From the NCBI RefSeq assembly GCF_009733815.1, contig NZ_WNXY01000011.1:1-64000 (forward strand): a stretch of 64,000 nucleotides of DNA, written 5' to 3'. Origin of the DNA: Pseudactinotalea suaedae (lineage in GTDB: Bacteria; Actinomycetota; Actinomycetes; Actinomycetales; Beutenbergiaceae). The notes under the pieces are model-generated. The model worked only from the letters and a program-made list of their open reading frames with translations. It did no database searches and was not told the origin of the DNA. The translations under genes and the position numbers were made by a program. This document shows positions 1 through 64,000 of the stretch, one piece after another. The stretch's first letter is position 1; each line of letters begins with the position of its first letter.

Positions 1-122
1 GCCCGCCGGCCCGGCCCGCCGGCCCGGCCCGCCGGCCCGGCCCGCTGGCCGCCATCGCTGCCCGCTGCCCGCCGTCCGGTCCACTGCCCGCCGTCCCCTG
101 CCCGCCGTCACTGCCCGCCGTT
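1..122. repeat. GC-rich short tandem repeat at window edge
   Basis: The window opens with about three and a half copies of the 13-base unit GCCCGCCGGCCCG. A looser series follows in which CTGCCCGCCGTC-like motifs recur at irregular spacing up to about position 122. The array may extend beyond the left edge. The next bases to 346 show no convincing gene: the open frames there lack a ribosome-binding site and look like high-GC shadows. Confidence 0.7.
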
Positions 123-346
123 CAGCCTGCGCTGCACCAAGCCGTCGACTCAGCCCACGGCACCGTGCTCACCGCTGCGGCGGCCACCCGCGGGCAGAAC
201 TCGTCGCTCATCAGGCGCCTGCTGGCCAAGCAACCGGTTGCCATCGCGACCAGCGACGACTTCTGCCCGCCGGCCCGCCTCGGGGCCGCACAGCTCGTGC
301 GCTGCGCAGCAGGTTCCCCCCGCAGCTGTCCCGCCACGCAGCCGAT

Positions 347-1009
347 TCACCCCCGCATCGCGATCGGCACCCGGGCGCCCTCCGTCGGCGCGGCATCTCC
401 GGACCGGACGACCGCGACGGCGAAGACCGCCGCGGCGACCGCGTAGACGACCCCGAATCCGATCCGGCCGGCGGGTGCGACGAAGTACTGCGCCGGGAAC
501 AGCGCGATCGCGATCGCGAGCGGCCAGGCCGACCAGGCGGGGCGCAGCGGCAGCGCCCGCGAGGCGGCGATCCCGATGGCGACGCCCGCCGCCGAGATCA
601 GCACCAGCCCGATGCCGAACATCGTCATCGCGACGGGGTGGTTGCGCATCTCGTCGGCCAGCGCGAGCAGACCCGGCTCGGTCAGCGCTCGCCGCCCGAT
701 GACGTGCAGCGCGAATGTCTCGACGCCGTAGTACGGCAGCACCAGCACGGTGCCGACGAGGCCGGACAGGCGGGCGACCCGCGCCGAGACCGAGTCACTG
801 CGGTCCGCCAGTCGCAACCCGAGCCGCCCGACCGACGCCAGGGCCAGGGCGCCGGCCACGTGGGCGATCACCCAGGCCGTCGAGGCGAAGGCCAGCGCCA
901 CCTCGAAATCGGACCCGGCGTCACCGTAGGGGCGGGCCAGCAGGTAGACGGCCATCAGCACGCCCGTGCCGACGGTCGGGGCGAGCAGCCGGTGGGATGT
1001 GGCGCGCAT
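347..1009 (-). CDS. Integral membrane protein, function unknown
   Basis: A hydrophobic protein of 220 residues with about six predicted membrane helices (for example LLAPTVGTGVLMAVYLLA near the N-terminus and a run around IGFGVVYAVAAAVFAVAVV near the C-terminus). I chose ATG at 1009 because GGAGG lies five bases upstream; the frame also opens from TTG at 1021. It is divergent from a TetR-family regulator, and the 104 bases between them hold two operator-like palindromes, so it is probably the regulator's target. I do not recognise the family; a transport or stress role is possible but unsupported. Confidence 0.8.
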   Translation of the reverse strand: MRATSHRLLAPTVGTGVLMAVYLLARPYGDAGSDFEVALAFASTAWVIAHVAGALALASVGRLGLRLADRSDSVSARVARLSGLVGTVLVLPYYGVETFALHVIGRRALTEPGLLALADEMRNHPVAMTMFGIGLVLISAAGVAIGIAASRALPLRPAWSAWPLAIAIALFPAQYFVAPAGRIGFGVVYAVAAAVFAVAVVRSGDAAPTEGARVPIAMRG

Positions 1010-1026
1010 CGTGACCTCCAATAAGT

Positions 1027-1092
1027 GAGAGCGGTGCTCTCGGATACGAGCACCGTACGGCCCCGCCGTCGGGAAAGCAAGAGCAGTGCTCT
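1027..1092. promoter_or_regulatory. Pair of TetR-type operator palindromes
   Basis: Two related palindromes lie between the divergent membrane-protein and TetR genes. The first, 1027-1041, is GAGAGC-GGT-GCTCTC with perfect 6-base arms. The second, 1080-1092, is AGAGCA-G-TGCTCT, also perfect. Their shared core AGAGC-N3-GCTCT is typical of TetR-family sites, so the regulator at 1114 probably represses both itself and the membrane gene. The sites are seen directly; binding is inferred. Confidence 0.75.
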
Positions 1093-1113
1093 CGGACGTG
1101 CGAGACTTCCGCA

Positions 1114-1764
1114 GTGACAGGAGTGCGCGAGACGAACCGGACCAGGACCACGGCGACGATTCTCAGCGCCGCCCGCCGCGAGATCGCCGAGCACGGCGGC
1201 AGCGGCCTGTCGATGCGGGCGGTCGCACGCCAGGTCGGGATGGTGTCCTCGGCGGTCTACCGCTACTTCCCCACCCGGGAGGCGCTGGTGAGCACGATGA
1301 TCATCGAGAGCTACGGCAACCTGGCCGCGGCGCTCGCGGAGGTCACCGCCACCGATCCAGCCGCGCGCTGGCGCGAGCTCGCTCGGGCGATGCGCGCCTG
1401 GACGCTCGCGAACCCGCACGAGTTCCAGCTGATCTACGGCACCCCGATCCCCGGATACGTCGCACCGCCGGAGACCATCCCGGCGGCGGCGTCGGCGGCG
1501 CGGCCGTTCCTCGAGGTCGGCTCCCGCCATGCCGTCGGGGCCTTCGACGAGCTCCGGCTGACCGCCCAGATGGGGGAGATGACGGCGTTGGTCGCCGGCG
1601 CTCAGCCGTCAGGAGCCGCAGCCGTGCTCGCCGAGCTAGCGGCGTTGGTCGGCATGCTGACGCTCGAGCTCGCCGGTCACTTCGTGGGCTCCGCGGACCC
1701 CGCCGACCACCTCGTCGAGGCGCTGCTCGACCGCCAGGTCGCGACTCTCGGGCTCACCTCCTGA
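1114..1764 (+). CDS. TetR/AcrR family transcriptional regulator
   Basis: A 216-residue one-component repressor. The N-terminal helix-turn-helix runs from about residue 10 to 55: TATILSAARREIAEHG, then LSMRAVARQVGMVSSAVYRYFPTR, the classic TetR recognition-helix pattern ending in YRYF. The C-terminal part is helical and resembles the TetR ligand-binding domain with WHG-like features seen in many actinobacteria (WRELARAMRAW). The start is GTG at 1114; GTG at 1123 is a possible alternative. It is divergent from a membrane protein with two matching palindromes between them, implying local autoregulation. The ligand is unknown. Confidence 0.9.
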   Translation: MTGVRETNRTRTTATILSAARREIAEHGGSGLSMRAVARQVGMVSSAVYRYFPTREALVSTMIIESYGNLAAALAEVTATDPAARWRELARAMRAWTLANPHEFQLIYGTPIPGYVAPPETIPAAASAARPFLEVGSRHAVGAFDELRLTAQMGEMTALVAGAQPSGAAAVLAELAALVGMLTLELAGHFVGSADPADHLVEALLDRQVATLGLTS

Positions 1765-1782
1765 CGCCGCACGAGCACGCAG

Positions 1783-1837
1783 ACCGGGGTCGTCTCGGTC
1801 CAGCAGGCGGACCGATCGCACCCCAGAGCGCTTTCCG
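1783..1837 (+). repeat. Copy 1 of a 55-bp dispersed repeat
   Basis: This copy runs from ACCGGGGTC to GCGCTTTCCG and lies between the convergent ends of the TetR gene and murJ. It matches three copies at 14054-14389 at both ends, with a more divergent middle. Here the terminal palindrome reads AGAGCGCTTT instead of the perfect AAAGCGCTTT of the other copies. Confidence 0.6.
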
Positions 1838-1842
1838 CGGCG

Positions 1843-4800
1843 TCAGCCCAGGGAGATCTCGGCGAGCTCGATCCGGTTGCGGCCATCGCTCTCGGCGACG
1901 GGGAGCTCGACGAACCAGAGCGAGATCGCCTGTGCCTCCACCGGCTCGGCGAGCGTGAAGGTGACGTTCTCACCCATCGACCCGGAGGCGAGCACGGCGC
2001 CCTGGTTCGGGTTCGCGGGGTCGCCCAGGCGGATCTCGACGAGCCCGCCCTCACCGTTGACGTCGAGCGTCACGGTCGAGACGAGCGCGGCCTCGGCGAG
2101 CACCACCGTGTAGCCGAGACCGGCCTTCATGCCGTAGGTGGGGCTGTTGTAGCGCAGCGAGTTCCACGTGGTGTCGGGGTTGCCGTCGAAGGCCAGGTAC
2201 GCGGTGTCCTGGTTCTCGCCGCCGCTCGCGGTCGGGTCGAAGGTCACCCCCTCGGTGATCGCCACCGCACCCGCCGACGGCGGACCGTCGGGGTTCTCCT
2301 CGACGGGTGCCTCCTCCGTCGGGGTCACCTCGGGCGGCGGCTCGGTCGCCTCCGCCGAGGGCGGCACCTCCCCGGGGTTCGGGCCGGGCGTGAAGGCGCT
2401 CGACGCGTCCTTGAGCGTCAGCACAGCCATCACGAGCCCGAAGATCACCAGCGCGACCATCACGCACAGCGCGATGGGAGCCGGGTTGAATCGGGCACGG
2501 CCATCGTTCGAGGGCTCCTCGTCGACGACGGGGCGGAACTCGTCCCGGACGTCGTCCACGAACGCCCCGGCCCGCTGCGTAAGCGAACCGATCCGCTCAC
2601 CGGCGCCGCCGATCAGGCCACGTGCACCCTCGCCGACCCTGATCGAGACCTCGTTGATCCTCCTGTTCGTGCCGCGGATCGGAGCCACCGCGGTGCGGGC
2701 GACAGCACCCAGCCCGACCACGGTCCCGAGGCCAGCCGTCTCGTCCGGCTCGGCCGGCTCCACCGGGCGCTCCTCGGGCGCGGCGTCGGAGCCGAGCGGC
2801 TCGTGGTCCGAGCCGGCTCGCATGGGCTCGTCGGGAAGCCGCTCGGGCGCCTCGCCGCCCGGCGCGTCCCAGCCCCGCGCCTGGCGGGTCAGCGTGGGCA
2901 GCCCGGCGATCGACACGATCGCCGCGCTCGGCGGCTGCGCAGAAAGCTCAGACCGAGCGGACTCGGTCAGCTCCGGCTCAGCGAGTTCCCGACCCGGCTC
3001 GACGGCGGCGGGCAGGCCCGCCACGGACGTCGCCTCGGGGCCTCCCTCGGCTGTGGCCGTCTCCTCAGCTGCGGCCGACATCTCGGTCGCGGCCGGATCG
3101 TCGGGTGCGCCGGACTCCTCGGGTGCTTCCGGTCCCTCCAGTGCCTCGGGCTCCTCGGCGGTGGCCAGCTCCTCAGCTGTCGCAGGCTCCTCGGTGACGG
3201 AGGGATCCGCGGTCGCGTCGGGCTCCTCGGCCCCGGCCGACTCCGACTCGATGGCCGGCTCCTCGCCCGCACTGTGCTCCTCGCCCGCGTCCGCTTCCTC
3301 GGCGGCCGGAGCCGCGATCGGCGCCCCGCGGACCAGGGTGGCCTCGGGGTCCGAGAAGGTCGCGGCCGGCGAACCTGGCAGGGGAGCAGCCAGCGGCGGG
3401 AGCGCGCCCGCGGCTCCGGCCGCGGGCAACGCCACGCGGGTCTCGGCACGAGGGGCGTGGGCCGGCTGGGCGTGCAGCGGACGCTGATAGGCGGGGATCG
3501 AGCCGGTGTCCGTCACGAGGTCGGCGAACGGGGTGGGCTCGGAAATGGTGGGCAGCGGGTGCGGCGCCCAGGTGGAGGTGTCGATCACGGACACCCGGGT
3601 CGGGCCCGCGGGCGATCCGGCGGCCTCGTCGGCTTTGTCGGCGCCGGCGTCGGCCGGCACCGCGTGGTGCACGGCGGTCTCCTCGCCGGGCTCAGCGGGA
3701 CCGGAGCCCTGCCCAGCGGCAGGCGCGGCCACGGCGCCACCCTCATCGGGTCGGCCACCCTCGCCGGGCCGCACGACGGGCGGCAGCACCGCGAGCGCGG
3801 TCACGTCGATCTCGCCCCACGGCGCGAGGTCGGCCACCAGCTCACCGGGGGTGAACGGGCCGTCGTCGTGCTCACCCATGGTCACGGCGCAGAGCGTGTC
3901 GAGGTCGTTGGGCACGTTCGGGACGACGTCGCCCGCCGGCACGATCCCGTCGTCGTGCTCGGGAGCGGCGGGGAGCCCGTCAGCCGCACCGGGCCCGCCC
4001 GGCCAGGTCCCGGTCAGCGCGGCGTAGAGCAAATGGACCAGACCGAGAGCGTCGCGGCGGGCCGCGGCCTGCGCGTCGCCGAGGTCGATGCCGTGCCACG
4101 CGGCGTCGGTACCCAGCCCGAGCACGCGGACCTGGCCCTCGGGCGTCAGCAAGATCGAGGAGGGACGCAGCGCGAGGTGGTGCACCCCGCGGCGGCGCGC
4201 GGTCTCCAGCGCTGCGGCGGCCTCTCCCACGATGGCGCGCGCCTGCGACGGCGCCAGCGGCCCGGCGCGCAACAGGTCCGCCAGGGTGGCACCGGCCACC
4301 GGGTCGGTGACGACGAAGCCCTGGCCGCCCTCGATGCCGGCACGCATGATGCGCAGCAGCCGGGGGTCGTCGACCAGGGCGGCGCGGCGGGCCGCGTCGA
4401 CCGTGTGGTCGCGGTTCGGGCCCTCGACCATGAGTAGCCGCACCGGTGCGTCGAGCGCGAGGTCGGTGCCGGACCAGATCGCACCCACGCCCGTGCCGTC
4501 AGAGACCGGGTGGTCGAGCTGGAACCGCTCCGCGAGCAGCTCGCCGGTCCTGGGGGTCACCGAAGCGCCTGTCGTCACGTCCTGCTCACCCCTCCCCGGC
4601 AACCCCCTGCTACCTGCCATGGTAGACGGCGCGCCCCCGCGTCCCCCGCGTCCGGGGAGGCGGGACAGCACGCGGTCCAACGGGCCGCGCACGCGCGCGG
4701 CCAGCACAGCGAGCTCGGTGACACCCATGGCGCGGACCAGGAACAAGAAGCCGCCGACGAGCAACCCACCCAGCACCACGATCCGCAGCAGGGCACCCCA

Positions 4801-6375
4801 GCCGTTGGTCTCCACACCCCACAGGTGCAGCAGGCCCCAGGCGGCGAGCGCCGGCGGGATCACGGCGAGCGTGACCCGCAGGTGCGTGCGCATCACCCGG
4901 CCGCCGTCGAGGCTCGGCAGGTACTTCCGGGTCGCGAGATAGCCGACCAGCGCGCCGATCGTGTTGGAGAGCGTCGTCGCCACACCGGTGCCGACCACCC
5001 ACCACCGGGGATCGAGCAGCCACCAGCCGAGCACGGCCACGACCGCGAGGACGACCGCCATCGGGAGCTGGATCTTGAACAGCGTGCGGGTGTCCTCGTA
5101 GGCGTAGAAGACGCGCTGGACCATCGTCCAGATGCCCATCGCGGGCAGGCCGAACGCCATGGCGACCAGCACCGCGCCCACGGCCCGGTAGGAGGCGAAG
5201 TCCGCGCGGTCCAGTAGCACCACCTGCACGAGAGGCACCGCGAGCACCGCGAACGCTGCCGTGGCCAGCACGGTGAACACGCTCAGGGTGCGCAGCCCGA
5301 AGGAGAGGTCCTCGCGGACCTTGGCGCCGTCTCGCGCCGCGGCGTTGTGGGACACCCGGGTGAACAGCGCGGTGACCAGCGAGACCGTCACCAGCGACTG
5401 CGGCAGCATGAAGATCAGGAACGCGTTGTCGTAGGCGAAGTTGCCGGCGTAGTCCTGGGCGCTCGCGGCGGCGGCCACGTTCGAGATCGCGAGGTACCCG
5501 ACCTGACCCACGGCGAGCGCGGCGAACGCCCAGGTCGCGACAGTGCTGGCCTTGCCCAGCCCGTGCCCGCGCAGCCCCCAGACCGGCTTGAACCGGAACC
5601 CGCTGCGGTGCAGCGGGATGATCAGCAGGAGCGCCTGGGCGATCACGCCCAGCGTGGCTGTCCCGGCCAGCAGAGTGATCCGGTCGGCCGTCCACCCCGA
5701 GGGCGCGATCCCGCCGTCGGGCAGGGATCCGAACATCACCAGGAACGCGACCAGACCCGCGATGGCGACCACGTTGTTGACCGCCGGGGCCCACATGTAC
5801 GGGCCGAAGATGCTGCGCGCGTTGAGGACCTGACCGAGCAGGGTGTACAGGCCGTAGAAGAACAGCTGCGGTATGCACCAGTACGCGAGCGCGACCGCGA
5901 CCGCCTTCCACTCCGGCGGGAACGCGCCCGCGTAGAGCGTGATCAGCAGCGTCGAGGCGGCCGTGAGCAGCAGCGTGATCCCGAGCAGGATCGCGATCGC
6001 GAAGGTCAGCAGGCGGTTGACGTGCTCCTGGCCGCCGTCCTTGCGGCGCATCGCCCGCACCACCTGGGGGACGAGCACCGCGTTGAGGATGCCGCCCGCG
6101 AGCAGCATCGAGATGATGTTCGGGAGCTTGTTGGCGACCGACCACGCATCGGCCATGCTGCCGCCCTGCCCGCCGGTCACCACCACGCCGACGACCGCCA
6201 CGAGCAGCGCGTTGCGCAGCAGCCCGAGGATGCGTGAGACAAGGGTGCCGCTGGCCATCACCGCGGCGGAGGTCGCCAACGCCCGCGGTCCGCGCGGTGG
6301 CGTCGGATCCGCGGTGCTCTGCTGCGCCCGGGCGCTCCCCGGTCGCGTCTCATCACCTCTCATGACCGACCTCAT
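1843..6375 (-). CDS. murJ: Lipid II flippase MurJ fused to pseudokinase and extracellular domain
   Basis: A 1510-residue protein. Residues about 35-565 are the MurJ/MviN flippase (multiple membrane helices, start motif VSRILGLLRN), which moves the peptidoglycan precursor lipid II across the membrane. About 608-865 is a kinase-like domain whose catalytic loop reads HLALRPSS instead of HRDLKPxN and whose DFG is replaced by LGL, so it should be catalytically dead, as in mycobacterial MviN (Rv3910), where it recruits an FHA protein. A long acidic and proline-rich linker follows, then one membrane helix near 1300-1320 and an extracellular discoidin-like beta domain to the end. ATG at 6375 overlaps the upstream stop (ATGA); ATG at 6363 is an alternative start. 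Confidence 0.92.
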   Translation of the reverse strand: MRSVMRGDETRPGSARAQQSTADPTPPRGPRALATSAAVMASGTLVSRILGLLRNALLVAVVGVVVTGGQGGSMADAWSVANKLPNIISMLLAGGILNAVLVPQVVRAMRRKDGGQEHVNRLLTFAIAILLGITLLLTAASTLLITLYAGAFPPEWKAVAVALAYWCIPQLFFYGLYTLLGQVLNARSIFGPYMWAPAVNNVVAIAGLVAFLVMFGSLPDGGIAPSGWTADRITLLAGTATLGVIAQALLLIIPLHRSGFRFKPVWGLRGHGLGKASTVATWAFAALAVGQVGYLAISNVAAAASAQDYAGNFAYDNAFLIFMLPQSLVTVSLVTALFTRVSHNAAARDGAKVREDLSFGLRTLSVFTVLATAAFAVLAVPLVQVVLLDRADFASYRAVGAVLVAMAFGLPAMGIWTMVQRVFYAYEDTRTLFKIQLPMAVVLAVVAVLGWWLLDPRWWVVGTGVATTLSNTIGALVGYLATRKYLPSLDGGRVMRTHLRVTLAVIPPALAAWGLLHLWGVETNGWGALLRIVVLGGLLVGGFLFLVRAMGVTELAVLAARVRGPLDRVLSRLPGRGGRGGAPSTMAGSRGLPGRGEQDVTTGASVTPRTGELLAERFQLDHPVSDGTGVGAIWSGTDLALDAPVRLLMVEGPNRDHTVDAARRAALVDDPRLLRIMRAGIEGGQGFVVTDPVAGATLADLLRAGPLAPSQARAIVGEAAAALETARRRGVHHLALRPSSILLTPEGQVRVLGLGTDAAWHGIDLGDAQAAARRDALGLVHLLYAALTGTWPGGPGAADGLPAAPEHDDGIVPAGDVVPNVPNDLDTLCAVTMGEHDDGPFTPGELVADLAPWGEIDVTALAVLPPVVRPGEGGRPDEGGAVAAPAAGQGSGPAEPGEETAVHHAVPADAGADKADEAAGSPAGPTRVSVIDTSTWAPHPLPTISEPTPFADLVTDTGSIPAYQRPLHAQPAHAPRAETRVALPAAGAAGALPPLAAPLPGSPAATFSDPEATLVRGAPIAAPAAEEADAGEEHSAGEEPAIESESAGAEEPDATADPSVTEEPATAEELATAEEPEALEGPEAPEESGAPDDPAATEMSAAAEETATAEGGPEATSVAGLPAAVEPGRELAEPELTESARSELSAQPPSAAIVSIAGLPTLTRQARGWDAPGGEAPERLPDEPMRAGSDHEPLGSDAAPEERPVEPAEPDETAGLGTVVGLGAVARTAVAPIRGTNRRINEVSIRVGEGARGLIGGAGERIGSLTQRAGAFVDDVRDEFRPVVDEEPSNDGRARFNPAPIALCVMVALVIFGLVMAVLTLKDASSAFTPGPNPGEVPPSAEATEPPPEVTPTEEAPVEENPDGPPSAGAVAITEGVTFDPTASGGENQDTAYLAFDGNPDTTWNSLRYNSPTYGMKAGLGYTVVLAEAALVSTVTLDVNGEGGLVEIRLGDPANPNQGAVLASGSMGENVTFTLAEPVEAQAISLWFVELPVAESDGRNRIELAEISLG

Positions 6376-8471
6376 TGTGCGCGAGCCCGGCGCCCCCCGC
6401 GCCGGATCGTGCGGATCAGACCGATGACGAACGCCACAGCCAGCAGCCCCGCCACCACCCCGGTGCCGATGTTCTCCCACTCGGCGCGCACCCGAACGGC
6501 GAAGGAGGCGGGCTCGGCGAGGTCGCGCTCGCCGGCCGCCGGGCGCACGTGCACGTCCACCATCACGTTGCCGTTGGCGACCGCGGTGATCGGGATCCGC
6601 GCGGTGGTGCTCTGCTGAGGCGGCAGCACCACGACCTCGGGCTGCCGCACCTGCAGCCGGCTCCCCTCGGGCACCAGCTCGACGACCACCTGGGCCTCGA
6701 CCGGCAGCTGGTTGGACAGCGTCACCGGGAGGCTGGCGTCCCCCGAGATCAGCAGCACGTCGCTGCCGGTCTCCACGCTGATCATCGAGCCGAGCTCGTC
6801 GGTCGCGGTGACAGCGGCGTCGAGCAGCTGCTCGCGCAGCGGCGCGTCACCGTCGAGCGTCGCCGACAGCGGGGTCAGCAGCGCCGGCAGGTACGCCTCG
6901 TGGATCGTCGGGCCCGCCACCTCGGTGTAGGCCTCGACGACGGCGCGCCCCTCGAGCAGGCGGTCGACGGCGGAGGGCTCGATCGCGTCGAGGGCCGGGA
7001 CCTCCGTGGGCAGGTCCAGGGTCACGCCGGTGCCCGTGCGGCCGAGCAGGCTGCGCAGCGTCGCGGTCTCGAACCACGGGGCGTCGTCCAGCGCCTGCAC
7101 CTGGTCGGACACGTGGCCGAGGTCGCGCTCGCCCAGGTCCCGCGGCATCACCACGAGGAGCCCGGCAGGCTCCTGCGACAGGGCGCGGGTGAGCACCGCG
7201 GACAACGCGAGCGTCGCCTGCCGCGCCGCCACGCCGTCGAGCTCGGTCGAGGCGAGCGCGTCGCCGAGCTCGTCGTCGGCGAGGAGGGCGTCGAGCTGCC
7301 GGCTCCCCGAGGTGGCCGTCGCGTGCGTGCTGGTCCCGACCGCGAAGTCCGCGGCGTCGAGCACGACCGCCTCGGAGCCGCTGCCCATCAGCACCGAGAG
7401 CGTGTCCTGCGACAGCGGCCCCGGCGGCCACGCGACGTTCTCCACGGTCAGGCCCGCCTCGGCGAGCAGCGCCTCGGAGCGCGCCACGCCGTCCTCCCAC
7501 AGCTCGGCACCGCCCGCGCCGACGAGCGTGGTGACGTCGGCATCGGCGTAGCCGAGCGCGATCAGGTCCCCGCGGCGCTCGGCCGCGGTCAGCGCCTCGA
7601 GCAGCGCCTCGAGCGCGGAGCCCTCGACCTCGGTGTCCGGCGGCGTGCCGTCCTCGGTGCCGGAGGTCTCGTCCGGGGACTCGTCCGCGGTCTCGTCCTC
7701 ACCTGCGCTCGCGGGCACGGCGGCGGGGGGTTCGCTCTCCAGGAGCGCCGGGTCGATCGCGAGCGAGGCGTCGGTTCCGACGGCCTCGAGCACCGTGAGC
7801 AGGCGCGGCGCTGCGACCTCACCCACGGGAAGGCGCTGCGCGACGGCCTCCTGCCACTCCCGCGCGGTCGGCGTCAGCGGAACCAGGAGCGTGAGCTCGG
7901 AGGGGGTCCGGACCGGCGGGTCGTCCGGGTACCAGAGCATCGTGGTGCGGGTCGAGCCGGTGGCCTCGTCGGCGCGTGCCTCGATCTGGATGCCGCGCGG
8001 GCCCCACGCCGACAGCTCCGAGAACGTGCCGTCGGTGGCGATCTCGATCGTGAAGGGTGCCACCCCGTTCGGGGGCAGGGGCGGCGCATCCTCGGCGGCG
8101 TTCCAGCCGGTCAGGGCGCTGACGTTGAGGTTGTTGGTGCCGTCGAGCCAGGACGCGAGCGCCTGGGTCGAGCTCGGCACGTGCTTCTGCAGCAGCAGCC
8201 GGACCGCGGGCGGCGCCAGCTCCTCATCGGTGGTGTTCCGGATCCTGCCCGAGATCACGAGGGTGTCGCCCGTGGTGACCACAGCGGGTGTCAGGGAGAT
8301 GAGCTCGACGACGAGATCGCCGTCGTCGGCCCGCGCCGGCGCGAGGGGCCACAGCGCGATGCCGATCCCGAGCACCGCCGCGAGCATCGCGAGCAGGGCG
8401 CGCGGCGCGCGGCGACGGCTGGGCGCCCACGGGCCCAGGGGCCCGGGGTGGGCCCCCGTACTCAGGGTCAC
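6372..8471 (-). CDS. DUF6049 family membrane-anchored secreted protein
   Basis: 699 residues with an N-terminal signal or anchor segment (about 27-48), a large extracytoplasmic region, and a C-terminal membrane helix (about 667-690) followed by a basic tail RRGGRRARAQ. It occupies the position of mycobacterial Rv3909 between the Nudix gene and murJ, and the family is named only DUF6049. The stop overlaps the murJ start by four bases, and its own GTG start begins two bases after the Nudix stop, so Nudix, DUF6049 and murJ are probably translated together. A cell-envelope role beside MurJ is inferred from this conserved linkage. Acidic stretches occur around residues 245-285. Confidence 0.85.
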   Translation of the reverse strand: MTLSTGAHPGPLGPWAPSRRRAPRALLAMLAAVLGIGIALWPLAPARADDGDLVVELISLTPAVVTTGDTLVISGRIRNTTDEELAPPAVRLLLQKHVPSSTQALASWLDGTNNLNVSALTGWNAAEDAPPLPPNGVAPFTIEIATDGTFSELSAWGPRGIQIEARADEATGSTRTTMLWYPDDPPVRTPSELTLLVPLTPTAREWQEAVAQRLPVGEVAAPRLLTVLEAVGTDASLAIDPALLESEPPAAVPASAGEDETADESPDETSGTEDGTPPDTEVEGSALEALLEALTAAERRGDLIALGYADADVTTLVGAGGAELWEDGVARSEALLAEAGLTVENVAWPPGPLSQDTLSVLMGSGSEAVVLDAADFAVGTSTHATATSGSRQLDALLADDELGDALASTELDGVAARQATLALSAVLTRALSQEPAGLLVVMPRDLGERDLGHVSDQVQALDDAPWFETATLRSLLGRTGTGVTLDLPTEVPALDAIEPSAVDRLLEGRAVVEAYTEVAGPTIHEAYLPALLTPLSATLDGDAPLREQLLDAAVTATDELGSMISVETGSDVLLISGDASLPVTLSNQLPVEAQVVVELVPEGSRLQVRQPEVVVLPPQQSTTARIPITAVANGNVMVDVHVRPAAGERDLAEPASFAVRVRAEWENIGTGVVAGLLAVAFVIGLIRTIRRGGRRARAQ

Positions 8472-8472
8472 G

Positions 8473-8991
8473 TCAGGCTCTCCCGATGAGGACGTCGCGC
8501 GCGGTCGCCACCACGCGCCGCTCGTTCGGGTAGGCCAGCCGGGACGCGACCTCGTCCAGCGACACCCAGGCCACGTCCTCGGCCTCGTGGTCGGGGTCGT
8601 TCTCGATGGTGAGGTCGCCGCCGGTGCGCTGCAGCAGGTAGTGGTGGACCACCTTGTGGACCCGCCGGTCGGTGCCGGCGAACCAGTAGTCGATCGTCGC
8701 GAGGTGCCGGATCACGAAGCCCTCGATGCCGGTCTCCTCCGCGATCTCGCGGACGGCGGCCTCCTCGGCGGTCTCGTCGCCCTCGAGGTGGCCCTTGGGC
8801 AGGCACCACTCGAGCCGTCCCGCCCGGTTGCGGCGCGCGATCACCGCGGTGACGGCCTGACCGTCGACGACGTCCACCACCAGCCCACCGGCCGACGTCT
8901 CGTCCACGACCGGCAGCGGGGGCGCGTAGAACCGGCGCTGCGGCGGTGTCGGGACGGGCCGCTGCGGCGGCGTCGGGACGGCGGCGGACAT
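8473..8991 (-). CDS. Nudix hydrolase (MutT4-like position)
   Basis: 172 residues from ATG at 8991. The Nudix box lies at about residues 67-89, with GHLEGDETAEEAAVREIAEE matching GX5EX7REUXEEXGU, so the magnesium-binding glutamates are present. The family hydrolyses nucleoside diphosphates linked to another moiety; the exact substrate cannot be read here. Gene order (pcnB divergent, Nudix, DUF6049, murJ) matches mycobacterial mutT4 (Rv3908). The frame remains open upstream to 9039, but the extra residues look like non-coding sequence. The N-terminus carries a short duplicated proline motif (PTPPQR twice). Confidence 0.9.
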   Translation of the reverse strand: MSAAVPTPPQRPVPTPPQRRFYAPPLPVVDETSAGGLVVDVVDGQAVTAVIARRNRAGRLEWCLPKGHLEGDETAEEAAVREIAEETGIEGFVIRHLATIDYWFAGTDRRVHKVVHHYLLQRTGGDLTIENDPDHEAEDVAWVSLDEVASRLAYPNERRVVATARDVLIGRA

Positions 8992-9044
8992 GATGACACT
9001 GTAGGAGGTTCCCTGCGGGAGGCTCCGACCGACGCTCACCCCCG

Positions 9045-9104
9045 CCCGGTTTCACCACGATTCCGTGCAGGCGCACCCGTGGCCGGGATCGCGGTGAAAC
9101 CGGG
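9045..9104. terminator. Long hairpin between VOC gene and Nudix gene
   Basis: A perfect 12-base inverted repeat (CCCGGTTTCACC at 9045-9056 and GGTGAAACCGGG at 9093-9104) encloses a 36-base loop that can pair further near its base (CGATTCC with GGGATCG). It follows the VOC stop at 9130 and precedes the Nudix start at 8991. There is no T-run, so this may be a non-canonical terminator or a regulatory stem. Confidence 0.5.
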
Positions 9105-9129
9105 GGATGGGTGACGGCGGAGCGGGAGG

Positions 9130-9513
9130 CTAGCCGTGCTCGTCCTCGGCGGTGTCCTCCAGATACACCAGGCCGTTGCCGTCGGGGTCGGTGAAGGAGA
9201 ACATCGGCGGCATGCCCGCCATCCGCAGCACGTCCTCGTTGTGCAGGGCGACGCCGGCCTCGCGGATGGCGTCGTGGGCGCGCTGCGCGTCGGAGGTCCC
9301 CAGCCGGATCGCGACGGGGATCTCGCTGTCCGGTGGGAGCAGGAACAGGGACACGCTCGAGCCCGGTGGCACGACCTCCACCAGCCGCGCACCCGGCCAG
9401 ACCTCGACGTCGGTGCGCAGCTCGCAGCCGAGCACCTCGGTGTAGAACCTCAGCGCGGCGTCCTGGTCGGCCACCGGGACGGACACGCTCAGCACTCTCG
9501 TCGTCATCGCCAT
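9130..9513 (-). CDS. VOC superfamily (glyoxalase/bleomycin-resistance fold) protein
   Basis: 127 residues from ATG at 9513 (MAMTTRVLSV). The sequence has the paired beta-alpha-beta-beta-beta pattern of the vicinal oxygen chelate fold: SVPVADQDAALRFYTEVLG at the start and FTDPDGNGLVYLE near the C-terminus, the usual DPDGN turn. Members include dioxygenases, lyases and antibiotic-binding proteins, so no reaction is assigned. The gene is divergent from pcnB, about 100 bases away, and separated from the Nudix gene by a strong hairpin, so it is probably a single-gene unit. Confidence 0.85.
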   Translation of the reverse strand: MAMTTRVLSVSVPVADQDAALRFYTEVLGCELRTDVEVWPGARLVEVVPPGSSVSLFLLPPDSEIPVAIRLGTSDAQRAHDAIREAGVALHNEDVLRMAGMPPMFSFTDPDGNGLVYLEDTAEDEHG

Positions 9514-9613
9514 GTCCCATTGCACCAGCGGGCGGGGCCGGTTGTCATGGTTTCGCACCCGGGCAGGCGCGGCCACCTGGGGATCACGACGGCGGAGCGC
9601 ACCTCGTGCGGGC

Positions 9614-11086
9614 ATGGCACCCTATGAGGCTGTGCCTGCTGCCCCCGGAAACCCCGACCCCGCGCTGCTCCGACGCGCCCTCGGCGTGCTCGCTCGGTAC
9701 GCCCCGGAAGCGGTCGAGCTCGGACGACGGTTCGCGGAGGCGGGCTTCGAGCTCGCCCTGGTGGGCGGCCCGGTCCGGGACGCGTTCCTGGGCCGTGCGG
9801 GCGTGGACCTGGACTTCGCCACCTCGGCACGGCCCGACGACACCGAACGGATCCTTGCCGCCTGGGGCAGCGCCACCTGGGACATGGGGCGTGAGTTCGG
9901 CACGATCGGCGCGCGCAAGGGCGACGTCGTCGCCGAGGTGACGACCTACCGCACCGACACCTACGACCCGACCTCCCGCAAGCCCGAGGTCGCCTACGGC
10001 GACACGCTCGAGGGCGACCTGTCGCGGCGGGACTTCACCGTCAACGCGATGGCGGTGCGGCTGCCCGACCTGCAGTTCGTCGACCCGTTCGGCGGTCTGA
10101 CCGACCTCGCCGACAAGGTGCTGCGCACCCCGGTGACGCCGGAGCAGAGCTTCGCCGACGACCCGCTCCGCATGATGCGCGCGGCCAGGTTCACCGCACA
10201 GCTGGGGTTCGAGGTCGAGGAGAAGACCTTCGCTGCCATGACGGCGATGTCGGGGCGTCTGGAGATCGTCTCGGCCGAGCGGGTCCAGGCCGAGCTGGTC
10301 AAGCTGCTGGTCGCCGACCGCCCGCGGGCCGGCCTGGAGCTGATGACCTTCACGGGCCTGGCCGACGTGGTGCTGCCCGAGGTCCCCGGTCTGCAGCTGA
10401 CGATCGACGAGCACCACCGCCACAAGGACGTCTACGAGCACACGCTGACCGTGCTCGACCAGGCGATCGAGCTGGAGACCGGTCCCGACGGGCCCGTGCC
10501 CGGGCCGGATCTCGTGCTTCGGCTCGCGGCTCTGCTCCACGACATCGGCAAGCCCGCGACGCGCCGGCACGAGCCGGGCGGCGGTGTCAGCTTCCACCAC
10601 CACGAGGTGGTCGGGGCCAAGATGGCGCGCAAGCGGATGCGCGCGCTGCGGTTCGACAAGGCGACCACCGAGGCGGTCTGCCAGCTGGTTTTCCTGCACC
10701 TGCGGTTCCACGGCTATGGGGAGGCGGCCTGGACCGACTCCGCCGTCCGCCGCTACGTGACCGACGCCGGTGATCAGCTCGAGCGTCTGCACCGGCTGAC
10801 CCGCGCCGACTGCACCACCCGCAACCAGCGCAAGGCGGCGCGCCTCGCGCACGCCTACGACGACCTCGAGCGCCGCATCGCGGAGCTGGCCGAGCAGGAG
10901 GAGATCCGCGCCATCCGGCCCGATCTCGACGGCACCCAGATCATGGAGATCCTCGGGATCGGCCCGGGCCGCGACGTCGGCGCCGCCTACAAGCACATGC
11001 TCGCCCTCCGCATGGAGCACGGCCCGCTCGGCGAGGACCGCGCGCGCGAGGAGCTGCTCAGCTGGTGGGCCGAGCGCCAGTCCTGA
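9614..11086 (+). CDS. pcnB: CCA tRNA nucleotidyltransferase
   Basis: 490 residues. It adds or repairs the 3'-terminal CCA of tRNA. The N-terminal nucleotidyltransferase head shows LVGGPVRDAFLGR followed by DLDFAT with the catalytic DxD, then RRDFTVNAMA and DPLRMMRAARF, the signature of class II CCA enzymes. A C-terminal HD domain follows at about residue 305 (LLHDIGKPATRRHE). ATG at 9614 was chosen because the upstream open frame to 9512 has no homologous character. The 3' end overlaps the convergent glycerophosphodiesterase gene by 29 bases. It is the Rv3907c equivalent in the conserved murJ neighbourhood. Confidence 0.95.
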   Translation: MAPYEAVPAAPGNPDPALLRRALGVLARYAPEAVELGRRFAEAGFELALVGGPVRDAFLGRAGVDLDFATSARPDDTERILAAWGSATWDMGREFGTIGARKGDVVAEVTTYRTDTYDPTSRKPEVAYGDTLEGDLSRRDFTVNAMAVRLPDLQFVDPFGGLTDLADKVLRTPVTPEQSFADDPLRMMRAARFTAQLGFEVEEKTFAAMTAMSGRLEIVSAERVQAELVKLLVADRPRAGLELMTFTGLADVVLPEVPGLQLTIDEHHRHKDVYEHTLTVLDQAIELETGPDGPVPGPDLVLRLAALLHDIGKPATRRHEPGGGVSFHHHEVVGAKMARKRMRALRFDKATTEAVCQLVFLHLRFHGYGEAAWTDSAVRRYVTDAGDQLERLHRLTRADCTTRNQRKAARLAHAYDDLERRIAELAEQEEIRAIRPDLDGTQIMEILGIGPGRDVGAAYKHMLALRMEHGPLGEDRAREELLSWWAERQS

Positions 11087-11846
11087 TCGCCTCGCGCGCG
11101 GCGATCACCTCGGCGGGAGCGTCGGTGCAGATCGCGTCGGCACCCATCGCCGCGATCTCGAGGGCCCGAGCCGGGTCGTTGACGGTCCACACCCACACCT
11201 GCAGCCCCGTGTGGTGGATCGCCGCGACGATCTCGGGCGTCAGCCCCGCCTCGTAGATCGACAACCCCGCCGCCCCGATCGCCAGCGCCCGCTCGAGCGC
11301 CACGGTCCAGTCGCTCGCGGAGCTGCGGATGTTCGCCGCCTGTGCGGCGGTGAGCTGGTCGCGGTAGCGCTCGATCAACCTGGCACCGTTCTCGGCGACG
11401 CCGAAGGAGAGCGGGTAGACCTCGGCACCGGTGCGCTCGCGCAGCGCGGCCAGGGCGTCCCAGTGCGCGCCGGAGGCGAACCAGTCGAGATCCTCGAACC
11501 GCGCGACCGCCGCGATCACGGCGTCGACGACCTCCGGGTCCTTCAGCTCGATGTTGACGCGCACCCTGCCCGCCGCGAGCGCCAGCACCTTCTCCAGCGT
11601 GGGCACGTGCTCGCCGTTGCCGGCATCGAGCGCACCGAGCTCGACGGCGGTGCGCTCCGTGACCGGACCGGTCCCGTTGGTCGTCCGGTCGAGGGTGTCG
11701 TCGTGGATGACGACGGCGATCCCGTCCCGGGACCGGTAGGTGTCCAGCTCGATGCCCTCGGCACCGATCTCGATCGCCCGCGCGAACGCGGCCAAGGTGT
11801 TCTCCGGCAGCTCGATCGAGGCGCCGCGGTGGGCGTACACGTCCAT
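11058..11846 (-). CDS. Glycerophosphodiester phosphodiesterase
   Basis: 262 residues with the GDPD TIM barrel. The catalytic and metal residues are visible: AHRGAS at the N-terminus (HR pair), then GIELDTYRSRDG with the metal-binding E and D, and VIHDDTLDRTTNG with the second histidine. The family hydrolyses glycerophosphodiesters to glycerol-3-phosphate and an alcohol. No signal peptide is seen, so it should act in the cytoplasm. GGGAG sits five bases before ATG 11846. The coding end overlaps the pcnB end by 29 bases on the opposite strand, leaving no room for a terminator between the two. Confidence 0.93.
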   Translation of the reverse strand: MDVYAHRGASIELPENTLAAFARAIEIGAEGIELDTYRSRDGIAVVIHDDTLDRTTNGTGPVTERTAVELGALDAGNGEHVPTLEKVLALAAGRVRVNIELKDPEVVDAVIAAVARFEDLDWFASGAHWDALAALRERTGAEVYPLSFGVAENGARLIERYRDQLTAAQAANIRSSASDWTVALERALAIGAAGLSIYEAGLTPEIVAAIHHTGLQVWVWTVNDPARALEIAAMGADAICTDAPAEVIAAREAIRTGARPTS

Positions 11847-11952
11847 GGGTTCTCCCGTCGTCGTGGGTGTGTGCCTGACCACGACGCTACGGAGGCCGGT
11901 TGAACGCGAGGAGTCGACACCCTGAACGCCCGCGCTCAGGTAGGAGCCGCCA

Positions 11953-12108
11953 CGTTGAGCAACTGACCACAACGGCACAGGGCGCAACGGCGGCGGTCAC
12001 GCATCGTTGAGTAACTGACCACAACGGCACGGGACGCAACGGTCGCGGTCACGCACCGTTGAGTAACTGACCACAACGCCACGGCGCGCAACAGTCGCGG
12101 ACGAGCAC
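11953..12108. repeat. Three tandem 52-bp repeats
   Basis: Three adjacent copies with a period of exactly 52 bases start at 11953, 12005 and 12057. Each opens with CGTTGAG(T/C)AACTGACCACAAC, and the copies diverge towards the third. There are no unique spacers, so this is not a CRISPR array. The shared block has GTTG...CAAC inverted ends and could be a reiterated protein-binding site. It sits between the outward end of the GDPD gene's upstream region and the MFS gene's 3' end. Confidence 0.85.
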
Positions 12109-12214
12109 CGTCGACCAGCCGGCCGCGACGGTACCGTCCGCACCGGTGCGACCGGTCGCGCTGTTCGTCCGGGAGGTCGCCCGCCGAGCGGGCAGAGGAC
12201 GCGCCGCCGTGTGC

Positions 12215-12281
12215 CGAGATCGGACATGCACGGCGACAACGGACTGCACGCGGTGCGAGCTCGTCGTGAATGTCGATCTCG
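12215..12281. repeat. Degenerate copy of the four-armed 68-bp element
   Basis: Arms CGAGATCGGAC (12215) and TGTCGATCTCG (ending 12281) face each other. Between them are a weaker forward arm near 12234 and GTGCGAGCTCG at 12253-12263, one mismatch from the inner arm of the better copies at 13838 and 20482. Total length is 67 instead of 68 bases. It lies just downstream of the MFS gene's stop. Confidence 0.6.
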
Positions 12282-12290
12282 CGAGGGCCG

Positions 12291-13640
12291 TCAGACCAGG
12301 TCGGTCGGTTCGTCCAAAGGCTGCGGTACCGGGACCTCGCGGGGGGTGTCGTCGATCCGGGCGATCCCGGCGCGGTAGCCGACCGCGAGCAGCACGTAGA
12401 CCAGCGCCAGCACGGCGAACACCAGCGCGGACCAGCCCTCGTCGGGGAGCACGGCGGCCGCGAGCGCTGCGGCTCCGGCGAAGGCGGCGTTGTAGAGCAT
12501 GTCGTAGAGCGAGAAGGCGCGGCCGCGGAAGGCGTCGTGGGTGTCGCGCTGCACGATGGTGTCGACGGCGATCTTCGCGCCCTGCACGCTGAGCCCCAGC
12601 AGCACGGCCGACGCGACGATCATCGCGAACGCCGGCGTGATCGCGAGCAGACCCTGGCTCACCGCACCGATGAGCAGGCACACCACGATCCACTGAGACG
12701 GCCGCACCCGCTCGTGCGCCAACGGCGTCAGCACGATCGCGAGGCCGTTGCCCGCGAAGGAGAGGCCGGCGAGCAGCCCGAACGTCGCGAGCCCAGCACC
12801 GGCGTCGGCGGGGTCGTTGAGCAGGTTGCGCGAGATCAGGATGAGCGCGATGAAGTTGACCCCGTACAGGAAGCGGTGGATCGCCATCACGCCCAACCCC
12901 ATGCCTGGCGTGCGTCGGCGGACCAGGTACCGGGCGCCGTCGGCCATGTCGACGGCGGTGGCGCGCAGGTCCTGGGCGACCTCCGCCCAGCTCCTGCCGC
13001 GGCCGGTCGCGGCCCGGTCCGGGCCGAGCTGGTCCTTGCCCAGGCGGAGCGCGAGCGCCGAGGCGCAGCCGAAGAGCACGGCGGCGACCGTGAGCGTGAG
13101 GCCGTCCTTGAGGACGCCGGCCGGGGAGATCGCGCCGATGAGGAAGCCGAGCCCGGCGCCGGCGACGGCGCTGACCGCCCCCAGGGTGGGCGTCAGCGTG
13201 TTCGCCATCAGCAGCTGCTCACGCGGGACCACGCGCGGGAGGCCGGCCGACAGCGCCGCGAGCAGGAACCGGTTGACGCCGAGCGTGACGAGCGCGAGCA
13301 CGTAGACGGCGACACTCACCCCCTGCGTCACCATGATCACCGCGAGCACGAGCGTCAGGACCACACGGATCGCGTTGCCGCCCAGCAGCACCTGCCGGCG
13401 GCGCCACCGGTCCAGCAGCGGGCCGGCGAACGGTGCCACGAGCGTGAACGGCAGCAGCAGGATCGCGAAGGCGCCCGCCACCGCGGCCGCCGTCGCCAGG
13501 TTCTGGGGATTGAAGAAGAACAGGGTCGCGAGGCCGGCCTGGAACATGCCGTCGCCGCACTGCGACACCAGGCGCACCGCGAACAGCTTCCGGAAATCCC
13601 GGTGCACCGCGACGGTCTTGAGGTCCGAGAGCACCGACAT
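12291..13640 (-). CDS. MFS transporter (exporter-like)
   Basis: 449 residues from ATG at 13640 (MSVLSDLKTVAVHRDFRKLF). About eleven to twelve hydrophobic segments are visible with the major-facilitator loop motif near residue 75 (GPLLDRWRRRQVLLGGN), matching the GX3DRXGRR signature between helices 2 and 3. The N-terminal half resembles the MFS_3 drug-exporter group, and the charged central loop is around residues 205-235. The frame opens ten residues earlier, but those look non-coding. It stands alone between repeat-rich regions, with no regulator adjacent. The substrate is not predictable. Confidence 0.88.
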   Translation of the reverse strand: MSVLSDLKTVAVHRDFRKLFAVRLVSQCGDGMFQAGLATLFFFNPQNLATAAAVAGAFAILLLPFTLVAPFAGPLLDRWRRRQVLLGGNAIRVVLTLVLAVIMVTQGVSVAVYVLALVTLGVNRFLLAALSAGLPRVVPREQLLMANTLTPTLGAVSAVAGAGLGFLIGAISPAGVLKDGLTLTVAAVLFGCASALALRLGKDQLGPDRAATGRGRSWAEVAQDLRATAVDMADGARYLVRRRTPGMGLGVMAIHRFLYGVNFIALILISRNLLNDPADAGAGLATFGLLAGLSFAGNGLAIVLTPLAHERVRPSQWIVVCLLIGAVSQGLLAITPAFAMIVASAVLLGLSVQGAKIAVDTIVQRDTHDAFRGRAFSLYDMLYNAAFAGAAALAAAVLPDEGWSALVFAVLALVYVLLAVGYRAGIARIDDTPREVPVPQPLDEPTDLV

Positions 13641-13837
13641 CAGACTGCGCCCCCCGCCTCGATCACGCACGGCAGGCTATCGCCCTCGGCTGAGGGGTGC
13701 TCCGCCTGGGTCAGCCTCCGCGGAGCCATGCTCCGCCTGGGTCAGGCTGCGGCCTGACCCGTGGCGGCCGCCCTCCCGGTTGGCGCCCGCGGCCGCCTGT
13801 CTTCCCGGTCGGCCGCGCGACCGCCCGTCCCTGCCGA

Positions 13838-13905
13838 CGAGATCGTACGTGCGGCGCGAGATCGCACTCCCGGAAGTGCGATCTCGAACCGAAGGTCCGA
13901 TCTCG
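13838..13905. repeat. Four-armed palindromic element, copy A
   Basis: 68 bases with two forward arms (CGAGATCG at 13838 and CGAGATCGCAC at 13857) followed by two reverse arms (GTGCGATCTCG ending 13886 and GGTCCGATCTCG ending 13905). The inner pair forms a perfect 12-base stem with loop CCCGGA. Arm spacing is 19, 30 and 19 bases, identical to copy B at 20482-20549. Confidence 0.9.
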
Positions 13906-13970
13906 ACAAGTTCTCGGTGCTCCCGCGTGGCGTGGCGTGGAGGGCCGCGCGCACGGCCTGGTGACCGCAT

Positions 13971-14022
13971 GCCCCCGCCACCCGGCGCACCGGCCTGCCC
14001 CCGCCACCCGGCGCACCGGCCT
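13971..14022. repeat. 26-bp tandem duplication
   Basis: Two adjacent copies of a 26-base unit starting GCCCCCGCCACCCGGCGCAC (13971 and 13997), followed by a partial third. It is non-coding and part of the repeat island. Confidence 0.8.
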
Positions 14023-14053
14023 GCCGCCACCACCGCGCCTCGCGTCACTCCCC

Positions 14054-14109
14054 GGGAAAGCGCTTTGGGGTGTCCGCGAGCCACGTGGTGGACCGCAATG
14101 ACCCCAGTC
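14054..14109 (-). repeat. Copy 2 of the 55-bp dispersed repeat (inverted)
   Basis: Read on the minus strand it runs from ACTGGGGTCAT to AAAGCGCTTTCCC, matching copies 3 and 4 over its full length with a few differences. It is oriented opposite to the other three copies, which shows it is not part of a simple tandem duplication. It includes the perfect 10-base palindrome AAAGCGCTTT. Confidence 0.75.
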
Positions 14110-14139
14110 CACGCGCAGCCGGCGGCGCGCTGGTCGAGG

Positions 14140-14233
14140 CGAGCTGGGGGCGGAGCTCCGTGGCTCGTGGAGGCGACAACCGGGGTCATCTCGGCTCACC
14201 GCGTGGCCCGCGGATACCCCAAAGCGCTTTCCG
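14140..14233 (+). repeat. Copy 3 of the dispersed repeat with extended 5' flank
   Basis: The 55-base core spans 14179-14233 (ACCGGGGTCAT to AAAGCGCTTTCCG). About 40 bases upstream (CGAGCTGGGGGCGGAGCTCC...) are also shared with copy 4, so copies 3 and 4 form a direct repeat of roughly 95 bases, offset by 156 bases. Confidence 0.8.
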
Positions 14234-14296
14234 AGGGGGAGCGGGTCGCGGGAGCCCGGGGCAGCGCGGGAGCCGGGGCCAGCGCGGAGGCGAAGC

Positions 14297-14389
14297 GAGC
14301 TGGGGCGGAGCTCCGTCGGGTCCTGGTGGCGGCGACCGGGGTCATCTCGGTTCACCACATGGCCCGCGGATACCCCAAAGCGCTTTCCG
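14297..14389 (+). repeat. Copy 4 of the dispersed repeat with extended 5' flank
   Basis: The core spans 14335-14389 and differs from copy 3 at only a few positions; the flank from 14297 also matches. It contains the perfect palindrome AAAGCGCTTT near its 3' end. Confidence 0.8.
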
Positions 14390-14458
14390 GGCCGAGGGGG
14401 AGCCGGGGCAGGCCGGGGCGGCTACGGGCGGGAGCGGGACGGCTCGGGCGAGCAACCC

Positions 14459-14995
14459 CTACGGGGCGGGCGGTGTCACGGCGAGGAGGATGACGGCGTC
14501 GATGTCGCCGTCGTTGCGGAACAGGTGGGGCAGGCGGGAGTCGAACGTGATCGCCTCACCGCCCACGACAGGGTGGTCGATGCCACCGATCGAGGCGACG
14601 ATCTCGCCCTCGATGACGTACACGCACTCCGAGGAGGCGTGGCCACGTGGCTCGGCGGCGCTGGTGTCGCCGGGCGCCAGCACGCCTCGCAGCATCTCGA
14701 AGTTGCCGCGCCCTGAGGTGAGCCGCTCGTAGGTGAGCAGGCCGGTCGGGGCCTGCATGCGGAGCCGCTCGCCCGGTCGGGACAGGTGGACCTCGGGCGC
14801 GTCCGGTTCCCGGAACAGGTCGGCGAGATCGGAGTCGAAGACCTTCGCCAGGCGCCGCAACGTCTCGATGCTGGGGTCGGTGCGACCGTTCTCCAGCTGC
14901 GACAGCAGCCCGGCGGACAGGCCGGTCTCGTCGGCCAGTCGACGCAGCGTGAGCCCGCGTGCCGAGCGCAGCTCGCGCAGTCGTTCACCCAGCAT
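14459..14995 (-). CDS. XRE-family regulator with C-terminal cupin domain
   Basis: 178 residues from ATG at 14995, which has a G-rich ribosome-binding region six bases upstream. Residues about 1-60 are a Cro/CI-type helix-turn-helix (LRELRSARGLTLRRLADETG, LSQLENGRTDPSIETLRRLA). Residues about 100-175 are a cupin barrel (GHASSECVYVIEGE, ITFDSRLPHLFRN) that probably senses a small ligand. This arrangement is known from PuuR-type regulators of amine and amino-acid catabolism. It is divergent from a ten-gene peptide-type uptake operon and is its likely regulator. The frame is open to ATG 15049, but that longer start would put the operator-like palindrome at 15024 inside the gene. Confidence 0.9.
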   Translation of the reverse strand: MLGERLRELRSARGLTLRRLADETGLSAGLLSQLENGRTDPSIETLRRLAKVFDSDLADLFREPDAPEVHLSRPGERLRMQAPTGLLTYERLTSGRGNFEMLRGVLAPGDTSAAEPRGHASSECVYVIEGEIVASIGGIDHPVVGGEAITFDSRLPHLFRNDGDIDAVILLAVTPPAP

Positions 14996-15023
14996 CCATC
15001 GCCCCCCGGACGTTTCGCCCTCG

Positions 15024-15048
15024 TGAACTTGTTCATCAAGGCTATACA
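15024..15048. promoter_or_regulatory. Putative XRE operator and -10 element
   Basis: TGAAC-TT-GTTCA at 15024-15035 is a palindrome with perfect 5-base arms, in the only AT-rich part of the divergent region. TATACA at 15043-15048 looks like a -10 element for the uptake operon; no good -35 is visible. A regulator bound here could block transcription in both directions. Confidence 0.55.
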
Positions 15049-15141
15049 TTGCTGCCCATCAGATAATCCCATGTCGGTCAGCCGACGGCGGTCGAACCGA
15101 GCGGCGAGCCCGGAACCACCGTCGGTGGAAGGAGAACCCCC

Positions 15142-16779
15142 ATGCAGGGCTCGGCATCGCGACGCGCACGCGTCGCTGCGGCGTTGGCCGTCACCGCGGC
15201 GTTGGCGATCGCCGGCTGCACGGCAGGGGGCGGCGGCAACGGAGGCGGCGGCGGCGGCAACGGAGGCTCCGACGAGGGCGGCGGCCAGGGCGGCACGCTC
15301 ACGGTCAACACCTCGTTCGTCGTCAACAGCCTCGACCCCGCGCAGGTCTACGAGGCGACCGGCAACCTCAGCGTGCACGCGATGTACGACACCCTCGTCA
15401 CGTTCGAGGGCGACGACGTCAGCAACCCGGTCGGGCTGCTCGCCGAGTCGTGGGAGGCCAACGCAGAGGCGACCGAGTTCACCTTCCAGCTCCGCGAGGA
15501 CGCCACGTTCCCGGACGGCGACCCCGTCACCGCCGAGGACGTCGTCTTCAGCCTCAACCGGCTCGTCAACCTCAAGGGCAGCCCCTCGGTGATCGTCGAG
15601 GGCTTCGCGGCCAGCAGCCCGGGCGAGGGCGTCGTCGTCGTCACGACCGAGGCCCCGAACCCCAACGTGCCCACCATCCTGGCGATGCCGGCCACCGGGA
15701 TCGTCGACGCCGAGGCCGCCCAGGCCGAGGGCGCCACCGACGCCGCGGACGCGGCGAGCACCGACGCCGCCACCACCTTCCTCAACGGCACCTCGCTCGG
15801 CTCGGGGCCGTACGTGCTCGAGTCCTTCGACCCGGCCTCGGAGATCGTGCTGACGGCGAACGGCGACTACTGGGGCGCCGAGCCCGGGTACGCACGCATC
15901 GTCATCACCAACGTCGAGACCGAGACCCAGAAGCTCACGATGCAGCGGGCCGAGGCCGGCCAGGTCGCGCTCGACCTCTCGGGTCGCCTCCTCGACGGGC
16001 TCCCGGAGACCCTGCAGATCACGGGCAACCAGGACACCTTCTACTTCGTCTCCTTCCACCAGGATCCCGCGGTCTCCGAGGTCACCTCGAACCTGGACTT
16101 CGTGCGCGCGGTCCGCGCCTCGATGGACTACGCGGGCATCGCGGCACTGTTCGGCGAGGAGGCGCTGCCCGCGGGCGGGCTCGTCCCCACCGCCTTCGCG
16201 GGCGCCCTGCCCGGTGACGAGGCCCAGGTGCAGGACCTCGACGCCGCCGCGAGCTACCTCGAGGCGTCCGGCGTCACGGACCCGACCGTCAGCCTCATGT
16301 ACCCCGCGATCACCTACCAGGGCGTCGATCTCGGGACGATCGCGACCAAGATCCAGAACGACGCCGCGCAGGCCGGCATCACGATCGAGCTCGACCCGCA
16401 GCCGATCGCCGCCTTCCTCGAGGCCCAGACCGCGGGCAAGGTGCCGTTCCGGTTCAGCCCGCAGTCGCTCAACTACCCGGTCGCCTCCTCGCTGGTGAAC
16501 AACTTCGCACCGGGGCAGCCGTCGGCGATGCGGGTCGACTGGAGCGCGGAGCGCGCCACGCCGGAGATGATCGCCGCCGGCGAGGCCGTGATGGCCGCCA
16601 CCGACCCGGATGCGCAGGTGCAGGCGATGCAGGACTGGCAGCGCCTGCTCAACGAGGAGAGCCCGTACATCTCGCTCGCCTTCAACTCGGGCACCGTGGT
16701 CGCGACCGGCGACGTCGGTGGCGCCGTCTACTCACCCGCCGGCTGGCTGCTCGACCTGCGGGCGGTCGCGCCGCAGTGA
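15142..16779 (+). CDS. ABC transporter solute-binding lipoprotein, peptide/opine/nickel family 5
   Basis: 545 residues. The signal peptide ends in a lipobox (LAIAGC, cysteine near residue 26), followed by a glycine/asparagine-rich linker to about residue 53. The body matches family 5 binding proteins such as DppA/OppA: DPAQVYEATGNLSVHAMYDTL, then GLLAESWEA and FPDGDPVTAEDVVFSLNR, which is the family signature region. It captures the substrate outside the cell and delivers it to the permeases encoded next. GGAAGGAG lies before the ATG. It is the first gene of a tightly packed operon divergent from the XRE-cupin gene. Substrate unknown. Confidence 0.93.
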   Translation: MQGSASRRARVAAALAVTAALAIAGCTAGGGGNGGGGGGNGGSDEGGGQGGTLTVNTSFVVNSLDPAQVYEATGNLSVHAMYDTLVTFEGDDVSNPVGLLAESWEANAEATEFTFQLREDATFPDGDPVTAEDVVFSLNRLVNLKGSPSVIVEGFAASSPGEGVVVVTTEAPNPNVPTILAMPATGIVDAEAAQAEGATDAADAASTDAATTFLNGTSLGSGPYVLESFDPASEIVLTANGDYWGAEPGYARIVITNVETETQKLTMQRAEAGQVALDLSGRLLDGLPETLQITGNQDTFYFVSFHQDPAVSEVTSNLDFVRAVRASMDYAGIAALFGEEALPAGGLVPTAFAGALPGDEAQVQDLDAAASYLEASGVTDPTVSLMYPAITYQGVDLGTIATKIQNDAAQAGITIELDPQPIAAFLEAQTAGKVPFRFSPQSLNYPVASSLVNNFAPGQPSAMRVDWSAERATPEMIAAGEAVMAATDPDAQVQAMQDWQRLLNEESPYISLAFNSGTVVATGDVGGAVYSPAGWLLDLRAVAPQ

Positions 16780-16786
16780 CCGACCA

Positions 16787-17917
16787 GTGACCGGCACGAC
16801 GGCCACCGTCGCGCCCTCGACGGCGACCGGCCGGGGTCCCCAGGACCGAGGGCACCGTGGGCGTGGCACGAGCCGTCGTGCCCGCGCGGTGCTCGGTTCG
16901 GTGCTGCTGGGGTTCCTGGTGCGGCGCGCGATCATCACCGTGGTGCTGCTCGTGGGCGTCACGCTGGTCTCGTTCCTGCTGATCCAGGCCGTCCCGGGCG
17001 ACACGATGTCGGCGACGCTGTCCGAGCAGGCGCTGCAGGACCCCGAGATCGTGGCCGCCTACCGCGAGCGCTGGGGCCTGGACCAGCCGCTGTACGTGCA
17101 GTACCTCGTCTACATGCGGAACCTGCTGCAGGGGGACCTCGGCGTCTCGCAGCAGACGGGCAGGCCGGTGCTCGACGACCTGCTCACCTACGTGCCCGCG
17201 ACGCTCGAGCTGGCGCTGCCCGCGATGGTGCTGTCACTGGTCATCGGGGTGGCTGTCGGCCTCTACGCCGCCGTCAAGCACGACCGCCTCGGCGACCACG
17301 CGGTCCGCGCCGGCACCCTGGTCGGGCTCTCGACGCCGCCGTTCTGGCTCGCGCTCGTGGTGCTGTACGTGTTCTTCTTCCTGCTCGGCGTCTCGCCCTC
17401 CGGCGGCCGGCTCTCCACCTGGATCGTGCCGCCCGAGCAGGTCACGGGGTCCGTGGTCCTCGACGCCGCGCTCGAGGGCCGGTGGGACGTCGCGTGGGAC
17501 GCCGTCCAGCACACCGCGCTGCCGATCCTCGTGCTCACGGTGCTGACGGTCGCGATGCTGGTGCGGTTCGTCCGGTCGGCGATGCTCGAGGTCCTCGACG
17601 CCGACTACGTGCGCGCCGCCCGCGCCAAGGGGCTTCCCGGATCGAGGGTCCTGACGGCGCACGTCCTCCGGGCGGGCATGGTCCCGGTGATCACCGTGTC
17701 GGGTCTGGCGTTCGCCTCGCTGCTGTCCGGCACGGTGCTGGTCGAGCAGATCTTCAGCTGGCCCGGTGTCGGCCAGTACGCCTACCGCTCCGCGACCGCG
17801 CTCGACCTGCCCGCGGTGCTCGGCGTCAGCCTGTTCGTGGCGGTCGTGTACACCGCCGTCAACCTCGTCGTCGACCTGGCCTACGGGCTCATCGACCCCC
17901 GGATCCGGCTCTCATGA
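16787..17917 (+). CDS. ABC transporter permease, DppB/OppB type
   Basis: 376 residues if GTG 16787 is used; GTG at 16889 would give 342 residues, closer to the family norm, and the first 34 residues are low-complexity, so the shorter start is quite possible. The core begins FLVRRAIITVVLLVGVTLVSFLL and shows PGD, the loop GDLGVSQQTGRPV, and the EAA motif around DYVRAARAKGLPGSRVL, which contacts the ATPase. The C-terminus ends ...YGLIDPRIRLS as usual for DppB. Six membrane helices are expected. It follows the binding protein by a few bases, and its stop overlaps the next start. Confidence 0.92.
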   Translation: MTGTTATVAPSTATGRGPQDRGHRGRGTSRRARAVLGSVLLGFLVRRAIITVVLLVGVTLVSFLLIQAVPGDTMSATLSEQALQDPEIVAAYRERWGLDQPLYVQYLVYMRNLLQGDLGVSQQTGRPVLDDLLTYVPATLELALPAMVLSLVIGVAVGLYAAVKHDRLGDHAVRAGTLVGLSTPPFWLALVVLYVFFFLLGVSPSGGRLSTWIVPPEQVTGSVVLDAALEGRWDVAWDAVQHTALPILVLTVLTVAMLVRFVRSAMLEVLDADYVRAARAKGLPGSRVLTAHVLRAGMVPVITVSGLAFASLLSGTVLVEQIFSWPGVGQYAYRSATALDLPAVLGVSLFVAVVYTAVNLVVDLAYGLIDPRIRLS

Positions 17918-18855
17918 GCACCCTGCCCACCCGAGATCCCGGGCACGACGAGGCCCCCGAGGCCCCCGCCGCCGACCCGCGGGCCGACCGGCTGCTGGCC
18001 CGGCGCCGCTGGCCGCAACGCCTGCGCCTCGCCTCGGTCCACACCATCTGGCGGCAGCCCGCGGTGATCGCCGCCGCCGCGATCCTCGCGGCCTGGGTGC
18101 TGCTCGCCGTCCTGGCCCCGGTGCTGACCGCCGACCCGATCGCCCAGTCGCCCGAGCTGTACCGACCGCCGTCGAGCCTGCACTGGTTCGGCACCGACGA
18201 GCTCGGGCGCGACGTGTTCGCGCGGGTGGTGCACGGCGCGCGGCTGTCGCTGCCGCTCGCGGTCGTGATCGTCGCCTGCTCGCTCGCGATCGGCGGGCTG
18301 GTCGGTCTGCTCGCGGGGTACCTGGGCCGCGCCGCCGACGAGATCCTCATGCGGCTGACCGACCTGGTGTTCGCGTTCCCGCAGATCATCCTGGCGATGG
18401 CGGTCGCCGCGGTGTTCGGCCCCAGCACCCGCAACGCCGTCATCGCGCTGATCATCGTGTCCTGGCCGATCTACGCACGCGTGATCCGCAGCGCCGTGCT
18501 CAGCATCCGGTCCTCGGAGTTCCTGTCCTCGTCCCGGCTGCTCGGCGTCGGCCCGTGGCAGGCGCTGCGCCGCGACGTGGTGCCCAACAGCGTGGGTCCG
18601 GCTGTGGTGCTCGCGACCCTCGAGCTCGGCAACGCGGTGCTGATGCTCGCGGCGCTGTCGTTCCTCGGGCTCGGTCCGCGCCCACCCGCGCCGGAGTGGG
18701 GCGCGATGATCGCCGCCGGCTCGCGCGATCTGTCGATCTGGTGGGTGAGCGTGTTCCCCGGGCTCGCGATCCTCACCGTGGTGCTGGCCTTCAACATCGT
18801 GGGCGACGCGCTGCGCGACCGCCTCGACCCCCGCTACGCGAGGGGTCTGAGATGA
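17914..18855 (+). CDS. ABC transporter permease, DppC/OppC type
   Basis: 313 residues. It has the N-terminal cytoplasmic extension and first helix of the OppC group (QPAVIAAAAILAAWVLLAVLAPVL), the signature HWFGTDELGRDVFARVVHGARLSL split across the first periplasmic loop, and the EAA region near SSEFLSSSRLLGVGPWQAL. It ends in DALRDRLDPR, typical for DppC. ATG overlaps the preceding stop (ATGA). With the DppB-type subunit it forms the membrane channel of the importer. Confidence 0.94.
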   Translation: MSTLPTRDPGHDEAPEAPAADPRADRLLARRRWPQRLRLASVHTIWRQPAVIAAAAILAAWVLLAVLAPVLTADPIAQSPELYRPPSSLHWFGTDELGRDVFARVVHGARLSLPLAVVIVACSLAIGGLVGLLAGYLGRAADEILMRLTDLVFAFPQIILAMAVAAVFGPSTRNAVIALIIVSWPIYARVIRSAVLSIRSSEFLSSSRLLGVGPWQALRRDVVPNSVGPAVVLATLELGNAVLMLAALSFLGLGPRPPAPEWGAMIAAGSRDLSIWWVSVFPGLAILTVVLAFNIVGDALRDRLDPRYARGLR

Positions 18856-19679
18856 GTCCCATCCTCAGCATCGAGCAGCTCGCGATCACCCTGCGGGGCG
18901 ACCTGCGCGTGGTCGACGACGTCTCCCTGGAGGTCCCCGAGGGCGAGATCGTGGGCATCGCCGGGGAGAGCGGTTCGGGCAAGTCGATGACGGCATCCGC
19001 GCTGCTGGGACTGCTGCCCGACCGGTCCGTGACCGCCGGCCAGGCCTGGTGGCGCGGCGGCCGTGAGCCGGTGGACCTGCTGACGCTCGACCAGCGCTCC
19101 TGGAACCGGGTCCGCGGCCGCGAGATCGCGATGGTGTTCCAGGACGCGACAGCCTCGCTGCACCCGATGCTCACGGTCGGCACCCAGATCACCGAGCACA
19201 TGCGGGTCCACCTGAAGATGTCGCGACGCGCTGCCCGGGCTCGCGCGATCGAGCTGCTCGACCGCGTGCGGATCCCCGATCCCGAGGGCGCCCTGCGCAG
19301 CTACCCCCACCAGTTCTCCGGCGGAATGCGGCAGCGGGTCGCGATCGCCGCCGCGCTCGCGTGCGAGCCCCGCCTGCTCGTCGCCGACGAGCCGACGACG
19401 GCGCTCGACGTCACCGTGCAGGCCGGCATCCTCCGGCTGCTGGAAGAGCTGCGGATCGAGTCCGGGCTGTCGGTGCTCTTCATCACCCACGACCTCGCGG
19501 TGCTGGCCGCGCTCACCACCCACGCCTACGTGTTCCGCGAGGGCCGGGTCATCGAGAGCGGCCCCACCGAGGCGCTGCTGTTCCACCCCGAGCACGACTA
19601 CACCAAGACCCTCGTCGCCGCCCGCCCGCAGGCCGACGACTGGGACGACCCGGAACCGGTCGCGGGAGCCACGGCATGA
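18852..19679 (+). CDS. ABC transporter ATPase, DppD/OppD type
   Basis: 275 residues. Walker A is GESGSGKS at about 39-46, the Q-loop is MVFQDATASLHPM, the ABC signature is SGGMRQR, and Walker B is LLVADEP followed by the H-loop ITHDL. The insertion-plus-tail arrangement and YTKTLVAARP near the C-terminus resemble OppD-type subunits, though the cysteine-rich Fe-S tail found in some OppD proteins is absent. The start overlaps the preceding stop. It powers the importer as a partner of the next gene. Confidence 0.94.
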   Translation: MSPILSIEQLAITLRGDLRVVDDVSLEVPEGEIVGIAGESGSGKSMTASALLGLLPDRSVTAGQAWWRGGREPVDLLTLDQRSWNRVRGREIAMVFQDATASLHPMLTVGTQITEHMRVHLKMSRRAARARAIELLDRVRIPDPEGALRSYPHQFSGGMRQRVAIAAALACEPRLLVADEPTTALDVTVQAGILRLLEELRIESGLSVLFITHDLAVLAALTTHAYVFREGRVIESGPTEALLFHPEHDYTKTLVAARPQADDWDDPEPVAGATA

Positions 19680-20452
19680 GCGCGCTCGAGATCAACGGCG
19701 CCCACGTGGTCTACCGCTCGCGCGGCCGCGGCGAGGTGCACGCGGTCGACGGCGTCGACCTCGGCCTGGACCGCGGCGAGATCCTCGGCCTGGTGGGGGA
19801 GTCGGGCAGCGGCAAGTCCTCGCTGGCGCGCGCCGTCGTCGGCCTGGAGCGCCTGCACGGCGGCGAGATCCTCCTCGACGGCGTCCCGGTCGAGCCGGTC
19901 GGTTGGCGCACCCGGACCGACGTCCGCGTGCAGATGGTGTTCCAGAGCCCGTACGCCTCGCTCAACCCGCGGCGCACGATCGCCTCCCAGCTGCGGGACG
20001 GCATCCCGCGCGACGCCGCCGACCCGGCCGCCGAGGTGGCCGAGCTGCTCGAGCGGGTCGGGATGCCGGCGAGCGCCGCTGCCCGGTACCCGCACCAGTT
20101 CTCCGGTGGCCAGCGGCAGCGGATCGCGATCGCCCGCGCGCTCGCGCCGCGCCCCGAGGTGCTGGTGGCCGACGAGCCGGTGACGGCGCTCGACGCCTCC
20201 GCGCAGGCGCAGGTGGTGGCGCTGCTCGGCTCCCTGGTCCGCGACCTCGGGGTCGGGATGCTGTTCATCTCGCACGACCTCGCCCTGGTGCGGCACCTCG
20301 CCGACCGGGTCGCCGTGATGCACCAGGGGCGGATCGTGGAGCAGGGCGGCACCGAGCAGGTCTGGCGCGAGCGCGCACACCCTTACACGCGCGAGCTGAT
20401 CGCCGCCGTGCCCCGGCTCGGCGCAGCCCGCCGCAGGAAGGAGAGCGCATGA
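19676..20452 (+). CDS. ABC transporter ATPase, DppF/OppF type
   Basis: 258 residues. Walker A GESGSGKSS, Q-loop MVFQSPYASLNPR (the usual OppF motif), signature SGGQRQR, Walker B VLVADEP and H-loop ISHDL are all intact. The C-terminus HPYTRELIAAVP is the standard end of the OppF group. ATGA overlap with the DppD-type gene. It is the last transporter gene; a 124-base gap containing a four-armed palindrome then separates it from the enzyme genes, the only real gap in this operon. Confidence 0.94.
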   Translation: MSALEINGAHVVYRSRGRGEVHAVDGVDLGLDRGEILGLVGESGSGKSSLARAVVGLERLHGGEILLDGVPVEPVGWRTRTDVRVQMVFQSPYASLNPRRTIASQLRDGIPRDAADPAAEVAELLERVGMPASAAARYPHQFSGGQRQRIAIARALAPRPEVLVADEPVTALDASAQAQVVALLGSLVRDLGVGMLFISHDLALVRHLADRVAVMHQGRIVEQGGTEQVWRERAHPYTRELIAAVPRLGAARRRKESA

Positions 20453-20481
20453 GTCGCTCCAGCACCCGAGTCCACCCGCCA

Positions 20482-20549
20482 CGAGATCGCACCTCCGGGG
20501 CGAGATCGCACCCCCGGCGGTCCGATCTCGCGCCACAGGTCCGATCTCG
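20482..20549. repeat. Four-armed palindromic element, copy B
   Basis: 68 bases between the last ABC ATPase gene and the amidohydrolase gene. Forward arms CGAGATCGCAC start at 20482 and 20501; reverse arms GTCCGATCTCG end at 20530 and 20549. The 19/30/19 spacing is identical to copy A at 13838-13905, although the sequence between the arms differs. It could act as a partial terminator or mRNA-stabilising structure inside the operon. Confidence 0.9.
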
Positions 20550-20576
20550 TGCCCACCGTGTGGAAGGAACCGACCG

Positions 20577-21827
20577 ATGAGCAGCACCGACACCGGATAC
20601 GTGCTGGCGGGGTGCCGGCTCTGGGACGGCACGGCCGCGGCCACCGCGGACGACCAGGGGCTCTGGGTCGGCGCGGACGGCCGCATCCGCGCGGTCGGCG
20701 ACGCCCAGCACGTGCTCGACGAGGCCCGCGCCGACCAGGCGCGCGTGATCGACCTCCAGGGCGCCGTCGTCGTGCCCGGGTTGATCAACATGCACGTGCA
20801 CCTCAGCCTCGCGCTGCCCGGCCCGATGCAGGACTCGATCCAGGGCGCGGACCTCGCCGAGCTGGTGCTGCTGATGGCCGGCAACGGGCGCGGCACGCTG
20901 CACAGCGGCGTCACCACCGCCCGGCTGGTCGGGGAGTCGCGGTTCGCCGACATGGCGCTGCGCAGGGCGATCCGTCGGGGCGCCGTCGAGGGTCCGCGCA
21001 TCTACACAGCCGGGCACGCGCTGTGCTGCACCGGCGGCCACGGCCACGACGCCGACGCCCAGGAGGCCGACGGCGCAGACGGGTTCCGCCGCGCCACCCG
21101 CGAGCAGCTGCGCGCCGGTGCCGACCTCATCAAGGTGTGCATCTCGGGCGGCATCGCCGGTGAGCACGAGGCGATCGACACGCCGCAGCTGACCGATGAC
21201 GAGATGGCCGCGGTGCTCGAGACCGCCCACGACTGGGGGCGCAAGGTCACCGCCCACGCCGGGCCGGCACCGGTGATCGAGCGGGCCGTCGAGCTGGGGC
21301 TGGACTGCGTCGAGCACGGCTACGAGCTGACCCCTGAGCTGACCGCGACCATGGCGGCCCGCGGCGTGAGCTACGTGCCGACCATCACCGTCAGCCGCTG
21401 CGAGGAGTTCTTCCGCGCCAACGGGGTGCCGGAGTGGATGATCGAGCGGGCGCTCGGTGCCGGCCCGCGGCACTGGGAGAGCCTGCAGCACGCGATCGCC
21501 GCCGGCGTGGAGATCCTCATGGGTTCCGACATGCCGCCGCACGCCCCCTACGACGAGACCACCGCGACCGTGCGGGAGATGGAGTTCATGGTCGACGCCG
21601 GGATGTCGCCTCGCGAGGTCATGGTCTCGGCGACCTCGGCCGCGGCCGGGTGGCTGGGCGCGACCGGGTCGGTCGGCTCGCTGACGGCGGGCGCGTTCGC
21701 CGACCTCGTGGTGCTCGACGGCGACCCGCTCGCCGACATCTCGGCGTTGCGTGGGCTCTCCGCCGTCGTGCAGGGCGGGCGCGCCGTGCGCGACGACCGC
21801 GGCCTCGTCCGCGGAGGCCAGGCATGA
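20577..21827 (+). CDS. Amidohydrolase family protein (imidazolonepropionase/prolidase-like)
   Basis: 416 residues with a metal-dependent amidohydrolase barrel. The binuclear metal ligands are visible: HxH at 73/75 (NMHVHLSL), a probable carboxylated lysine at 186 (ADLIKVCISGG), H227 (TAHAG), H247 (EHGYE) and D318 (MGSDMP). The IKVxxSGG motif and overall layout match the Xaa-Pro dipeptidase / imidazolonepropionase-like branch, whose members hydrolyse N-acylated or proline-containing dipeptides. No signal peptide, so it should act on imported substrate. GGAAGGA precedes the ATG. The reaction on the operon's own substrate is inferred. Confidence 0.9.
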   Translation: MSSTDTGYVLAGCRLWDGTAAATADDQGLWVGADGRIRAVGDAQHVLDEARADQARVIDLQGAVVVPGLINMHVHLSLALPGPMQDSIQGADLAELVLLMAGNGRGTLHSGVTTARLVGESRFADMALRRAIRRGAVEGPRIYTAGHALCCTGGHGHDADAQEADGADGFRRATREQLRAGADLIKVCISGGIAGEHEAIDTPQLTDDEMAAVLETAHDWGRKVTAHAGPAPVIERAVELGLDCVEHGYELTPELTATMAARGVSYVPTITVSRCEEFFRANGVPEWMIERALGAGPRHWESLQHAIAAGVEILMGSDMPPHAPYDETTATVREMEFMVDAGMSPREVMVSATSAAAGWLGATGSVGSLTAGAFADLVVLDGDPLADISALRGLSAVVQGGRAVRDDRGLVRGGQA

Positions 21828-22141
21828 GCAAGCAGACCCGCCTCCACGACCTCCGGGTCGTCGTCGACCGGATCGAGGGCCGCTCGGTGTGCGGCATGGC
21901 GGTCGGGGACTCCTTCGACCTCACGTGCTCGAGCCGGTTGTCGATCCCCGAAGGCAAGCACGTCTGCCTGTACGCGCTGGCTGCGGTGCTGCCGCTGCTG
22001 CCAGCCATGCAGCGCCCCCTGGAGGACGGCGACTGGCTCGCCCACGAGAACGAGGTGGCGTGCCCCGATCCGCAGGAGCGGCTGATCATGCGGATCGAGC
22101 GGACCGGCACCTCCACGATGCCGATGGAGGACCTGACATGA
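21824..22141 (+). CDS. TIGR04076 family protein
   Basis: 105 residues. The pattern VVVDRIEGRSVCGMAVGDSFDL, then IPEGKHVCLYALAAVLPLLPAMQRPL and a late VACPDP matches the small TIGR04076 family, which carries conserved cysteines (here C26, C36, C49 and C83 approximately) and has no established function. The cysteines could bind metal. ATGA overlaps with both neighbours place it firmly inside the catabolic operon, so it may be a small accessory or chaperone for one of the enzymes; that is inference. Confidence 0.85.
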   Translation: MSKQTRLHDLRVVVDRIEGRSVCGMAVGDSFDLTCSSRLSIPEGKHVCLYALAAVLPLLPAMQRPLEDGDWLAHENEVACPDPQERLIMRIERTGTSTMPMEDLT

Positions 22142-23229
22142 GCGAGGTCACCGAGCCGGTCCCCACCGGTGCGCCGGCCCGGCCGGCCGCGCGGGCATCC
22201 CGGCCGCGCCGCGAGGTGAGTGTCGCGCTGCAGTCGACGTGGACCAGCACCCAGTACGGCGAGCTGGGCGCGCTGGTGGAGAACCTCGGGTTCGACGGGC
22301 TGTCGGTCTACGGCGACCTCGGGTTCCAGCCGCCGATCCCCGCGCTGCTGGCCGTGGCCCGGGCGACCAACCGCATCACGCTCGGCCCGGCGTGCCTCAA
22401 CCCCTACCTCACCCACCCGGTCGAGATCGCGGGCCAGATCGCGGCCCTGGACGAGGCCTCCGGCGGACGCGCCTACCTCGGGCTGGCCCGTGGTTCGTGG
22501 CTGCAGCAGCTGGGGCTGCGGCAGGAGCGGCCGCTGGCGCACCTGGAGGACTCCGTCGAGATCGTGCGCCGGCTGCTGGCTCGCGACGACAGCGGCTACC
22601 GCGGCCGCGCCTTCACGCTCGAGCCCGGGCTGCGCTGGCAGTTCCAGCCGCTGCGGGCCGACATCGACGTGCTGCTGGGCGTCTGGGGCCCGCGCGGCTC
22701 GGCGCTCGCAGGCCGGATCGCGCAGGAGGTCAAGCTCGGTGGCAGCGCGAACCCGGACATGGTGCGGCTGATGCGCACACGGCTCGACCAGGCCTCGGTG
22801 GCCGCCGGTCGTGGCGAGGGTGCGGTGCGGGTCGCCGCCGGTGCGGTCACCGTCGTGGATCTCGACGGCGACCTCGCCCGCCGCGTCGCGCGCCGCGAGG
22901 TCGCGATGTACGTGGACGTCGTGGGTCAGCTGGACGAGACCGTCGCGATCGAGCCCGAGCTGCAGGCGCGGCTGGGCTCGCTGATCCGGGAGGGCCGGCT
23001 CGACGAGGCGGGTGGGCTGCTGCCCACCGACCTGCTGCGCCGGTTCTGCCTCGCGGGCACGCCCGAGGAGGTCGCCGAGCACACGGTGGAGCTGTTCCGG
23101 TCCGGTGCGGACCGAGTGGAGTACGGCACGCCGCACGGGACCTCCGCGGGCGGCCACGGCATCCGGCTGCTCGGCGAGCGAGTGCTGCCACAGGTGCGCG
23201 AGGCGATGGATCGGGAGAACGCGGCATGA
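22138..23229 (+). CDS. LLM-class flavin-dependent oxidoreductase
   Basis: 363 residues in the luciferase-like/F420-or-FMN-dependent family. Typical features: GALVENLGFDGLSVYGDLGF near the N-terminus, ATNRITLGPACLNPYLTHPVEIAGQIAAL split across the second strand-helix, GRAYLGLARGSW, and the C-terminal LAGTPEEVAEHTVELFRSGADRVEYG. Related proteins in actinobacteria use F420 (for example methylene-H4MPT reductase-like enzymes) or FMN; the cofactor cannot be decided here. The first 27 residues are a poorly conserved proline/alanine extension. Translationally coupled to both neighbours. It presumably oxidises or reduces the imported compound or its hydrolysis product. Confidence 0.9.
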   Translation: MSEVTEPVPTGAPARPAARASRPRREVSVALQSTWTSTQYGELGALVENLGFDGLSVYGDLGFQPPIPALLAVARATNRITLGPACLNPYLTHPVEIAGQIAALDEASGGRAYLGLARGSWLQQLGLRQERPLAHLEDSVEIVRRLLARDDSGYRGRAFTLEPGLRWQFQPLRADIDVLLGVWGPRGSALAGRIAQEVKLGGSANPDMVRLMRTRLDQASVAAGRGEGAVRVAAGAVTVVDLDGDLARRVARREVAMYVDVVGQLDETVAIEPELQARLGSLIREGRLDEAGGLLPTDLLRRFCLAGTPEEVAEHTVELFRSGADRVEYGTPHGTSAGGHGIRLLGERVLPQVREAMDRENAA

Positions 23230-24893
23230 GACGTCTGTACGCACGAGGCCTGTCCGCGACCGAGATCGCCGACATCTACCTGCAGGCCAGGTCGAGCGTC
23301 GACCCGGCCGCAGCCGACGCGCTCGGCACCGGCCCGGAGACGCGGTTCCCCGACTTCTCTCCCAAGGCCTACGAGCTCCGGCACTCGGCGGACAAGGCGG
23401 CCCTCCACGCGCTGCACGGGGTGCCGGGCCTGCTGGCCTCGGCGATGCGCGAGCGGCTGGAGTCCGAGATCGCGCTCGACGAGGTCGGGTTCACACGGCG
23501 GCTGCTCGCACCGCTCGCCACCCCGGTGCACCAGATCCGGCAGGTCTTCGACGACCTGGCCAGCGAGTCGGCGGGCGACCGGATCCGGGTGCGCACGGCG
23601 CTCGCCGCGGTCCCGACCGCGCTGTCCGACCTGCAGCACACGCTCGAGGCCGAGGCAGAGGCCGGCAACGTCGTCGCGCAGCGGCAGGTGCGGGTGGTCG
23701 CCGAGCAGGTCGAGCGGTGGCTGGCGGACGGGTTCTTCGCGTCGTTGCTCGCTGGCGAGGGCGGCATCGAGGTCGAGGCGGCACAGGCGGCGTTCGCCGG
23801 TTTCGCCGACTTCCTGCGGACCAGGCTGCTCCCGCTCGCCCCGGAGGCGGACGGCGTCGGCCGGGAGGTCTACGAGGTCACCGCCGCAGCGTTCCTGGGT
23901 GAGCGGGTCGACCTCGACGAGCTCTACAACTACGGCTGGGAGCTCGTCGCCGAGCTGCAGGAGCAGGCCCGCGCGCTGGCGACCGAGATCGTCGGCGCCC
24001 CGGACGTGCGCGCCGCCGTGGCTCAGCTCGACGCCGACCCGAGCGGCAGGGTCGCCGTGGGGGAGCCGCTGGTGCAGTGGCTGCAGCACCGCATCGACGC
24101 GGCCGCCGACGTGGCGCACGAGCGGGTGGCCGCGATCCCCGAGCGGACCCGGGCGGTCGAGGCCCGGCTCGTGACCGCCGTCTCCGGCGTCATGTACTAC
24201 AACCCGCCGGACGCCGCGCTGACCCGACCGGGGCGGGTCTGGTGGACCGTGCCCGACGGGACCACCGACGTCGCCACCTGGCGCGAGGTCAGCACCGCCC
24301 ACCACGAGGGCGTGCCCGGGCACCACCTGCAGCACGCGATCACCCACGAGCGCGCCGAGCTGCACCCGTGGCAGCGCTACCTGTGCCACGTGCACGGGTA
24401 TGCCGAGGGGTGGGCGCACTACGCGGAGGCGCTCGCGGACGAGGTCGGGCTGATCCACACGCCCGGTGAGCGGCTGGGCCTGGTGTTCGCCCGGCTGTGG
24501 CGGGCGTGCCGGGTCGTGATCGACCTCGGGCTGCACCTGGACCTGCCGATCCCGGCGGGAGCGCCGGGTTTCGAGGACGTCACGACAGGCTCCTCCTGGA
24601 CGCCCGAGCTCGGCGCCCGGATGCTGCACGAGGTGGCCGAGGTCGACCCGCAGACCGCGCGGTTCGAGGTGGACCGCTATCTCGGCTGGCCGGGTCAGGC
24701 GCTGGCGTTCGCCGTCGGCGCCCGGCTGTGGCGGCAGGCGCGGGCGGAGGTCGAGCTGCGCCAGGGTGCGGAGTTCGACCTGCGCGCCTTCCACACGCAC
24801 GCGCTGGGCCTGGGGCCGATGGGCCTCGGGCCGCTGCGCGCCGCGCTGAGCATGCCCGACGCCGCCGCTCTCACCCCCGGAGAACCCGCATGA
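23226..24893 (+). CDS. DUF885 family putative zinc metallopeptidase
   Basis: 555 residues. The DUF885 signature HEGVPGHHLQ at about 359-368 supplies HExxxxHH-type metal ligands, and HGYAEGWAHYAE about 30 residues later supplies the glutamate, as expected for this gluzincin-like group. The family is annotated as putative peptidases, and I see no signal peptide, in contrast to many secreted members. The C-terminal region (VDRYLGWPGQALAFAVG) matches the family end. Overlaps by ATGA with both neighbours. A role in cleaving an imported peptide is inferred from context. Confidence 0.9.
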   Translation: MRRLYARGLSATEIADIYLQARSSVDPAAADALGTGPETRFPDFSPKAYELRHSADKAALHALHGVPGLLASAMRERLESEIALDEVGFTRRLLAPLATPVHQIRQVFDDLASESAGDRIRVRTALAAVPTALSDLQHTLEAEAEAGNVVAQRQVRVVAEQVERWLADGFFASLLAGEGGIEVEAAQAAFAGFADFLRTRLLPLAPEADGVGREVYEVTAAAFLGERVDLDELYNYGWELVAELQEQARALATEIVGAPDVRAAVAQLDADPSGRVAVGEPLVQWLQHRIDAAADVAHERVAAIPERTRAVEARLVTAVSGVMYYNPPDAALTRPGRVWWTVPDGTTDVATWREVSTAHHEGVPGHHLQHAITHERAELHPWQRYLCHVHGYAEGWAHYAEALADEVGLIHTPGERLGLVFARLWRACRVVIDLGLHLDLPIPAGAPGFEDVTTGSSWTPELGARMLHEVAEVDPQTARFEVDRYLGWPGQALAFAVGARLWRQARAEVELRQGAEFDLRAFHTHALGLGPMGLGPLRAALSMPDAAALTPGEPA

Positions 24894-25297
24894 CCGACGA
24901 CGTGACCGCCGTGCTGGCCGACCCCTACCTCGACGAGGTGGCCGGGACGATCCGCTCGCTCTACCGGGCGCTGGGTGACCGCCCGGCGTTCGACGCGCAC
25001 CTGCACCCCGAGATCACCATCTGGGAGAGCGACGCGCCTGCGCTGCTGTCGCTGGCCGAGCTCGACGCGCTGCGCGACCAGCGGGCCGCCGCCGGGTCGC
25101 GGGGGCCGGCGCCGGCCTGGGTGCGCCCCGAGCAGATCCGGGTGGACCGGTGGGAGGACTCCGCGGTGGTGCGGTTCGTCCTGCGCGCGCACGTCGACGG
25201 CGGTGAGGACGAGACCTTCCGCGTCACCGACGTGCTGCGCCGCGACGAGGCCGGCTGGCGGATCGTCCACCACCACGCGGAGCGCCGGTCCGGCTAG
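24890..25297 (+). CDS. SnoaL/NTF2-like protein (DUF4440-type)
   Basis: 135 residues with the alpha+beta cone pattern of the NTF2-like superfamily: IRSLYRALGDRPAFDAHLHPEITIW, a middle strand VDRWEDSAVVRFVLRAH, and the closing FRVTDVLRRDEAGWRIVHHH. Such proteins are either small isomerases, hydrolases or ligand carriers, so no activity is assigned. It is the last gene of the operon begun at 15142, overlapping the DUF885 gene by four bases, and is followed by convergent small ORFs. Confidence 0.85.
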   Translation: MTDDVTAVLADPYLDEVAGTIRSLYRALGDRPAFDAHLHPEITIWESDAPALLSLAELDALRDQRAAAGSRGPAPAWVRPEQIRVDRWEDSAVVRFVLRAHVDGGEDETFRVTDVLRRDEAGWRIVHHHAERRSG

Positions 25298-25309
25298 GAG
25301 GGACCGAGC

Positions 25310-25480
25310 TCAGCCTCCGAGACCGCCCTGGAAGGTCCGGCCCTGCTGCTCCTGCCGCGGGTGCACCTGCGCCTGGCGGGTGATGCGGGCGTCGCTGACG
25401 GGATCGGGTCCGAACAGCGAGCCGACGACGCTGCGGATCGCGCGCCAGATCCGGATGACGAGGCTGGGCCTGGTCGTCAT
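25310..25480 (-). CDS. Small hypothetical protein (56 residues)
   Basis: ATG at 25480 is preceded by GAGGGAG at good spacing. The protein starts MTTRPSLVIRIWRAIR and is basic and amphipathic at the N-terminus, then has a glutamine-rich segment (HPRQEQQGR) and ends GGLGG. It starts nine bases after the stop of the next small ORF upstream, so the two form a mini-operon. I do not recognise it. It may be membrane-associated through the N-terminal helix, but no full membrane span is evident. Confidence 0.55.
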   Translation of the reverse strand: MTTRPSLVIRIWRAIRSVVGSLFGPDPVSDARITRQAQVHPRQEQQGRTFQGGLGG

Positions 25481-25489
25481 GGCTCCCTC

Positions 25490-25657
25490 TCAGGCCCTCA
25501 CGTCGCGGTGCATCCACAACGTCGGGTCCCGATCGGCGGCGAGGCCGCCGGTGCCGCCACGCCAGGCGAGGAGCCTGGACAGCCAGCCAGGTCGCTCAGG
25601 TGCGATGGGCTCATCCAGGTGAGCGCCGCCGTCGGGCTCGTTCTTGACGATCTCCAT
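25490..25657 (-). CDS. Small hypothetical protein (55 residues)
   Basis: ATG at 25657 begins MEIVKNEPDGG; a central WLSRLLAWRGG segment and a C-terminal WMHRDVRA follow. No ribosome-binding site precedes the ATG, but a good -35/-10 pair lies just upstream with the predicted transcription start on or next to the A of the ATG, so the message is probably leaderless, as is common in actinobacteria. The second small gene at 25480 follows directly. No family recognised. Confidence 0.55.
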   Translation of the reverse strand: MEIVKNEPDGGAHLDEPIAPERPGWLSRLLAWRGGTGGLAADRDPTLWMHRDVRA

Positions 25658-25691
25658 ACGTCAGTATGGGCTGCACCTGACGTCTTGTCAG
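25658..25691 (-). promoter_or_regulatory. Leaderless promoter with overlapping inverted repeat
   Basis: Reading the minus strand, CTGACA (25691-25686), a 17-base spacer and CATACT (25668-25663) precede the ATG at 25657 by five bases. An inverted repeat with perfect 7-base arms, ACGTCAG at 25658-25664 and CTGACGT at 25677-25683, covers the -10 and spacer, so a repressor could bind here. Confidence 0.6.
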
Positions 25692-25758
25692 CCGATCGGC
25701 CCCGGGTCCGCGCCGGTTTCACCTGAGCGCGGTGGCGCGGGTGCGCGAGTATGGGGCC

Positions 25759-27009
25759 ATGACGTTCACCCGCGGGCACGCCCAGGCTCGCGACGAGGCG
25801 GACCCGCTGAGCCGTTCTCGGTGGATGTTCTCCTACGCCGACGAGACGATCTACCTCGACGCCAACTCGCTGGGCAGGATGCCGGTCTCGACACCGCTCG
25901 CGCTGCGGACCGTGACGCGCGACGAGTGGGCGCGCGACCTGATCCGGTCCTGGCCGAAGTGGCTCGAGGAGGCGCGGACCACCGCCGATCTGCTCGGGCG
26001 CGAGATCCTCGGCGTCGAGCCGGGACAGGTCGCGCTCAGCGACTCCACGTCGGTCAACCTCTACAAGCTGGCGGTCGCGGCGGTGCGCGCCCGACCGGGC
26101 CGCCGCCGGATCGTGGTCGAGGCCGACAACTTCCCCACCGATCTCTACGTGCTCGACGGCGTCGCTCGCGACCACGATCTCGAGGTCACCCGCGTGGTCG
26201 CCGACATCAACGACGGCGTGCGCGCCGTCGACCTCGCCGCGGTGCTGGACGAGGACGTCGCGCTCGTGTGCCTCTCCCACGTCAGCTACCGATCGGGTGC
26301 GCTGCTCGACATGGAGGGCCTCACCCGGCAGGTGCACGACGTCGGCGCGCTGATGCTGTGGGACCTGTGCCACTCGGCGGGCGCGGCCCCGACGCCGCTC
26401 GCAGAGTCCCGGGCAGACCTCGCGGTCGGCTGCACCTACAAGTACCTCAACGGAGGACCGGGCGCGCCGGCGTTCCTGTACGTGCGGGCGGATCTGCAGG
26501 GCGCGTTGCGGTCGCCGATCCAAGGATGGTTCGGGCAGCAGGACCAGTTCGACATGACACCCACCTACCAGCCGGTCGAGGGCATCGAGCGGTTCCTGGT
26601 CGGCACCCCCAACGTGCTGGGCGTGGTGATGGTCCGCGAGGGTGTCCGCTCGGTCGCCCTGGCCGGGGTCGAGGCGGTGCGGGAGAAGGCCCAGGCGCTG
26701 ACCGAGTACGTGATCGCGCTCGCGGACCAGTGGCTGACCCCGCTCGGGTTCCGGCTCGCCAGCCCGCGCGACCCGGCGTTGCGTGGCTCGCACGTGACGC
26801 TCGAGCACCCGCAGGCGTGGCAGGCCTGCCAGGCGTGGATCGACGAGGGCGTCGTCGCCGACTACCGCATGCCGGACCGGTTGCGGATCGGGCCGTCGCC
26901 GTTGTCGACGTCGTTCGAAGAGGTGTGGCTCGCGCTCGACCGGTTGCGGGTGATCGTCGAGAGCGGCGCCCACCTCACCTACCCCGAGAAGCGCAGCCGC
27001 GTCACCTGA
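25759..27009 (+). CDS. kynU: Kynureninase (PLP-dependent, aminotransferase class V fold)
   Basis: 416 residues. Kynureninase hydrolyses kynurenine to anthranilate and alanine. Family motifs: YLDANSLGRMP, SDSTSVNLYKL, LSHVSYRSGALLDM, WDLCHSAGA with the PLP-binding aspartate, and GCTYKYLNGGPG, where the Schiff-base lysine is K228. Length is normal. ATG 25759 was preferred over an upstream frame extension to 25732. No tryptophan dioxygenase, formamidase or kynurenine hydroxylase gene lies in this window, so the pathway is incomplete locally. The neighbouring genes give no added hint. Confidence 0.9.
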   Translation: MTFTRGHAQARDEADPLSRSRWMFSYADETIYLDANSLGRMPVSTPLALRTVTRDEWARDLIRSWPKWLEEARTTADLLGREILGVEPGQVALSDSTSVNLYKLAVAAVRARPGRRRIVVEADNFPTDLYVLDGVARDHDLEVTRVVADINDGVRAVDLAAVLDEDVALVCLSHVSYRSGALLDMEGLTRQVHDVGALMLWDLCHSAGAAPTPLAESRADLAVGCTYKYLNGGPGAPAFLYVRADLQGALRSPIQGWFGQQDQFDMTPTYQPVEGIERFLVGTPNVLGVVMVREGVRSVALAGVEAVREKAQALTEYVIALADQWLTPLGFRLASPRDPALRGSHVTLEHPQAWQACQAWIDEGVVADYRMPDRLRIGPSPLSTSFEEVWLALDRLRVIVESGAHLTYPEKRSRVT

Positions 27010-27095
27010 GGCGTTCGGCGCTGGCCGGCCGGCCAGCCCTCGCCCCCGCTCCAGCCCTCCCGCCGTGCGACCTCACCGAGACGGGCGGCACCCGG

Positions 27096-27458
27096 TCAGG
27101 GCTGCTCGGGCTCGGGCTGCTCGGGTGCCGCGCTGCGGCGCTCGCGCCGACCGCGGGCGAGCTCGGTGCCGAGCGCGTCGAGGTGACGCGACCACCCGGC
27201 GCGGAGCTGGTCGAGGTAGGCGTCGACCGCCACGAAGCCCGCCCGGTCGATCCTGTACAGCCGGCGCGTGCCCTCGGGGCGCACGGTGGCGAAGCCGCTC
27301 TCGCGCAGCACCCGCAGGTGCTGGCTCGCGGCGGGCTGGCTGATGCCGAACTCGCGCCTGACGATCTGCGCCACCTCGCCCGAGGAGGTCTCGCCGTCGG
27401 CGAGCAGCTCCAGGATGCGGCGGCGGACCGGGTCGCCGAGGACGTCGAACGCGTGCAT
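27096..27458 (-). CDS. ArsR-family transcriptional regulator
   Basis: 120 residues with a winged helix: FDVLGDPVRRRILELLADGE, then the recognition helix ISQPAASQHLRVLRESGF and wing VRPEGTRRLYRID. No cysteine metal site is present, so this is the metal-independent type often paired with SRPBCC/AHSA1 proteins. The start codon shares one base with the stop of the SRPBCC gene upstream, so the two are co-translated. It probably binds the perfect palindrome at 28141-28152 in the shared promoter. The C-terminus is acidic and proline-rich. Confidence 0.92.
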   Translation of the reverse strand: MHAFDVLGDPVRRRILELLADGETSSGEVAQIVRREFGISQPAASQHLRVLRESGFATVRPEGTRRLYRIDRAGFVAVDAYLDQLRAGWSRHLDALGTELARGRRERRSAAPEQPEPEQP

Positions 27459-28120
27459 CAGGCGGGTGCGCCTGCCGTGGGGTCGCCGGCGCCCGCCTCC
27501 TCGGGCAGGGTGGTGTAGAACCGCACGCAGGCGTCGGCGCGAGCGCGGGACTCGCCCTCGTCGGCGCCGGCGGCAGTGTCCGCGGCGCGCCAGGCCTCGG
27601 CGCACGCCGTGATGTAGTCGACGCCCTCGCGGCTCATGCTCCACATCTGCTCGGCCTCAGGGTCGAGATCGGCGCCGGTCCTCAGGTGCAGTCCCAGACC
27701 GTAGAAGCCGAGGTCCCACCCGATCCCGACGGCGGCGGGCCCGAACTGGCGCCAGTGGTCGTTGTCGGTGGCCACGGTGTGCGCGAGGCGCACCGTGGTG
27801 CGGTCCTCGCCGTCGGGGATCAGCTCGACGGCGAGCCAGCTCGTGAAGTCGCCGAGCTCCCACGTCGAGGCGAACGCGTGCGGCGGGTCGCAGCTGGTGA
27901 CCGTGCCGCCCGCGTTCCCCTCCAGCTGGTAGCGCCCACCGAGCCTCAGCTCGCCGCTGACCGGCAGGAACCAGCGCGGCAGCCGCTCGGCGTTGGTCAG
28001 GGCGTCCCAGACGTCGGTGACCTCGCCCGGGTAGGTGCGCAGCACCTCGACGACGGCGACGTCCTCGCCGTCGCGGGTGGTGTAGCTGACGGTGTGCTCG
28101 GGAACCTGTGCTTCGCTCAT
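27458..28120 (-). CDS. SRPBCC (AHSA1-like) domain protein
   Basis: 220 residues. The START-like/AHSA1 fold is recognisable from VLRTYPGEVTDVWDALTNAERLPRWFLPV (split), GGRYQLEGNAGGTV and LAVELIPDGEDRTTVRLAHTV, typical of hydrophobic-ligand-binding proteins found beside ArsR regulators. The C-terminal third (about 160-220) is an extra helical, acidic extension with no obvious family. It is the first gene of a two-gene unit with the ArsR regulator. The ATG at 28120 lies where transcription should begin, so translation may be leaderless. Confidence 0.9.
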   Translation of the reverse strand: MSEAQVPEHTVSYTTRDGEDVAVVEVLRTYPGEVTDVWDALTNAERLPRWFLPVSGELRLGGRYQLEGNAGGTVTSCDPPHAFASTWELGDFTSWLAVELIPDGEDRTTVRLAHTVATDNDHWRQFGPAAVGIGWDLGFYGLGLHLRTGADLDPEAEQMWSMSREGVDYITACAEAWRAADTAAGADEGESRARADACVRFYTTLPEEAGAGDPTAGAPA

Positions 28121-28126
28121 GCACCT

Positions 28127-28155
28127 ATCCTGAAGGCCCCACTTATATAAGTCAA
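28127..28155 (-). promoter_or_regulatory. SRPBCC-ArsR promoter with 12-bp palindromic operator
   Basis: On the minus strand, TTGACT (28155-28150), a 17-base spacer and CAGGAT (28132-28127) form a good vegetative promoter six bases before the ATG at 28120. The perfect palindrome ACTTATATAAGT (28141-28152) overlaps the -35 element and is the likely ArsR operator. Confidence 0.75.
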
Positions 28156-28157
28156 GA

Positions 28158-28189
28158 CCGAATCTCGGGCAGGCCGTGCTCGAGATCGG
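28158..28189. repeat. Half copy of the GAGATCGG palindromic element
   Basis: CCGAATCTCG (28158-28167) faces CGAGATCGG (28181-28189), giving one imperfect stem with a single bulge. It resembles one arm pair of the four-armed elements at 12215, 13838 and 20482. Lying beyond the ino1 stop, it could also serve as that gene's terminator hairpin, although no T-run follows. Confidence 0.5.
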
Positions 28190-28207
28190 ACCTCCGCCGC
28201 TACGCGG

Positions 28208-29296
28208 TCACTCCTCGCCGCGGATGAAGGCCTCGACCTTGGCGCGAGCGGTCTCGTCGTCGTACTGCTCGGGCGGGCTCTTCATGAAGTAGCTCGACGC
28301 CGACAGGATCGGTCCCCCGATGCCGCGGTCCTTGGCGATCTTGGCGGCGCGGAGGGCGTCGATGATGATGCCTGCCGAGTTGGGGGAGTCCCAGACCTCG
28401 AGCTTGTACTCCAGGTTGAGCGGGACCTCGCCGAAGGCGCGGCCCTCGAGGCGCACGTACGCCCACTTGCGGTCGTCGAGCCACGCCACGTAGTCGCTGG
28501 GGCCGATGTGGACGTTGCGGTCCTCCTTCTTGCCCGCCAGCGGGCCGTCGTGGAGGTTGGAGGTGACCGCCTGGGTCTTGGAGACCTTCTTCGACTCCAG
28601 CCGGTCGCGCTCCAGCATGTTCTTGAAGTCCATGTTGCCGCCGACGTTGAGCTGGTAGGTGCGGTCCAGCACCACGCCGCGGTCCTCGAAGAGCTTGGCG
28701 AGCACGCGATGCGTGATGGTCGCGCCGACCTGCGACTTGATGTCGTCGCCGACGATCGGCACGCCCGCCGCGCGGAACTTCTCCGCCCACTCGGGGGTGC
28801 CGGCGATGAACACGGGCAGCGCGTTGACGAACGCCACACCGGCGTCGATCGCGGCCTGCGCGTAGTACTTCGCGGCCGCCTCGGACCCGACCGGCAGGTA
28901 GCAGATCAGCACGTCGGCCCGCGCGTCGCGCAGCGCCTGCACCACGTCGACGGGCTCGGAGTCGGACTCGGTGATCGTCTCGCGGTAGTACTTGCCGAGG
29001 CCGTCGAGGGTGTGCCCGCGCTGCACGGGCACGTTCAGCGGCGGCACGTCGGCGATCTTGATCGTGTTGTTCTCGCTCGAGGAGATCGCCTCGGACAGGT
29101 CGAACCCGACCTTCTTGGCGTCGACGTCGAACGCCGCCACGAACTCGATGTCCCGCACGTGGTACTCGCCGAACTCGACGTGCATGAGGCCGGGGACCTT
29201 CGCGCGGGGATCGGCGTCGGCGTAGAACTGGACGCCCTGGACGAGCGAGCTGGCGCAGTTGCCCACGCCGGCGATGGCGACTCGGATTGAACCCAT
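28208..29296 (-). CDS. ino1: Inositol-3-phosphate synthase (actinobacterial type)
   Basis: 362 residues. It converts glucose-6-phosphate to myo-inositol-3-phosphate using NAD, the first step towards mycothiol and phosphatidylinositol. The N-terminal NAD-binding segment is [18 protein letters not shown]. Further family blocks are [20 protein letters not shown] (split), [28 protein letters not shown] and [16 protein letters not shown], with conserved active-site lysines. It lies seven bases after the stop of a PadR regulator, an arrangement known in several actinobacteria. Confidence 0.95.
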
Positions 29297-29303
29297 TCTG
29301 CGG

Positions 29304-29978
29304 TTACTCCTTGGTGAGGTCCGACGGCGGAGCCGTCGGGTCGGGTGGTTCTGCGGGGTTGGTCGTGGTGCTGGGTCGGGTGGTGCCGGGTGCGTCGGTG
29401 CGGGGTGCGCCGGGGCCGGCCTCGTGGGTGTGGCGGCGCTCGCTGGTGATGAGGTCCTCGAGCCAGCCGACCTCGCGGTCGATCTGCTCCAGCCCGTGGC
29501 GCTGCAGCTCGAGCGTCCAGGCGTCGCGACGGTCGCGGCCCGCCTGCATGTGCTGCCGCATGTCTTCGCGTCGTTCGAGCATCCGCATGCGTCGGCCCTC
29601 GAGGACCCGCAGCCGGACCTCCGGCGACACCTCGGCGAACAGCGAGAACCGCACGTCGAAGTTCTCGTCCTCCCAGGCGTCCGGGCCTGCCGCGCCGAGG
29701 GTGCTGGCGAGACGCTCCTTGCCCTCGGCGGTGAGCTGGTAGACGATCCGCGTCCGCTTGCCGGCCAGCGCGTGGGGGAGGTCGGCGGTATCGATCGCCT
29801 CGATGTGGCCCGCCGCCGTCAGCGCCTTGAGCGCGGGGTACAGCGAGCCGTAGGAGAGTGCGCGCACCATCCCGAGCGTGGCGTTGAGCCGCTTGCGCAG
29901 CTCGTAGCCGTGCAGGGGTGTGTCCTGCAGCTGGCCGAGGATCGCCAGCTCGAGGACGTCGGAACGTGCGCGCATCAT
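29304..29978 (-). CDS. PadR-family transcriptional regulator
   Basis: 224 residues from ATG 29978, preceded by AAAGGTG. The PadR winged helix spans about residues 5-85 ([58 protein letters not shown], each a standard block). A helical dimerisation region follows to about 175 ([27 protein letters not shown]). The last 50 residues are a proline/threonine-rich tail. It precedes ino1 on the same strand by seven bases, and a perfect palindrome lies just upstream, so it should control its own gene and ino1 together. Confidence 0.92.
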
Positions 29979-29985
29979 CACCTTT

Positions 29986-30008
29986 CGATGTATCGACCTG
30001 ATACATCG
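29986..30008. promoter_or_regulatory. PadR operator upstream of padR-ino1
   Basis: CGATGTATC (29986-29994) and GATACATCG (30000-30008) form a perfect 9-base inverted repeat with a 5-base spacer, eight bases before the PadR start codon. The ATGTATC/GATACAT core fits the ATGT-N-ACAT sites of PadR proteins. Because ino1 follows directly, it probably controls inositol synthesis. Confidence 0.8.
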
Positions 30009-30076
30009 GTCGAGAGGGTCAGTGAACCACAGACCGCGCTCGGCCGTCATCCGCCCGGGACCGCTAGGGTCCGGCC

Positions 30077-30895
30077 ATGACGCAGAGCTGGCCGTTCCCC
30101 TGGCCGCAGGAGCAGATCGAGCGCTACCAGGCGCTCCGGGTCGAGGAGCCGCTCGTCATCGACGGTCGGCTGGACGAGCCGGCCTGGCAGCGGGCTCCCC
30201 GATCGCCTCGTTTCCGCGACATGGTGCACGGGACCGAGGCGGTGCACGCCACCGAGGCCGCGATCCTGTGGGACGAGCAGCATCTCTACGTCGGCTTCTG
30301 GGTCGAGGAGCCGTTCGTCGAGGCGACCATCAGCGAGCGCGACGGGCTGGTGTACGAGGGCAACGACGTCGAGCTCTTCATCGGCGGGCCGGACGCCTAC
30401 TACGAGCTCGAGGTCAACGCGCTCGGCACGATCTACGAGGCGCTGTTCGTCTGGTCCGACGCCTACCGGAGCGCCGGCTACGACGCCCTGCCGGGGCTGG
30501 CGCCGGGCAGCGTCGGCCACCAGCCGTTCGGTGGTGTGGGCCTCGATCACCCGCGCGGGGGTCGGGAGGGCTTCTTCCGGTGGGACCTGCCCGGCCTGGA
30601 GGTGGCCGTCGCCGTCGACGGGACCCTCAACGACAGCAGCGACCGGGACCGAGGCTGGACGGTCGAGATCGCGGTGCCGTGGGCGTCGCTGAGCGTGCTC
30701 ACCCATGGGCACGACATCGCCCTGCCGCCCCGACCGGGCGACGTCTGGCCCATGGATCTGTCGCGTTTCAACACCTACCGGGCTGCACCGCCGGCGCGCG
30801 ACTCCGGCGGCTGGGTGTGGAGCCCGCACGGGGTGTGGGACTCCCACGTGCCCGAGCTGTTCACGCAGGTCGAGATCAGCGACCGTCCCGTCTGA
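30077..30895 (+). CDS. CBM9-like carbohydrate-binding domain protein
   Basis: 272 residues that look like a stand-alone family 9 carbohydrate-binding or DOMON-like sandwich: LVIDGRLDEPAWQRAPRSP at the start, AAILWDEQHLYVGFWVEEP, then NDVELFIGGPDAYYELEVNALG and DRGWTVEIAVPWASL, which are the family landmarks. There is no signal peptide or catalytic domain, so the protein should stay in the cytoplasm unless exported by another route. It is convergent with the DeoR/LacI-type regulator five bases away and lies near a polysaccharide lyase gene, suggesting a role in sugar metabolism. Confidence 0.85.
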   Translation: MTQSWPFPWPQEQIERYQALRVEEPLVIDGRLDEPAWQRAPRSPRFRDMVHGTEAVHATEAAILWDEQHLYVGFWVEEPFVEATISERDGLVYEGNDVELFIGGPDAYYELEVNALGTIYEALFVWSDAYRSAGYDALPGLAPGSVGHQPFGGVGLDHPRGGREGFFRWDLPGLEVAVAVDGTLNDSSDRDRGWTVEIAVPWASLSVLTHGHDIALPPRPGDVWPMDLSRFNTYRAAPPARDSGGWVWSPHGVWDSHVPELFTQVEISDRPV

Positions 30896-30900
30896 GGTGC

Positions 30901-31965
30901 TCAGCCGCGGGTGGTGGACCGGATCCTCAGCTCGGGTGTGAGCTCCATCCGGGCCCACGCGTGCGGCGCGCTCGCACGCAGCCGGGACATCACGCGGCGC
31001 AGGCACAGCTGTGCGCCGGTCTCGCCGACCTCGCGGCGCGGCGGTGCCACCGCGGTCAGCGGGGTGGCGCAGAGTGCGGCGACCTCGTCGTCGTAGGCCA
31101 CCACCGCGAGGTCGTCGGGGACGGCGATCCCGGCGTCCTCGGCGGCGTCCACCAACCCGATGGCCACCTCGTCCGGGACCACGACGACGCCGTCGACCTC
31201 AGCCGAGGTGCAGCGGGCGACCAGGTCGCGCAGCGTCTCCTGCAGGGCTGCGGGCGGGGCGTCGGCCGAGGGCAGCGTGAGCGCCACGGTCTCCAGCCCG
31301 GCCGCGGCCGCGGCGCGTGCGACGCCGCGCCGGACCAGCGGCGCCGTCGGGCCGGTCCGGGTCGCCACCACGATCCTGGTGCACCCGGTCGCGAGCAGGT
31401 GCTCGGCCGCCAGCACGCCGCCGACCTCGTGGTCGCAACGCACGACCTCGAGCGCGCCGTGCCACGGGGAGCCGTCGAGGCTGCGCTCCATGACCACGAC
31501 GGCGGCGGGCGCCTGCGCGAGCAGCTCGTAGGTCATGGGGTCGTCGGCCGCATGGCTGGCCGGCGTGACCAGCAGCCCGTCCACGCCGCGTGCCAGCAGC
31601 CGACCGATCTGCTCACGCTCCCGCGCGGCCGAGTAGTCCGAGACGGCCAGGATCAGGCGGGCGCCGGCATCGCCCAACGCAGCGCGGGTGCCGCGGATCA
31701 CCTCCGGGAAGTAGTAGGTCGCCGACGGCACCACCATCCCGATCGTGGCGACCGGCGCGCTCACCCGGGGCGCGAGCCCGTGCTCGCTCGGCGCCACCGC
31801 GCCTCCGTGCACCCGGTGCAGGAGCCCGGCCGCCTCGAGATCGGCCAGGTCCCGCCGGATCGTCATGCCCGAGGCGCCGATGTTCGCCGCGAACTCCTCG
31901 GTGCGGACCGTGCCGTGCACGCGCAGCTCGCGCAGGAGTCGGGCACGCCTCTCGGCCGGGAGCAT
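30901..31965 (-). CDS. Hybrid regulator: DeoR-type HTH fused to LacI-type sugar-binding domain
   Basis: 354 residues. The N-terminal 60 residues are a DeoR winged helix (MLPAERRARLLRELRVHGTV, GASGMTIRRDLADLEAAGLL). From about residue 72 a periplasmic-binding-protein-like sensor of the LacI/GalR group follows (TIGMVVPSATYYFPEVIRG, ARGVDGLLVTPASH, VGGVLAAEHLL, DDLAVVAYDDEVAAL, LTAVAPPRREVGETGAQL, all LacI-type blocks). DeoR proteins normally carry a sugar-phosphate-isomerase-like sensor instead. It lies 95 bases downstream of the heparinase-like lyase gene on the same strand and is probably a regulator of carbohydrate genes nearby. Confidence 0.88.
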   Translation of the reverse strand: MLPAERRARLLRELRVHGTVRTEEFAANIGASGMTIRRDLADLEAAGLLHRVHGGAVAPSEHGLAPRVSAPVATIGMVVPSATYYFPEVIRGTRAALGDAGARLILAVSDYSAAREREQIGRLLARGVDGLLVTPASHAADDPMTYELLAQAPAAVVVMERSLDGSPWHGALEVVRCDHEVGGVLAAEHLLATGCTRIVVATRTGPTAPLVRRGVARAAAAAGLETVALTLPSADAPPAALQETLRDLVARCTSAEVDGVVVVPDEVAIGLVDAAEDAGIAVPDDLAVVAYDDEVAALCATPLTAVAPPRREVGETGAQLCLRRVMSRLRASAPHAWARMELTPELRIRSTTRG

Positions 31966-32060
31966 GCGGACATTGTGCGCAGGCTCGCCGGGACCGGCGT
32001 ACGGGATCGAAACCGCGGACCGGTCTCGACCACGGGCGTCGACCTCGACGACGAGCCCTC

Positions 32061-35000
32061 TCAGCGGACCCTGACGGTGATCGGTGCCGACTCCGTGGTC
32101 CCCGCCGCGTTGATCCACTCGACGCGGTAGACGTAGCTGCCCGGCGCCAGCGCCTGCGCGCCGTAGGTGACCCGCTGGTGCGCGGGCGTCGCCGCCACGA
32201 GGTCGCCCTCGGCCACGAGCACGTCGTCCTGGTAGAGCCGGTAGCGGTCGGCGTTGGTGCCCCACCACAGGTCGGCGGTCACCGTGAACGAGCCGTCGCC
32301 GTCCCGGTTGTCATGGCTGAGCACGGGCGTGCCGGGGGAGGCGTGCGTGACCCTCACGGTGAGCGGCGCCGTCGTCGTCCGACCCGCACCGTTGACGAGC
32401 TCGGCCGTGTAGACGTAGCTGCCGTTGGTGCGTCCAGCCACCGGGAACGTGACGCGCTGGGCGCCCGGGGTGGCGGGCTGCACGCGCTCGGACGCGATGA
32501 GCCGGCCGTCCTCGTACAGGTGCACGCGGCTGGCGTTGCTGCCCCACCACAGGTTCATGGTGATGGTGTAGTCACCGTCCTGCAGCCCGGTGTCCCAGCC
32601 GTTGTCGCTGCTCAGCACGCCGACGGCGGGGGGTTGCGTGGCGCCGTCGTCGGCCGGTGCGAAGCCGTTCCCGACCGAGCCGAGGTCGGTGACGTCGATG
32701 ACGCGGTCGTCGAGGATGAGGACGCCGTCGACGACCTCAGCCGTCAGCGGCCCGGCCGCCGTCGCGAGCACGATCCCGAACTCGGCCGAGGTGCCGGTGC
32801 GGGTGAGCCGGAGGGTGTGGTCGATGACCTGCACCTGCAGGCCGTCCCGGTCGGGGACGAACCCGGAGAGCGTCGCACCGTCGCTGCTCGTGAACGTGAA
32901 CAGCGGCTCGTGGGCGGCGCTGTCGGGGAAGGTCGCGACGGCCACGGAGTCCTCGGGTCGCAGCTGCCAGTCCCAGTCGTGGGACTCGACGTCGGCGAAG
33001 GTGTCGTGGATCGCGACGATCGCGTCTGCGGCGCCGCCCTGGGCGAGGTCGACGACCTGTTCGCGCTCCGCCGTCGAGACCTCGAAGTTCGCCGACCCGT
33101 CGAGGTGGACGTACCCGCCGCCCTGGCCGTCGAACGAGCGGGACGCCAGGGTGATGCCCTCGCCCCGCACCGTCTCGTACTGGTTGGCGTACGGCTCCAG
33201 CTCACCGTCGACGAGCGGCTTGCTCCACAGCAGCGGGTCCTGGACCTTGCCGCCCTGCAGGGTCCACGAGGTGTCGTGGCTCATCCACGACAGCGCGAAC
33301 GTCTCCGCCGCCGACCACCCCTTGTGCTGGAGGTTGCGGTTCGAGGTGGAGATCAGCGTGTCGTCGACGCCGGCGTACTCCGAGCGGAACGCGTAGAAGC
33401 CTGCCTCGTCGTCGAGCAGCGCCGTGTGCGCGGCCGGCGCACCGAGGTCCGCCGGGTCGTCGCTCACGCCCTCCGGGTAGTAGAGGACCGCGAACATGCT
33501 GTGCACGTCGTCGAAGGCCACGCTGGTGGAGTCGACGCCCTGCAGCTCGTCGTACAGGTGCACCAGCCCGGGCAGCGCGTCCGCCGATGCGGTCGGGAAC
33601 AGCAGCGGGAAGGTGCCGCTGACCTGGTTGCTCGGGCCGGACACCCCGAACTGGAGCACGTCGCCCGCGGCCCGGGAGGAGACGACGTGCAGCGCGAGGT
33701 TCCAGAAGTCGACCGCGGCGAGCGGGGCGTCCAGCGCGAGCACGCCGGCGTCGCGGGTCATGAACAGCGCGGGGAACAGGTACAGCTGGGCGTAGTGGAA
33801 GTAGTCCCAGCCCTCCTGCGTCCAGCCGGTCTCGGTGTAGCCGTCCTGCAGGTGCCGTGCCACCTGGTTGATCAGGTAGGTGATCCGCTCGTCATGGGTG
33901 CCGAAGTCACCGTCGCCGCGGGCGGCGAGCAGCAGCGCGAGCTCGGTGCCGTGGGTGACGGCGACCCAGTTGGACGCGCGGTCGGCGCCGTCGAGGGTGT
34001 CGTGGTGGTAGGTCGAGAGCAGGTCGGTGGTCTTCGTCATCAGGTCGCGGACGTCGGCACGCTGGGCCTCGGTCCAGCCCTGGTGGGCGAGGTCGTAGGC
34101 CGGGGCCAGGTTGAGGGCGCCGCGCCCGAGCTCCAGACCCATGTTGGTCTCGCGCGCCACGATCCAGTCCGCCCCGGCCATGACGGCGTCGTAGGCCTGC
34201 TGGGCGTAGTCGGGATCGCCGGTGACCGCGTAGGCGAAGGCGGCGTCGCGGGCGCGGTAGAGCTCGGTCGCCGAGCCGGGGTAGGGGGCACCGGTGCCGT
34301 CGAGGCGGGCGAGGAGCGCGTCCCAGGCGCCGCTGACGGTCGGGGCGCCGGCGGCCAGGTCGGCCTGGATCCGCGCCACGACGTCGGCATCGACCAGCGT
34401 GCGCGGGTGCTGCTCGGCACCGACCGCCGCGCGGGCCAGCTCGGTGCCGCCCGAGCGCAGGACGACGTCGGAACCGGGAGCGGCGGCGAACGTCTCGAGG
34501 TTGCCCGCGTACCCGGTCACCGGCACGGGCGCGGCGTCGCCCACCTGGACCGACAGGGCGACGGTCGGGTCGCCGTCGGCCACGGCCCAGCTCACGTGCG
34601 TGGCATCACCCTGCTGCAGCGCCGTGACCAGGCTGAGGACAGTGCGGTCGGCGAACGTGCTCGCGGTGGTGGTCGTGGCCGCCGGGCTGGTCTCGAGCAC
34701 CGAGCCGTCGGCGGCGAGCGCCTGCACGAGGTAGGTGTACGTGGTCGCGGGGGCGGCGGTGGCGTCCGCGGTCGTGGGGGCGAGCGCGTGCTTGAGCACG
34801 TGGTCGGGGGTCGCGGCCGGGGGCGTGGAGCCCTCGGCGCGGTAGAGGGCGTACCGGTCGGCGACGTCGTCCTCGAAGGTCCAGGCGAGCTCGACCGGCC
34901 CGCGCGCGCTCGGTGACGCCGTGAGCGTGCCGCCGCCGACGGTCTCGGTGATGCTGAGGTCGGCGAACCACACGGTCCCGCCCGCGCGGTCGAGCATCGG

Positions 35001-35531
35001 CTCGATCGAGATGCGGGCCGCGTCCGGCGGCAGCACCAGGTCGGTCGAGTAGGTGCGCCAGTCGAAGGTGCCGGTCACGTAGGGACCGGAGCGCACCGGC
35101 AGCACGACCTGCCCGGCCGCGTTCCAGGCCTGGATGCGGAGCATGCTGAAACCGCCCGTGAGCCCGTCGCCGCGCACCCAGCCGGTGAGCGTGAGCTCGC
35201 GTGCGACCGAGGCATCGATGTCGATGCGCTGGGTGAGCGCGAGCCTGGCGGTCGCGCCCGAGGTCGAGGTGATCGCGACGGCAGGCCCACCGGTCGGTCC
35301 GGCGGTCTGGTCGACCGTCACGCGGGCGGTGCCCGCGGGAGCCCAGGTGCCCCAGCCGGTGGGCATGCCGTTCGCGCCGACCGCACCGAAGCTCGGGTTG
35401 GTGATGACCGGCACCGCGGCCGCCAGCGCGGGCGTCGCGACGCCGGCGGTCGCGGCCGTCCCGATCAGCGCCGCGGCGAGCAGGCTCCCCAGGACGGAGC
35501 GCACACGGGTGCGCACGAACCATGACCTCAT
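32061..35531 (-). CDS. Secreted multidomain heparinase II/III-like polysaccharide lyase
   Basis: 1156 residues. AAGGAGG lies six bases before ATG 35531. A Sec signal peptide ends near residue 38 (TPALAAAVP). A carbohydrate-binding-like beta sandwich follows (about 40-185), then a fibronectin-type segment (about 190-280) and a spacer. An alpha/alpha-toroid lyase N-domain spans about 375-670 (YDLAHQGWTEAQRADVRDL, ASNWVAVTHGTELALL), and the heparinase II/III-like beta sheet about 690-1000 (FYAFRSEYAG, SWMSHDTSW, HDTFADVESHDWDW). Two C-terminal repeats of about 85 residues share the pattern LS.DN..D.G.YT...LWWG.NA..., like modules in secreted chitinases. It should cleave uronic-acid-containing polysaccharides outside the cell; the exact substrate is unknown. 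Confidence 0.88.
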   Translation of the reverse strand: MRSWFVRTRVRSVLGSLLAAALIGTAATAGVATPALAAAVPVITNPSFGAVGANGMPTGWGTWAPAGTARVTVDQTAGPTGGPAVAITSTSGATARLALTQRIDIDASVARELTLTGWVRGDGLTGGFSMLRIQAWNAAGQVVLPVRSGPYVTGTFDWRTYSTDLVLPPDAARISIEPMLDRAGGTVWFADLSITETVGGGTLTASPSARGPVELAWTFEDDVADRYALYRAEGSTPPAATPDHVLKHALAPTTADATAAPATTYTYLVQALAADGSVLETSPAATTTTASTFADRTVLSLVTALQQGDATHVSWAVADGDPTVALSVQVGDAAPVPVTGYAGNLETFAAAPGSDVVLRSGGTELARAAVGAEQHPRTLVDADVVARIQADLAAGAPTVSGAWDALLARLDGTGAPYPGSATELYRARDAAFAYAVTGDPDYAQQAYDAVMAGADWIVARETNMGLELGRGALNLAPAYDLAHQGWTEAQRADVRDLMTKTTDLLSTYHHDTLDGADRASNWVAVTHGTELALLLAARGDGDFGTHDERITYLINQVARHLQDGYTETGWTQEGWDYFHYAQLYLFPALFMTRDAGVLALDAPLAAVDFWNLALHVVSSRAAGDVLQFGVSGPSNQVSGTFPLLFPTASADALPGLVHLYDELQGVDSTSVAFDDVHSMFAVLYYPEGVSDDPADLGAPAAHTALLDDEAGFYAFRSEYAGVDDTLISTSNRNLQHKGWSAAETFALSWMSHDTSWTLQGGKVQDPLLWSKPLVDGELEPYANQYETVRGEGITLASRSFDGQGGGYVHLDGSANFEVSTAEREQVVDLAQGGAADAIVAIHDTFADVESHDWDWQLRPEDSVAVATFPDSAAHEPLFTFTSSDGATLSGFVPDRDGLQVQVIDHTLRLTRTGTSAEFGIVLATAAGPLTAEVVDGVLILDDRVIDVTDLGSVGNGFAPADDGATQPPAVGVLSSDNGWDTGLQDGDYTITMNLWWGSNASRVHLYEDGRLIASERVQPATPGAQRVTFPVAGRTNGSYVYTAELVNGAGRTTTAPLTVRVTHASPGTPVLSHDNRDGDGSFTVTADLWWGTNADRYRLYQDDVLVAEGDLVAATPAHQRVTYGAQALAPGSYVYRVEWINAAGTTESAPITVRVR

Positions 35532-35630
35532 CACGGACCTCCTTGGCGGCGACGGGCTGCTGCGCCGACTGTGACAGCCGAGCTGCCGGGTTGCACGCAT
35601 CTGAACAGAACTGAACAGGCGCGCGGGGTC

Positions 35631-36230
35631 TCAGCCCTCGCGGCGGAGGCGGACGTCGAGCCAGAGGTCCGTCAGCAGCGTGGCGTCGAGCTCGCCAGCC
35701 AGACCGAAACCGGGGTCCGGCAGGAAGTGCACCGTGGTCCCGGTGCCCCCGGTGGGCTCGGCCTCACGCAGCTCCTGCGCCGGGACGCCGTGGCGGTACT
35801 CCTGCGTCCAGGACCCCTCGCCGCGATGGTTGGTGTGACGCAACCAGGTGCTCAGCGCGGCGACCACCGACATGCCGTGACGCGGCAGGCCGTCGGCCAG
35901 TCGCGGGGCGCCCTGCTCGAAGAACCGGACGTCGCGGGTCGCCATCACCGGCTTGCGGACGACGCGACCCTGCTCGTCACGGCGGGTCTCGGTGCCGCGG
36001 CCGTCGTCGGTCACCGAGATCGACCCGTCGTCGTGCACGACGACGTCGCACCGCCCCGCCCGGCCCCTCGCCTCGGCCTCCTCGGCGGCGTAGGCGAGGA
36101 CCTCGAGCACGAGGTGCGTGACGCCGTCGGCGTATCGGGTCGGGTTCGCGCGGATCGCCTCGAGGTGCTCCCGGTCGACCGGGTGAGCCCAGACGTGGGT
36201 CGTGGTCGCCCAGGCCTGCGGACCCGTCAT
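35631..36230 (-). CDS. Stand-alone GyrB/ParE-like GHKL ATP-binding protein
   Basis: 199 residues resembling only the N-terminal Bergerat ATPase of type II topoisomerase B subunits. VTHLVLEVLAYAAEEAEA corresponds to the N-box helix, but the usual Asn is replaced (EVLAYA where gyrases have EVVDNS). ISVTDDGRGTETR matches the DxGxG box, and HGMSVVAALSTWL matches the GHGxSVVNALS lid. There is no transducer domain and no TOPRIM domain. The start overlaps the FMN reductase stop (ATGA), so the two are co-translated. It is probably not a topoisomerase subunit; the role is unknown. Confidence 0.8.
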   Translation of the reverse strand: MTGPQAWATTTHVWAHPVDREHLEAIRANPTRYADGVTHLVLEVLAYAAEEAEARGRAGRCDVVVHDDGSISVTDDGRGTETRRDEQGRVVRKPVMATRDVRFFEQGAPRLADGLPRHGMSVVAALSTWLRHTNHRGEGSWTQEYRHGVPAQELREAEPTGGTGTTVHFLPDPGFGLAGELDATLLTDLWLDVRLRREG

Positions 36231-36799
36231 GACCGCCGCAGCGGGGCGATGGCCCGGGTGGTGCGCTCGAGCAGGTCGAGGAGGTTCATGAGCTCCTCGG
36301 GGCGGCGCTCGGTCGGGGCGAACGCGCCGTCCTCGTCCCAGTCGAGGAACTCGTACAGCGCGACCTGGTGCCGCACCACGGTGCCCATGACGTTGGCGAG
36401 GATGCCGCGCCAGTGCTCGGTGGCGCGGGTGCCGCCATCGGAGCCGTAGGAGACGATGCCGAAGCCCTTGTACCCCCACTCCGGGTACAGCACGTCGAGC
36501 GCGTTCTTCATCGCCGCCGGTACCCCGTGGTTGTACTCCGGGGTGACCCACACGAAGCCGTCGAACCGGTCGACCGTGGCGCTCCACTCGCGCGTCTGCG
36601 GCACCTCGTACTGCCGGTCGGCCGAGCCGGGCACGGTCGGCTCGCACAGCAGCGGCAGGTCGAACGCCTTGAGGTCGACCAGCTCGTACTCGGCGGCCTC
36701 GCGCCCCTGCGCCTGCTCGAGCACCCAGCGCGCGACCGCCTCACCCTTGCGGCCGGGACGGGTGCTTCCGAGGACGACGGCGATGCGCAGCGGGGTCAT
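36227..36799 (-). CDS. NAD(P)H-dependent FMN reductase
   Basis: 190 residues with a flavodoxin-like fold. The FMN phosphate loop is VVLGSTRPGRKGEAVARW (GSxRxxS-like), and FVWVTPEYNHGVPAAMKNALDVL is the signature PEYN/HG block. The C-terminus ends APLRRS. GGAGG precedes ATG 36799. Family members reduce FMN, quinones or azo compounds with NADPH. It is followed directly by the GyrB-like ATPase gene with a four-base overlap, a pairing for which I know no functional explanation. Confidence 0.93.
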   Translation of the reverse strand: MTPLRIAVVLGSTRPGRKGEAVARWVLEQAQGREAAEYELVDLKAFDLPLLCEPTVPGSADRQYEVPQTREWSATVDRFDGFVWVTPEYNHGVPAAMKNALDVLYPEWGYKGFGIVSYGSDGGTRATEHWRGILANVMGTVVRHQVALYEFLDWDEDGAFAPTERRPEELMNLLDLLERTTRAIAPLRRS

Positions 36800-37234
36800 G
36801 CCTCCATCGAACAGCATGTCCACGACGACGCTCGACCTCCGAGGGCGCACGGCCGACCGCACCCTGGCGCAGCGGGGTCGATGGCGACGGGTCGTGACAC
36901 ACGGCGGGTCCCGGCAGAGGGCCAGTCGTTCGACCGCGCCGGAACCCGTCGCCCACGCCCGATCCCGATTGTCTAGAGGATCGGACCAGTTGTGATCCGT
37001 GGCTACCGGTCGCGCCGTGGATCGCCACCACCCCCGTACCCCATAGCGCCCGAGGCATGCATGGCAACCGTGACGCCGGCCGAACCCGCGGCTCCCCGGG
37101 GGTGAGATGCGTCGCAACCGGAGCGGGGATCGTGTGAAGGTTGCCGGCCGCTCCACGGCGACGGACGTCTCCGTGCGCATACTGGGTCCGGTCAGATCCT
37201 GGCCACCCCTGTCCTTCGTCGAGAGCGAGATCGC
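36800..37234. other. Intergenic region before the PBP gene
   Basis: 435 bases between the divergent FMN reductase and penicillin-binding protein genes with no credible ORF. CATACT near 37177 could be a -10 element for the PBP gene, without a clear -35. Positions about 37006-37055 share the end pattern TACCCCAtAGCGC...CCGAGG with the 55-bp dispersed repeat and may be a decayed copy; this is weak. GGATC...GATCC around 36991 gives a short inverted repeat. Confidence 0.4.
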
Positions 37235-39553
37235 GTGCCGTCCGAGCGCAAGCCGACCGGCCCCACCCGTCGGAGCGTGACGTCGACCGGGTCGGCGTCG
37301 CGACCGAAGGCTCCCGGTTCGCGCACGACCGCGTCGAAGCCGGCCGCACGCACGAGCACCGCCGCGCGCAGCGGCGGCGCCGGCAAGAACGGCAAGAACG
37401 GCAAGAAGAAGTTCTGGAACTACCCCCGCCGCGGCAAGGGTCCGATCCGTCGCTGGCTGCCGAGCTGGCGGTTCCTGCTGGTCTCGGCGCTGGGTGTGTT
37501 CGTGCTCGGCGCGGGCGTCTTCTTCTACTTCTACGCCACGACGGACGTCCCGGAGGCGCAGGACATCGCGCTCGCCGAGTCCAGCACCGTCTACTTCGCC
37601 GACGGCGAGAGCGAGATGGGCAGGTTCGCCGAGGTCGACCGGGACATCATCGACCCCGCCACGCTGCCCGACCACGTCGGCCAGGCGGTGGTCGCCTCCG
37701 AGGACCGCCGGTTCTACTCCAACTCCGGGATCGACCCGATCGGTCTGGTGCGGGCGCTGTGGAACAACCTGCGCGGGAACCCGACGCAGGGCGGCTCCAC
37801 CCTGACGCAGCAGTACGTCGAGCGCTACTACACCGGCCAGACCTCCGGCTACGGGGACAAGGTCCGCGAGGTCATCCTGGCGCTCAAGATCGACCGGGAG
37901 CAGAGCAAGGACGAGATCCTCGGCAACTACCTCAACACGATCTACTTCGGGCGCGGCTCCTACGGCGTCGAGGCGGCCTCGCAGGCCTACTTCGGCAAGC
38001 CCGCCACCGAGCTGACGGTCAGCGAGTCGGCGCTGCTGGCGGGGATCATCCCCTCGCCCTCGCGCTGGGACCCGGCCGTGGACCCGGAGCAGGCCGAGGC
38101 GCGCTGGAACCGCACGCTCGACTTCATGGTCGACGGCGGGTTCCTCACCCAGGCGGACCGGGACGCGCTCGTCTACCCGGAGACGATCGCCAACGAGCAG
38201 ACCGACTCCCTCGGTGGCCCGACCGGATACCTCCTCGACATGGTCCGCACCGAGCTGATCACCCGGGGCGAGCTCAGCGAGGCGGACATCGACGGCGGTG
38301 GCCTCGAGATCGTCACCACGATCGACGCCCGCCTGCAGGAGCTGGCGGTCACCGCGGCGGAGGGCCTGCCCGACGACGCGCCGGAGAACCTCAAGGTCGC
38401 GCTGGTGTCGATGGACCCGACGACGGGCGCCATCGTCTCGCTGTACGGCGGTCCCGACTTCGTGAGCGAGTCCCGGAACCGGGTCACGCAGGACGTGGCC
38501 CAGGGCGGTTCGACGTTCAAGCCCTTCACGCTGATCGCGGCGCTCGAGAGCGGGGTGCCGCTCGAGGAGCGCTACGCCAGCTACTCGCCGATGGAGCTCG
38601 AGTGCTACGGCGACCAGGCGGTGCGCAACTTCGACCGCGTCAACCGCGGCAACATCGACCTCGTCGAGGCCACCGAGAACTCGGTCAACACCGTGTACGT
38701 GCAGCTCAACTGCGACGTCGGACCCGAGAACACGCTGGACGTCGCCACGCGTCTCGGTCTCCCGGAGGACACGGCGGGTCTGGAGCCGGTGCCCTCGAAC
38801 GTGCTGGGCTCGGCCTCGCCGCACCCGCTCGACATGGTCACGGCGTACTCGACGATCGCCGCCGGCGGCGAACGCCACCAGAGCTTCATCGTGGCGCAGG
38901 CGACCGACCCGGCCGGCACGGTCGTGTACGCCGGTGCCCAGCCGGGCGAGCAGGTCGTCGACGAGCAGGTCATCGCCGACGCGACGTACGCGATGACCCA
39001 GGTCGTCGAGCAGGGCACCGGCGAGACCGCGAGCGAGATCGGCCGCCCCGCGGCCGGCAAGACCGGGTCCTCGCAGGACTACCGGTCGGCGTGGTTCGTC
39101 GGGTTCGTCCCGCAGCTGACGACGGCGGTCGCGCTCTACCAGCCGGCCGAGGACGGCACCGAGGAGGTGCTCACCCCGTTCGGTGGCGTCGACCCGATCG
39201 CCGGCGGCACCTGGCCGACGACGATCTGGACGAGCTACATGACCGAGGCGGTCGCGGACCTGCCGGTCGTGGACTTCCCCCAGCGCAGCGCGCCGTCGAC
39301 CCCCAGCCGCGAGCCGACCCAGCAGCCGACGACGGAGGAGCCCACCACCGAGGAGCCGACGACGGAGGAGCCGACCACGGAGGAGCCGACGACGACCCCG
39401 CCGCCGGAGCCGACGGAGGAGCCGACGACGACCCCGCCGCCGGAGCCGACCGAAGAGCCGACGACGACCCCACCGCCGGAGGAGCCGACGACGACGCCGG
39501 CCGAGCCAACCAGCGAACCCACCGACGAAGGCGACGCCGACGGCGGTGGGTGA
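37235..39553 (+). CDS. Class A penicillin-binding protein (glycosyltransferase/transpeptidase)
   Basis: 772 residues. After a basic, lysine/glycine-rich cytoplasmic tail and one membrane anchor (about 84-104), the GT51 glycosyltransferase shows VASEDRRFYSNSGIDP and QGGSTLTQQYVER. The transpeptidase follows with the SxxK serine at 426 (GGSTFKPF), SVN near 483 and KTGSS at 609, all intact. It polymerises and cross-links peptidoglycan at the outer membrane face. The last 70 residues are a threonine/proline/glutamate repeat (PTTEEPTTEE, TPPPEPTEEP), perhaps spanning the wall. GTG start at 37235. No adjacent WhiB gene, which often accompanies ponA in actinobacteria. Confidence 0.94.
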   Translation: MPSERKPTGPTRRSVTSTGSASRPKAPGSRTTASKPAARTSTAARSGGAGKNGKNGKKKFWNYPRRGKGPIRRWLPSWRFLLVSALGVFVLGAGVFFYFYATTDVPEAQDIALAESSTVYFADGESEMGRFAEVDRDIIDPATLPDHVGQAVVASEDRRFYSNSGIDPIGLVRALWNNLRGNPTQGGSTLTQQYVERYYTGQTSGYGDKVREVILALKIDREQSKDEILGNYLNTIYFGRGSYGVEAASQAYFGKPATELTVSESALLAGIIPSPSRWDPAVDPEQAEARWNRTLDFMVDGGFLTQADRDALVYPETIANEQTDSLGGPTGYLLDMVRTELITRGELSEADIDGGGLEIVTTIDARLQELAVTAAEGLPDDAPENLKVALVSMDPTTGAIVSLYGGPDFVSESRNRVTQDVAQGGSTFKPFTLIAALESGVPLEERYASYSPMELECYGDQAVRNFDRVNRGNIDLVEATENSVNTVYVQLNCDVGPENTLDVATRLGLPEDTAGLEPVPSNVLGSASPHPLDMVTAYSTIAAGGERHQSFIVAQATDPAGTVVYAGAQPGEQVVDEQVIADATYAMTQVVEQGTGETASEIGRPAAGKTGSSQDYRSAWFVGFVPQLTTAVALYQPAEDGTEEVLTPFGGVDPIAGGTWPTTIWTSYMTEAVADLPVVDFPQRSAPSTPSREPTQQPTTEEPTTEEPTTEEPTTEEPTTTPPPEPTEEPTTTPPPEPTEEPTTTPPPEEPTTTPAEPTSEPTDEGDADGGG

Positions 39554-39586
39554 GCTCCGCCGTCGGCCATCGGCTGATGCCGGGGC

Positions 39587-40315
39587 CTACGCCTCGCCGG
39601 ACTCCTCGCCGCGCGCGTTCTGGATGTGCTCGGTCAGCCACGTCGCGGTCCGCAGCACGTGCGCCGACATGGCCGCGGCCGCCGTACCGGGGTCGCGCGC
39701 GTCGAGAGCGGCGACCACGGCACGGTGGGCCCGGTCGGTCGTGCCCTTGGCGACCTCGGGCGGGAGCACGAAGTAGAGGTTGAACCGCCCGCCCAGGCGG
39801 TGGAAGGTCCGGGCCACGCCGGCCAGCGTGCGGTTGCCGCCGATGGTGCTGACGAGATGGTGGAACTCGGTGTCGATCTGGCCCATGCGTTCGGGGTCGG
39901 ACTCGGCGGTGAAGGCATCGAGCAAGCGGTGCAGCTCGAGCGAGTCCTCGGCCGTCATGCGCGCCGCAGCCATCGCTGCGCTGTGCGACTCCAGCACGCG
40001 GCGGATCTCTGAGAGCTCTCCGATCCGGTCCACGGGCGTGACCTGGAGCGCGATGGCGAACTGCGCGAACATCCGCCCCGGCTCGAGATCGGTGATGTAG
40101 CTGCCGCCGCCGTGCCGGGTGTCCAGGATGCCCATCGTCGCGAGCGAACGGATCGCCTCACGCACCGTGCCCCTGCCGACCGCCAGAGCCTGCGCGACCT
40201 CGGCCTCGCCCGGGGCCCTGTCCCCCGGCTGCAGCTCACCGGCAGCGATCTGGTCGATCAGCCACGTCATGACGACCTGGGTCGCACTGCCACGGCTGCG
40301 GGTGGGGTCATCCAT
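39587..40315 (-). CDS. GntR-family (FadR subfamily) transcriptional regulator
   Basis: 242 residues. The N-terminal winged helix covers about residues 10-80 (LIDQIAAGELQPGDRAPGEAEVAQALAVGRGTVREAIRSL split). The C-terminal helical FCD domain has the metal/ligand histidines in EIRRVLESHSAAMA, DTEFHHLVSTIGGN and AHRAVVAALDARD, as in regulators of sugar-acid catabolism. It is divergent from the carbohydrate operon starting at 40592. Two FadR-type sites bracket that operon's promoter, so this protein is its likely repressor, probably released by an acid sugar. Confidence 0.93.
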   Translation of the reverse strand: MDDPTRSRGSATQVVMTWLIDQIAAGELQPGDRAPGEAEVAQALAVGRGTVREAIRSLATMGILDTRHGGGSYITDLEPGRMFAQFAIALQVTPVDRIGELSEIRRVLESHSAAMAAARMTAEDSLELHRLLDAFTAESDPERMGQIDTEFHHLVSTIGGNRTLAGVARTFHRLGGRFNLYFVLPPEVAKGTTDRAHRAVVAALDARDPGTAAAAMSAHVLRTATWLTEHIQNARGEESGEA

Positions 40316-40460
40316 GATCGGTCCGCTTCCTCGTCATCGTCGTCGTGCCGCTCACGCTAGCGGCCGCCACCACCGTCGGATGGGTGGCTTGCACCGGGAG
40401 CTCCCGGCGCTCGCTCCCGCGGTCGTGCCCACGTGCGGTCGCCATCACGACATCCTAGAC

Positions 40461-40535
40461 TTGTAGGACGACTACTTGACACTCGCGCCTGAATCGCCAT
40501 AGTGTCCCGTCCGGCAGGACGTGGTTGTCCTACAT
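40461..40535 (+). promoter_or_regulatory. Carbohydrate-operon promoter bracketed by two GntR sites
   Basis: TTGACA at 40476-40481 and CATAGT at 40498-40503 are separated by 16 bases, giving a near-consensus promoter with a start around 40510. TTGTAGGACGA (40461-40471) lies just before the -35 and TTGTCCTACAT (40525-40535) just after the start. Both fit the FadR-subfamily consensus TnGTnnnACnA, and they are related to each other as inverted copies (TGTAGGAC/GTCCTACA). Confidence 0.8.
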
Positions 40536-40591
40536 CCTGTCTGATCTGCGTGTGCGCCCCCACCCCAGAACTTGAGCCGATGGAGCTTCTT

Positions 40592-42235
40592 GTGACCCGT
40601 AACGACGGACCTGTGCCGAACTCGCTGTCCCCCGTCTCCCGGCTGCTGCCGCGCCGCCGCTTCCTCGCGGTCGCCGGTGCGCTCGGCGCCGGCGTCCCGT
40701 TGGCCGCTGCTCTCACCGGGTGCTCCGACAGCAACGGCGGCTTCCAGCCGTCCGCGAGCCCCACGGCGCCGGCGGGAACCCTGAGCGGGGAGGTCGTGGT
40801 CGCCATCCAGCAGAACCCCGACGATGCCGCGAAGAAGGCGCTGACCGACGCCTACGCCCAGGTGCAGCCCGACGTCACGATCGTCTGGGAGACCAAGGAG
40901 CAGCCGCGCGCCGAGTACCTGACCTATCTGGGGACGCAGCTCGCGGCCAACGAGATCCGCCTCGACCTGGTGTCGGGCAACTACGTGCCGACCTTCGCGA
41001 ACTTCGTCAACTTCGACGCCCACCGCGGCGAGGAGAACCCCTACACCGGCAACCCGTGGGACACCGATCTCGACTTCGACTTCGCACGCTCGGTCAACGC
41101 CCAGGGCGAGCTGATCATGCTGGCCTCGCAGTCGGTCCACGTCGGTTGGTACTACAACAAGACGATCTTCGCCGAGGTGGGTGTCGAGCCGCCGACCACG
41201 TGGGAGGAGTTCATCGCCGTGTGCGCCGCGATCAAGGAGCACGACGTGACACCGATCTCGATCAACTTCGAGTTCCAGCTGCCGCAGTGGGTCATCGAGG
41301 TCTACTTCGACCAGTACCACGCCGACTGGGTCGAGACCGTCCGCGCCCAGGACGGCGACTGGAACTTCAACCCCGAGGTCGACGCCGACTTCAGCTTCGA
41401 CCCCGAGAACCCCAACCTGCACTCCACCTACACCTACAACCTGCAGCGGTTCTACCAGGCGCTGCGCGACGGCACGCTGCGCTACGACACCGACCGCATG
41501 GTCGAGATGATCACGAACCTCACCAAGGTCTTCCCGCAGTACGCCACCGACGACATGTTCGTGCTGGACGACGCCTACGCGCCGTTCCTGCAGCAGCGCA
41601 CGGCGATCATGTCCAGCGGCTCGTGGTCGATGGTCGAGATCGCCAACGACCTCAGCTCGATCACGCCGGAGCGGCTGGCGGAGCTGGGGCTCGAGCCCGG
41701 GTCGATCGAGAGCTTCGAGTGGGGCACCTTCGAGAACCCCGCGATGCAGAGCGGACTGGTGCAGACGTCGATCCCCCGCGCCGTGGAGTCGGCCGCGGGT
41801 GAGTACATCAGCGTCGTCGACAAGCAGAACGGTCAGACAGAGGCAGCGATCGACTTCGCGCGGTTCTGGTTGTCGAGCGCCGGCTACCAGCCCTACCTGG
41901 ACGCCACGGTGGCCGAGGGGAGCTGGGTCCCCCGAGGTCCTCTGGAGGTCGCGAACCTCGAGGAGCCCGAGGCCAACAGCGTCTTCGAGACCCTGGAGTC
42001 GCGAGGCAACGCCGAGATCAACTACAACGGCTTCTGGATGTTCGGTGGGCCGGCCTCGCAGGCCGCCGACAAGAAGCAGCTGTTCCACGACGTGCTGCAG
42101 GGCAAGACCACGCCGCAGGAATACGCCGCACAGCTGCAGCACTACATCACCGACCACATCGACGAGACGATCGCCGATGCCGGCCTGAGCACGGCCGACA
42201 TCGAGAACCCGGCACGTCGGCCCAGCGGTCTGTGA
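40592..42235 (+). CDS. ABC transporter carbohydrate-binding lipoprotein (family 1), Tat signal
   Basis: 547 residues from GTG 40592, which has GGAG six bases upstream; ATG 40580 is an alternative. The signal PRRRFLAVAGALGAGV followed by ALTGC combines a twin-arginine motif with a lipobox, so it is probably exported folded and lipid-anchored. The mature protein is a family 1 sugar-binding protein (DDAAKKALTDAYAQVQPDVTI, VGWYYNKTIFAEVGVEPPTTWEEF, AAIDFARFWLSS). It is unusually long for the family, with an aspartate/asparagine-rich insert around residues 235-290. It feeds the two permeases that follow; the stop overlaps the next start. Confidence 0.92.
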   Translation: MTRNDGPVPNSLSPVSRLLPRRRFLAVAGALGAGVPLAAALTGCSDSNGGFQPSASPTAPAGTLSGEVVVAIQQNPDDAAKKALTDAYAQVQPDVTIVWETKEQPRAEYLTYLGTQLAANEIRLDLVSGNYVPTFANFVNFDAHRGEENPYTGNPWDTDLDFDFARSVNAQGELIMLASQSVHVGWYYNKTIFAEVGVEPPTTWEEFIAVCAAIKEHDVTPISINFEFQLPQWVIEVYFDQYHADWVETVRAQDGDWNFNPEVDADFSFDPENPNLHSTYTYNLQRFYQALRDGTLRYDTDRMVEMITNLTKVFPQYATDDMFVLDDAYAPFLQQRTAIMSSGSWSMVEIANDLSSITPERLAELGLEPGSIESFEWGTFENPAMQSGLVQTSIPRAVESAAGEYISVVDKQNGQTEAAIDFARFWLSSAGYQPYLDATVAEGSWVPRGPLEVANLEEPEANSVFETLESRGNAEINYNGFWMFGGPASQAADKKQLFHDVLQGKTTPQEYAAQLQHYITDHIDETIADAGLSTADIENPARRPSGL

Positions 42236-44202
42236 GCGTGCTGCCCGCCCTCAGGCGGCGCAGGACGGCGTGGATCGCAGCACTGCTCGTGGCTCTCGCC
42301 GTGGCCGGCAACCTCGCCGTCCTCGCATGGGACCACGCCCGCGCACAAGCCGGGCAGGTCCGCACCTTTGCGGCGGAGATCGACGACATCGGCGCGGTCG
42401 CGGCCCTGGACGACACCGATGTGGCGGTCGCCGGCCTGGGGACGAGGGTGAGCCTCGTCCGTGAGGGCGCCGTCGTCGTCGAGGTCGATCTCGACGCACG
42501 GGTCAGCGCGATCGCCGCCGAGCCGGGCAGCATCGTCGTCGGCACGGCGACGGGCGAGGTGCTGTGGCTCGACCCACGGCTGCAGGTCACCGATCGTGCC
42601 GAGGTCGACGGCAGCGTCGTCGCGCTGGCGCAGGCCGCACAGACCACGGTCGCGGCGTCAGGATCGGGTGCCTACTCGCGGGACTACCAGATCTCGCGGT
42701 GGACCGACGGTCGTGACGCGGGTGCGGCCGGTGCGGCCTACACGGTCAGCGCGATCACCGTGCTGGGCGAGCACGCGGTCTACGGGACCACCAACGGAAG
42801 CGTGGGCGCCGTCGACGACGCGGGGTCCGAGGCCTGGCTCGTCGGACTCGGTGCGCCGGTCACCGCCGTCCTCGCCGTGCCGGACCGCGGCCTGGTCGCG
42901 GTCGGCGACCAGGACGGTCGCATCCACCTGATCGACAGCACGGGGCAGGCGCTCGGATCGGTTCGCGTCTCGGCGGGATCGGTCTCGGCGATGGTGTGGG
43001 ACCCCGAGCACGAGTACTACCTCGTGGGCGACTCGCGAGGTGCGCTGCACGTGCTCGACGTCGACGGACGGCTGATCAGCTCACGCACCCTGATGGCCGC
43101 GCCGATCCGGGGCGTGGTCGACACCACCGCCGGCACCATCCTGGCGGGAGAGGACGGCAGCTGGCTGTCCTTCGACGTCGACCAGGTCGCGGAGTCGGTC
43201 GCCCGCGACGCGGTCCGGCCGTGGTGGATCGCCGGCAACGTCGTGGCGGCGATGGCGCTGGCGCTGCTGCTGGGCCTGGGAACCGCGGTGCGCCGTCGGT
43301 CTGCCGGGCTGCTCGCCCGCCGGGTCTGGGGCGGGCGGGTCGGGTACGCCCTCGTGGGCGCGGCGGTCCTGGGCGTGCTGGTCTTCTGCTACTACCCGGT
43401 GGCCAGCGCGCTCTGGTACTCGCTGACCAACTTCAGCCTGCGAGAGCTGGAGCCGGAGTTCATCGGTCTCGACAACTACATCCAGATCCTGTTCCACGAC
43501 CGCTACTTCCGCATCGGGCTGTGGAACATGCTGATCATCACGGTGGCGAGCCTGGTCAAGACGATCGCCGTGCCGCTGCTGGCCGCCGAGCTCGTCTACT
43601 GGGTGAAGCGGTCCACCACGCAGTACGTGTTCCGCACCGTGTTCGTGATGTCCACCGTCGTGCCCGGCCTCGTGACCACGCTGCTGTGGAAGCGGGTGTA
43701 CGACCCCGACGTCGGAGCGCTCAACCAGCTGTTGCGGCTGGTCGGGCTCGACGACTGGACGCGCGCCTGGCTGGCCGACGAGGGCACCGCGCTGGGCGCG
43801 GTCATCGCTGTCGGCTTCCCCTACCTGGCGGCCTTCCCGTTCCTGATCCTGCTCGGTGGGTTGATCGCGATCAACCGTGATCTCTACGACTCCGCGGCCC
43901 TCGACGGCGCCGGACGCTGGCTGCAGTTCCGTCACATCGATCTCGCGCACCTGCGCCCGCAGTTCCGCATCCTCGCGTTCTTCGCCGTCACGGGCGCGGT
44001 CGAGGGCTTCGCCTCGACGTTCCTGCTCACGCGCGGCGGACCCGGTACGGCGACCTACGTCCCGGCCCTGCAGATGTACCTGCGGATCGCCGAGGGCGAC
44101 CTCGGCTACGCCTCGGCGATCGGGGCGATCCTGGTGATCGGTCTCCTCGCCATCTCCGTGGTGATCCTGCGGTTCCGCCGCAACGAGCTGGAGGCATCGT
44201 GA
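42232..44202 (+). CDS. ABC sugar permease with N-terminal extracytoplasmic beta-propeller
   Basis: 656 residues. Helix 1 (about 12-32) is followed by about 265 residues made of seven similar units of about 35-40 residues, each starting VxAI/VxAV and ending in a G-x-L/I-x-x-hydrophobic-D turn (VSAIAAEPGSIVVG, VSAITVLGEHAVYG, VTAVLAVPDRGLVAVG, VSAMVWDPEHEYYLVG, IRGVVDTTAGTILAG among them). This predicts a seven-bladed WD40/PQQ-like propeller outside the cell. Helix 2 (about 323-345) returns inside, and a normal MalF-type permease follows, with the EAA loop at about 553-575 (DSAALDGAGRWLQFRHI). GTG overlaps the preceding stop (GTGA). Ordinary permeases of this type are about 300 residues. Confidence 0.9.
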   Translation: MSVLPALRRRRTAWIAALLVALAVAGNLAVLAWDHARAQAGQVRTFAAEIDDIGAVAALDDTDVAVAGLGTRVSLVREGAVVVEVDLDARVSAIAAEPGSIVVGTATGEVLWLDPRLQVTDRAEVDGSVVALAQAAQTTVAASGSGAYSRDYQISRWTDGRDAGAAGAAYTVSAITVLGEHAVYGTTNGSVGAVDDAGSEAWLVGLGAPVTAVLAVPDRGLVAVGDQDGRIHLIDSTGQALGSVRVSAGSVSAMVWDPEHEYYLVGDSRGALHVLDVDGRLISSRTLMAAPIRGVVDTTAGTILAGEDGSWLSFDVDQVAESVARDAVRPWWIAGNVVAAMALALLLGLGTAVRRRSAGLLARRVWGGRVGYALVGAAVLGVLVFCYYPVASALWYSLTNFSLRELEPEFIGLDNYIQILFHDRYFRIGLWNMLIITVASLVKTIAVPLLAAELVYWVKRSTTQYVFRTVFVMSTVVPGLVTTLLWKRVYDPDVGALNQLLRLVGLDDWTRAWLADEGTALGAVIAVGFPYLAAFPFLILLGGLIAINRDLYDSAALDGAGRWLQFRHIDLAHLRPQFRILAFFAVTGAVEGFASTFLLTRGGPGTATYVPALQMYLRIAEGDLGYASAIGAILVIGLLAISVVILRFRRNELEAS

Positions 44203-45065
44203 GGACCACGAACCGCTCCACCGGGCGGCCTCGACCGCCGGTCAGGGTGGCGACCATCGTCCAGTACGCGGCCCTGGTCGCCCTGGCCGTGGCGTCCTTC
44301 GCCCTGATCGCGCTCATGGTGGTGCTGTCGCTGCGGCCGGGTCTGGCGATCTACGTCGACTTCTGGAGGCTGCCGATCCCGCCCTACCTCGGGAACTTCA
44401 CCACGGCGCTGGGCAGCCTGCTGCCGGCGATGGGCCGGACGCTGCTGATCAGCGCCGTCTCGATCGCGTTGCTGCTGATCATCTCGACGGTGGCCAGCTA
44501 CTCCTTCGCCCGCCTGCAGTTCCCGGGCCGGGACGTGATCTTCTACGGGATCCTCGCCGTGATGACGGTGCCCGCCGTGATCACGCTCAGCCCGAACTTC
44601 ATCCTCGCCGACCAGCTGAACCTGCTGGGCTCGCTCTGGGGCCTGATCGTGTTCTACGTGGCCGGGGGGCTGCCGTTCGCGATCTTCCTCATCACCACGT
44701 TCTTCCGCACGCAGCCGGTGGAGATCTTCGAGGCGGCCCGGGTGGACGGCGCCTCCGAGCTGCGGATCATGCTGCGTCTCGCGGTGCCGCTGGCGATGCC
44801 GATCCTCGTGACCGTCGCGATCCTGAACTTCCTCACCTTCTACGGCGACTACATCTGGCCCAGCCTCGTCCTCACCGAGGCCAACCAGACCCTGCTGCTG
44901 GCGCTGCAGCAGTTCAACCCGTCCGTCGGCCAGTTCGGCAACCGGCCCGACTACGGCGTGCAGACCGCCGGCTACGTGGTCGCCACGATCCCGCAGCTGC
45001 TCGTCTTCGCGTTCGGCATGAAGTACTTCGTCGCCGGCGTCACGTCGGGCGCGATCAAGGCATGA
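44199..45065 (+). CDS. ABC sugar permease, MalG type
   Basis: 288 residues with six membrane helices and the EAA motif EIFEAARVDGASELRIMLRL in the last cytoplasmic loop. Start overlaps the preceding stop (GTGA). With the propeller-bearing permease it forms the channel. No ATPase gene follows, so the complex probably uses a shared MsiK/UgpC-type ATPase encoded elsewhere, as is common in actinobacteria. Confidence 0.94.
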   Translation: MRTTNRSTGRPRPPVRVATIVQYAALVALAVASFALIALMVVLSLRPGLAIYVDFWRLPIPPYLGNFTTALGSLLPAMGRTLLISAVSIALLLIISTVASYSFARLQFPGRDVIFYGILAVMTVPAVITLSPNFILADQLNLLGSLWGLIVFYVAGGLPFAIFLITTFFRTQPVEIFEAARVDGASELRIMLRLAVPLAMPILVTVAILNFLTFYGDYIWPSLVLTEANQTLLLALQQFNPSVGQFGNRPDYGVQTAGYVVATIPQLLVFAFGMKYFVAGVTSGAIKA

Positions 45066-45093
45066 CCCCGACCGCTCATCTCTGGAGGAGACC

Positions 45094-47136
45094 GTGACAA
45101 CCCTGACCGTCCACGTCGCGCCGGGAGGGCGCGCCGATGGTGCCGGCACGGCCGAGGACCCGGTCGCCACCCCTGTGCAGGCTCGCGACCTGCTCCGCCG
45201 GAGCCGTCGCGGTGACGAGCACGCCACGGTCCTCGTGGCGCCCGGCACGTACGCGCTGACGGAACCGCTGCTCCTGGAAGCCGTGGACTCGCACACCTCG
45301 TGGGTGGCGACGTCGCCCGGGAGCGCGGTGCTCGACGGCGGTCGGCGGCTGACGGGCTGGTCGCCGGTGGGCCCGGATGGTGACGTGTGGGTCGCCGACC
45401 TGCCCGAGGGCGACCCGCGGTCGCTGTACGTCGATGGCCGCTGCCGCCCTCGGGCGGCATGGCCGCGTGAGGGCGAGGTCACCATGACGCACGCCGAGTC
45501 CGTCCTGGCCCACCCCGACCTGATCGAGCTGTTCGCCGGCGGAAGCACGTTCGGGTACGACCGCGATCAGATCGGCGCGCTCACCAGGCCCGAGATCGTC
45601 GAGGTCCTCGTCCCGCACTACTGGGTGCAGGAGCGGATGCCGGTGGCGAGCCAGGACGTCGACGCCGCGACGCTGACGTGCTCGCGGCGCAGCCTGCTCG
45701 CGCTGCGCGACGACGTCGGGTCCGACCACGCGCGGTTCCGGCTCGAGAACGTGATGGACGCGCTGGGTGAGGTGCCCGGTGAGTGGGTGCTCGACCACGT
45801 GCACCGGCAGGTGCTGTACGCGCCGGCAGCCGGTGAGCACGCCGAGGACCTCGACGTGGTCGTCCCGGTGACGGTGCGCCTGGTGGAGGTACGCGGCACC
45901 GCTGCCGCACCCGTGACGGACGTGCACTGGTCCGGGTTCGAGCTCGCCCACGCCGCCGCGACGCAGGTCGACGGCGTGTGGAAGCTGCCCCAGCAGGACA
46001 TGCTCGACGGCGTCGAGTTCGCGACCTCGCCCCAGGCCGAGGTCGGGGTGAGCGGCGCTATCGAGCTGAGCTACGCCGTCGACGTCTCGATGTCCGACTG
46101 CACGGTCCGACGCGTCGACGGGCACGCCGTGTGCGCGCGCGAGGGTGTCCAGGGTCTGCATCTGGAGCACTGCCTCCTGACCGAGCTCGGCGCGGGCGGC
46201 GTGCACCTGGACGGCGCAGCGGCGTCGGCCGCTGCTGCCTCGGACCCCTCGGCGACCAGCGGGAACCGCATCAGCGACTGCGAGATCGGCCCAGGTGGCC
46301 GCGTCTATCCGGGCGCCGTGGGCGTCCTGATCCGGGACAGCCACGACAACGCGGTGGTCCACAACCACATCCACGACATGACCTACTCCGGCGTGTCGGT
46401 GGGATGGGTGTGGGGGTACGAGCCGAGCGCCGCGTACGGCAACCTCATCGAGGCGAACCGGATCCACCACCTCGGCGGGCCGCTGCTGTCGGACATGGGC
46501 GGGATCTATCTGCTCGGCGTCGCCCCGGGCACGGTCGTGCGGCGCAATCTCGTCCACGACGTGGCCTGCGCCAACTACGGCGGCTGGGGCATCTACCTCG
46601 ACGAGGGCAGCTCCCACGTGGTGGTCAGCGAGAACGTCGTGCACAGCACAGCCACGCAGGCGTTCCACCAGCACTACGGCCGCGAAAACATCGTGCGCGG
46701 CAACGTGCTCGCCTTCGGGGAGCGCGGGCAGGTCAAGCTGACGCGCCCCGAGCCGCACGTGTCGGCCTCGTTCCACGGGAACCTCGTGGTGGGCGACAAG
46801 CCGGGCTTCGTCAGCCGCGACGAGGGCTGGATCGAGGAGCTGAGCGTGCTGAGCGACCTCAACCAGATCTGGGGCACCGGTGCGCAGACCGTGGTCGCCG
46901 CCTTCGGGCGTCCCGACCGGGTCGAGCCCGACGCCCCGTTCACGGATGCGACCGAACGGTGGCGCGCGCAGGGCAGGGACCGCCACTCCACCATCGTCGA
47001 TCCCGGGCTCGTGGTGCACGAGGACGGCACCGTCAGCGCCACGGGTGACCTCGCGGACGGTATCCACGTGCCCGACCTGACCGACGTCGGGCCGCGTCGG
47101 CACAACGCGACAACCGCCCAGGAGGGCCAGCAATGA
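45094..47136 (+). CDS. Right-handed parallel beta-helix protein, cytoplasmic
   Basis: 680 residues from GTG 45094 with GGAGGAG just upstream. The N-terminus matches the pectate-lyase-like superfamily entry (VHVAPGGRADGAGTAEDPVATP), and from about 320 to 560 many short coils recur with N-x-I/V-x-x-N/H-x-I/V patterns (NRISDCEIG, NAVVHNHIHDM, NLIEANRIHHLGG, NLVHDVACANYGG, NVVHSTATQAFHQHYG). No signal peptide is present, so it should act on imported saccharides. The fold is shared by polysaccharide lyases, hydrolases and epimerases; which applies is unknown. Its stop overlaps the enolase-type gene. Confidence 0.88.
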   Translation: MTTLTVHVAPGGRADGAGTAEDPVATPVQARDLLRRSRRGDEHATVLVAPGTYALTEPLLLEAVDSHTSWVATSPGSAVLDGGRRLTGWSPVGPDGDVWVADLPEGDPRSLYVDGRCRPRAAWPREGEVTMTHAESVLAHPDLIELFAGGSTFGYDRDQIGALTRPEIVEVLVPHYWVQERMPVASQDVDAATLTCSRRSLLALRDDVGSDHARFRLENVMDALGEVPGEWVLDHVHRQVLYAPAAGEHAEDLDVVVPVTVRLVEVRGTAAAPVTDVHWSGFELAHAAATQVDGVWKLPQQDMLDGVEFATSPQAEVGVSGAIELSYAVDVSMSDCTVRRVDGHAVCAREGVQGLHLEHCLLTELGAGGVHLDGAAASAAAASDPSATSGNRISDCEIGPGGRVYPGAVGVLIRDSHDNAVVHNHIHDMTYSGVSVGWVWGYEPSAAYGNLIEANRIHHLGGPLLSDMGGIYLLGVAPGTVVRRNLVHDVACANYGGWGIYLDEGSSHVVVSENVVHSTATQAFHQHYGRENIVRGNVLAFGERGQVKLTRPEPHVSASFHGNLVVGDKPGFVSRDEGWIEELSVLSDLNQIWGTGAQTVVAAFGRPDRVEPDAPFTDATERWRAQGRDRHSTIVDPGLVVHEDGTVSATGDLADGIHVPDLTDVGPRRHNATTAQEGQQ

Positions 47137-48176
47137 AGATCGTTCGCGTCGACGTCGAGATGGTCGAACTGCCCGCCGTCACGCCCGCCTTCCGGTGGCG
47201 TGACGGGCTGCCCGGTTCCGAGCCCGCGCGCACCGGGGCCTGGCTGCGGCTGACGACCGACGACGGCGTCGTCGGGCGGGCGTGGTGCGTGCGCGGCGTG
47301 ATCCTCGCCGACCTCGTCAATCGCCGGCTGCGGCAGGAGCTGCTGGGGGCCGACCCGTTCGCGCGGGAGACTCTCTGGCACCGCATCTGGGAGATGGATC
47401 GGATCGAAGAGCTCCCCGTCTACGTGCCCGGCGTGGTCGACGTCGCCCTGTGGGACCTGGTCAGCACCGCGCTCGGCATACCGGCCCATGCGCTCGCCGG
47501 GACGGCCCGGACCGGGATCGAGGCCTACGCGTCGACCGTCACCTTCGACACGGTCGAGGAGTTCTGCGACGTCGCCACCCAGTGCCTGGAGCTGGGGTAC
47601 AAGGCGATCAAGCTGCACGCCTGGGGCGACGCGCGCCGCGACGCCGCCCTCGTGACCGCCTTGCGGGAGCACGTCGGTGATGACGTGCCGCTGATGTACG
47701 ACGGCTCCGCCGGGTTCGACCTCGCCGACGCGTTGCACGTGGGCCGCGCCTGCGCCGACGCCGACTACCTCTGGTACGAGGAACCGATGCGTGAGGCGAG
47801 CATCACCTCCTACGAGTGGCTCGCGGAGCGGTGTGACGTGCCGCTGCTGGTGGCCGAGACCAGCGACGGCGCGCACTGGAACACCGCCGACTGGATCCGT
47901 TCGGGCTGCGCCACCTACGTACGAACCAGTGCGATGTTCAAGGGCGGCTTCACCGGTGCGTTGCGTGTGGCGCACCTGGCCGAGTCCTTCGGGCTGCGGG
48001 CCGAGGTGCACGGGTCCGGCCCCGAGAGCGTCCACCTCGCGATGGCGGTGCCGAACACCACGTACTACGAGTCGCTCGTCACCTCGAACCCCGTGGTGCG
48101 CGAACCGCTGGTCGGGGCCGACGGCGTGGTGCGCCCCGCCGACGTGCCCGGGATCGGTTGGGACGCCTACCTCTGA
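47133..48176 (+). CDS. Enolase-superfamily enzyme (mandelate racemase/muconate lactonizing type)
   Basis: 347 residues. The capping domain is N-terminal, followed by the barrel. The catalytic KxxK-type strand is GYKAIKLHAWG near 155-165, metal ligands are the D in LMYDGSAGF (about 190) and E in LWYEEPM (about 214), and the third is in LVAETSDG (about 243). A histidine late in the barrel (EVHGSGPES) could be the general acid/base, as in the mandelate racemase subgroup. Such enzymes dehydrate or epimerise sugar acids. Together with the FadR-type regulator, a uronate or aldonate substrate is likely, but that is inference. Last gene of the operon. Confidence 0.9.
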   Translation: MKIVRVDVEMVELPAVTPAFRWRDGLPGSEPARTGAWLRLTTDDGVVGRAWCVRGVILADLVNRRLRQELLGADPFARETLWHRIWEMDRIEELPVYVPGVVDVALWDLVSTALGIPAHALAGTARTGIEAYASTVTFDTVEEFCDVATQCLELGYKAIKLHAWGDARRDAALVTALREHVGDDVPLMYDGSAGFDLADALHVGRACADADYLWYEEPMREASITSYEWLAERCDVPLLVAETSDGAHWNTADWIRSGCATYVRTSAMFKGGFTGALRVAHLAESFGLRAEVHGSGPESVHLAMAVPNTTYYESLVTSNPVVREPLVGADGVVRPADVPGIGWDAYL

Positions 48177-48244
48177 CCCGCGGCTGCACGGAACCGCAGC
48201 GCCGGAGCGGCTGTGCGGCGTCTCAGCAGCCGGCGCCGATCGGC

Positions 48245-48360
48245 TAGACTCCTGGGGCTTGTGCTTGCGTCCGAACCTTCGGCGCAGCCAGAAGCACCGC
48301 ATGAACCCTCCTGTCACGGAAAGACCGTGACCGCCAAGACCGAAGGAGGTGGGTATACAC
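48245..48360 (+). promoter_or_regulatory. rpsF operon promoter and leader
   Basis: TAGACT at 48245-48250 is a good -10 element; the -35 region is weak (CTCAGC at 48222). The leader of about 105 bases ends in GAAGGAGG before ATG 48361. In many bacteria this leader carries an S6:S18-binding motif; I could not identify that structure with certainty here. Confidence 0.55.
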
Positions 48361-48687
48361 ATGCGTCAGTACGAGCTGATGATCATCCTCGACCCCGAGG
48401 TGGACGAGCGCACCGTCGCACCCTCCCTGGACAAGTTCCTCTCCGTCATCACCACCGGTGGTGGCACCGTCGACAAGGTCGACATCTGGGGCAAGCGCCG
48501 CCTGGCTTTCGAGATCGCCAAGCGCACCGAAGGCATCTACGCAGTCGTCGACCTGACGGCCACGCCCGAGCTCGCCAAGGAGCTCGACCGCCAGCTGGGG
48601 CTGAACGAGTCGGTGCTGCGCACCAAGCTCATCCGCCCCGACGCTCACCGCCAGCCCAAGCGCCGCGCAGCCGCCAAGGCCAGCTGA
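48361..48687 (+). CDS. rpsF: 30S ribosomal protein S6
   Basis: 108 residues, starting [17 protein letters not shown], the standard S6 N-terminus. The ferredoxin-like fold blocks [20 protein letters not shown] and EGIYAVVDL are clear. ATG 48361 follows GGAGG; an in-frame GTG at 48349 is too close to that site to be used. It binds S18 in the small-subunit platform. First gene of rpsF-ssb-rpsR-rplI. Confidence 0.98.
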
Positions 48688-48724
48688 GCGTCCAGGCCCC
48701 GACAGCACAGCAGGAGGCACCGAT

Positions 48725-49276
48725 ATGGCAGGCGACACCGTCATCACCGTCGTCGGGAACCTGACCGCCGACCCGGAGCTGCGTTTCACGCCCTCCGGAG
48801 CTGCGGTCGCGAACTTCACCGTCGCGTCCACGCCGCGGCAGTTCGACCGCCAGAGCAACGAGTGGAAGGACGGCGACACGCTGTTCATGCGCTGCTCGGT
48901 CTGGCGCGAGGCAGCCGAGAACGTGGCCGAGTCGCTCACCAAGGGCACCCGTGTGATCGTGCAGGGCCGGCTGGTCCAGCGGTCCTACGAGACCCGTGAG
49001 GGCGAGAAGCGCACGGTCGTCGAGCTTCAGGTCGACGAGGTCGCTCCCTCGCTGCGGTACGCCACGGCCAAGGTCACCCGGAGCCAGCGCTCCGGTGGTG
49101 GCGGCGGCGGCAACTTCGGCGGCGGCGGCGGTGGCTACTCCGGTGGCGGCAGCGGCGGCGGTTACGGCGGCAACAGCGGTGGCGGCAACGCCGGTGGCGG
49201 CCAGGGCAGCGGCAGCAATGCCGAGGACCCGTGGGCCAGCAGCGGTGCGTCGTTCTCCGACGAGCCCCCCTTCTAA
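48725..49276 (+). CDS. ssb: Single-stranded DNA-binding protein
   Basis: 183 residues. The OB-fold occupies about residues 1-115 ([41 protein letters not shown] split, [19 protein letters not shown]). A flexible glycine-rich linker with GGGG/GGN repeats follows, and the C-terminal tip is SDEPPF, the acidic peptide that recruits repair and replication partners. It lies between rpsF and rpsR in the usual order, with AGGAGG upstream. Confidence 0.97.
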
Positions 49277-49324
49277 CGACATCCCGCGTCCCGCTGGGAC
49301 GCGCAGTACCGAGGAGACATCACC

Positions 49325-49564
49325 ATGGCGAGGAACACTCGCAAGCCGGTCATCAAGAAGGTGAAGCCGGTCAAGCGCCCCGTTCTCGAGAACGGCATCA
49401 ACTACAAGGACACCGCGACCCTGCGGAAGTTCATCTCCGACCGCGGCAAGATCCGGGCCCGCCGGGTCACCGGGGTCAACGTGCAGGAGCAGCGACTGAT
49501 CGCGAGGGCCGTGAAGAACGCCCGCGAGATGGCTCTGCTGCCGTACTCCGGCTCGGGCCGCTGA
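49325..49564 (+). CDS. rpsR: 30S ribosomal protein S18 (cysteine-free form)
   Basis: 79 residues. The conserved core [19 protein letters not shown] and [19 protein letters not shown] identifies S18, with [10 protein letters not shown] at the end. The zinc-binding cysteines of the C+ form (CxxC near residue 20 and the Cys before VQHQR in mycobacterial RpsR1) are absent, so this copy is zinc-independent. Position within the rpsF operon is standard. Confidence 0.97.
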
Positions 49565-49580
49565 GGAAGGGGCAGACATC

Positions 49581-50033
49581 ATGACGACGAAGCTCATCCT
49601 CACGCACGAGGTGACGGGGCTCGGTGCACCGGGCGACGTCATCGACGTCAAGGACGGCTATGCCCGCAACTTCCTCCTCCCGCGTGGCCTCGCCACCGGG
49701 TGGACGAAGGGCGCGCAGAAGCAGATCGACGCGATCCAGGCAGCTCGCCGCAAGCGCGAGATCGCCACGATCGAGGGCGCCCGCGCTGCACGTGACTCGC
49801 TGCAGAGCAAGCCGGTCATCGTGAAGGTTCGCTCCGGCGAGTCCGGCCGACTGTTCGGTGCGGTCACCACGAGTGACATCGCCGACGCGGTCGCCGCTGC
49901 CGGTGGCGTCCAGGTCGACCGTCGCAAGATCGAGGTCAAGAACCCGATCAAGTCGCTCGGCAGCCACCAGGTCTCGGTGCGTCTGCACGACGACGTCTCC
50001 GCGACCCTCGAGGTCCAGGTCGTCCCGGCCTGA
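49581..50033 (+). CDS. rplI: 50S ribosomal protein L9
   Basis: 150 residues. The N-terminal RNA-binding domain reads KLILTHEVTGLGAPGDVIDVKDGYARNFLLP in outline, with the invariant GYARNFLLPRGLA segment. A connecting helix (about 45-75) links to the C-terminal domain ending in VSVRLHDDVSATLEVQVV. AGGAAGGGG lies before ATG 49581. It is the last gene of the operon; a strong terminator follows. A dnaB gene, which follows rplI in many actinobacteria, is not here. Confidence 0.98.
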   Translation: MTTKLILTHEVTGLGAPGDVIDVKDGYARNFLLPRGLATGWTKGAQKQIDAIQAARRKREIATIEGARAARDSLQSKPVIVKVRSGESGRLFGAVTTSDIADAVAAAGGVQVDRRKIEVKNPIKSLGSHQVSVRLHDDVSATLEVQVVPA

Positions 50034-50050
50034 CGCAGCATCTGAACGAC

Positions 50051-50090
50051 GTGAAGGCCCGGCTTCCCTCCAGGGGAGCCGGGCCTTCAC
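50051..50090. terminator. Bidirectional intrinsic-type terminator
   Basis: A perfect 14-base stem (GTGAAGGCCCGGCT at 50051-50064 and AGCCGGGCCTTCAC at 50077-50090) with a 12-base loop lies between the convergent rplI and the membrane-protein gene. It can serve both strands. No long T-run follows, as is usual at this G+C. Confidence 0.85.
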
Positions 50091-50112
50091 GCGTCTGCTG
50101 ACGAGGTGACGG

Positions 50113-50775
50113 CTACTCGTCGCCCTCGAAGAGGCCGCCGTCGAGGAGCCAGTGGTACCGCAGCCGCAGTGCTCGCTCGGTGCTCGCCACCGCGGCGGCC
50201 ACCCCGAGCCCGATGTTGAGCCAGCCGGGCAGGTGCACCGGTGAGGTGAAGGTGCCGACGTTCTCCGCGACCGGTGGGATCTGCGTGATCTGCTCGACGA
50301 TCTGGGGGATGCCCAGCACCAGCGCGACCGCCAGCACGGTCCACGTGAGTGCGCCGATCGCGCGGCTCAGGCCCGGCCGGTCCCGCTCCAGGCGTGCGCG
50401 GCGCCCCTCCGCGGAGGCGGGGTCCGGCACGAGCTGTCGTTCCTGCCCGCTCTCGGTCACGTAGTGGCAGCGCCGGAGGCCGTAGCTGCTGGTGGCCACC
50501 TGCACGGTGCCGCCGGTGACCGGGAGCTCTGCCGGCACCTTCGAGCGGGCGTGGTGCGCGCCGTTGCGGTACAGCTCGGCGAAGACGTCGCCGTTGTCGT
50601 CGCCCCAGAGCCGCACGTCCACGGACCAGGTCTCCGGCTCGCCGTCGGCGCCGGTGAGCGAGAGGTGGAAGAGCGCGCGAGAGAGCGGCTGCCACCAGCG
50701 GAAGCGTGGGAGGGGATGCCCGTCCCCGGGCTTGACGCGGCGGGCTCGCCGCCGCCGGTTCCAGTCCGAGAGCAT
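50113..50775 (-). CDS. Conserved membrane protein of unknown function
   Basis: 220 residues from ATG 50775 (a GTG at 50784 is possible). The first 125 residues are soluble and include repeated beta-strand-like segments (WSVDVRLWGDDNGDVFAELYRNG, VPVTGGTVQVATSSYGLRR in outline). Two membrane helices follow at about 138-160 (IGALTWTVLAVALVLGIPQ) and 183-200. The C-terminus YHWLLDGGLFEGDE is acidic. I do not recognise the family. It stands alone, convergent with rplI and followed upstream by the FAD oxidase gene on the same strand. Confidence 0.75.
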   Translation of the reverse strand: MLSDWNRRRRARRVKPGDGHPLPRFRWWQPLSRALFHLSLTGADGEPETWSVDVRLWGDDNGDVFAELYRNGAHHARSKVPAELPVTGGTVQVATSSYGLRRCHYVTESGQERQLVPDPASAEGRRARLERDRPGLSRAIGALTWTVLAVALVLGIPQIVEQITQIPPVAENVGTFTSPVHLPGWLNIGLGVAAAVASTERALRLRYHWLLDGGLFEGDE

Positions 50776-50818
50776 CGGTCCCACCGTAGCCGCGCCGGCG
50801 CGCCGTGCTGCACACGGG

Positions 50819-52210
50819 CTAGAAGCCGGCCCCCGGGTTGAGGATCCCCTGCGGGTCGAGGGCGGTCTTGACGACCTGGTTGAGCCGGACCACGTCGGAG
50901 CCCACGTTCGCCGCGAGCCACGGCCGCTTGAGCCGCCCCACGCCGTGCTCGCCGGTGATGGTCCCGTCGAGGGCGATCGCGAGATCCATCACGCGGCCGT
51001 AGGCGGCGTCGGCGCGGGCGATGCTCTCGGCGCTGGAGGTGTCGCGCATGACGAGCGGGTGCGTGTTGCCGTCGCCGGCGTGCGCGATCAGCGCGATCGG
51101 CACACCCGCCTCCCGAGCGATCTCCTCGATGCCCACCATCAGCCGACCCAGGCTGGGCAGCGGCACGCCGACGTCCCCGAGCAGCAGCGAGCCCGCCGCG
51201 GCCTCGACCGAGGGGATCGCGCCACGGCGCAGCTGCGCCCAGTGCTGGCCCTCGGCGGCGGTGCGTGCCTGGCTCACGGTGATCGCGCCACCCCGGGTGC
51301 AGATCGCGGCCGACTCAGCGATGGTGGCGGCCCCGGCCTCCCCGGGCTCGTCCGACTGCACGATCAGCGTGGCGCAGGCCCCGGTGTCCAGCCCACCGCG
51401 GTGCTCGTGCTCCACGCACTCGACGGTGGTGCGGTCCATCAGCTCGAGCATCGACAGCCGACCGGTGCGCGCGAGAGCCACCACCACCTCGCCGGCAGCG
51501 TCGATGTCGTCGAACGTCACGAGCAGCGTGCTCGACGGCGGCGGGGCGGCCCGCAGCCGCACGGTCACCGAGACGATCACGCCGAGCGTGCCCTCGCTGC
51601 CGATGAAGAGCTGCATGAGGGGCAGGCCGGCGACGTCCTTGATCAGCCGGCCGCCGAGCTCGACCACGGAGCCGTCGGCGAGCACCACCGTCATCCCCAG
51701 CACGTAGTCACGGGTGACGCCGTACTTCACGCAGCACAGGCCGCCGGCGTTGGTGGCGACGTTGCCCCCGATGCTGCAGAACTCGAACGAGGCGGGGTCC
51801 GGCGGGTACCAGAGGCCGTGCTGGGCGGCAGCGGCCTTGAGCTCGGCGTTGAGCACCCCGGGTCCCGCGGTCGCGGTCATGGTCACCGGGTCGACGGCGA
51901 TCTCGCGCATGTCCTCCACGCTCAGCACCACCGCGCCGTCGACGGCGGACGCCCCACCGGACAGACCGCTCCCGGCGCCGCGGGGGATCACGGCGACGCC
52001 GTGCGCGGCCGCGAGCTCGATCACGGCCTGGACATCGGTGACCGACTGCGCCCGCACCACCGCGAGCGGCGTTCCCGCACCCGGGTCCGCGGCCCGGTCG
52101 CGGCGGTAGGGCTGGAGATCGTCCGTGGCGGTCAGCACCGGACCACTCACCCGGGCGCGGAGCGCTGCGAGCAGGGTCTCCAGGACTGCAGGCGTTCGGG
52201 CGACGGTCAC
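50819..52210 (-). CDS. FAD-linked oxidase, glycolate/D-lactate dehydrogenase (GlcD-like)
   Basis: 463 residues. The PCMH-type FAD-binding domain shows VIPRGAGSGLSGGASAVDGAVVL in outline, then GPGVLNAELKAAAAQHGLWYPPDPAS (split) and FCSIGGNVATNAGGLCCVKYG. The C-terminal oxidase domain has IALIAHAGDGNTHP, with a metal/substrate histidine, and GTITGEHGVGRLK at the end, as in GlcD. It oxidises a 2-hydroxy acid such as D-lactate or glycolate. GTG start with GGAGG upstream. The Fe-S partner GlcF is not encoded nearby. Confidence 0.93.
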   Translation of the reverse strand: MTVARTPAVLETLLAALRARVSGPVLTATDDLQPYRRDRAADPGAGTPLAVVRAQSVTDVQAVIELAAAHGVAVIPRGAGSGLSGGASAVDGAVVLSVEDMREIAVDPVTMTATAGPGVLNAELKAAAAQHGLWYPPDPASFEFCSIGGNVATNAGGLCCVKYGVTRDYVLGMTVVLADGSVVELGGRLIKDVAGLPLMQLFIGSEGTLGVIVSVTVRLRAAPPPSSTLLVTFDDIDAAGEVVVALARTGRLSMLELMDRTTVECVEHEHRGGLDTGACATLIVQSDEPGEAGAATIAESAAICTRGGAITVSQARTAAEGQHWAQLRRGAIPSVEAAAGSLLLGDVGVPLPSLGRLMVGIEEIAREAGVPIALIAHAGDGNTHPLVMRDTSSAESIARADAAYGRVMDLAIALDGTITGEHGVGRLKRPWLAANVGSDVVRLNQVVKTALDPQGILNPGAGF

Positions 52211-52442
52211 GGTGCTTCCTCCAGGGTCGAAGCCACTGTCGTGCGTCCCACCATCGTCGCGCGAACACCGACAGGCAACTATTCCGAGATGCGGAGTATT
52301 GTGCCCGCACTATGGAAGAATCCTAGCGAAGGCATGCGCGTGCCCACGGCTCCGCTCGGAGCCCTTCCCTTAAGTCGGACGGCGTTGTACAGTTACTAAC
52401 TCGAACATGCTTGTATGACTACGCGATGCCGAGAGGTACGAG

Positions 52443-53021
52443 ATGAGCACCGTCGCTGAAGGCGCACGCGAGACCGATTCGCGGTCACGCTCGTGGTGGC
52501 GCACGATCTGGCCGGCAGCACTGAGTCTCCTCGTCGCGGCGGGTACCGCGTTCGGGCTCGAGGACGGTCGGGACGTCGCCGCGGTCGTCGCCGCCTCAGG
52601 TTTCGTGTACCTCGCTGCCGCGGCACTCGGACGGCCGGGGGTCGCGTGGCCGGCGTTCGGTCTCAGCTTCGTGCTCGTCACACTGGCCAAGCTCGCCGGG
52701 GTGGACGCGATGGCGTGGATCCTCGTGCTCGCCGGGGTGATGCTGGTGGTCGGGATCGCGCGGCGCCGCTGGCAGCCCACCTGGGGACTCCCGCTGCAGG
52801 CCGCCGCGATGCTCGTGCTCGGCGCGGTCGCGCTGCTCGCGGTGCAGGTGAGCCCGCAGCTGGGCGGTCTGCTGGTGTCGGCCGCCCTGCTGGCGCACGC
52901 CGGATGGGATCTCTACCACCACCGCACCGGCAGGGTGGTGACCCGGAGCCTGGCGGAGTTCTGCTGCGTTCTCGACGTCGTCGCGGCTGTCGTGGTGGCG
53001 ATCGTCGCGCTGAACGCATGA
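52443..53021 (+). CDS. Small polytopic membrane protein
   Basis: 192 residues with about six hydrophobic segments (IWPAALSLLVAAGTAFGL, VAAVVAASGFVYLAAAALG, and others) and short loops. GAGAGGTACGAG precedes the ATG. No known domain is recognised. It overlaps the following GNAT gene by four bases (ATGA), so the two are co-translated. The 232 bases upstream are relatively AT-rich and contain an imperfect inverted repeat (TATTCCG...CGGAGTA near 52281), a possible regulatory site shared with the divergent FAD oxidase gene. Confidence 0.8.
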   Translation: MSTVAEGARETDSRSRSWWRTIWPAALSLLVAAGTAFGLEDGRDVAAVVAASGFVYLAAAALGRPGVAWPAFGLSFVLVTLAKLAGVDAMAWILVLAGVMLVVGIARRRWQPTWGLPLQAAAMLVLGAVALLAVQVSPQLGGLLVSAALLAHAGWDLYHHRTGRVVTRSLAEFCCVLDVVAAVVVAIVALNA

Positions 53022-53611
53022 TCACCGAGCCGATGGCAGCACCCTGGTCCCGCGTCGTGACCCGCGACGGCGTGCTGCTGCGCCGCCCGGCCGAGGCCGA
53101 TGCGCACGGCGTGCTCGCGGTCCACGGCGATCCCGCCGTCTACGCCTACGACCCCCACGAGACGCACCCGGACCTCGAGCACAGCGCCCGCTTCCTGGCA
53201 CCGATGATCGGCCACTGGGCCATGCACGGCTTCGGGTACTGGTCGGTGCTGGTGCCGAGGCCCCGCTGGCCGGGGGGCGTGCCGGGCGCGGAGGCGGCCG
53301 ACGAGGGGCGCATCTTCGCCGGCCTCGGCGGCATCCAGTCGCACAGCCTGCGGGGTGTGCCCGTCCTCAACGTCTACCTCCGGTTCGCCGTCCCGGCCCA
53401 GGGCCGCGGGCTTGCGCGCGCCGTGCTGGAGCAGGCGCTGGCCACGGCGCCGCTGGTCGCACCCGGTGTGGACGTGGTGGTCCGCACGCGGCCGGCCAAC
53501 GCGGTGACCAGGCACGTGGCCGAGCGTGCCGGGTTCGTCGACGAGGGTCTCGAACCGGGCACCGCCGACATGCAGCTGCTGCGCCACCGAGGTGTCCTGC
53601 TCGGCGAGTGA
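53018..53611 (+). CDS. GNAT-family N-acetyltransferase
   Basis: 197 residues in the RimJ/RimL-like branch. LLRRPAEADAHGVLAVHGDPAVYAY is the N-terminal strand-helix, GFGYWSVLVP and IFAGLGGIQSH the central sheet, and VPAQGRGLARAVLEQAL the acetyl-CoA pyrophosphate loop (Q/RxxGxG/A). The end shows VRTRPANAVTRHVAERAGFVDEG, the usual late strand. The acceptor is unknown. Translationally coupled to the membrane protein upstream. Confidence 0.9.
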   Translation: MITEPMAAPWSRVVTRDGVLLRRPAEADAHGVLAVHGDPAVYAYDPHETHPDLEHSARFLAPMIGHWAMHGFGYWSVLVPRPRWPGGVPGAEAADEGRIFAGLGGIQSHSLRGVPVLNVYLRFAVPAQGRGLARAVLEQALATAPLVAPGVDVVVRTRPANAVTRHVAERAGFVDEGLEPGTADMQLLRHRGVLLGE

Positions 53612-53658
53612 GGCCGAGCGGGTCGAGCGGAGACCGACACAACAGGAGGAGGAGACCG

Positions 53659-54237
53659 ATGCAGACCTTGACCGTGGACTTCATCATGTCCCTCGACGGC
53701 TTCGGGGCCGCCGAGGGTTGGCCCGGGTTCTGGGGCATGGAGGGCCCGGAATACCTGCAGTGGCTCGACGAGTCACCGGAGAAGGACCACCCGGCGCTCA
53801 TGGGCGCCAACACCTACCGCCTCATGCACGGCCTCGCCGCGAGCGGCGAACCGGGTACTGAGGTGATGGACGAGATGCCGAAGGTGGTGTTCTCCTCCTC
53901 GATGGACAGCGTCGACTGGGCAAACACCACGCTGGTCACGACCGACGCCCTCGAGGCGGTGCGCCGGATGAAGGCGGAGTCCGACCTGCCGCTGCGCACC
54001 CTCGGCAGCGTCTCGCTGTGCCGCTCGTTGGTGGCGGCTGGGCTCGTCGACAGGATCCGCACCGTCGTGTTCCCGGTGATCACCGGCGCGACCGGGGCCG
54101 ACCCGGTGTTCGGCGGCTATCCGGACGTGCGGCTCGAGCTGGTCGAGCATCGGCTCTTCGACGGCAGGCTGCAGCTGCTCGAGTACGTCCCCACCGTGCT
54201 CGACGGCCCGCCGCTCGGCGCCGACGCGGCGAGCTAG
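53659..54237 (+). CDS. Dihydrofolate reductase/RibD C-terminal-like reductase
   Basis: 192 residues from ATG 53659 with AGGAGGAGG upstream. The start VDFIMSLDGFGAAEG, then ALMGANTYRLM and LRTLGSVSLCRSLVAAGLVDRI match the RibD C-terminal/DHFR-like family that uses NADPH. Such stand-alone proteins are common in actinobacteria and mostly uncharacterised. A paralogue follows nine bases downstream. Confidence 0.9.
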   Translation: MQTLTVDFIMSLDGFGAAEGWPGFWGMEGPEYLQWLDESPEKDHPALMGANTYRLMHGLAASGEPGTEVMDEMPKVVFSSSMDSVDWANTTLVTTDALEAVRRMKAESDLPLRTLGSVSLCRSLVAAGLVDRIRTVVFPVITGATGADPVFGGYPDVRLELVEHRLFDGRLQLLEYVPTVLDGPPLGADAAS

Positions 54238-54246
54238 GGTCACGCT

Positions 54247-54846
54247 GTGGCGACGACGGTCCTGGACATGTCGATGTCGGTCGACGGGTTCATCGCCGGG
54301 CCGAACGTGGCCCTCGACAACGGGCTCGGCGACGGCGGCACCCGCCTGCACGAGTGGTTGCTCGGGCCCGACGGGTCCTTCGACGAGCGGCGCTTCGCGG
54401 ACCTGACCGACAGCGACCGCGCGGTGTACGAGGAGCTGATGTCCACCGGTGCGGTCATCGCCGGGCGCGGCACCTTCGAGCCCGCGGGCGGGTGGGGCGG
54501 CGACCATCACGACGGCGTCCCGATCTTCGTGCTCAGCCGTCACCCCGCGCCGCCCAGGTTCGCCGACATGCCCCTGGTGACGTACACGCCCGACATCAGC
54601 ACCGCCGTCGGGCGGGCCAGGGCGGCGGCCGGTGACGGGAGCATCCTGGTCCATGGCTCGGGGGCCGCGTCGATGCTGCTCGCGGCCGCTGAGCTCGACG
54701 AGATCCAGCTCCACGTGGTCCCGGTCCTGCTCGGGCGCGGCCGACAGCTGGTGGACGAGCTTCATGCGCAGGTGGAGCTGGAGCTGATGAGCAGCCGGCA
54801 GGGTGCCGAGGCGCTGCACCTGCGGTATCGGGTGCGGTATCCCTAG
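54247..54846 (+). CDS. Dihydrofolate reductase/RibD C-terminal-like reductase (second copy)
   Basis: 199 residues from GTG 54247. The family start VLDMSMSVDGFIAGPN, AVIAGRGTFEPAGGW and ILVHGSGAASMLLAAAELDEI are clear. It is only distantly similar to the preceding gene (different length of the first loop), so the pair is not a recent duplication. The last codon overlaps the stop of the convergent TetR gene by four bases. Confidence 0.9.
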   Translation: MATTVLDMSMSVDGFIAGPNVALDNGLGDGGTRLHEWLLGPDGSFDERRFADLTDSDRAVYEELMSTGAVIAGRGTFEPAGGWGGDHHDGVPIFVLSRHPAPPRFADMPLVTYTPDISTAVGRARAAAGDGSILVHGSGAASMLLAAAELDEIQLHVVPVLLGRGRQLVDELHAQVELELMSSRQGAEALHLRYRVRYP

Positions 54847-55427
54847 CGTCGCGGAGTCGAGGCGGCGAGTGCACCGAGGGCGGTGTCGCGCACGAGGGTG
54901 GGTGCCTCGTCGGCGGTGATCTCGCCGCGGTGCACGGCGGCCGAGGCTGCGTGCAGGATCGCCTGGATGGTGCTGACCTGCCACGTGACAGGCTGGTCGG
55001 AGCGGAAGGCGCCGGAGTCGCGGCCGCGCTCCAGCAGCCCGATGACCCGCGCGGCCGGTCCGACGTGGGCACGCCGCAGCGCGTCGGGAGGCAGCGCGTG
55101 CTCGGCGGCCACCACGAGCGCGCCGAACCGGTGGGTCAGGTGCCAGCTCGCCTCGAGGACGCGCCCGAGGGCGTCACGGGGGTCGCCCTCGAGATCGATC
55201 TCGGCCAGGGCGGACTCGGTCTGGGCGATCGCGCGCTCGGTGACCACGTCGAGCAACGCGGCGCGGTTCTCGAAGTGCCCGTAGAGCGTCACGCGGCCGA
55301 CCCCGGCTGCCGCGGCGATGTCGTTGATCGAGGCGTCCGGGTCGGTCGCGAGCAGTCGGGTCGCCGCGCCGATGATCGCCTCGACGTTGCGACGCGCGTC
55401 CGCACGGAGGGGCCGGGTCACCTGCAC
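54843..55427 (-). CDS. TetR-family transcriptional regulator
   Basis: 194 residues. HTH: RRNVEAIIGAATRLLATDPD, ASINDIAAAAGVGRVTLYGHFENRAAL (in outline), typical TetR. The C-terminal domain is helical (LGRVLEASWHLTHRFGALVVAAEH). It is divergent from the SDR gene at 55507, and the 79 bases between them include a perfect GCGGTACCGC palindrome, so the SDR is the likely target. Confidence 0.92.
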   Translation of the reverse strand: MQVTRPLRADARRNVEAIIGAATRLLATDPDASINDIAAAAGVGRVTLYGHFENRAALLDVVTERAIAQTESALAEIDLEGDPRDALGRVLEASWHLTHRFGALVVAAEHALPPDALRRAHVGPAARVIGLLERGRDSGAFRSDQPVTWQVSTIQAILHAASAAVHRGEITADEAPTLVRDTALGALAASTPRR

Positions 55428-55475
55428 GTCGCTCCTTCTCGCCGCGAACCTACTCGTACATCGACGTCCACATTA

Positions 55476-55485
55476 GCGGTACCGC
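55476..55485. promoter_or_regulatory. Palindrome in the TetR/SDR divergent region
   Basis: GCGGTACCGC is a perfect 10-base palindrome 21 bases before the SDR start codon. It is a candidate operator for the divergent TetR regulator, though short. Confidence 0.45.
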
Positions 55486-55506
55486 AGGACCGGGCATGAT
55501 GCAGTC

Positions 55507-56286
55507 ATGACAGCACGATTCGACGGAGCGGTCGCGGCGGTGACCGGGGCTGCGCACGGTATCGGCGCGGCGGTGGCGAGCCGGCTCGCCGCGGAGGGTG
55601 CCTCGGTCGCGGTTCTCGACCTCGATCGCGACGCCGCCCAGCAGGTCGCCGAGGCGCTGCCGCGCGAGCACGGCAACGACCATCTCGCCCACGGCGTGGA
55701 CGTCACCGACGTGACATCGGTGACGGAGGCGCTCGCCGCCGTCGAGCATCGGTTCGGACGTCTGGACACGCTGGTCAACGTGGCCGGCGGGGGTGAGCAC
55801 GAGCCCACCTTCGAGGACGGTGACGACGGCGCGTTCCAGCGCATGTGGGACCTGAACTTCCTCGGCACGGTGCGGATGTGCCGGGCTTCGATCCCGCTGC
55901 TGAAGCGGTCGGACCGTGCGGCGATCGTGGTCACGTCCTCGGTCAACGGGCTGATGGTGTTCGGGAGCGAGGCGTACTCCTCGGCGAAGGCGGCGCTGGG
56001 CTCGCTCACCACGAACCTCGCCATGCGTTACGCACCACAGATCCGCGTCAACGGCGTCGCGCCCGGCACGATCCGCACGCGCGTGTGGGACCGCCAGGGC
56101 GGCCCTGACAAGTTCACCCCCTTGTACCCGATGGGTCGGGTCGGGGAGCCCGAGGACATCGCGTCCGCGGTCGCCTTCCTCGCCTCGGCGGACGCCTCCT
56201 GGATCACCGGGCAGATGCTCGCCGTGGACGGCGGGATCACGGTCCGCGGGGTGCCCGAGTTCGGCAGGCGAGGCCGTGAGACATGA
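55507..56286 (+). CDS. Short-chain dehydrogenase/reductase
   Basis: 259 residues. The Rossmann motif is TGAAHGIG at about 14-21, NVAGG marks the second SDR block, catalytic S is in VVTSSVNGL and YxxxK is YSSAK. The end (ASWITGQMLAVDGGITVRG) is the standard SDR C-terminus. It oxidises or reduces a hydroxyl/keto group with NAD(P); D at the end of strand 2 (VLDLD) favours NAD. The divergent TetR gene probably regulates it. Confidence 0.93.
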   Translation: MTARFDGAVAAVTGAAHGIGAAVASRLAAEGASVAVLDLDRDAAQQVAEALPREHGNDHLAHGVDVTDVTSVTEALAAVEHRFGRLDTLVNVAGGGEHEPTFEDGDDGAFQRMWDLNFLGTVRMCRASIPLLKRSDRAAIVVTSSVNGLMVFGSEAYSSAKAALGSLTTNLAMRYAPQIRVNGVAPGTIRTRVWDRQGGPDKFTPLYPMGRVGEPEDIASAVAFLASADASWITGQMLAVDGGITVRGVPEFGRRGRET

Positions 56287-56414
56287 ACGGTCAATAGATG
56301 AGATGTCATCAAACCGTTACCAACTGCACACCTGAATAGTTGAACCTTCCCGCTAGCGTCAGCCCCACTGCCCGTTCCCGGGCAGCTCCAGCACGACGCA
56401 GTCGGGGGATTTAC

Positions 56415-59400
56415 GTGAAAGTAGTTACACGAGCGCGCAGACGACCAGCTCGCTATCTGGCAGCCGGGGCCGCAACGCTCCTGGCCGTCGGGATGATCGG
56501 GTCGCAAGCAGCGGCGCTGCCGGAGGACGACTCGGAGGCGCTCGCGCAGCTGATCGACGTCGACGCTCTCGGCCTCGAGGTGCTGGAGGCCCTGACGCAG
56601 GCGTCGGGCAACCCCAGTGACCTCGGCCCGAACTTCGGCGAGATCGATGCCGAGGTCCTCAACGGCCTCGTCGGCCTGAGCCTGCCCGGTATCGGGATCC
56701 CGCTCATCGGCGACGGCGAGAACACCGGGCTGCTCGACCTCGGCCCGCAGGCGGGGGTCGGGGCGACCAACGCCTTCACCTCGTCGGCGACGCCGAGCAC
56801 CTCGATCGCGGCCGTCGGCGCGGTCACCGATGAGGGTGCCGTGGACGTGGCTCCCGAGTTCGACCCGAGCGATGTCAACAACGCACAGCTCGATCTCACG
56901 GCCCTGCTCGGTCAGCTCGAGGTCGACGGCCTGACCGACGAGATCGTTGACGAGCTCACCATCGCGCTCGGCGCAGTCGCCGCACGTGCCGAGGCCACCG
57001 GGCCGGGCGCGTACGACTCCGACTACCTCCTCGCCGGCGCCGAGCTGCGAGTGAGCAGCCCCGCGGTCGGTGGGCTGGCCAGCACGCTCGACACGACCTA
57101 CGACACGGTGGTCGGCGGCCTGGAGACCACGGTGAACAGCGCCGTCGGCGAAGGCGGCACGATCGACACGGCACTGGGTCTCTTGGAAATTCCCGCCCTG
57201 AACGTGCTCGGCCTCGTGACGCTCGAGCTCGACGACATCTCCGCCGCTGTCGACGTGACGATCCCGGATCTGTCCGATGCGCTGCTGACGCAGGCCGTCA
57301 GCGATGACGGTCTGGTCACGATCGATCTGACGGATGGCACCATCGCCGTCGACGTCGCTCAGCTGGTCAAGGGCGAGGACGGCGAGGACCTCAACGGACT
57401 TGCGCCGAACACCTCGGTGCTGACCGACGAGACCATCGAGGCGATCACCGCCGGTGTGGCGAGTGCGCTCGGCAACGTGGTGGACTCGCTCAACACGCAG
57501 ATCGTCACCGGGCTGCAGAACTCGACGCTGACGATCACGCTCAACGGTGAGGCGACAGCGGTTGGTGGCGTTCTCACCGCTCCGGTCAGCCTGACGGTGG
57601 CCGGGACGCTTGCCGGGTTCGCCGGCCTCGCGGACGCGCCGACTCCCGTCGTGAGCTCGACCACGGCGATCGAGATCCCGCTGCTGGGCATCAGTATCCC
57701 GGCGGGGGCCGTGGTCACGGCGGTGGCGAGCACGCTGCTCCCCGCCGTGCTGGCTGGTGTCGGTCCGGTCGTAGGCTCGCTCCTCGTCACCCAGTCTGCA
57801 CTGGTCGAGTCCACGCTCACCGGCGTGGTCGACCTGGTGCTGGAGCCGCTCGAGCCTGTGCTCGACGGCGTGCTGCGTCAGATCGTCACGCTGACGATCA
57901 ACGAGCAGCCCACGGTTGCGCCGATCAACGGCACCGGTGACCTCGGCGCGGGCTCCTTCACGGTGCGCGCGCTGGCGATCGACGTGCTGCCGATCCTCGG
58001 GGCCGGCGCAGTGGGCGTCGATCTCGCGAGCGCCAGCGTGCGTGCCGCTGTGCTGGCACCTGTCGTGATCGCGACTCCTGACCCGGTCGAGATCGGCGCT
58101 GAGCTGACGGCGACCGGTACGGGCTTCACCCCGTTGACCGAGCTCACGGTCACCTACGTGGACGCGGGCGGCAACACCGTCGGGACCTCCACCGTGACCA
58201 CCGACGAGACCGGCGGCTTCACCGACACCATCACGGTGCCGGAGGAGACTGTTCTCGGGATTCTGACGGTCACCGCGGACGACGGCACGCTGTCCGGCTC
58301 CGACACCACCACGGTGATCGACGAGGGCACGGGTACTGACCCGACGGGCACTGACCCGACGGGTACTGACCCGACGGGTACTGACCCCACGGGTACTGAC
58401 CCCACGGGTACCGACCCGACCGGCACGGACCCGACCGGGACCGACCCCACGGGTACTGACCCCACGGGCACCGACCCCACGGGTACCGACCCGACGGGTA
58501 CTGACCCGACCGGGACCGACCCGACCGGCACGGACCCGACCGGGACCGACCCGACCGGTACCGACCCCACGGGCACTGACCCGACCGGTACCGACCCGAC
58601 GGGCACCGACCCCACAGGTACTGACCCCACGGGCACCGACCCGACGGGCACCGACCCGACGGGCACCGACCCCACGGGCACTGACCCGACCGGGACCGAC
58701 CCGACGGGCACCGACCCCACGGGCACTGACCCGACCGGGACCGACCCCACGGGAACGGACCCGACCGGCACCGACCCGACGGGGACCGACCCGACGGGCA
58801 CCGACCCCACGGGCACTGACCCGACCGGGACCGACCCCACGGGAACGGACCCGACCGGCACCGACCCGACGGGCACCGACCCGACGGGCACCGACCCCAC
58901 GGGCACTGACCCGACCGGGACCGACCCCACGGGAACGGACCCGACCGGCACCGACCCGGGTGCTTACGACCCGACGCTGGTGGTCGACCCGGGGACGGTC
59001 GAGCCGGGCGAGGAGCTCACCACGAACGGTTCGGGTTACCCGCCGAACACGGAGGTCGTCGTGACCTACGTGGACAGCGAGGGCAACACGATCGCGACGT
59101 CGACGGTCACGACCGACGACAACGGTGACTTCACCGACACGATCACCGTTCCTGTGGGCACGCCTGCCGGCGCGCTCGTGGTGACCGGTACGGCAGACGG
59201 CTACGCGGCCTCCGACACGGCGATCGTCGTGACGGATGAGCTGGGTATCGCCATCGAGCAGCCGACGCGCTACCGCGGTCAGGTGCAGGTCGGGCACGGA
59301 TGGGGCTACGCGCCGGGGACGGTGGTGCACGGGTACATGAACTCGACGCCGCAGATCGACCTCGGCACGCAGGTCGCGAACGCGGACGGCGAGGTGACGT

Positions 59401-59648
59401 TCACGTGGACGATCCCGGCGTCGGCCGCGATCGACACCCACACGTTCTCGCTCACCGCCAACGGATACGACGACCAGTCGGTCACGTTCCGGGTGCTGGC
59501 GAACGCGGCCGCTCCTGGCCCGCAGCTGCCGAGCACCGGTGCTGACACCGGTCTGGCGATGTCGGCCGCGATCCTGGTCCTGCTGGGCGGCGCGTTCGCC
59601 CTGCTGTCGACCCGGGTGAAGCGTCGGCGAGGCATGCTGGAGGGATGA
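56415..59648 (+). CDS. LPxTG-anchored choice-of-anchor G surface protein with PTGTD repeats
   Basis: 1077 residues from GTG 56415 (GGGGGA upstream; the frame is open to 56340). A signal peptide ends near residue 36 (GSQAAALPE). The choice-of-anchor G domain spans about 40-540 ([16 protein letters not shown] at its start). An Ig-like module (about 550-635) is followed by 41 PTGTD units (643-847) and a second, homologous Ig-like module (about 850-940), then a further beta domain. The end is LPSTG at 1038-1042, a hydrophobic helix and [11 protein letters not shown], a sortase signal. It should be wall-linked with the repeats as a stalk. Its stop overlaps the DUF5819 start. Confidence 0.92.
58341..58955 (+). 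repeat. Coding array of 41 15-bp PTGTD units
   Basis: 615 bases of perfect 15-base periodicity encode 41 consecutive PTGTD units with no amino-acid change, while the third codon positions vary. From 58701 a 90-base (six-unit) higher-order block repeats: 58701-58790 and 58791-58880 differ at one base, and a third truncated copy follows. This shows recent expansion, probably by slippage or unequal recombination. Confidence 0.95.
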
Positions 59649-60520
59649 CATCAGTCGTCCGTAACAAGGCCGGCCGCACTCAGCCCGAGTCAGGTCGACC
59701 ACAGCCCGAGGGGCGGCGTGCAGACGCCGCCCCGAGGGCCCCGGGTGAGCACCCACCCGCCCAGCGAGGACGTCCTCGCTGGGCGGGTCCCGCCGTCTGG
59801 CTGGGTGTCGTCGCCGTGCTGCTGCACACGCTCGTGATCGCGACCTGGGTGGGACCGAACACCCCGGTCCGCACCGCGGTCGGCGACGACCGGCTGCGCT
59901 CCTACGTGATGCCCGTCTTCGAGCAGTCGTGGATGATCTTCGCCCCGACCCCGCGACGCGTCGCCGTCAACCTGCAGATCCGGGTCGAGTACGTCGACCC
60001 GGCCTCGGACCAGCCGGTCATCACCGACTGGGTCGACCTGGTCGACGGCGAGGACGCCCTGATCGCCGGCAACCCGTTCCCGCCGAGGATGTCGCTGGCG
60101 GCGCGCCGGGTGGCGAACACCCTGAACGCCGCGATGGGTGATCTCAACGACGCCCAGCTCGAGGCGGTCGCGGGCAACTACCTGTCCACCCCCACGTCGG
60201 TGCTGGGGGACCGGATGATGGATGTGACCGACGCCGGCGTGCCCTCGGGCACGGTCGGCACCTATCTCCAGTACGACGAGATCGCGACCCATCTCGCCAC
60301 GCTGTACTTCGCGGCCGCCTATCCCGACGTCGAGCTGACGTACGTGCAGTTCCGCACCGGGATGCGGTACGTCCCCACCTGGGAACCCGGGACCCCGCGG
60401 AGCATCAACGACGCCGAGATCACCTGGTTCGACTACGGCTGGCGTCAGCCCGCCGTGATCACCGAGGACGAGCTCGGGCTGTTCGCCCCGTACCTGCGCA
60501 TGACCGGGAACCTGTCATGA
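59645..60520 (+). CDS. DUF5819 family membrane protein
   Basis: 291 residues. A basic, proline-rich N-terminal tail (about 1-45) precedes one membrane helix (VWLGVVAVLLHTLVIATWV) and an extracytoplasmic domain with the DUF5819 hallmark WMIFAPTPRRVAVNLQIRVEY near residue 95-115. The family occurs with HTTM proteins in actinobacteria, as here; function unknown. ATGA overlap at both ends couples it to the LPxTG protein and the HTTM gene. The first 150 bases contain two exceptionally strong hairpins. Confidence 0.88.
   Translation: MTSVVRNKAGRTQPESGRPQPEGRRADAAPRAPGEHPPAQRGRPRWAGPAVWLGVVAVLLHTLVIATWVGPNTPVRTAVGDDRLRSYVMPVFEQSWMIFAPTPRRVAVNLQIRVEYVDPASDQPVITDWVDLVDGEDALIAGNPFPPRMSLAARRVANTLNAAMGDLNDAQLEAVAGNYLSTPTSVLGDRMMDVTDAGVPSGTVGTYLQYDEIATHLATLYFAAAYPDVELTYVQFRTGMRYVPTWEPGTPRSINDAEITWFDYGWRQPAVITEDELGLFAPYLRMTGNLS
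59710..59788. other. Two strong hairpins inside the start of the DUF5819 gene
   Basis: GGGGCGGCGT-GCAG-ACGCCGCCCC at 59710-59733 has perfect 10-base arms and a tetraloop. ACCCGCCCAGCGAGGAC/GTCCTCGCTGGGCGGGT at 59755-59788 is a perfect 34-base palindrome with no spacer. They lie 62 to 140 bases after the surface protein's stop. They could attenuate transcription into the two membrane-protein genes or stabilise the upstream message. Confidence 0.8.
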
Positions 60521-61560
60521 GCGTGCTGAGCACCCCGATCGCCTCGATGTCGCAGGCCAAGGATCGGGTCGACGACTGGTTCCTCGACGACAAGCGTGCC
60601 GGCTACGGCCTCTCGTTCAGCCGGATCGCCGTCGGGATCGCGGTCCTCGGCATCCTGGTGACCAACCTCGGCACCCGGTACGCGCTGTGGGGCCCGGGCT
60701 CGTCGTGGGCCTCGAGCCTGCGCGAGAGCTCGACCTTCGGCGGCCTCAACCAGCTGTGGGGGACGTCGAACCCGGTGCTGTTCACCACCCAGTACCTGCT
60801 GCTGATGCTAGTCGCGGTGGCGGTGATCATCGGGTGGCGCACGCGACCGGCCACGGTGCTGCTCGTCATCGGCATGACCGCGCTCGTGGAGCGGAACCCG
60901 ATGGTCGGCGACCAGGGCGACAACATCGCCCGCATCGGGCTGATCTTCCTCGCGGTCACCTCCTGCTCCGAGCACTGGTCTCTCGATGCGCGCCGGCGGC
61001 GCCGGGTGCTCGCCGAGGGTGCGCCCTCCGGTGCTCTCCGCCGGCTCTGGGCGGGGCTGCCGGTGCTGCCGCACTGGGCCGGTGCGGCGATCCACAACCT
61101 CGCCCTGATGGCGCTCGCGCTGCAGGTCTTCGTGCTCTACCTGGCCTCGGCGCTCTACAAGGCCAACGGCGAGCTGTGGCAGCTGGGCACGGCCCTGCAC
61201 TACCCGCTGGCGCTGCACGAGTACGGCGTGTTCCCGTGGTTGAACGAGCTGCTGACCGGCAACGGCGTGATCCTGACGGCGGCCACCTACTTCGCGGTGT
61301 TCGTGCAGCTGTTCTTCGCGCCCGCGTTGCTGCACCCGCTGACGCGGAAGGTGGCGGTGCTGGCGGTGGTGGCGATGCACGTCGGCATCGCGGTGCTCAT
61401 GGGCCTGCCGTGGTTCTCGCTGTCGATGATCGCCTTCGACGGCATCTTCGTCTCCTCGGTGACCTATCAGCGGCTGGCCGCGTGGCTGCGGGAGCGCGCG
61501 CGTGCCGTGCAGGCGTGGTCGGCGCGGCGAGGCTGGTTCACCGGATCCGCTACCACCTGA
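60517..61560 (+). CDS. HTTM domain protein (vitamin K gamma-carboxylase-like)
   Basis: 347 residues with several membrane helices. The HTTM pattern is seen in GLSFSRIAVGIAVLGILV, the conserved VGDQGDNIARIGLIFL region and YLASALYKANGELWQLGTALHYPL (in outline), where the K/xxNG/W motif of the family occurs. It is related to the membrane part of gamma-glutamyl carboxylase. It overlaps the DUF5819 gene by four bases. The pair may modify or process an envelope molecule, perhaps the surface protein before it, but that is inference. Convergent with the MATE gene six bases away. Confidence 0.9.
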   Translation: MSVLSTPIASMSQAKDRVDDWFLDDKRAGYGLSFSRIAVGIAVLGILVTNLGTRYALWGPGSSWASSLRESSTFGGLNQLWGTSNPVLFTTQYLLLMLVAVAVIIGWRTRPATVLLVIGMTALVERNPMVGDQGDNIARIGLIFLAVTSCSEHWSLDARRRRRVLAEGAPSGALRRLWAGLPVLPHWAGAAIHNLALMALALQVFVLYLASALYKANGELWQLGTALHYPLALHEYGVFPWLNELLTGNGVILTAATYFAVFVQLFFAPALLHPLTRKVAVLAVVAMHVGIAVLMGLPWFSLSMIAFDGIFVSSVTYQRLAAWLRERARAVQAWSARRGWFTGSATT

Positions 61561-61566
61561 GGAAGG

Positions 61567-62937
61567 TCAGGCGCCGAGAACCATCCACCGGGACCCGCGG
61601 GCACGAAGTCCCGTGGTGACCGCCCGGGCGAGCATGAACCCGCCGGCGAAGGCGACCCACAGCCACGCCAGCCCGGCGGCACCGCCGGGTGCCCAGGCGC
61701 GCACGGCGAGCGCGAGCGGCGCGTACGCCACCAGGGTGATCAGGCCGGCCCATGCGAGATAGCGGCCGTCGCCGGCGCCGATGAGGACGCCGTCGAGCAC
61801 GAACACCCAGCCGGCGATCGGCATCAGCACGCCGGTGACCACCAGTGCGAGCGCGGCCGCTCGGCGCACCGCCGGGTCCTCGGTGAAGAGCGGCGCGATC
61901 AGCCAGCCGGAGGCGGCCACCAGCACCCCGACGGCACCGCCGCCGAGCGTGCCCCACCACAGCGAGCGGCGCGTGATCGCGCGCACGCTGCCGGGGTCGC
62001 GAGCGCCCAGCCCGTGCCCCACGAGGGCCTGGGCGGCGATGGCCAGCGCGTCGAGGAGGAAGGCCACGAGGTTCCAGATCGAGATCACGATCTGGTGGGC
62101 GGCGAGGGTGTCGTCCCCGAGGGAGGTCGCCACCAGCACCGTGAGCAGGATCGCCGCCCGCAGCGTGAGCGTGCGCACCAGCAGCGGCGTCCCGGCACGG
62201 GCGTTGGCGAGGATGCCGCCGGGGTGCGGGCGCAGCGAGACCCCGCGCGCTCGAGCGCCCCTGACGATCACGACGAGCAGGGCCAGACCCATGCCGATCT
62301 GGGCCACCGCCGTCGAGAGTCCCGAACCCGCGATGCCCATGTCGAACCCGTAGACGAACGTCACGCACAGCACCGCGTTGGTGATCGCGCCGGTGACGGC
62401 CACCACGAACGGGGTGCGGGTGTCCTGCATGCCGCGCAGCGCGCCGGTGGCGGCGAGCACCACGAGCATCCCGGGGATGCCGGGGGCCGACCAGCGCAGG
62501 TAGTCGACCGCGTGCGGGGCGACGTCATCGGACGCCCCGAGGGCGGTCACGACGTGCGGTGCGAGGGTCAGCCCGAGCGCGGTGAGGGCGACGCCGAGCA
62601 GGAGGGCGAGCCAGACGCCGTCGATCCCGACGGCGAGCGCGCCCTTCTCGTCGCCCGCTCCGATCCGCCTCGCCACCGCGGCGGTGGTGGCGTAGGCGAG
62701 GAACACGAAGACGGCGACCAGGGTCACCAGCACCGTGCTCGCCAGGGTGAGGCCGGCGAGCTGGGGTGTGCCGAGGCGGCCGACCACGGCGGAGTCCACC
62801 AGCACGAACAGCGGCTCGGCGACCAGCGCGCCCAGCGCGGGCGCGGCGAGCGCGAAGATGCGCTTGTCGAGGGCGCGTCGCTGCTGGGCGTCCTCGGGTG
62901 CTCGACGGCGTTCGGTCACCTGGTCATGGTGGCGCAC
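61567..62937 (-). CDS. MATE-family efflux transporter (DinF type)
   Basis: 456 residues with twelve predicted helices. ALAAPALGALVAEPLFVLVDSAVVGRLGT (in outline) is the conserved MATE start, with the D in the first helix group; RGMQDTRTPFVVAVTGAITNAVL and SLGDDTLAAHQIVISIWNL are further family blocks, the second around the central loop. It exports cationic drugs or other small molecules with Na+ or H+. GTG 62937 is used; GTG 62919 is an alternative start. Divergent from the P-loop kinase gene. Confidence 0.92.
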   Translation of the reverse strand: MRHHDQVTERRRAPEDAQQRRALDKRIFALAAPALGALVAEPLFVLVDSAVVGRLGTPQLAGLTLASTVLVTLVAVFVFLAYATTAAVARRIGAGDEKGALAVGIDGVWLALLLGVALTALGLTLAPHVVTALGASDDVAPHAVDYLRWSAPGIPGMLVVLAATGALRGMQDTRTPFVVAVTGAITNAVLCVTFVYGFDMGIAGSGLSTAVAQIGMGLALLVVIVRGARARGVSLRPHPGGILANARAGTPLLVRTLTLRAAILLTVLVATSLGDDTLAAHQIVISIWNLVAFLLDALAIAAQALVGHGLGARDPGSVRAITRRSLWWGTLGGGAVGVLVAASGWLIAPLFTEDPAVRRAAALALVVTGVLMPIAGWVFVLDGVLIGAGDGRYLAWAGLITLVAYAPLALAVRAWAPGGAAGLAWLWVAFAGGFMLARAVTTGLRARGSRWMVLGA

Positions 62938-62972
62938 CTCGGGGGCACCGGGCGCCGCAGTACCGTGGCCGC

Positions 62973-63440
62973 ATGCCGCGCCTGGTGCTCATGTGCGGTC
63001 CCGCCGGCGCGGGAAAGTCGACGCACGCGCGACGGCTCGAGGAGGAGGGCTGCGTGCGGGTCTCGGTCGACGACCTCGCCTGGGCGGAGGGCCACGTGGA
63101 GCATCCGCTGCCGGCCGAGGTGGCGGCGCGGGTCGGGGAGGCGTTGCGGGAGCGGGTGGTCGCGTTGCTGGACGAGCGGCGCGACGTCGTCGTCGACAGC
63201 TCGTTCTGGTCACGGGCCTCGCGGGAGGAGTTCCGCCGCCTGGGTGCCGAGCGGGGCGTGGTCGCGGAGGTGCTCTACGTCTCGACACCGAGGGCGGTGG
63301 CGCTGGCGCGGGTGGCCGCGCGCACCGGTGCGCACGCGCACGACGTGCTGCTGAGCCCGGAGGTGGCCGCCGCCTACTACGACGGCTTCGAGGTCCCGAC
63401 GCCGCAGGAGGGTCCGCTGACGGTCGTTCGTGGTGGTTGA
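62973..63440 (+). CDS. P-loop kinase-like ATP-binding protein
   Basis: 155 residues. Walker A is GPAGAGKSTHARRLEEEG at about 9-26, followed by VSVDDLAWAEG with an aspartate after strand 2 and VVVDSSFWSRASREEFR, a Walker B-like strand. It resembles the small AAA_33 / zeta-toxin-like group of uncharacterised kinases, often found singly in actinobacteria. No antitoxin gene lies beside it. The substrate is unknown. Confidence 0.85.
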   Translation: MPRLVLMCGPAGAGKSTHARRLEEEGCVRVSVDDLAWAEGHVEHPLPAEVAARVGEALRERVVALLDERRDVVVDSSFWSRASREEFRRLGAERGVVAEVLYVSTPRAVALARVAARTGAHAHDVLLSPEVAAAYYDGFEVPTPQEGPLTVVRGG

Positions 63441-63496
63441 ACCGGACCGGTGCCGTCAGGGCCGGCAGCCGGCAGGGCCGGCAGGCGTCGCGGCGG

Positions 63497-64000
63497 TCAG
63501 CGGCGCAGCAGGGCGGCGGTGTCGCGGCCGAAGGACCACAGCAGCAGCGCCAGCGTCACGGCCGTGACCACGACGGCGGCAGGCTGGGGCAGCAGCGGAC
63601 CGGCACCTAGCGCCAGGGGCGGGATCGAGCCGATCACCTTGCGCGAGAGCCGGGGCGGCAGCGGGCGGCGCAGCGCGGGGACCCGCCGTCCCGCGAGGGC
63701 GTAGCCGTAGGGCAGCGCGCCGATGAGCAGCACCCACCACCCGAGTGCGGCGGCCGCGGCGATCGAGAGCACCGCCGTCAGCGCGCAGTCGACGGCCATG
63801 TCGAACCGGCCGCCGGCCTCCGAGGCCTCGCCGCGCGAGCGGGCGAGCCGACCGTCGACGCCGTCGAGCAGCACAGAGACGCCCACGAGCGCCAGCACGA
63901 GCAGCGCCGCCGCCTCGCCGACGAGCATTCCGGCGGTCGCGGCCAGCAGCAGCACCCGCACGTGGGTGACGTGGTCGGCGAGAGTGACGTGGAACGGTGA
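63497..64000 (-). CDS. CDP-alcohol phosphatidyltransferase family protein (5' end outside window)
   Basis: At least 167 residues; the frame has no stop up to 64000 and the upstream codons read FHVTLADHVTHVRV, which fits the family's usual entry, so the true start lies beyond the window. The CDP-alcohol signature DGVDGRLAR...GGRFDMAVD is complete (DGxxAR, then G, D and D at the right spacing). The enzyme transfers a phosphoalcohol from a CDP-linked donor and sits in the membrane with about six helices. The acceptor cannot be told. Confidence 0.9.
   Translation of the reverse strand, partial: SPFHVTLADHVTHVRVLLLAATAGMLVGEAAALLVLALVGVSVLLDGVDGRLARSRGEASEAGGRFDMAVDCALTAVLSIAAAAALGWWVLLIGALPYGYALAGRRVPALRRPLPPRLSRKVIGSIPPLALGAGPLLPQPAAVVVTAVTLALLLWSFGRDTAALLRR

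Follow-up and report, generated by a model that had tools for sequence, protein, structure and literature searches.

A MalF-type permease with a propeller-like N-terminal insert in a catabolic cassette of Pseudactinotalea suaedae

In the window analyzed (the first 64,000 nucleotides of contig NZ_WNXY01000011.1 of Pseudactinotalea suaedae) a gene (42232..44202, plus strand) encoding a 656-residue MalF-type permease was distinguished, in which a six-helix permease core is preceded by a propeller-like insert of predicted extracytoplasmic location. The best overall explanation, to which we assign a probability of roughly 45%, is that the insert occupies the P1 loop of a CUT1 importer subunit and serves as a tethered scaffold on which the operon's own binding protein docks.

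Integrity and layout of the permease gene

The gene is a single uninterrupted frame, with no stop codon or frameshift, and overlaps its neighbors by 4 bases at both ends: its GTG start with the stop codon of the binding protein gene, and its own stop codon with the GTG start of the next permease gene. The codon-position pattern is coding-like along all 656 residues (GC3 0.83-0.98, GC2 0.30-0.62). The 20 bases ahead of each internal in-frame start (residues 338, 341, 353 and 375) show no clear ribosome-binding site. The coordinates, length and two-part layout proposed in the first-pass annotation were confirmed. That annotation had also named a possible error, i.e., two genes joined by a sequencing mistake, such as a frameshift or a true start near residue 345; although our sequence searches gave no second example, an artefact of this kind or a chimeric assembly is hardly credible given the unbroken frame, the overlaps, the internal starts, the continuous coding pattern, the helix on either side of the propeller and the quality of the genome (99.99% complete, 0.13% contaminated).

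The core (residues 373-656; 43348..44199, plus strand) was recognized by the BPD_transp_1 model (36.7 bits, above the cut-off of 26.4), by PDB chains 7cad_A (E 4.2e-16) and 8ja7_A (SugA; E 3.4e-15), and in a blastp comparison with E. coli MalF (E 2e-19). PHROGs matches of the permease were also confined to the core. Its six helices are visible by hydropathy and in an alignment with MalF and five relatives, which are CUT1 permeases of 295-331 aa without the N-terminal module. Ordinary CUT1 permeases with a related core include SugA (8ja7_A, 307 aa) and WP_249396377.1 of Deinococcus sp. QL22 (307 aa), and the Deinococcus permeases share 39 and 38% identity with the core described here. In the EAA motif (EAA-X3-G), a contact point for the ATPase according to the available text of PMC3150292, the stretch DSAALDGAG corresponds to EASAMDGAG of MalF, with the glycine kept and the first residue changed from E to D.

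Predicted topology and the P1 loop

Hydropathy analysis placed two added helices at residues 13-31 (42268..42324, plus strand; hydropathy 2.31) and 333-351 (43228..43284, plus strand; 1.97), and core helices at 373-391, 433-451, 466-484 (above the looser threshold only), 523-541, 580-598 and 628-646. Two overlapping stretches within the propeller (198-224) were barely above the looser threshold (1.41 and 1.42) and we take them as blade strands rather than helices. Four K/R residues precede helix 13-31, whose N-terminus is predicted to lie inside, and another four follow helix 333-351, which leads into an AVRRR stretch on the predicted inner side. This charge bias places the insert outside the cell, so the extracytoplasmic location suggested in the first-pass annotation is supported at the sequence level, the propeller being predicted to face the exterior.

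MalF likewise has an extra pair of N-terminal helices (18-36 and 40-58, with the first core helix at 73-91). The added helices of the two proteins gave no significant alignment, and the match is one of position only. Since MalF too has such a pair, the propeller appears to use a loop, P1, that already exists in MalF, and the extra helices on either side of it are positional counterparts of the MalF hairpin. The two proteins belong to the same permease superfamily, and in each a single loop carries a large extracytoplasmic domain. That of MalF is P2, located after core helix 1 (residues 91-271; available text of PMC3150292), whereas the module described here is propeller-like and lies in P1; between its core helices 1 and 2 only about 40 residues are present, with no large domain. 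The alignment thus bears out the contrast in position with the MalF P2 loop that had been drawn from the sequence alone.

Permeases of the GlnPQ and OpuA type carry fused substrate-binding domains. They resemble the present protein in having an extracytoplasmic module on the permease chain. In those permeases, however, the fused part constitutes the binding protein, while the insert described here is propeller-like and the binding protein is the product of a separate adjacent gene. In Pfam searches the insert matched propeller-type families only and no binding-protein family.

The propeller-like insert

The insert (approximately residues 42-330; 42355..43221, plus strand) was matched over residues 76-287 by PF13570 (Beta-prop_ACSF4; E 3.5e-11, or E 5e-12 with the fragment as query), with a score of 43.5 bits (fragment 46.3) that is far under the curated cut-off of 133 bits. 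Its PDB matches include designed "Cake" propellers (best E 2.6e-14), and the Pfam and PDB matches together are generic propellers of the WD40/PQQ type. The best off-diagonal self-alignment scored 99, compared with 45.5 +- 9.7 for shuffled sequences, and was reached in none of 100 shuffles; the dominant repeat spacing is 41 residues (z 3.78). Tandem repeats of about 40 residues with similarity to propeller families are thus present, and four of them are clear, each beating its own shuffles: residues 88-125 (0/1000), 169-207 (4/1000), 207-247 (0/1000) and 248-288 (0/1000). Blades 1, 3 and 7 gave no clear excess (89, 882 and 31 of 1000 shuffles, respectively). Among control windows from the binding protein subjected to the same blade test, 1 of 11 reached z 3.0. 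Of the seven regular repeats claimed in the first-pass annotation, four blades of about 41 residues therefore stand statistically, while the other three are not significant alone, a point that also counts against the docking reading. A blade number of seven and the exact propeller fold are predictions.

The cassette and its genomic site

The permease gene is part of a cassette of about 8.6 kb, inserted between ponA and rpsF, which encodes a GntR-type regulator, a binding protein, two permeases, a GH141-like enzyme and an enolase-superfamily enzyme. In all six relatives fetched, ponA and rpsF are adjacent and the cassette is absent from the site. A heparinase-like gene (32061-35600) was considered as a further component and rejected, because a copy with 85.6% identity to it adjoins ponA in a genome of the same genus that lacks the cassette.

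The regulator (39587..40315, minus strand; FCD E 9.8e-20, GntR E 9.9e-15), transcribed divergently from the operon, has the NanR subfamily as its best NCBIfam match (1.8e-27, below cut-off) and is probably a local repressor. The operon itself holds, beside the propeller permease, the partner binding protein and a MalG-type second permease (44199..45065, plus strand; BPD_transp_1 E 9.4e-16; MalG model 9.4e-25, below cut-off). No ATPase gene was seen in the cassette, and the ATPase is presumably a shared one encoded outside it. The GH141-like parallel beta-helix enzyme (45094..47136, plus strand) matches PDB entry 5mqp (BT_1002; E 6.7e-32). BT1002 (GH141) is a Bacteroides enzyme acting on rhamnogalacturonan II. 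Asp467 and Asp503 of the cassette protein align with the two BT1002 aspartates reported as critical; the aligned chain residues are 41 apart, like D523 and D564, the numbering offset being inferred. No signal peptide was seen by eye on the GH141-like protein, which is therefore probably intracellular. The last gene (47133..48176, plus strand) encodes an enolase-superfamily enzyme of the mandelate racemase/dehydratase type (MR_MLE_C E 7.8e-43; PDB 1rvk E 3.1e-51).

The binding protein (40580..42235, plus strand; 551 aa; SBP_bac_8 E 4e-12) is an extracellular solute-binding protein whose N-terminus contains an RRR stretch and a lipobox-like LTGC (Cys48), features that by inspection point to a Tat-type lipoprotein. 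Our searches found only partial relatives of this long protein elsewhere, none of them full-length. Both it and the propeller are thus orphans within one operon, which would fit co-adaptation without showing it. Counter to docking, both orphans, lying together in an inserted cassette, may simply derive from one source that has not been sampled. In two Deinococcus operons the gene order is the same (binding protein, permease, permease); the binding proteins are 475 and 481 aa long (annotated span) and the permeases (307 and 295 aa) have no propeller, which shows that binding proteins of great length can do without it.

Search for a second case

No second protein combining a propeller with a permease was found by sequence search of about 1,100 actinobacterial genomes, 72,556 plasmids and two narrow contig scans, although more divergent examples, or examples from other phyla, may exist. 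Weak propeller matches (E 1e-4 to 1e-3) occurred in 9 of 393 other genomes of the class; no permease core lay near them within the fetched stretch, nor near the six re-examined with longer flanks (locus L113 ends at a contig end), and all nine were rejected as generic or chance matches. The most promising of the nine was locus L067, which shares a WW-helix, but its translation identified the helix as the membrane-anchor tail of an unrelated protein. Compared with all open reading frames of at least 150 residues in 58 loci, the propeller matched nothing except itself in the three loci that are copies of the window (L001, L021 and L056). Nine core relatives have long upstream open frames (448 to 801 codons), in all of which Pfam gave the permease core only; these frames look like read-through in G+C-rich DNA, and hidden modules were rejected. 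The seven closest GH141-like genes in relatives have no permease relative within the 16 kb fetched. At two weaker GH141-like loci (L100 and L101) a MalG-type relative lies about 2 kb away, and one also has a weak core relative, without a propeller.

In the open-licence literature searched we found no report of a propeller within a permease, which is weak evidence of absence; the papers matched, PMC13068155 and PMC12997753, apparently deal with other subjects. Some gammaproteobacterial PstC-type phosphate permeases may be long, with a large and possibly propeller-like periplasmic insert near the N-terminus; this precedent, if right, lowers the novelty of a propeller permease. In a plasmid search with E. 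coli PstC 134 records matched, of which 60 were listed, and four gammaproteobacterial PstC loci contained ordinary open frames (approximately 306-372 aa).

Possible role of the propeller

Holding of the binding protein appears the likeliest role for the propeller, by analogy with E. coli, where contact of MalF-P2 with MalE was reportedly described by Daus in 2009. The available text of PMC3150292 likewise has a segment of MalF-P2 contacting MalE directly. In the proposed mechanism, the permease would serve a CUT1 carbohydrate ABC importer as its MalF-type subunit, with an externally exposed small-blade beta-propeller taking the place of the short P1 loop that joins the two extra N-terminal helices. 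The propeller would bind the operon's unusual lipoprotein binding protein and position it beside the MalF/MalG pore, as P2 does with MalE in E. coli. The imported substrate, putatively an oligosaccharide, would be cut inside the cell by the GH141-like enzyme, and the enolase-superfamily enzyme would act on a sugar acid set free in this way, with importer and enzymes under GntR control. Counting for docking are the intact, overlapping gene, the propeller repeats, the MalF-like pattern of helices and charges, the short P2 and the precedent of LpqB, a propeller-domain protein of actinobacteria whose partner is the MtrAB two-component system (available text of PMC13068155). Like the insert, LpqB is an actinobacterial propeller working with a membrane system; unlike it, LpqB is described there as a separate protein with a two-component partner and not as part of a transporter.

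Propellers can bind glycans, and the GH141-like and sugar-acid-type enzymes of the operon suggest that its substrates are probably complex glycans. The insert might accordingly be a glycan-capture or wall-anchoring module that concentrates oligosaccharides near the pore independently of the binding protein, but its matches are generic, with no lectin or carbohydrate-binding family among the Pfam and PDB matches listed, and we consider this role unlikely. Nothing was found in support of wall-polysaccharide sensing by the propeller, a further role raised in the first-pass annotation.

There is a similarly small chance that the propeller is a largely passive passenger, derived from a single-anchor propeller gene fused in frame ahead of the permease, with helix 2 restoring the topology and the importer working independently of it. 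Such an origin would agree with the lack of a second case among the sequences searched and with the confinement of the cassette to this genome and not its relatives, and also with the higher GC2 of the propeller part (0.47-0.62, compared with 0.30-0.50 in the core), although this may be only a difference between soluble and membrane sequence. However, the frame and the codon pattern are undisturbed and each of the two helices is preserved, and a useless insert of 300 residues is not generally expected to remain open for long. The partnership of LpqB with MtrAB (available text of PMC13068155) suggests a signalling role, in which the propeller would inform a sensor in the membrane, or a regulator, of the occupancy of the transporter, but the cassette contains no sensor kinase gene and its regulator is of the soluble GntR/FCD type, which makes this role quite improbable.

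Implications

The holding and release of binding proteins at importers is best known from MalFGK2. A permease with another docking-type domain, placed in another loop, would provide a natural domain-swap test of which scaffold features are important; as a single block, the propeller would lend itself to deletion or transfer. The cassette, located at a conserved ribosomal-protein locus, represents a complete unit of uptake and enzymes. More broadly, ABC importers may be able to relocate their docking platform, so that a propeller in the P1 loop of a MalF-type permease takes over the role of P2 and tethers a dedicated lipoprotein binding protein to the pore, here on a catabolic island. We regard this generalization as rather doubtful; if true, it would mean that CUT1 importers can adopt a tethered-receptor design.

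Architecture and integrity of the permease gene

The gene at positions 42232-44202 (forward strand) encodes a 656-residue ABC permease composed of two parts. The C-terminal part is an ordinary permease: it matches Pfam model BPD_transp_1 with 36.7 bits (cut-off 26.4), its solved relatives in a PDB search include 7cad_A (E 4.2e-16) and SugA (8ja7_A; E 3.4e-15), and Escherichia coli MalF aligns with the protein at E 2e-19 (blastp). In the N-terminal part, two helices flank a repeat region of about 290 residues. The first-pass annotation had described this order of helix, repeats, second helix and permease core, which was retained, and had counted seven repeats, of which only four blades are clear in leave-one-out shuffles (level reached by 0, 4, 0 and 0 of 1000).

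The repeats are propeller-like by three routes, i.e., Pfam, PDB and self-alignment. They match PF13570 (E 3.5e-11) with a score below the curated cut-off of that model, which argues for similarity rather than family membership. Designed propellers are among their PDB matches, and the self-alignment of the insert lies far above that of shuffled sequences (level reached by 0/100). The other three blades were placed by spacing and by eye; they were not scored by the repeat profile, which was trained on the same four clear blades and is therefore not independent. For the blade at residues 126-168, the shuffles score higher on average than the blade itself, and among 11 control windows taken from the binding protein, one also reached a z value of 3.0 in the blade test. 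A total of seven blades is plausible.

An erroneous fusion of two separate genes, which had been raised as an alternative, is unlikely, because the 656 codons form one open frame, the start (GTG) and the stop each overlap a neighboring gene by 4 bases (the stop of the binding-protein gene, 40580-42235, and the GTG codon that opens the second permease gene, respectively), G+C by codon position is coding-like over the full gene, and no clear ribosome-binding site was seen in the 20 bases before the in-frame starts at residues 338, 341, 353 and 375.

Predicted topology and comparison with MalF

Four basic residues precede the first added helix and four follow the second, from which the propeller is predicted to lie outside the cell, as previously proposed. 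A stretch within the propeller (residues 198-224), just above the looser hydropathy threshold, was taken as blade strands. In E. coli MalF, the extra helices (18-36 and 40-58) are separated by a few residues (loop P1) and followed by the first core helix (73-91), after which comes the large outside domain P2 (residues 91-271 in PMC3150292). In contrast, the protein analyzed here carries its propeller at the P1 position and about 40 residues at that of P2, and thus matches MalF in helix arrangement, differing in which loop holds the large outside domain. The position of the added helices suggests homology to the extra helices of MalF; blastp gave no significant match between the two.

Distribution of the propeller and the binding protein

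Searches were performed in overlapping samples (roughly 1,100 genomes in total, all Actinomycetota; counts include the host genome) and were sequence-based, so that a copy too diverged to be recognized in this way would have escaped notice. The N-terminal 359 residues, as query, recovered only the host among 396 genomes of the order (E <= 1e-5) and gave matches in 10 of 394 genomes of the class at E <= 1e-3, nine of which (all but the host) were rejected as weak and partial. There were no matches in 72,556 plasmids (E <= 1), no second propeller copy in the host genome (E <= 5), and none in viral contigs (one scan). A single pattern scan of genome contigs from bacteria and archaea, able to detect close relatives only, yielded one core-only relative. 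The whole protein matched 94/99 relatives (E <= 1e-3) and 99/396 genomes of the phylum (E <= 1e-25), and among the matches listed all but its own begin at residue 316 or later; 2,366 plasmid records also gave matches, in no case covering 80% of the query.

The binding protein, like the propeller, is an orphan. It was matched in 2/296 genomes of the phylum (E <= 1e-10), 36/364 of the class (E <= 1e-8) and one plasmid record; in the class sample, nearly all of the matches listed other than its own fall within its N-terminal half, and one extends to residue 322.

Genomic site of the cassette

The cassette (39587-48176) contains a gene for a GntR/FCD regulator, divergent from an operon encoding the binding protein, two permeases, a GH141-like beta-helix enzyme and an enolase-superfamily enzyme. 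No ATPase gene was seen within it; a shared ATPase, as known from actinobacterial importers, is assumed for this one. Its neighbors, named from their translations, are ponA (PBP1-type; 37235-39553) on the left and rpsF (about 48361-48687), with ssb and rplI, on the right. The rpsF gene was located in 9 genomes including the host, and the ponA-rpsF site was examined in 6 of the 8 others. Since in all six the two genes lie less than 1 kb apart without the cassette, the latter is most readily explained as an insertion, loss in all six relatives being less likely. The flanks compare at 84% and 92% with those of a same-genus genome (G001). The cassette end regions share no long direct repeat (longest common word, 10 bases). 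The intergenic region between the GntR and binding-protein genes holds an inverted repeat, TGTAGGAC / GTCCTACA (40462-40469 and 40527-40534), a candidate operator pair.

On the reverse strand, 32061-35600 encodes a secreted-looking protein of 1179 aa with two ChitinaseA_N-type stretches, which is presumably heparinase/alginate-lyase-like; it matched no lyase model in Pfam or NCBIfam and gave one weak PDB match, to a hyaluronate lyase (E 0.012). The gene also lies beside ponA in G001 (85.6% identity), and is therefore a backbone gene outside the cassette.

Cassette enzymes and related loci

The beta-helix protein, in which no signal peptide was seen by eye, matches the GH141 founder BT1002 (E 6.7e-32). 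Two of its aspartates, Asp467 and Asp503, align with positions of the solved chain that are 41 apart, the spacing also of D523 and D564, reported as critical in a review (PMC10154630); the numbering offset linking the two pairs is our inference. Because GH141 spans an RG-II fucosidase and a xylanase (same review) as well as endo-fucanases (PMC12786026), similarity to this family does not single out a substrate.

GH141-like matches (E <= 1e-10) occur in 9/23 other genomes of the host family. The seven closest loci (E 1e-138 to 1e-144) have an enolase-type gene inside 16 kb, of weak similarity in some (E 4e-5 to 1e-9), and no relative of the permease core or the MalG-type subunit within those 16 kb. 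Two weaker GH141-like genes, L100 (G019:C1:150000-164000) and L101 (G013:C1:95000-109000), each have a MalG-type relative (29% identical) at a distance of about 2 kb, joined in L101 by a weak permease-core relative (22%, E 2.6e-5). ABC importers with a GH141-like gene nearby are thus not confined to the cassette; the propeller is absent at both loci. Related permease cores were also found near enolase-type genes in genomes G005 (L061) and G001 (L059). At locus L060 (G021:C2:2138000-2153000), relatives of the permease core and MalG lie among sulfatase-like ORFs (by inspection of N-terminal residues), which suggests sulfated glycan uptake in that branch. The GH141-like gene adjoins a 2-hydroxyacid dehydrogenase gene (Pfam) at L093 in G001, and dehydrogenase- and aldolase-like ORFs (by inspection) plus an enolase-type gene at L094 in G019; these loci perhaps represent a separate intracellular sugar-acid pathway in the host family.

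Possible role of the propeller

Most likely, the propeller would act as a scaffold on which the binding protein of the operon docks, by analogy with MalF P2 and given its predicted outside location and the role of other propellers as platforms for protein contacts, as described for actinobacterial LpqB (PMC13068155). Two related Deinococcus operons encode long binding proteins without a propeller, which counts against docking. Glycan capture, a passive fusion and a signalling module are kept as rival explanations.

In the portion of the literature covered, no paper was seen to describe an ABC importer permease that contains a propeller. In some gammaproteobacteria, PstC-type phosphate permeases may be long and include a large periplasmic insert; the PstC loci examined were of ordinary length. 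At the sequence level, the propeller-bearing permease is real, unusual and so far single.
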